From an uncultured Polaromonas sp. (GTDB taxonomy: Bacteria > Pseudomonadota > Gammaproteobacteria > Burkholderiales > Burkholderiaceae): 14,196 nt of DNA. The position numbers were made by a program, and so were the translations under genes. This document shows positions 1-14,196 of this stretch, one piece after another; position 1 is the stretch's first letter; every line of letters starts with the position of its first letter. The notes under the pieces are model-generated. The model was not told where the DNA came from, did no database searches, and saw nothing but the letters and a program-made list of their open reading frames with translations. Location of the stretch: contig CAMLDT010000079.1 in assembly GCA_946479075.1 (NCBI GenBank), forward strand, positions 1-14,196, read 5' to 3'.

Positions 1-237
1 GCGCCAGGTCATGGGCATGCGCATGCCGAGGCCGATGGCCTTGCTGAAGGCTTCCTTGGCGGAAAAGCGCGTGGCCAGGTAGCGCAGGCCACGCTCTGGC
101 CAGCGTGCGCTGCGGGTCTTCCAGGTCGCGAGTTCGGCGTCGCTGAGGATCTTCTGCGCAAAGCGCTCGCCATGGCGCTCGAAGCTGGCGCGCACGCGGC
201 GCACGTCGCAGATGTCGGTGCCTATGCCGTAAATCAT
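1..237 (-). CDS. acpS: Holo-[acyl-carrier-protein] synthase, 3' end missing
   Basis: AcpS transfers the 4'-phosphopantetheine arm of coenzyme A to the conserved serine of apo-ACP and is cytoplasmic, usually trimeric. The first 79 residues are present; the rest lies beyond the window. The start [15 protein letters not shown] is the typical N-terminus. Asp8 and Glu62 (in the [10 protein letters not shown] motif, residues 58-67) match the family's Mg2+ ligands. The ATG shares ATGA with the pdxJ stop, a 4-base overlap that suggests translational coupling; no good Shine-Dalgarno is visible upstream. The pdxJ-acpS pairing is common in proteobacteria. Its substrate, AcpP, is encoded at the other end of this window. 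The full family length is about 120-130 residues, so roughly one third is missing only because of the window edge. Confidence 0.97.
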
Positions 238-1025
238 GCCGGGGAAAAGCCAGCGTCAATGCAGCGCAGGTAAGCCGCAACCGTGGCGCTGTAGCCGAGT
301 TCCAGTGCATCGGCAATCAGCGCGTGGCCGATGGAGACTTCGAGCACGCCGGACACCGCGCGCAGGAAGCCGGCCAGGTTGTCGCGGTTCAGGTCGTGGC
401 CGGCGTTTACTCCCAAATTGACAGCTGCTGCCGCACGGCCAGCAAGGGCAAACTGCTCAAGCACCTTGTCTTTTTCAGGTGTATTCCAGGCCCGGGCATA
501 GGTCTCGGTGTAGAACTCGAAGCTCTCCGAAACAAAAAAAAAAAAAGCGGCCATGGCTTCAGGCAGCGGATCCATGAACAGGCTGACGCGCACGCCGCGG
601 TCGTGCGCTTCGTCAATCAGCGGCTTCAGGCGCGCAGCATCGCCAGGGAAGTTCCAGCCGTGGTCACTGGTGAACTGGTCTTCGCTGTCGGGCACAAAAG
701 TGCACTGGTGCAGCGGCAGGCCGCGCGCCGACAGGTTGCGTACAAACGCCATCAGGTTCTGCAGCGGATTACCCTCGACATTGAACTCGCGGTCCGGCCA
801 GTCCTTCATCAGCGCGGCCAGCTCATAGACATCGTCGCTGCGGATATGCCGCTCGTCAGGACGTGGATGCACGGTGATGCCCTGAGCACCGGCTTCCAGG
901 CACAACTCCGCGGCACGCAACACATCGGGAATACCGAGGTGGCGGGTGTTGCGCAGCAGGGCGACCTTGTTGATGTTGACGGACAGGGCGGTGCGGTGGC
1001 GCGGGGCCGGGGGGTGTACGGTCAT
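234..1025 (-). CDS. pdxJ: Pyridoxine 5'-phosphate synthase
   Basis: PdxJ condenses 3-amino-2-oxopropyl phosphate with 1-deoxyxylulose 5-phosphate to make pyridoxine 5'-phosphate, the last ring-forming step of DXP-dependent vitamin B6 synthesis. The protein is a TIM barrel of 263 residues, slightly longer than the roughly 245 of the family. Visible motifs are [12 protein letters not shown] (15-26), HPRPDERHI (53-61), NVEGNP (82-87), FVPD (110-113), the EFYTE segment (170-174) and NAGHDLN (207-213), covering the phosphate- and substrate-binding residues. The ATG at 1025 was chosen because the conserved barrel starts soon after it; the frame stays open further upstream, but only inside recO. The recO stop is 8 bases before the start. 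Odd feature: residues 161-169 read FFFFVSESF, encoded partly by 13 consecutive T, where relatives usually have a G-A-D-R-type segment. The frame and the spacing to EFYTE are intact. Confidence 0.96.
534..546 (+). repeat. 13-base poly(A) run inside pdxJ (poly-T in the coding sense)
   Basis: Thirteen A in a row on the plus strand read as T on the pdxJ coding strand. They form the last base of Ala160 and the four Phe codons 161-164. It is the longest mononucleotide run I noticed in the window and lies in otherwise GC-rich coding DNA. Such runs are prone to slippage in replication, transcription and sequencing. The pdxJ frame is intact at this count. Confidence 0.95.
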
Positions 1026-1033
1026 GAGCTTGC

Positions 1034-1783
1034 CTAGAAAGCCTGCAGATCGATCATCATCTGCCGGGTTTTGAGAACCTTCACATCGCAATGGTAGTGC
1101 AGCAAGGCGCGCAACTGGGTCTTGAGTTGCGGCAGGTGCGCCACACAGGCCCGCACCGTGTCGGTAAAGGGCGCACCGTCGGCCAGTGAGGCCTGCAGTT
1201 CCAGCCACTGGGCGCCGCGCAGGCTGGCGCGGTCATCGTCGTGGGCCTCACGCAGGCCCGATTCTGCAACCAGCACATAAGGCGTCTGCGGCGCCAGCGG
1301 CGCCAGCGTCGCGGTCTGGGCGTCCAGCGTCGGCAGCAGGCCGATGTCACGCAACAAGCGCAGTTCAAAAGCGCGCAAAGCCACCTGCAGGGTATCGGCG
1401 CTGGGGCTGGCCAGCAGTTGCACCGTGGCCGCATAGGCGTCGAACAGCACGGGATGCGGGTCGTCGCGCGCCAGCAGGCGCATCAGCAATTCGTTGAGGT
1501 AGTAGCCGGAGAGCAGCGCATCGCCGGTCGGCATCACATGGCCGCCCTGCCATTCGGCGCCGCGCAACATGCGGATCTCGGCGTCCCCGCCAAAGGCCAG
1601 ATGCAGCGGCTGCAGTGGCAGCAGGATGGGACGGAAGTTGGAACTCGGCTTCTTGGCGCCGCGCGCCACCAGCGCGATGCGCCCGTAGTTGCGGCTGAAG
1701 ACCTCCAGGATCAGGCTGGACTCGCTCCAGTCGTAGCGGTGCAGGACGTAGGCTGGCTCGTCGCTGATGCGTTTGGTCACCAT
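1034..1783 (-). CDS. recO: DNA repair protein RecO
   Basis: RecO works with RecR (and RecF) in the RecF pathway: it binds single-stranded DNA and SSB, helps load RecA at gaps and anneals complementary strands. The 249-residue product has the family layout. An N-terminal OB fold covers about residues 8-85 ([20 protein letters not shown], then [12 protein letters not shown]). A helical domain follows, with the [11 protein letters not shown] segment near 95-105 and the [13 protein letters not shown] motif near 140-152. I see no cysteine cluster for zinc. The start is ATG at 1783, followed by an in-frame [18 protein letters not shown] is a typical beginning. Upstream there is only one base before a 144-bp inverted-repeat element, and no clear Shine-Dalgarno. 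It lies between era and pdxJ, the usual betaproteobacterial order. Confidence 0.95.
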
Positions 1784-1784
1784 G

Positions 1785-1928
1785 CCGGTGCGCCTATAAA
1801 TCCGACGGCCGGGCGCATGCCGGCGTTGCGCGGCGCCCGGAATCCTCCTGCACCCAAGTGCATTCCGGTGTCCTGCGCTCCGGGCACCCTGGCCTGCATC
1901 CCGGCCCCCGAATTTCTAGGCGCACCGG
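1785..1928. repeat. 144-bp foldback element with 17-bp terminal inverted repeats (MITE-like candidate)
   Basis: The ends are inverted repeats: 1785-1801 pairs with 1912-1928 at 16 of 17 positions, starting with CCGGTGCGCCTA and ending with TAGGCGCACCGG. Pairing continues inward through 1807-1813 (GGCCGGG) with 1900-1906 (CCCGGCC). The middle holds a further hairpin, CCGGAA (1837-1842) with TTCCGG (1863-1868) enclosing TGCAC/GTGCA (1849-1853/1858-1862). A separate CCGGGCGC/GCGCCCGG pair (1809-1816/1833-1840) offers an alternative fold. There is no open frame of note and no obvious target-site duplication. It fills almost the whole era-recO gap, so it is probably transcribed within the operon as structured RNA. 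A dispersed MITE/REP-like repeat is my inference; a local RNA regulatory structure is the alternative. Confidence 0.8.
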
Positions 1929-1935
1929 AACTCCA

Positions 1936-3009
1936 TTACTCGTAGCCAAAAGTTTTGACACGCGCTTCGTCGTCCGCCCAGCCCGAGCGCACCTTGACCC
2001 AGATCTCCAGAAACACCTTGCCGCCGGTCAGCGCTTCCATCTCGTGGCGCGCCTCGGTGCCAATGCGTTTGAGCTTTTCGCCCTTCTCACCAATGATCAT
2101 GCCTTTGTGGCCGTCTCGCTCGACCACGATGGTGGCGGCAATGCGGCGCAACTCGCCCTCCTGCTCGAACTTGTCGATGATCACGGTGGAGGTGTAGGGC
2201 AGCTCGTCGCCGGTCAGGCGAAACAGCTTTTCGCGGATGATTTCTGCCGCCATGAAACGCTCGCTGCGGTCGGTCAGCTCGTCAGCGCCATACATCCAGG
2301 GCTGCTGCGGCAGGTATTTTTCACAGATGCCGAACAGGCGGTCCACATCCCTGGCATTGTTGGCCGACATCGGCACAAACTCGGCAAAGTTATGGCGCTC
2401 CTGCATGTCCTTGAGCCAGGGCGCAATCTCGGCGCGCCGGTGGATCAGGTCGAACTTGTTCGCCAGCAAAATGGCCGGGGTGCCGGCCGGCAACAACGAC
2501 AGCACTTTGTCATCGGCGGGGTTGAACTGGCCGGCCTCGACCACAAACACGATCAGGTCCACGTCATTGACGGCACCGACCACCGTCTTGTTGAGCGAGC
2601 GGTTCAGCGCATTGCCGTGCCGGGTCTGAAAGCCGGGTGTATCGACAAACACAAACTGCGCGGGCCCGACCGTGCGCATGCCGGTGATGCGGTGGCGCGT
2701 GGTCTGGGCCTTGCGCGAGGTGATGCTGATTTTTTGCCCGACCAGCGCGTTGAGCAGCGTCGATTTGCCCACATTGGGCTTGCCCACAATAGCGATCAGG
2801 CCGCAGCGCTGGCCTTCGGCCGGTGGTGCGTTGTTGGCCTGGGATGTCATGGCCCGGGCCAGCATGGCTTCGAGCTCCACGTTTTGTGCAGGCACATCCA
2901 CCCCCAGGGCTTCGGCCGGGAGGGTGGCGGCCGGGGTCAGCGGGCGCGCGGTTTTTTTGGGGTTTGCTTTTTTGCCTGGGGTCATGTCGGTGCCTGTGGA
3001 CGCCTGCAT
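1936..3009 (-). CDS. era: GTPase Era, with N-terminal extension
   Basis: Era is an essential GTPase that binds the 3' end of 16S rRNA and helps mature the 30S subunit. From the first ATG the protein has 357 residues, against about 300 in most bacteria. The GTPase domain shows G1 GKPNVGKS (76-83), the switch region around [11 protein letters not shown] (98-108), G3 DTPG (123-126), G4 NKFD (184-187) and G5 MSANN. A KH RNA-binding domain follows, with [15 protein letters not shown] near the C-terminus. The first 65 or so residues are Ala/Pro/Lys-rich and lie outside the fold. Alternative starts are ATG at 2985, with a weak AGG upstream, and ATG at 2850, which would give a standard 304-residue protein but has no visible Shine-Dalgarno. 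The gene lies 19 bases after rnc, a classic pairing. Confidence 0.96.
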
Positions 3010-3028
3010 GGGCAGGCGCCAGGAGTCT

Positions 3029-3727
3029 TCAGTCGAGCGTCTTCACATAAGCCAGCATGGCGGCGGCAGCCGCCTGCTCACCGGCACGGCGCGAACCGCC
3101 AATGCCGCGTTCGGCTCGCCCGTATTCGCTGATCTCGCATTCCACATCGAAGGTCTGCTTGTGGGCTGCGCCCAGGGTGCCGACCACGCGGTAGATCGGC
3201 AGATTCATTTTGCGGCCCTGCAGCCATTCCTGCAACTCGGTCTTGGGGTCCTTGCCGATGGCCTGCATGTTGGGGTTGATCTCGACCGCGCTGAACAGCC
3301 GGCGCACGAGCTGGTCGGCTTTGGCAAACCCGGCGTCGAGGTAAACCGCCCCGATCACGGCCTCCAGCGCATCGGCCAGGATGGACGGCCGCTTGTGCCC
3401 GCCCGACTTGGCCTCGCCTTCCCCCAGGCGCAGCAGCGGTGGCAGCCCGAGTTGAACGGCCAATTGGTGCAGGGTGTCCTGCTTGACGAGATTGGCGCGC
3501 ACCCGCGAGAGATCGCCTTCGGGCAAGTCGCTGAGCCGTTCATACAGCAGCCCGGCGACCGCAAGATTGAGCACCGAATCGCCGAGGAATTCGACGCGCT
3601 CGTTGTGGTCCGCGGAAAAACTGCGGTGGGTCAAAGCCTGCTGCAGCAGGCGCGGATCGGAAAAAGCATGCTCCAGCCGCTTTTGCAGCGACTGGAGATC
3701 GGGACTCAACGAGGCATGGGCACGCAC
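3029..3727 (-). CDS. rnc: Ribonuclease III
   Basis: RNase III cleaves double-stranded RNA, processing the rRNA precursor and many mRNAs. The 232-residue product has the family signature [12 protein letters not shown] (42-53). The metal ligands Glu46, Asp50, Asp119 and Glu122 correspond to E. coli Glu41, Asp45, Asp114 and Glu117. The C-terminal double-stranded-RNA-binding domain spans about residues 159-230, with [11 protein letters not shown] and the Ala-rich [15 protein letters not shown] helix. The start is taken as GTG at 3727, directly after the TAA of the DUF4845 gene with no gap, so it is probably translationally coupled. No ATG lies between there and the catalytic domain. The neighbouring order lepB-DUF4845-rnc-era is usual for betaproteobacteria. 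Confidence 0.97.
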
Positions 3728-4069
3728 TTACTTGGATCGGCCTGCGTATTTGAGCAGCAGGAAAGCCGGCCCCGCGATATGGATTTCCTTGTTGTAGGCA
3801 AAACTGACGACGGTTCTGTCGCCTTCCTTGCTGACTTCAAGGTCTTTTGCGGAGATGGATTTGATCTCATCGATCTGCGCGGCCTTGTCGAAAATGGTCC
3901 GTACCTCGGCCACAGAAGACCCTTGCGCGGCTTTGGTGGCGGCCTTGGTGATGGCCTGGAATTCGACGACGGTCGGGAAAGCCTGGGCGGCGATCAGACC
4001 GACAAAAGCCAGCACGCCGACCACAAACAGAACCCCGATGAAGGAAACGCCGCGTTGCTGATGGTTCAT
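3728..4069 (-). CDS. DUF4845 family protein, single membrane span
   Basis: This 113-residue protein matches by position and character the DUF4845 proteins found between lepB and rnc in betaproteobacteria; its function is unknown. The N-terminus MNHQQRGVSFIGVLFVV leads into a hydrophobic helix at about residues 8-29. A short charge-then-Gly-then-hydrophobic start like this resembles a type IV pilin signal, but there is no Glu at the usual +5 position and no pilin body, so I would not call it a pilin. The remaining 80 or so residues should form a small extracytoplasmic domain (ITKAATKAAQ, then the DLEVSKEGDRTVVSFAY strands). The ATG at 4069 was chosen over a longer open frame because GGAG stands 7 bases upstream and the frame beyond it runs into lepB. 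It starts 46 bases after lepB and ends exactly before the rnc GTG. Confidence 0.88.
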   Translation of the reverse strand: MNHQQRGVSFIGVLFVVGVLAFVGLIAAQAFPTVVEFQAITKAATKAAQGSSVAEVRTIFDKAAQIDEIKSISAKDLEVSKEGDRTVVSFAYNKEIHIAGPAFLLLKYAGRSK

Positions 4070-4115
4070 GTGTTTCTCCGCTCCAGTATTGCCAGTGTTG
4101 TTGTCCCGCAAACCG

Positions 4116-5093
4116 CTAGTCAATCTTGCCAATCCGCTTGAGACTACCAAAATTCATCCAGACAAAAAAGGCCTTGCCCACAATGTTCTTCTCGGGAACG
4201 AAGCCCCAATACCGCGAATCCAGCGAATTGTCGCGGTTGTCGCCCATCATGAAATACTGCCCTTCGGGCACCTTGCAAACCACGCCCTCGCTACTGTAAC
4301 GGCAATTCTGCCGATAGGGGAAGTCGTCCGCACCCGCGATGAAAGCCGGGCGGTCATCGTCGTTGAGCAGATGATAGGTCTTGTTGCCGTTGGTTTCCTG
4401 GAACTGCTTGGCGTAGCGCAGCGCATCTTCATCAAAAAAATCAGCCATGGGCACTTTGGTCAAGGGCTTGCCGTTGATGGTGAGCTTCTTGTTCAGGTAG
4501 GCCACCTCATCGCCCGGGACGCCCACCACACGCTTGATGTAGTCCAGGCTGGGTTTGGGCGGATAGTGAAACACCATCACATCGCCGCGCTGGGGGCTGT
4601 GGTTGTCCAGGATTTTGGTGTTGAGGACCGGCAGGCGCACGCCGTAGTGGAATTTATTGACCAGGATCAGGTCGCCGACCAGCAGCGTGGGGATCATGGA
4701 GCCGGACGGGATCTTGAAGGGCTCAAACAGGAAGGAGCGCAGCAGGAACACCACCACAATCACCGGAAACAGCCCGGCCGTCCAGTCCAGCCACCAGGGC
4801 TGCATCAGCAGCCGGGTCTGGGCTTCGGCGGTAGGCGTATCGACCTGGGTAATGCCCTGGGCGGCGAGTTCGGCGCGGCGCTGCGCGGCTTGCGCTTCCA
4901 GATGGGCGGCGGCCTTGCGCCGCTGCGGCCAGAAGTAGAACTTTTCAGCGAGCCAGTAAAGGCCGGTGACCACCGTCGCCAGGAACAGCAGCAGCGAAAA
5001 ATTGCCTTCGACCATGCCGAAGTACCAGGCCGCGCCGTAACCCACAAAAACGGCCAGCACCGCAGCGGTCAGTGAACTCATAAAACCAAGCAT
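4116..5093 (-). CDS. lepB: Signal peptidase I
   Basis: LepB is the membrane serine protease that removes signal peptides from exported proteins by a Ser-Lys dyad. The 325-residue product is close to the E. coli length (324). Hydrophobic segments lie at about 6-25, 32-49 and 106-122, with a charged Ala/Gln/Arg-rich cytoplasmic stretch between (57-98). The catalytic serine is Ser132 in PSGSMIPTL, and the general base is Lys187 in DYIKRVVGVPGDEV. MGDNRDNSLDSRYWGFVP is the last conserved box. The start ATG at 5093 shares its first base... more exactly, TAATG: the final A of the lepA stop is the A of this ATG, giving a 1-base overlap. An AGG within the lepA end can serve as ribosome binding site. 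The frame is open further upstream only as a shadow of lepA. The lepA-lepB pair is widely conserved. Confidence 0.97.
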   Translation of the reverse strand: MLGFMSSLTAAVLAVFVGYGAAWYFGMVEGNFSLLLFLATVVTGLYWLAEKFYFWPQRRKAAAHLEAQAAQRRAELAAQGITQVDTPTAEAQTRLLMQPWWLDWTAGLFPVIVVVFLLRSFLFEPFKIPSGSMIPTLLVGDLILVNKFHYGVRLPVLNTKILDNHSPQRGDVMVFHYPPKPSLDYIKRVVGVPGDEVAYLNKKLTINGKPLTKVPMADFFDEDALRYAKQFQETNGNKTYHLLNDDDRPAFIAGADDFPYRQNCRYSSEGVVCKVPEGQYFMMGDNRDNSLDSRYWGFVPEKNIVGKAFFVWMNFGSLKRIGKID

Positions 5094-6904
5094 TATTCTT
5101 CTACCTGCAGGATAGCCAGGAAAGCTTCCTGGGGCACTTCGACGGAACCGATCTGTTTCATGCGTTTCTTGCCGGCCTTTTGTTTTTCGAGAAGCTTCTT
5201 CTTGCGTGAGATATCGCCGCCGTAACACTTGGCAATCACGTTTTTGCGGAGCGCCTTGATTGTCTCACGCGCAATGATGTTGGCCCCGATGGCGGCCTGG
5301 ATCGCCACGTCGAACTGCTGGCGGGAAATGATCTCGCGCATCTTGGCCACCACTGCCCGGCCGCGGTAGGCCGACTGGCTGCGGTGAACAATGATGGACA
5401 GGGCATCGACCTTTTCGCCATTGAGCAGGATGTCCACCTTGACCACGTCGGACGCCCGGAACTCCTTGAACTCGTAGTCCATGGAGGCGTAGCCGCGCGA
5501 GACCGACTTGAGCTTGTCGAAGAAGTCGAGCACGATTTCGCCCAGCGGCATTTCATAGGTCAGCATGACCTGCTTGCCGTGATAGGCCATGTTGAGCTGG
5601 ACGCCGCGTTTCTGGTTGGCCAGCGTCATGACCGCGCCCACATAGTCTTGCGGCATATAAAGATGCACGGTCACGATGGGTTCGCGGATTTCGTTGACCT
5701 TGCCACCATCGGGAATTTTGGACGGGTTCTCGACCATGATGACGCTGCCGTCGGTCTGGAGCACCTCGTAGACCACGCTGGGTGCGGTGGTGATGAGATC
5801 CTGGTCAAACTCGCGCTCCAGGCGCTGCTGGACAATTTCCATGTGCAGCAGGCCGAGGAAGCCGCATCGAAAGCCAAAGCCCAGCGCCTGGCTGACTTCC
5901 GGCTCGTAGTGTAGGGAGGCGTCATTGAGCTTGAGCTTTTCAAGCGCATCGCGCAGGGAGTCGTACTCGCTGGCTTCGGTCGGATACAGGCCGGCAAACA
6001 CCTGCGGCTGGATTTCCTTGAAACCCGGCAAGGCCTGGGTGGCGGTGGCCGCGGCGCCGCCGGTTCCTGTCTTGACCAGGGTCACGGTGTCACCGACGCG
6101 GGCGGCCTGCAGCTCCTTGATGCCGGCGATGATGAAACCGACCTCACCCGCCTCCAGCGAGGTGCGCTGTTCGGTGTGCGGCGTGAACACCCCGAGTTGC
6201 TCGGCGTTGTAAGTGGCCTCGCTGGCCATCAGCTTGATGCGCTCGCCTTTGGCCAGGCGGCCATCCACCACGCGCACCAGCATGACCACGCCGACATAGG
6301 CGTCATACCAGCTGTCAACAATCATGGCGCGCAGCGGCCCGCCGGGGTCACCCTGGGGCGCGGGCATGCGGGCCACCACGGCTTCGAGAATCTCGTCAAT
6401 GCCCATGCCGGTTTTTGCGCTGCAGGGAATCGCGTCGGTCGCGTCGATGCCGATCACGTCCTCAATCTCCTGCTTGGCGTTGTCCGGATCGGCCTGCGGC
6501 AAATCCATCTTGTTGAGCACCGGCACCACGGTCACGCCGAGATCCAGCGCGGTGTAGCAGTTGGCCACGGTTTGCGCTTCCACGCCCTGGCTTGCATCAA
6601 CCACCAGCAGCGCACCTTCACACGCAGACAACGAGCGGCTCACTTCATAAGAGAAGTCCACATGGCCGGGCGTATCGATCAGGTTGAGGTTGTAAACCTG
6701 GCCGTCGAGTGCCTTGTATTTGAGCGCAGCGGTCTGCGCCTTGATGGTTATCCCACGCTCCCTTTCCAGATCCATCGAATCGAGCACCTGCGCGCTCATC
6801 TCGCGATCCTGCAAACCACCGCAACGCTGAATGATGCGATCCGCAAGCGTGGACTTGCCATGATCAATGTGCGCAATGATGGAAAAATTTCTGATGTGAT
6901 TCAT
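5093..6904 (-). CDS. lepA: Elongation factor 4 (LepA), translational GTPase
   Basis: LepA/EF4 is a ribosome-dependent GTPase related to EF-G, implicated in back-translocation and 30S biogenesis. The 603-residue product has the usual length. Motifs: G1 AHIDHGKST (11-19), the ERERGITI effector segment (47-54), G3 DTPGH (77-81), G4 NKMD (131-134), then domains II, III and V ([14 protein letters not shown]). The LepA-specific C-terminal domain is shown by [19 protein letters not shown] near the end. The start is set at ATG 6904 ([16 protein letters not shown]); a TTG directly upstream would add one residue. No strong Shine-Dalgarno is visible. It is first in its transcription unit: a strong terminator lies about 65 bases upstream, with a plausible promoter between, and it overlaps lepB by one base. 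Confidence 0.98.
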
Positions 6905-6932
6905 CAAAGGGAACGCCTAAGTGCTTGAAAGT

Positions 6933-6961
6933 ATTGCAAAGAGCCTGATGCTCATTTGCAA
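6933..6961 (-). promoter_or_regulatory. Candidate sigma-70 promoter for lepA
   Basis: On the minus strand, TTGCAA (6956-6961) and TGCAAT (6933-6938) are separated by exactly 17 bases, resembling -35 and -10 boxes. They lie between the terminator at 6969-6998 and the lepA start at 6904, predicting a leader of about 20 bases. The -10 box matches the consensus at 4 of 6 positions. Position supports it more than the match does. Confidence 0.45.
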
Positions 6962-6968
6962 AAGACAT

Positions 6969-6998
6969 AAAAAAGGGCGCGTCACTTGTGACGCGCCC
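6969..6998 (-). terminator. Strong intrinsic terminator upstream of lepA
   Basis: An 11-base inverted repeat, GGGCGCGTCAC (6975-6985) and GTGACGCGCCC (6988-6998), is followed on the minus strand by six T (6974-6969). It ends transcripts coming from the mucD side before lepA. A hairpin precedes it (7003-7032), so it may also be the 3' end of a small RNA. Confidence 0.9.
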
Positions 6999-7033
6999 TG
7001 AACCAACAATCTATGGCAACTGCGATAGTTGGA
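6969..7033 (-). ncRNA. Possible small RNA ending at the lepA-upstream terminator
   Basis: On the minus strand a TACAAT box (7040-7045) stands at the right distance for a start near 7033. A hairpin follows, formed by CCAACTAT (7032-7025) and ATAG...TTGG (7014-7003) around a loop of about 10 bases, then the strong terminator. Together they would give an RNA of about 65 bases with two stem-loops. The -35 region is poor (CTATGC at 17-base spacing), which is the main weakness. The stem-loop could instead belong to a longer transcript or be chance. Confidence 0.3.
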
Positions 7034-7115
7034 AGCTTCATTGTAGGCAAAAAGCCAGCGGCGCATAGCCCGGGATTTGGCAATTTTCTCCCGTTGCAAG
7101 GCAGCAACATGAAAC

Positions 7116-7182
7116 TTATAAACAGCTTATTCACAATTTTCTAAGAAAGACTCTGGACAACTTGTGGGTGATCTGTGGATCA
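7116..7182. promoter_or_regulatory. Cluster of DnaA-box-like sequences
   Basis: TTATTCACA (7127-7135) fits the DnaA-box consensus TTATNCACA exactly. TTATAAACA (7116-7124) has one mismatch. On the opposite strand TGATCCACA (7174-7182) has one mismatch and TCACCCACA (7163-7171) two, measured against TTATCCACA. The two members of each pair start 11 bases apart, and the pairs face each other across a 27-base AT-rich spacer containing TTTCTAAGAAA. Binding by DnaA is inferred only from sequence. Confidence 0.4.
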
Positions 7183-7334
7183 GCAGTGAATGGAGTGAAT
7201 TCATGCCAGGACAGATTTTTTTTGACGCTTGATATACAGGAATCAAGCCAAACAGAGCATTCATTCTAACAAAACACGTCCTTAGGCTGGCCAGAAAGTT
7301 AGTGCGTGCAAACATATTCACGCGGCGCAGGGGC

Positions 7335-7350
7335 AGAAAAATATTTTTCT
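7335..7350. repeat. 16-base perfect palindrome, AT-rich
   Basis: AGAAAAATATTTTTCT is its own reverse complement and is followed on the plus strand by a run of T. GGGCA (7331-7335) and TGCCC (7362-7366) form a wider inverted repeat around it. It lies about 30 bases beyond the mucD terminator. It could be an operator or simply a local AT-rich fold. Confidence 0.5.
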
Positions 7351-7373
7351 TTTTTTAGCTGTGCCCTCGTTTC

Positions 7374-7407
7374 AAACAAAACCCCCAACCCGATCAGGGT
7401 ATGGGGG
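7374..7407 (-). terminator. Intrinsic terminator after mucD
   Basis: CCCCC (7382-7386) pairs with GGGGG (7403-7407), and ACCC (7388-7391) with GGGT (7397-7400), leaving a small internal bulge and a 5-base loop. On the minus strand the stem is followed by TTTTGTTT (7381-7374). It lies 50 bases after the mucD stop and should end the sigma-E operon transcript. Confidence 0.85.
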
Positions 7408-7456
7408 CTGTTGTCACAAGCCGGCAGCTTGCTGGCGCTGCAGGGCTTTCAGTCAG

Positions 7457-8914
7457 CTAGCGCGCGGGACGGATCAGGGCGTATTGCGTCCATTCGCCCC
7501 GCCTGAACAGGACATTGATGGCCTTGCCTTTTTCCATCCTGGCGAGCGCGGCTTCAAAATCCTTGATGCTGGTGATCTCCGTGTTCGCGATGGCCAGGAT
7601 CACGTCGCCCTCGCGCAAGCCGGCGCGGGCTGCGGCGCCTTCGCTGGCATCCACCTTGACGCCCCCCTTGAGCTTGAGCTCTTTCCTGAGCGCGTCGGGC
7701 AGTTCGCTGACCACCAGCCCCATGGCCCGGGCCGGGCCGGCCACCGGTGGTTTGGTTTCCGGCGCCTGCGCCTTGCGCGGGGATTTTTCCGCCTCCACTT
7801 CGCCGATGATGACGCTCAGGTCACGGCTGGCACCGCGCCGGAACACGGTCACCGTGGCCTTGGTGCCCGGCTTCACATTGCCGACCAGCCGCGGCAGATC
7901 GGTGGCCCTCTCGATGGTTTTGCCCTCGAATTTGATGATGATGTCACCAGCTTCCACGCCGCCTTTTTCAGCGGGCGAACCGGCTTCCACGCCGCGCACC
8001 AATGCGCCCTGCGGTTTGCCCAGCCCGATAGACTCGGCCACATCCTTGCTGACCTGGTCAATCTGAACGCCGATCTTGCCGCGTGTGACCTTGCCCGTAC
8101 TGCGCAACTGATCGGCAACCCGCGTCGCCTCGTCAATGGGAATGGCAAAAGAAATCCCCTGAAAACCACCGGAGCGCGAGTAGATCTGGCTGTTGATGCC
8201 GACCACCTCGCCGCGCATGTTGAGCAGCGGGCCCCCCGAGTTGCCGGGATTGATGGCCACATCGGTCTGGATAAAAGGCAGGTAATCGCCGGTGTCGCGC
8301 TGCTTGGCGCTGACGATACCGGCGGTCACGGTATTTTCCAGGCCAAAAGGCGAACCGATGGCCATGACCCATTCTCCGACCTTGAGCCGGCTGATATCGC
8401 CGATCTTCACCGCCGGCAGCCCTGTCGCCTCGATCTTGACCACGGCCACATCGGTGCGCTTGTCGCTTCCAATGATTTTGGCCTTGAACTCGCGCTTGTC
8501 GGTGAGCGTGACCACCACTTCATCGGCGCCTTCGACCACGTGGGCGTTGGTCATGACCAGCCCATCGGCCGTCAGAATGAACCCCGAGCCGACACCGCGC
8601 GGCTGGTCTTCATCAGGCAGCGAACGGTCGGGGCGCGGAGCGCGCGGCATGTTGGGCGGCACCGGAATGCCAAACCGGCGGAAGAATTCGAGCATCTGCT
8701 CGTCCGCATTGCCCGACGCCCCTGCCTTGACTTTTTCAAGCGTGCGGATGTTCACGACGGACGGCCCGACCGCTTCCACCAGGTCCGTGAAATCCGGCAG
8801 ATTGCGCACCTGCGCCACCGCCGGCTGGACGGGCACCAGGCTCAGGGTGGCTCCCAGCGCCAGCACCCCGGCGGTCACATAGGCACGGTATGGTTTCCAG
8901 TTCAATGTATGCAT
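7457..8914 (-). CDS. mucD: Periplasmic serine endoprotease, DegP/DegQ (MucD) type
   Basis: HtrA-family protease and chaperone that degrades misfolded envelope proteins; in this operon position it corresponds to Pseudomonas MucD. The 485-residue precursor starts with a Sec signal peptide (WKPYRAYVTAGVLALGATLSL, cleavage likely after AVA at 34). The trypsin-like domain has the triad His125 (TNAHVV), Asp155 (TDVAVV) and Ser226 (GNSGGPLL). Two PDZ domains follow, at about 270-350 and 385-480. Two ATGs stand in tandem (8917 and 8914). I chose the second because AAAGG is 6 bases upstream of it and only 3 from the first; the products differ by one Met. It is the last gene of the rpoE-rseA-rseB-mucD series, 109 bases after rseB, and a terminator follows. 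Confidence 0.95.
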   Translation of the reverse strand: MHTLNWKPYRAYVTAGVLALGATLSLVPVQPAVAQVRNLPDFTDLVEAVGPSVVNIRTLEKVKAGASGNADEQMLEFFRRFGIPVPPNMPRAPRPDRSLPDEDQPRGVGSGFILTADGLVMTNAHVVEGADEVVVTLTDKREFKAKIIGSDKRTDVAVVKIEATGLPAVKIGDISRLKVGEWVMAIGSPFGLENTVTAGIVSAKQRDTGDYLPFIQTDVAINPGNSGGPLLNMRGEVVGINSQIYSRSGGFQGISFAIPIDEATRVADQLRSTGKVTRGKIGVQIDQVSKDVAESIGLGKPQGALVRGVEAGSPAEKGGVEAGDIIIKFEGKTIERATDLPRLVGNVKPGTKATVTVFRRGASRDLSVIIGEVEAEKSPRKAQAPETKPPVAGPARAMGLVVSELPDALRKELKLKGGVKVDASEGAAARAGLREGDVILAIANTEITSIKDFEAALARMEKGKAINVLFRRGEWTQYALIRPAR

Positions 8915-9023
8915 CATCAGCCTTTGAGAAATGATTGGGCGAAAGCGGCAGGTCGGCAAAACAGGCCCACCGGGGCCGACCGGCAAACGCGTGGCGCCGG
9001 CGAGTCCCCGGGGACATGGGGCA
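8915..9023 (-). other. rseB-mucD intercistronic region with hairpins
   Basis: This 109-base spacer is long for the operon. It contains an inverted repeat GGTCGGC (8951-8957) / GCCGACC (8975-8981) and a 12-base perfect palindrome GTCCCCGGGGAC (9004-9015). Neither is followed by a T run on the minus strand, so they are not intrinsic terminators. They may affect mRNA processing between rseB and mucD. I see no clear promoter. Confidence 0.55.
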
Positions 9024-10040
9024 TTATTTGCGGCGTTCAAGACTGTCGGCAAACTGCGCCAGCGTCGCCATGGGCACTTCACCGATCACGGTCAGCCACC
9101 ACGCATCCAGGCGCCGCGTCAGGGATTGGGTCGCCCCCATGGTCAGGCGCGACTCCTGAACATGACGCCGGGCGTCAAACGGCTCCACAAAAATCGATAC
9201 CGACGCGAGCCCGTCTGAAAACACCCATTGCATGGGCTCATCCCCCGCTCGTGCGCCGCGCGGCCGCTTGTGGCAACTCATGGGCTGGAAACCCGCCACC
9301 GGCTTTTTCAGCGCCCAGCCTTCGGCACTGGCCGTGGTTTTCACCAGGCCGGGCTTTTCAACCCGGTAGCCGTCGACCTTGTTCATCATCTGCACAAGTT
9401 TTTCAATCTTGACAGGCACATCGAACTGCAGCTCCGAGAATGCCGCCTGTTCCAGGATATTCCCGTCCGCGTCCAGCGTCTGCAGCTTGACGACCAGACC
9501 CTTTTTTTGCTCAGCCCAAATCCGGTACCCAAAACGCATCGCGTCTTTCGGGATCAGCGAGATCACATCGGTATCCACACCGGCGACGCGCTCATGGCCC
9601 TGTTGCCGCGCCTGGTAAAACTCGCCGATGTGGCTGCCGGTGGACTGCAGCATGGCAGGAAAAAGCCCCAGTGACTCGCGCTTTTCAGTGCGCACCACTT
9701 TTTCCTCCGGCAGGAAGGTCACGACCTGGTCGTTGTGGCGAAAGGTGGATCGGGGCGGACCGGTCAACGTATCCACCCGCTCCATCTGCTGGGTTCCGTC
9801 GCAGACGTGCCAGATCCTGGCGCTGGACATCGCCCCACCTGAGGAAACCACAAACGTGCCGACATAGGAGCGATTGCGCGATGCCTCGTGCATGCGCATC
9901 AGCCATTCATTGATATTTTTCGACTCGACAAGCTGCGCGGGTGCAGCCGGAGGCGTCCCGGTGGTTTGCGCTGCTATGTAATGCGTAGCAAACAACGTAC
10001 AACCGGCGAGGGCTAGAAGGCGAAAAGGCTTGAAATTCAT
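9024..10040 (-). CDS. rseB: Sigma-E regulatory protein RseB (MucB)
   Basis: RseB is a periplasmic protein that binds the anti-sigma factor RseA, protects it from DegS cleavage and senses mislocalised lipopolysaccharide or lipoprotein. The 338-residue precursor has a signal peptide (KPFRLLALAGCTLFATHYIAAQ). The N-terminal lipoprotein-carrier-like domain follows (INEWLMRMHEASRNRSYVGTFVV, HNDQVVTFLPEEKVVR), and then the smaller C-terminal domain (ADSLERRK at the end). This two-domain layout and the length match the MucB/RseB family. The ATG at 10040 begins directly before the signal peptide; the open frame upstream is not protein-like. No strong Shine-Dalgarno is visible. It lies 46 bases after rseA and 109 before mucD. 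Confidence 0.94.
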   Translation of the reverse strand: MNFKPFRLLALAGCTLFATHYIAAQTTGTPPAAPAQLVESKNINEWLMRMHEASRNRSYVGTFVVSSGGAMSSARIWHVCDGTQQMERVDTLTGPPRSTFRHNDQVVTFLPEEKVVRTEKRESLGLFPAMLQSTGSHIGEFYQARQQGHERVAGVDTDVISLIPKDAMRFGYRIWAEQKKGLVVKLQTLDADGNILEQAAFSELQFDVPVKIEKLVQMMNKVDGYRVEKPGLVKTTASAEGWALKKPVAGFQPMSCHKRPRGARAGDEPMQWVFSDGLASVSIFVEPFDARRHVQESRLTMGATQSLTRRLDAWWLTVIGEVPMATLAQFADSLERRK

Positions 10041-10086
10041 GCTGAAAGCGGCGTGGGGTTCATGCGCGGTGCAAATACCTGGCGAC

Positions 10087-10680
10087 CTAGCGGCGTTCGC
10101 CTGCGGGAGCTTCAAAGGTTGCGTTGCGCAAAAAACCGGAAGGCATCTGCAGGGCGGAGGTGCCGCCAAACTGCTTGTGCTCGGCCAGCAGCTCCTGCAG
10201 GCGGGCATCCCGCACCACCGGCCCCTGCGATGACATCACCAGCACCTGCTGCGGAGCCCCGGCGCGGGCCAGTTGAGGCGCAGCCGAAGGCGCCAGCAAG
10301 CCGGAAGATCCGGCCGTCCACGCCACCGCGACCACGGCGGCCGCCGAAGCAAAACCGGCCGCCAGTTTCCAGCGGAAACTCCCGTCATTGGCCGCCTCAC
10401 GCCGGCTCAAGGGCACAGGCGCTTGTTCCAGCGGGCCAGCGTGAATGGCCGGCTCCTGATCGAGACGTGCACGCAGGCGCGCCAGGAAGGCAGCATCGGA
10501 AACCCCGGACACCAGGCCGGGCGAGCGCAATACGTCGCCAATCAAATGGTAGCTGCCCCACCGCGCAAGCGCGTCCTCATCGGATGTGCACACCGCGAGC
10601 ACGCCAGCACATTCCCCGCTGGCCAACTGACCATCAGCCAGGGCGGAAATCAATTCAAGGTCTTGCGTTGTCGGTTTCAT
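10087..10680 (-). CDS. rseA: Anti-sigma-E factor RseA (MucA)
   Basis: RseA is an inner-membrane protein whose cytoplasmic part holds sigma-E inactive until regulated proteolysis in response to envelope stress. The 197-residue product has the N-terminal anti-sigma domain (ELISALADGQLASGE at 9-23, then RWGSYHLIGDVLR at 40-52). A single membrane helix follows at about 105-123 (Ala/Val-rich, after RWK), and then a periplasmic tail of about 75 residues ending in GERR. The WxxYHLIGDxLR segment is characteristic of the family. The tail should carry the RseB-binding and site-1 cleavage regions. It begins 85 bases after the rpoE stop without an evident Shine-Dalgarno. Confidence 0.93.
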   Translation of the reverse strand: MKPTTQDLELISALADGQLASGECAGVLAVCTSDEDALARWGSYHLIGDVLRSPGLVSGVSDAAFLARLRARLDQEPAIHAGPLEQAPVPLSRREAANDGSFRWKLAAGFASAAAVVAVAWTAGSSGLLAPSAAPQLARAGAPQQVLVMSSQGPVVRDARLQELLAEHKQFGGTSALQMPSGFLRNATFEAPAGERR

Positions 10681-10765
10681 GGTGTTTGGGCTGCTTGCGC
10701 ATGCCGGTCAATTATTTGCTCTCTGCCCTGGGCCATCTCACGGTGCTGCCCATACCCTGTGCCGC

Positions 10766-11410
10766 CTACCAGCGCTTGCCGGACTGGTTTTCCAGCAGCG
10801 GCTTGATCTTTGCAGAAATCGCTTCCCGGGCCCTGAAAATCCGGGACCGCACGGTGCCTATCGGACAATTCATCAACTCGGCGATTTCTTCATAACTCAA
10901 ACCTTCGATTTCCCGCAGGCTGATGGCCTGGCGCAGTTCCTCGGGCAAAGCGTCCATGGCCGAATTGACCATCTGGGCAATTTCCTTGCTGGCGAGCACG
11001 GCATCGGGGGTTTCTGAACTGGTTAGTTCGTTTTCCAGCGGGGAAGTTTCATCGCTTTCGTCGCTTTGCCCGGATTTGAAGGCATTTTCAGACACCGTGG
11101 GATTGCGCTTCAAGTCCATCAGCGATTTTTTGGCCGTGTTGACGGCAATCCGGTAAAGCCAAGTGTAGAACTGGGCCTCGCCCCTGAACTGGGCCAGCGC
11201 GCGATAGGCCCGGATAAAGGTTTCCTGGGCGATGTCCTCCACCAGGTCCACATCACGCACCATGCGTCCGATGAGCCGCTGGATGCGGCGCTGGTATTTG
11301 ATGACCAGCAGCTCAAACGCTTTCTGGTCGCCCGCCACGCTGCGCTCGACCAGCAGGGCATCGCTGTCGCTGGCCGTCACCGGCGGGGAAGAGGGAATAT
11401 CGGCGCTCAT
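10766..11410 (-). CDS. rpoE: RNA polymerase sigma factor RpoE (AlgU-type)
   Basis: Group 4 (ECF) sigma factor for the envelope-stress response. The 214-residue protein has region 2 (FELLVIKYQRRIQRLIGR, then DLVEDIAQETFIRAYRAL and FYTWLYRIAVNTAKKSL) at about 32-100. A short acidic linker (SDESDETSPLENE) follows. Region 4 is at about 148-205 with the helix-turn-helix GLSYEEIAELMNCPIGTVRSRI. The linker is typical of RpoE/AlgU rather than of FecI-type sigma factors. The ATG at 11410 overlaps the upstream gene's stop in ATGA, suggesting translational coupling. The following rseA-rseB-mucD genes confirm the assignment. I did not find a convincing sigma-E autoregulatory promoter (GAACTT...TC) directly upstream. 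Confidence 0.97.
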   Translation of the reverse strand: MSADIPSSPPVTASDSDALLVERSVAGDQKAFELLVIKYQRRIQRLIGRMVRDVDLVEDIAQETFIRAYRALAQFRGEAQFYTWLYRIAVNTAKKSLMDLKRNPTVSENAFKSGQSDESDETSPLENELTSSETPDAVLASKEIAQMVNSAMDALPEELRQAISLREIEGLSYEEIAELMNCPIGTVRSRIFRAREAISAKIKPLLENQSGKRW

Positions 11411-11931
11411 GGATAAAGGCGTGGCGGATCGGTGTCGACGGGAAAATCCGCTGCGTCAAAAGGGATGGCGCCCGGCCCATCAGGCGGCGCGGCAGCAGGT
11501 GATGCCTTGCGCCGCGAATATACCGCACGGCGCAAATCCATCCAGCGCTCCGGCATGGCAGCGCGATGGGCCCAGAGCCACAGGGTGGCGTGATCCTGGT
11601 TCTCCAGCCTGAGCAGCAGCACGCGCTGAAAATCAAGGACCACCGACAGCGCAAGCACCGGCGTGCCCGAGCGATAACCGGGACTTTCCCAGTGCCACAC
11701 CTGCCCGTCCCAGCGCACCTGCCCGGATGGCGCATGACGCCACCCTGACCACGCCGCTGCAGCAGCCGTGAGCAGCGCCAGCACGGCCACGCCCAGCCGC
11801 CAGTCCAGGCGGGGCGCGCTCACCGCCCATAACAAGGTCACGGCCAGGCCGGCGAACCAGAGCGCAACCAGCACCCGGCCCTGAAAGCGCGAACGCCCCA
11901 GCGGATAAACAACCGATGGGGCGTTATGCAT
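11407..11931 (-). CDS. YgfX/CptA-like inner-membrane protein
   Basis: Small membrane protein of 174 residues of uncertain function. Two hydrophobic helices (about 20-38 and 44-62) form a hairpin, followed by a cytoplasmic part. The pattern GQVRWDGQVWHWESP, then RVLLLRLENQDHATLWLW and ERWMDLRRAVYS, recalls E. coli YgfX (CptA; RWQGQEW, LWLA, EWRDLRR). YgfX is described as the toxin-like partner of YgfY/SdhE. This is recognition from memory, not an alignment search. No sdhE-like partner gene lies beside it here. The C-terminal 30 residues are Pro/Ala/Asp-rich. It starts 54 bases after fabF and ends inside the rpoE start codon (ATGA overlap), so its translation is probably coupled to that of the sigma factor. 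No clear Shine-Dalgarno precedes it. Confidence 0.75.
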   Translation of the reverse strand: MHNAPSVVYPLGRSRFQGRVLVALWFAGLAVTLLWAVSAPRLDWRLGVAVLALLTAAAAAWSGWRHAPSGQVRWDGQVWHWESPGYRSGTPVLALSVVLDFQRVLLLRLENQDHATLWLWAHRAAMPERWMDLRRAVYSRRKASPAAAPPDGPGAIPFDAADFPVDTDPPRLYP

Positions 11932-11985
11932 GAGCAGGCAGTGAAGTGATGGCGCTGGATGCTGAAGGCGAAACAGGAAAGGGCA

Positions 11986-13230
11986 TCAGGCCCGCTGGAA
12001 CACCAGCGTGCCGTTGGTGCCGCCAAAGCCGAAATTGTTCTTGACGGCAACGTCAATCTTCACATCACGCGCCGTGTTGGCGCAGTAGTCCAGATCGCAC
12101 TCCGGGTCCTGGTTGAAGATGTTGATCGTCGGCGGAATTTTCTGGTGATGCAGGGCCAGCACGGTGAATACGGATTCAATGCCGCCGGCCCCGCCCAGCA
12201 AGTGGCCGGTCATGGACTTGGTCGAGCTGACCACCAGTTTCTTCGCATGGTCACCAAACGCCGCCTTGATGGCATTGGTTTCATTGAGGTCACCCAGTGG
12301 CGTGGAGGTTCCATGCGCATTGAGGTAGCCGACCTGGTCGGCATTGGTACCGGCATTTTTCAGGGCCATGACCATGGAACGGCGCGGGCCGTCCACATCC
12401 GGCGCCGTCATGTGATACGCGTCGGCACTCATGCCGAAGCCGGTGAGTTCGGCATAAATCTTCGCGCCGCGTGCCTTGGCATGTTCGTATTCTTCCAGCA
12501 CCAGCACACCGCTGCCCTCGCCCAGCACAAAGCCGTCACGATCCTTGTCCCAGGGCCGTGACGCGGTAGTGGGATCGTCGTTGCGGGTGGACAGGGCGCG
12601 CGCCGCGGCAAAGCCACCCATGCCCAGCGGCGACACCGTGGCTTCTGCACCGCCGGCGACCATCACGTCGCAATCCCCATGTTCGATCATGCGCGCCGAC
12701 AGGCCGATGGCATGCAGGCCCGTGGTACACGCCGTCACCACGGCGATATTGGGGCCCTTGAAACCGAACTTGATGGACACGTGGCCGGAGATCATGTTGA
12801 TGATGGATGCCGGCACAAAAAACGGCGAAATGCGGCGCGGGCCGCGATTCACCAGTTCGGCGTGGGTCTGCTCGATCATGGGCAGACCGCCAATGCCGGA
12901 GCCGATGTTGCAGCCGATGCGTGTGGCCTGCTCCGCACCCAGCGCATCACCCGTGGGCAATCCGCTGTCGGCCACGGCCTGGCAGGCTGCCGCCAGCCCG
13001 AGGTGGATGAAGCGGTCCATGTGACGCGCTTCCTTTTCCGGGATGTAATCCGCGATGTTGAAGCCCTTGACCTCGCCTGCGAACTTGCAGGCGAAATTAC
13101 TTGCGTCAAATTGCGTGATCAGGTCAATGCCCGGCTTGCCAGCCAGCAAGTTGGCCCAGGAATCGGCCACGGTGTTTCCCACCGGGCTGATACATCCCAG
13201 ACCTGTCACAACGACGCGACGACGGCTCAT
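11986..13230 (-). CDS. fabF: 3-oxoacyl-ACP synthase II (KAS II)
   Basis: FabF condenses malonyl-ACP with acyl-ACP in fatty-acid elongation, including the temperature-sensitive C16:1 to C18:1 step in E. coli. The 414-residue product has the expected length. The active-site cysteine is Cys168 (VVTACTTG), with His306 ([11 protein letters not shown]), Lys338 and His343 ([15 protein letters not shown]); FGFGGTNG near the C-terminus is the glycine-rich closing motif. The start at 13230 ([18 protein letters not shown]) has AGGA 7 bases upstream. It follows acpP by 73 bases, and a strong hairpin occupies that gap. The fabG-acpP-fabF order is the usual fab cluster. Confidence 0.98.
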
Positions 13231-13253
13231 GCGTGAATCCTGAATTAGTTCCA

Positions 13254-13275
13254 GTCAAGCCGCGGCCGGCTTGAC
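13254..13275 (-). other. Intercistronic hairpin between acpP and fabF
   Basis: A 9-base perfect inverted repeat, GTCAAGCCG (13254-13262) and CGGCTTGAC (13267-13275), encloses a 4-base loop. On the minus strand no T run follows, so it does not look like a simple intrinsic terminator. It lies between a gene whose product is needed in great excess (ACP) and one needed in small amounts (FabF). A role as a 3'-end stabiliser or processing site is inferred. Confidence 0.8.
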
Positions 13276-13303
13276 GGGCGAGATGACAAAAGACCGGGGG
13301 TCT

Positions 13304-13669
<366 letters not shown>

Positions 13670-13719
13670 TTATTCATGATCCGGATGACGCCTGGCAGCC
13701 AGCGTGGCTGAAGGCGTGC

Positions 13720-14196
13720 TCACATATACATGCCGCCGTTGACGTGGAGTTCCTGCCCGGTGATGTAGCCGGCCTGCGGGCTGGCCACAAAAGCCACCGC
13801 GTGCGCAATATCCTGGGGTTTGCCGAGATGGCCCAGCGGAATCTGCCCGAGCAGCGCCTTTTGCTGCTCTTCCGGCAGGCCGGCGGTCATGTCGGTTTCA
13901 ATGAAGCCGGGAGCCACGCAGTTGACGGTGATGTTGCGGCTGCCGAGTTCGCGGGCCAGCGCGCGCGTCATGCCGGCCACGCCGGCCTTGGCCGCCGCGT
14001 AATTGGCCTGCCCCGCGTTGCCGGACGCACCCACCACCGAGGTGATGCTGATGATGCGGCCATAACGCTGCTTCATCATGGTGCGCATGACCGCGCGGCT
14101 CATGCGGAACACGGCCTTCAGGTTGGTGTCCAGCACCGCATCCCAGTCCTCATCTTTCAGGCGCATGGCCAGCATGTCGCGCGTGATGCCGGCATT
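13720..14196 (-). CDS. fabG: 3-oxoacyl-ACP reductase FabG, 5' end missing
   Basis: FabG reduces 3-oxoacyl-ACP to 3-hydroxyacyl-ACP with NADPH and belongs to the short-chain dehydrogenase family. The last 158 residues are present; the N-terminal cofactor-binding GxxxGxG region lies beyond the window. The visible part begins with NAGIT, the conserved NNAG region. It then has an Asn in [10 protein letters not shown], Ser in [12 protein letters not shown], and Tyr and Lys in [10 protein letters not shown], the SDR catalytic set. [13 protein letters not shown] and [14 protein letters not shown] complete the family pattern. A full FabG has about 245 residues, so about 90 are missing because of the window edge. 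It is the first of the fabG-acpP-fabF genes seen here. Confidence 0.97.

Follow-up and report, generated by a model that had tools for sequence, protein, structure and literature searches.

Between era and recO of an uncultured Polaromonas sp. lies a 144-bp palindromic unit, and the question is what such a unit is and how it came to stand in a housekeeping operon. The initial annotation of this DNA proposed a MITE-like or REP-like dispersed element, mobilised by a transposase encoded elsewhere. In this study, we analysed the whole 14,196-nt stretch (the window) together with related loci and genomes. We found that the unit belongs to a dispersed family that is absent from the same site in relatives, that its core and its pairing are kept, and that many copies abut stop or start codons. 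The reading we favour, with a probability of about 0.6, is that of a MITE-like mobile hairpin element, non-autonomous, which inserted at this site long ago.

The foldback at the era-recO junction

Direct reading bears out the terminal inverted repeat described earlier, with 1785-1801 and 1912-1928 paired at 16 of 17 positions, as well as its inner block, in which GGCCGGG (1807-1813) is perfectly complementary to CCCGGCC (1900-1906). A repeat finder run on 1700-2050 returned a single inverted repeat, with arms at 1785-1813 and 1900-1928 (29 nt, 86% complementary, 86 nt between them). Folding of the minus-strand RNA, a check that the initial annotation had proposed, gave a strong structure for 1775-1938 (-96.4 kcal/mol, z -6.20); the plus strand as RNA reached -86.3 kcal/mol (z -5.17), and none of 200 dinucleotide shuffles folded as well on either strand. 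The covariance model R1 matched 1781-1932 on the minus strand at 150.3 bits, a score to be read in the light of the window copy being itself among the 52 sequences from which R1 was built. The parts of the element are collected in Table 1. In other copies, alignment columns 7-17, in the 5' outer arm, carry two-sided compensatory changes, and the apical stem-loop covaries to CGTAC/GTACG and TGTAC/GTACA. We found no promoter- or terminator-like sites in 1600-2100, no Rfam family at gathering level anywhere in the window, and no BLAST match of the window element among plasmids and phages.

Table 1. Features of the foldback and its neighbours, in window coordinates
Feature	Position	Strand	Basis
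Foldback element as first drawn	1785-1928	-	Repeat finder, folding, covariance model R1
5' outer arm as read on the minus strand, variable between loci, paired with 1785-1796	1917-1928	-	Folding, alignment
3' outer arm, ending 1 nt before the recO start codon	1785-1796	-	Reading, folding, alignment
Core: near-invariant AAAT/ATTT block, second covarying stem, conserved imperfect hairpin	1798-1916	-	Invariant columns, covariation
Apical stem-loop, TGCAC..GTGCA type	1848-1863	-	Alignment, covariation
Segment resembling Rfam sX9, below the 44-bit cut-off	1848-1906	+	17.5 bits, E 0.51
Candidate target duplication, CCAT at the recO start codon	1780-1783		Direct reading; not significant alone
Candidate target duplication, CCAT sharing one base, the last, with the era stop codon	1933-1936		Direct reading
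era, upstream neighbour	1936-3009	-	Pfam
recO, downstream neighbour	1034-1783	-	Pfam
rnc, upstream of era	3029-3727	-	Pfam

The minus strand is the coding strand of rnc-era-recO, and the closest recO genes are those of Polaromonas (best 95% identity) and of other Comamonadaceae. Both era and recO could be placed in 76 of 80 loci fetched from relatives, and R1 found the element between them in three of the 80 (L005, L012, and L018). In L003, L039, L064, L072, L075, L076, and L078 the junction is empty, with 0 bp between the two genes and the era stop codon adjoining the recO start codon, and in L038 it measures 1 bp; in the empty form the era stop codon stands beside a recO GTG. The comparison of the gap in close relatives, also suggested earlier, thus revealed an insertion boundary. 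In many Polaromonas relatives among the loci listed (L001, L004, L006-L010, L026, L036, and others), a different GC-rich foldback repeat (GCCCCCACGGTCGCTCACTGCG..GCCCCCCGAGGGGGC..) fills the same gap, with tandem copies in L046. The arms of the 3' hairpin in this other repeat likewise differ yet pair (e.g., L057, L058, and L049), and the repeat may be the BRE of Hot 2011. Since the gap is empty in some relatives and holds another repeat in others, the element is an insertion, and foldback repeats have settled at this junction on more than one occasion. One relative has an additional full copy at L021 5641-5792 (143.6 bits), a few kb away from recO.

The initial annotation saw no evident target-site duplication. 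This has to be qualified, as the CCAT at either end of the window copy (ATGG on the coding strand) is a candidate duplication, albeit one in which a 4-bp match alone proves nothing. At the same junction, L005 carries GTGG on both sides of its insert and the empty relative L003 carries a single GTGG. In the window, the insertion would have removed the direct coupling of recO to era, and, by the predicted fold, a very stable hairpin of the rnc-era-recO transcript now has the recO start codon at its base. The last of 12 paired bases lies a single base ahead of the recO AUG, and slower initiation of recO would be expected. The hairpin would likely be a substrate of RNase III as well as a brake on recO translation, and the brake might be relieved if RNase III, encoded by rnc in the same operon, cuts the stem.

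A dispersed family with a conserved core

With the 144-bp unit as query, 25 of 38 genomes of relatives gave a match at E<=0.001 and 13 did not. We examined 70 of the 94 matches listed plus L012, that is, 71 rows representing 70 places (L117 is the same place as L012). When clustered by flanking sequence, these copies fall into 40 clusters, 27 of them with a single copy; because a few clusters match one another on one side, the loci may really number a little under 40. In the family around G018, R1 matched at least 63 of 150 genomes at E<=1e-4, and in the class at least 58 of 274; both counts are lower bounds because filters were strict and 20 (family) or 11 (class) candidates per genome were scored. 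The genome G051 holds at least 20 copies by R1, and the pattern of its arms suggests about 23. Hence, the search against relatives proposed earlier found a multi-copy element at many unrelated loci rather than a single-copy sequence, and the short, non-coding, dispersed copies with filled and empty sites are those expected of a MITE. In L105 and L150 (genomes G032 and G015), the apical part is replaced by further sequence (GGGTTTTTGGGGTCAGAGCCCAAATT..GTGTCTGACCCCAAT) that is itself capable of folding back, apparently a repeat inserted within a repeat. In several Polaromonas genomes, copies abut matches to anti-hemB (Burkholderia RNA 7, RF02837) at an orthologous locus (L131 1386-1475, 47.2 bits, below the 49.5 cut-off; L133 1635-1728, 55.3 bits).

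The core of the Polaromonas copies consists of a CAGAAATTCG/CGGATTTAT block followed by GGCAAGGCGC..CGGAGCGCAGGA..CCGGAA, the apical stem-loop, and GAGGATTCCGAGCACCGCGCAACG. In the outer arms and the second stem, it is the pairing that is kept and not the sequence. R1 and the underlying alignment A1 comprise 52 of 72 rows (the window and the 71 others); L098, L099, L101-L105, L115, L117, L119, L137, L139-L145, L147, and L150 were left out on account of length, internal inserts, truncation, or redundancy. Across 52 pairs and 52 sequences, 93.0% of the cells in A1 are paired. Two-sided compensations occur at 31 pairs and in 254 cells, compared with 20.1 and 74.8 in shuffles, none of 500 of which came as high. 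Sliding the partner by one to three columns lowers pairing to 30-45%, a control that favours the tested structure, derived as it was from the consensus of the same alignment. Multi-copy genomes each have an arm sequence of their own, AGAGGGTGAGAACTTTT in G051, GGGCACTTCTAGAAATTC in G147, and AGAACTTGTGAAG in G182, with variants of which several are compensated. Thus, the arms travel with the unit inside a genome and are replaced, or drift, between genomes. The expression "terminal inverted repeats" therefore does not hold in the sense of one sequence for the whole family; the arms are specific to locus and genome and are kept complementary. In this respect the element departs from a MITE, the terminal repeats of which are conserved and common with an autonomous element: here arms are conserved within a genome and vary across loci and genomes.

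On the element strand, which is the minus strand of the window, imperfect pairs are biased, with 106 G.U against 33 A.C cells when two pairs in which U.G is the rule are left out. A count of one per pair type yields 32 against 19. Outside Polaromonas the excess is 68 to 45. This excess counts cells with common ancestry, which weakens the argument from asymmetry. Selection on folding of the host mRNA would predict a ratio that reverses with the direction of the neighbouring genes. The observed ratio is the same where both neighbours run with the element (44:10, 18 copies) and where both run in the opposite direction (39:9, 19 copies). Smaller classes of gene context gave 9:6, 8:3, 0:1, and 6:4; for these counts, the contexts of L083, L107, L112, and L132 were revised by eye, and four rows were left without a class. 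A fixed element strand, as folded DNA or RNA, fits the asymmetry better than folding of host mRNA.

Gene ends, insertion, and rival explanations

Copies lie in gaps between genes, and the neighbours often run in the same direction. We scored the two ends of 80 copies (40 Polaromonas-group loci, 20 copies of G051, nine of G147, and 11 of G182) against reading frames of at least 100 codons. A stop codon coincides with the right end only in 40 of the 80 copies, with the left end only in one, with both in seven, and with neither in 32 (sign test, 3.8e-11). In the same order, the groups contribute 14/0/1/25 (Polaromonas group), 17/0/2/1 (G051), 2/1/1/5 (G147), and 7/0/3/1 (G182). For G051 this amounts to 19 of 20 copies with a stop codon at one or both ends. 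Two of the 19 are open to doubt, namely L162, where the in-frame stop is probably fortuitous since a longer frame ends 11 bp further on, and L175, where the stop falls 1 bp beyond the end of the model. As for the target motif, CTCAG/CTGAG sites in 400 kb of G051 fall at in-frame stops 40 times, at other places between predicted genes 191 times, and inside genes 620 times; stop codons are thus a minority (17%) of the non-genic sites, and these counts come from a simple gene prediction (78% coding) that under-calls genes.

An independent set gave 10/4/4/10 (p 0.18). It drew on 28 further genomes with one copy each, scored under slightly looser settings (80 codons and a wider window), and comprised 28 of 29 loci, the core-only match L369 being left out; the sequences of L345 and L358 had been seen beforehand. 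In L367 and L372 it is the left end that sits on a stop codon. Placement on stop codons thus recurs, and the right-end polarity holds only in part. Start codons reveal no clear polarity overall (right only/left only 9/2, 1/0, 1/2, and 1/2), and some Polaromonas copies abut one, the window copy included. In L083, a copy at 1448-1599 lies directly upstream of a tRNA gene (RF00005, 1611-1684); a TATAAT stands at the edge of this copy, so an arm of the element may form part of the tRNA promoter.

The sister genome G191 lacks the insert at all eight G051 copies compared. Its empty sites, located by alignment and without recomputing the frames, have a stop-codon triplet at the corresponding spot in all eight cases, four TGA and four TAA or TAG; at L163, L164, and L174 the comparison met unrelated or partial sequence in place of a clean junction. 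In the cleanest pair, L161, the empty site reads ..GATCAG|GCG and the filled site ..CTCAG|element|CTCAG|GCG. Six G147 copies were selected for their clear ends; in these, the four flush bases match at 21 of 24 positions, a value that 4 of 720 permutations reached. A stricter duplication test gave modest results for all nine G147 copies (28/2000) and for the independent set (36/2000). The same test was not significant for Polaromonas (675/2000) and went in the opposite direction for G051 (1990/2000) and G182 (1941/2000), two genomes in which it registers the uniform CTCAG ends badly. When the register was left free, no group was significant: 256 (G051), 79 (G147), 165 (G182), and 90 (Polaromonas) of 300 shuffles reached the observed value, and in a second test of 1000 the numbers were 80, 56, and 87 for G147, 202, 111, and 247 for Polaromonas, and 491 and 556 for G182. 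A symmetric-register test yielded 18 of 28 full matches against 5.2 expected, 6 of 9 against 1.7 in G147, and 4 against 4.6 in Polaromonas, with no excess in the latter; we set it aside for the stricter test because it is inflated by the palindrome itself. Altogether, recent insertions probably carry a target duplication of 4-5 bp, which in older ones would have eroded or be missing.

A search of G051 for an autonomous partner returned none: the 43 matches to its arm resolve, by eye, into 20 pairs 122-190 bp apart and three singles, two of which are known full copies and one of which lies at a contig end. Nor did a search beside the Y1 transposase genes of 15 genomes link a transposase to the element. 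Thus, of the proposal that a MITE-like dispersed element had entered a housekeeping operon, the dispersal and the empty site stand, and the transposase acting in trans was not found in these searches. The element is also much longer than a REP.

How far do other explanations account for these data? A chance palindrome, or a feature private to the era-recO locus, can hardly be entertained: the fold z-scores, the copies in 25 of 38 genomes, and the covariation contradict it, and we found nothing to count in its favour. Movement as a REP/BIME-type element by a RAYT (Y1 HUH) transposase is improbable. A Y1_Tnp gene does occur in 15 of 16 genomes searched, as a single gene in 11 of the 15 and mostly of about 240 residues, and REPs of the GTAG type are likewise reported to end on stop codons of flanking frames (PMC3733652). 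Against this, the copies measure 144-152 bp and not 20-40, no R1 match reached E<=1 at any of the 21 Y1 loci searched, each taken with some 1.5 kb of flanking sequence, and copies flanking a RAYT gene, the arrangement typical of REP/BIME-RAYT systems, were not seen; the RAYT-like Y1 genes at L282-L297 do not have the present element beside them. RAYT (Y1 HUH) chemistry is not known to produce target duplications, which, if real here, would also count against it.

Two further explanations concern the paired arms. Correction of quasi-palindromes, by template switching in the hairpin during replication, would keep arms complementary without selection and make covariation the by-product of an inert repeat. 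We consider it a minor contender, for which the compensated variants between near-identical G051 copies speak (GAGGGTG/CACCCTC and GAGGCTG/CAGCCTC). However, it should erase the conserved mismatch (G opposite A beside the AAAT block) and the asymmetric core, both of which persist, and it does not predict a bias of G.U over A.C. Somewhat better placed, though still unlikely, is a conserved cis-acting or sRNA-type RNA family under selection in host transcripts, with little or no present mobility and with roles such as RNase III processing, protection of 3' ends, or release of sX9-like RNAs. The strong covariation, the match of one arm to a family filed in Rfam as a Xanthomonas sRNA gene (sX9), and the position of copies in intergenic gaps, often between same-direction neighbours, would all suit such a family, but the wobble asymmetry that does not follow neighbour direction, the sister species without the inserts, and the 27 of 40 locus clusters with a single copy argue otherwise; this last count comes from the 70 of 94 listed matches fetched, some from draft genomes, and does not prove absence elsewhere.

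The preferred reading, an old insertion of a mobile hairpin element, would work as follows. An enzyme supplied in trans would move the element and make a 4-5 bp duplication at short targets such as (C)TCAG or TNA; as these often coincide with stop codons, the codon would be preserved. More speculatively, the moving form may be one folded single strand, of DNA or RNA, in which case pairing would matter more than arm sequence.

Relatives and analogues

The initial annotation did not recognise the element as a named family. Rfam sX9 (RF02228, Xanthomonas) is a partial named relative, against which the window copy reaches just 17.5 bits. On the strand opposite to R1, the 76-nt model of sX9 covers one arm of the hairpin and its apical loop. 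In Rfam it is a 76-nt sRNA gene, whereas the element described here is a 144-152 bp foldback, multi-copy and inserted. The sX9 model matched L147 at 44.2 bits and 11 of 20 sampled copies at E<=0.01, and the sampled copies passing its 44-bit cut-off are L162 (50.9) and L164 (45.0). Five of ten loci in a further sample, most of the ten having been found through sX9, reached 44 bits. A class-wide sX9 search hit 7 of 185 genomes, three over the cut-off and two of the seven with 7-8 copies, and R1 matched nine of nine loci tried from it. In the Xanthomonas plasmid loci L335 and L336, strong sX9 matches lie 43-46 nt downstream of a gene end (82.8 bits for L336, on plasmid pXcB of X. citri); R1 gave no match at E<=0.1 in these two loci, and so we do not claim the full foldback there.

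In E. coli, 5216 of 5426 genomes contain a match to the core, at a median of three places and at most seven. These matches span 59-65 bp, or 58-63% of the 101-base query and never 80% of it, at about 79-81% identity in the rows listed. The E. coli foldbacks lie at qseE(glrK)-qseG, cysP-ucpA, and rlmKL-ycbX, and the R1 match of copy N3 ends 2 bp before the qseE (glrK) stop codon. Copies in E. coli, Klebsiella, and Yersinia are full hairpins with other arms (R1 43-65 bits, in Yersinia for the core only). The small E. coli repeat has the core in common with the element, but its outer arms are unrelated. It may be the "RSA" repeat (152 bp, 6 copies), on which a literature search found nothing.

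These relatives allow a bolder reading, which we put forward tentatively and consider rather doubtful as it stands: that mobile hairpins of this kind form one proteobacteria-wide family (Burkholderiales, Xanthomonas, and enterobacteria, with nearly every E. coli among them), that each is copied in folded form, as one strand, and placed exactly on a stop or start codon by some machinery that recognises shape and the conserved core instead of end sequence, and that sX9 is one arm of such a hairpin. The element itself is of more interest than a plain MITE because pairing is kept without end sequence, the codon seat is exact, and the sX9 hits and the E. coli repeat are joined in one family. If this reading is true, part of the sX9 "sRNA" hits in Rfam would be halves of a mobile repeat, and the repeat present in almost every E. 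coli would have jumping relatives. It would also imply an unrecognised transposition route with a substrate set by folding and gene ends as the target, and would offer natural experiments on giant hairpins between coupled genes such as era and recO.

In the literature searched, outside which most subscription papers lie, we found no description of this element. A 2024 review on MITEs names Polaromonas among their hosts and cites the JS666 paper; a MITE of that genome is therefore already in print and could be the present element. Stem-loop families of 40 genomes have also been surveyed (PMC2267715). The Beta-proteobacterial repeat element (BRE, Hot 2011) is reported as a dispersed repeat of about 90 bp with most copies (29) in Polaromonas sp. 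JS666 (PMC3110155). We liken it to the element by description only, and it may instead be the other GC-rich repeat of the era-recO gap.

Among other repeats, GTAG-tagged REPs are reported to have ends that often serve as the TAG stop codon of an adjoining frame (PMC3733652), so that a seat on stop codons is not new by itself. However, these REPs have 20-40 bp and use TAG, whereas the element has 144-152 bp, uses mostly TGA in G051 and G182, and has no linked RAYT gene. ERIC (RU-1), NEMIS/Correia, and RUP are, like the element, 100-170 bp, intergenic, and non-autonomous, and many can fold. Most of this group is described as AT-rich, with terminal inverted repeats bearing a TA end motif (PMC2229807), in contrast to the variable arms and the likely (C)TCAG/TNA target of the element. 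Integron attC sites were set aside: the conserved part of the element is its middle and not its ends. Tn7 inserts at attTn7 with its right end beside a gene end, in a fixed orientation and with a 5-bp duplication; unlike Tn7, the element has no long ends and targets many genes.

The closest described analogue in behaviour is YPAL/RU-2 of Yersinia. Homology with it was rejected, as nhmmer profiles gave no match and pairwise alignment with the 168-nt RU-2 did not rise above shuffles. The published descriptions present YPAL/RU-2 as a palindromic repeat of about 168 bp that is not AT-rich, has no TA ends, and makes target duplications (PMC2229807, PMC2759123, Delihas 2007), reported at 3 to 26 bp (PMC2229807, PMC2759123). 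Filled and empty sites, targets beside dyad symmetry, and expression together with upstream genes have likewise been reported for it (PMC2229807, PMC2759123).
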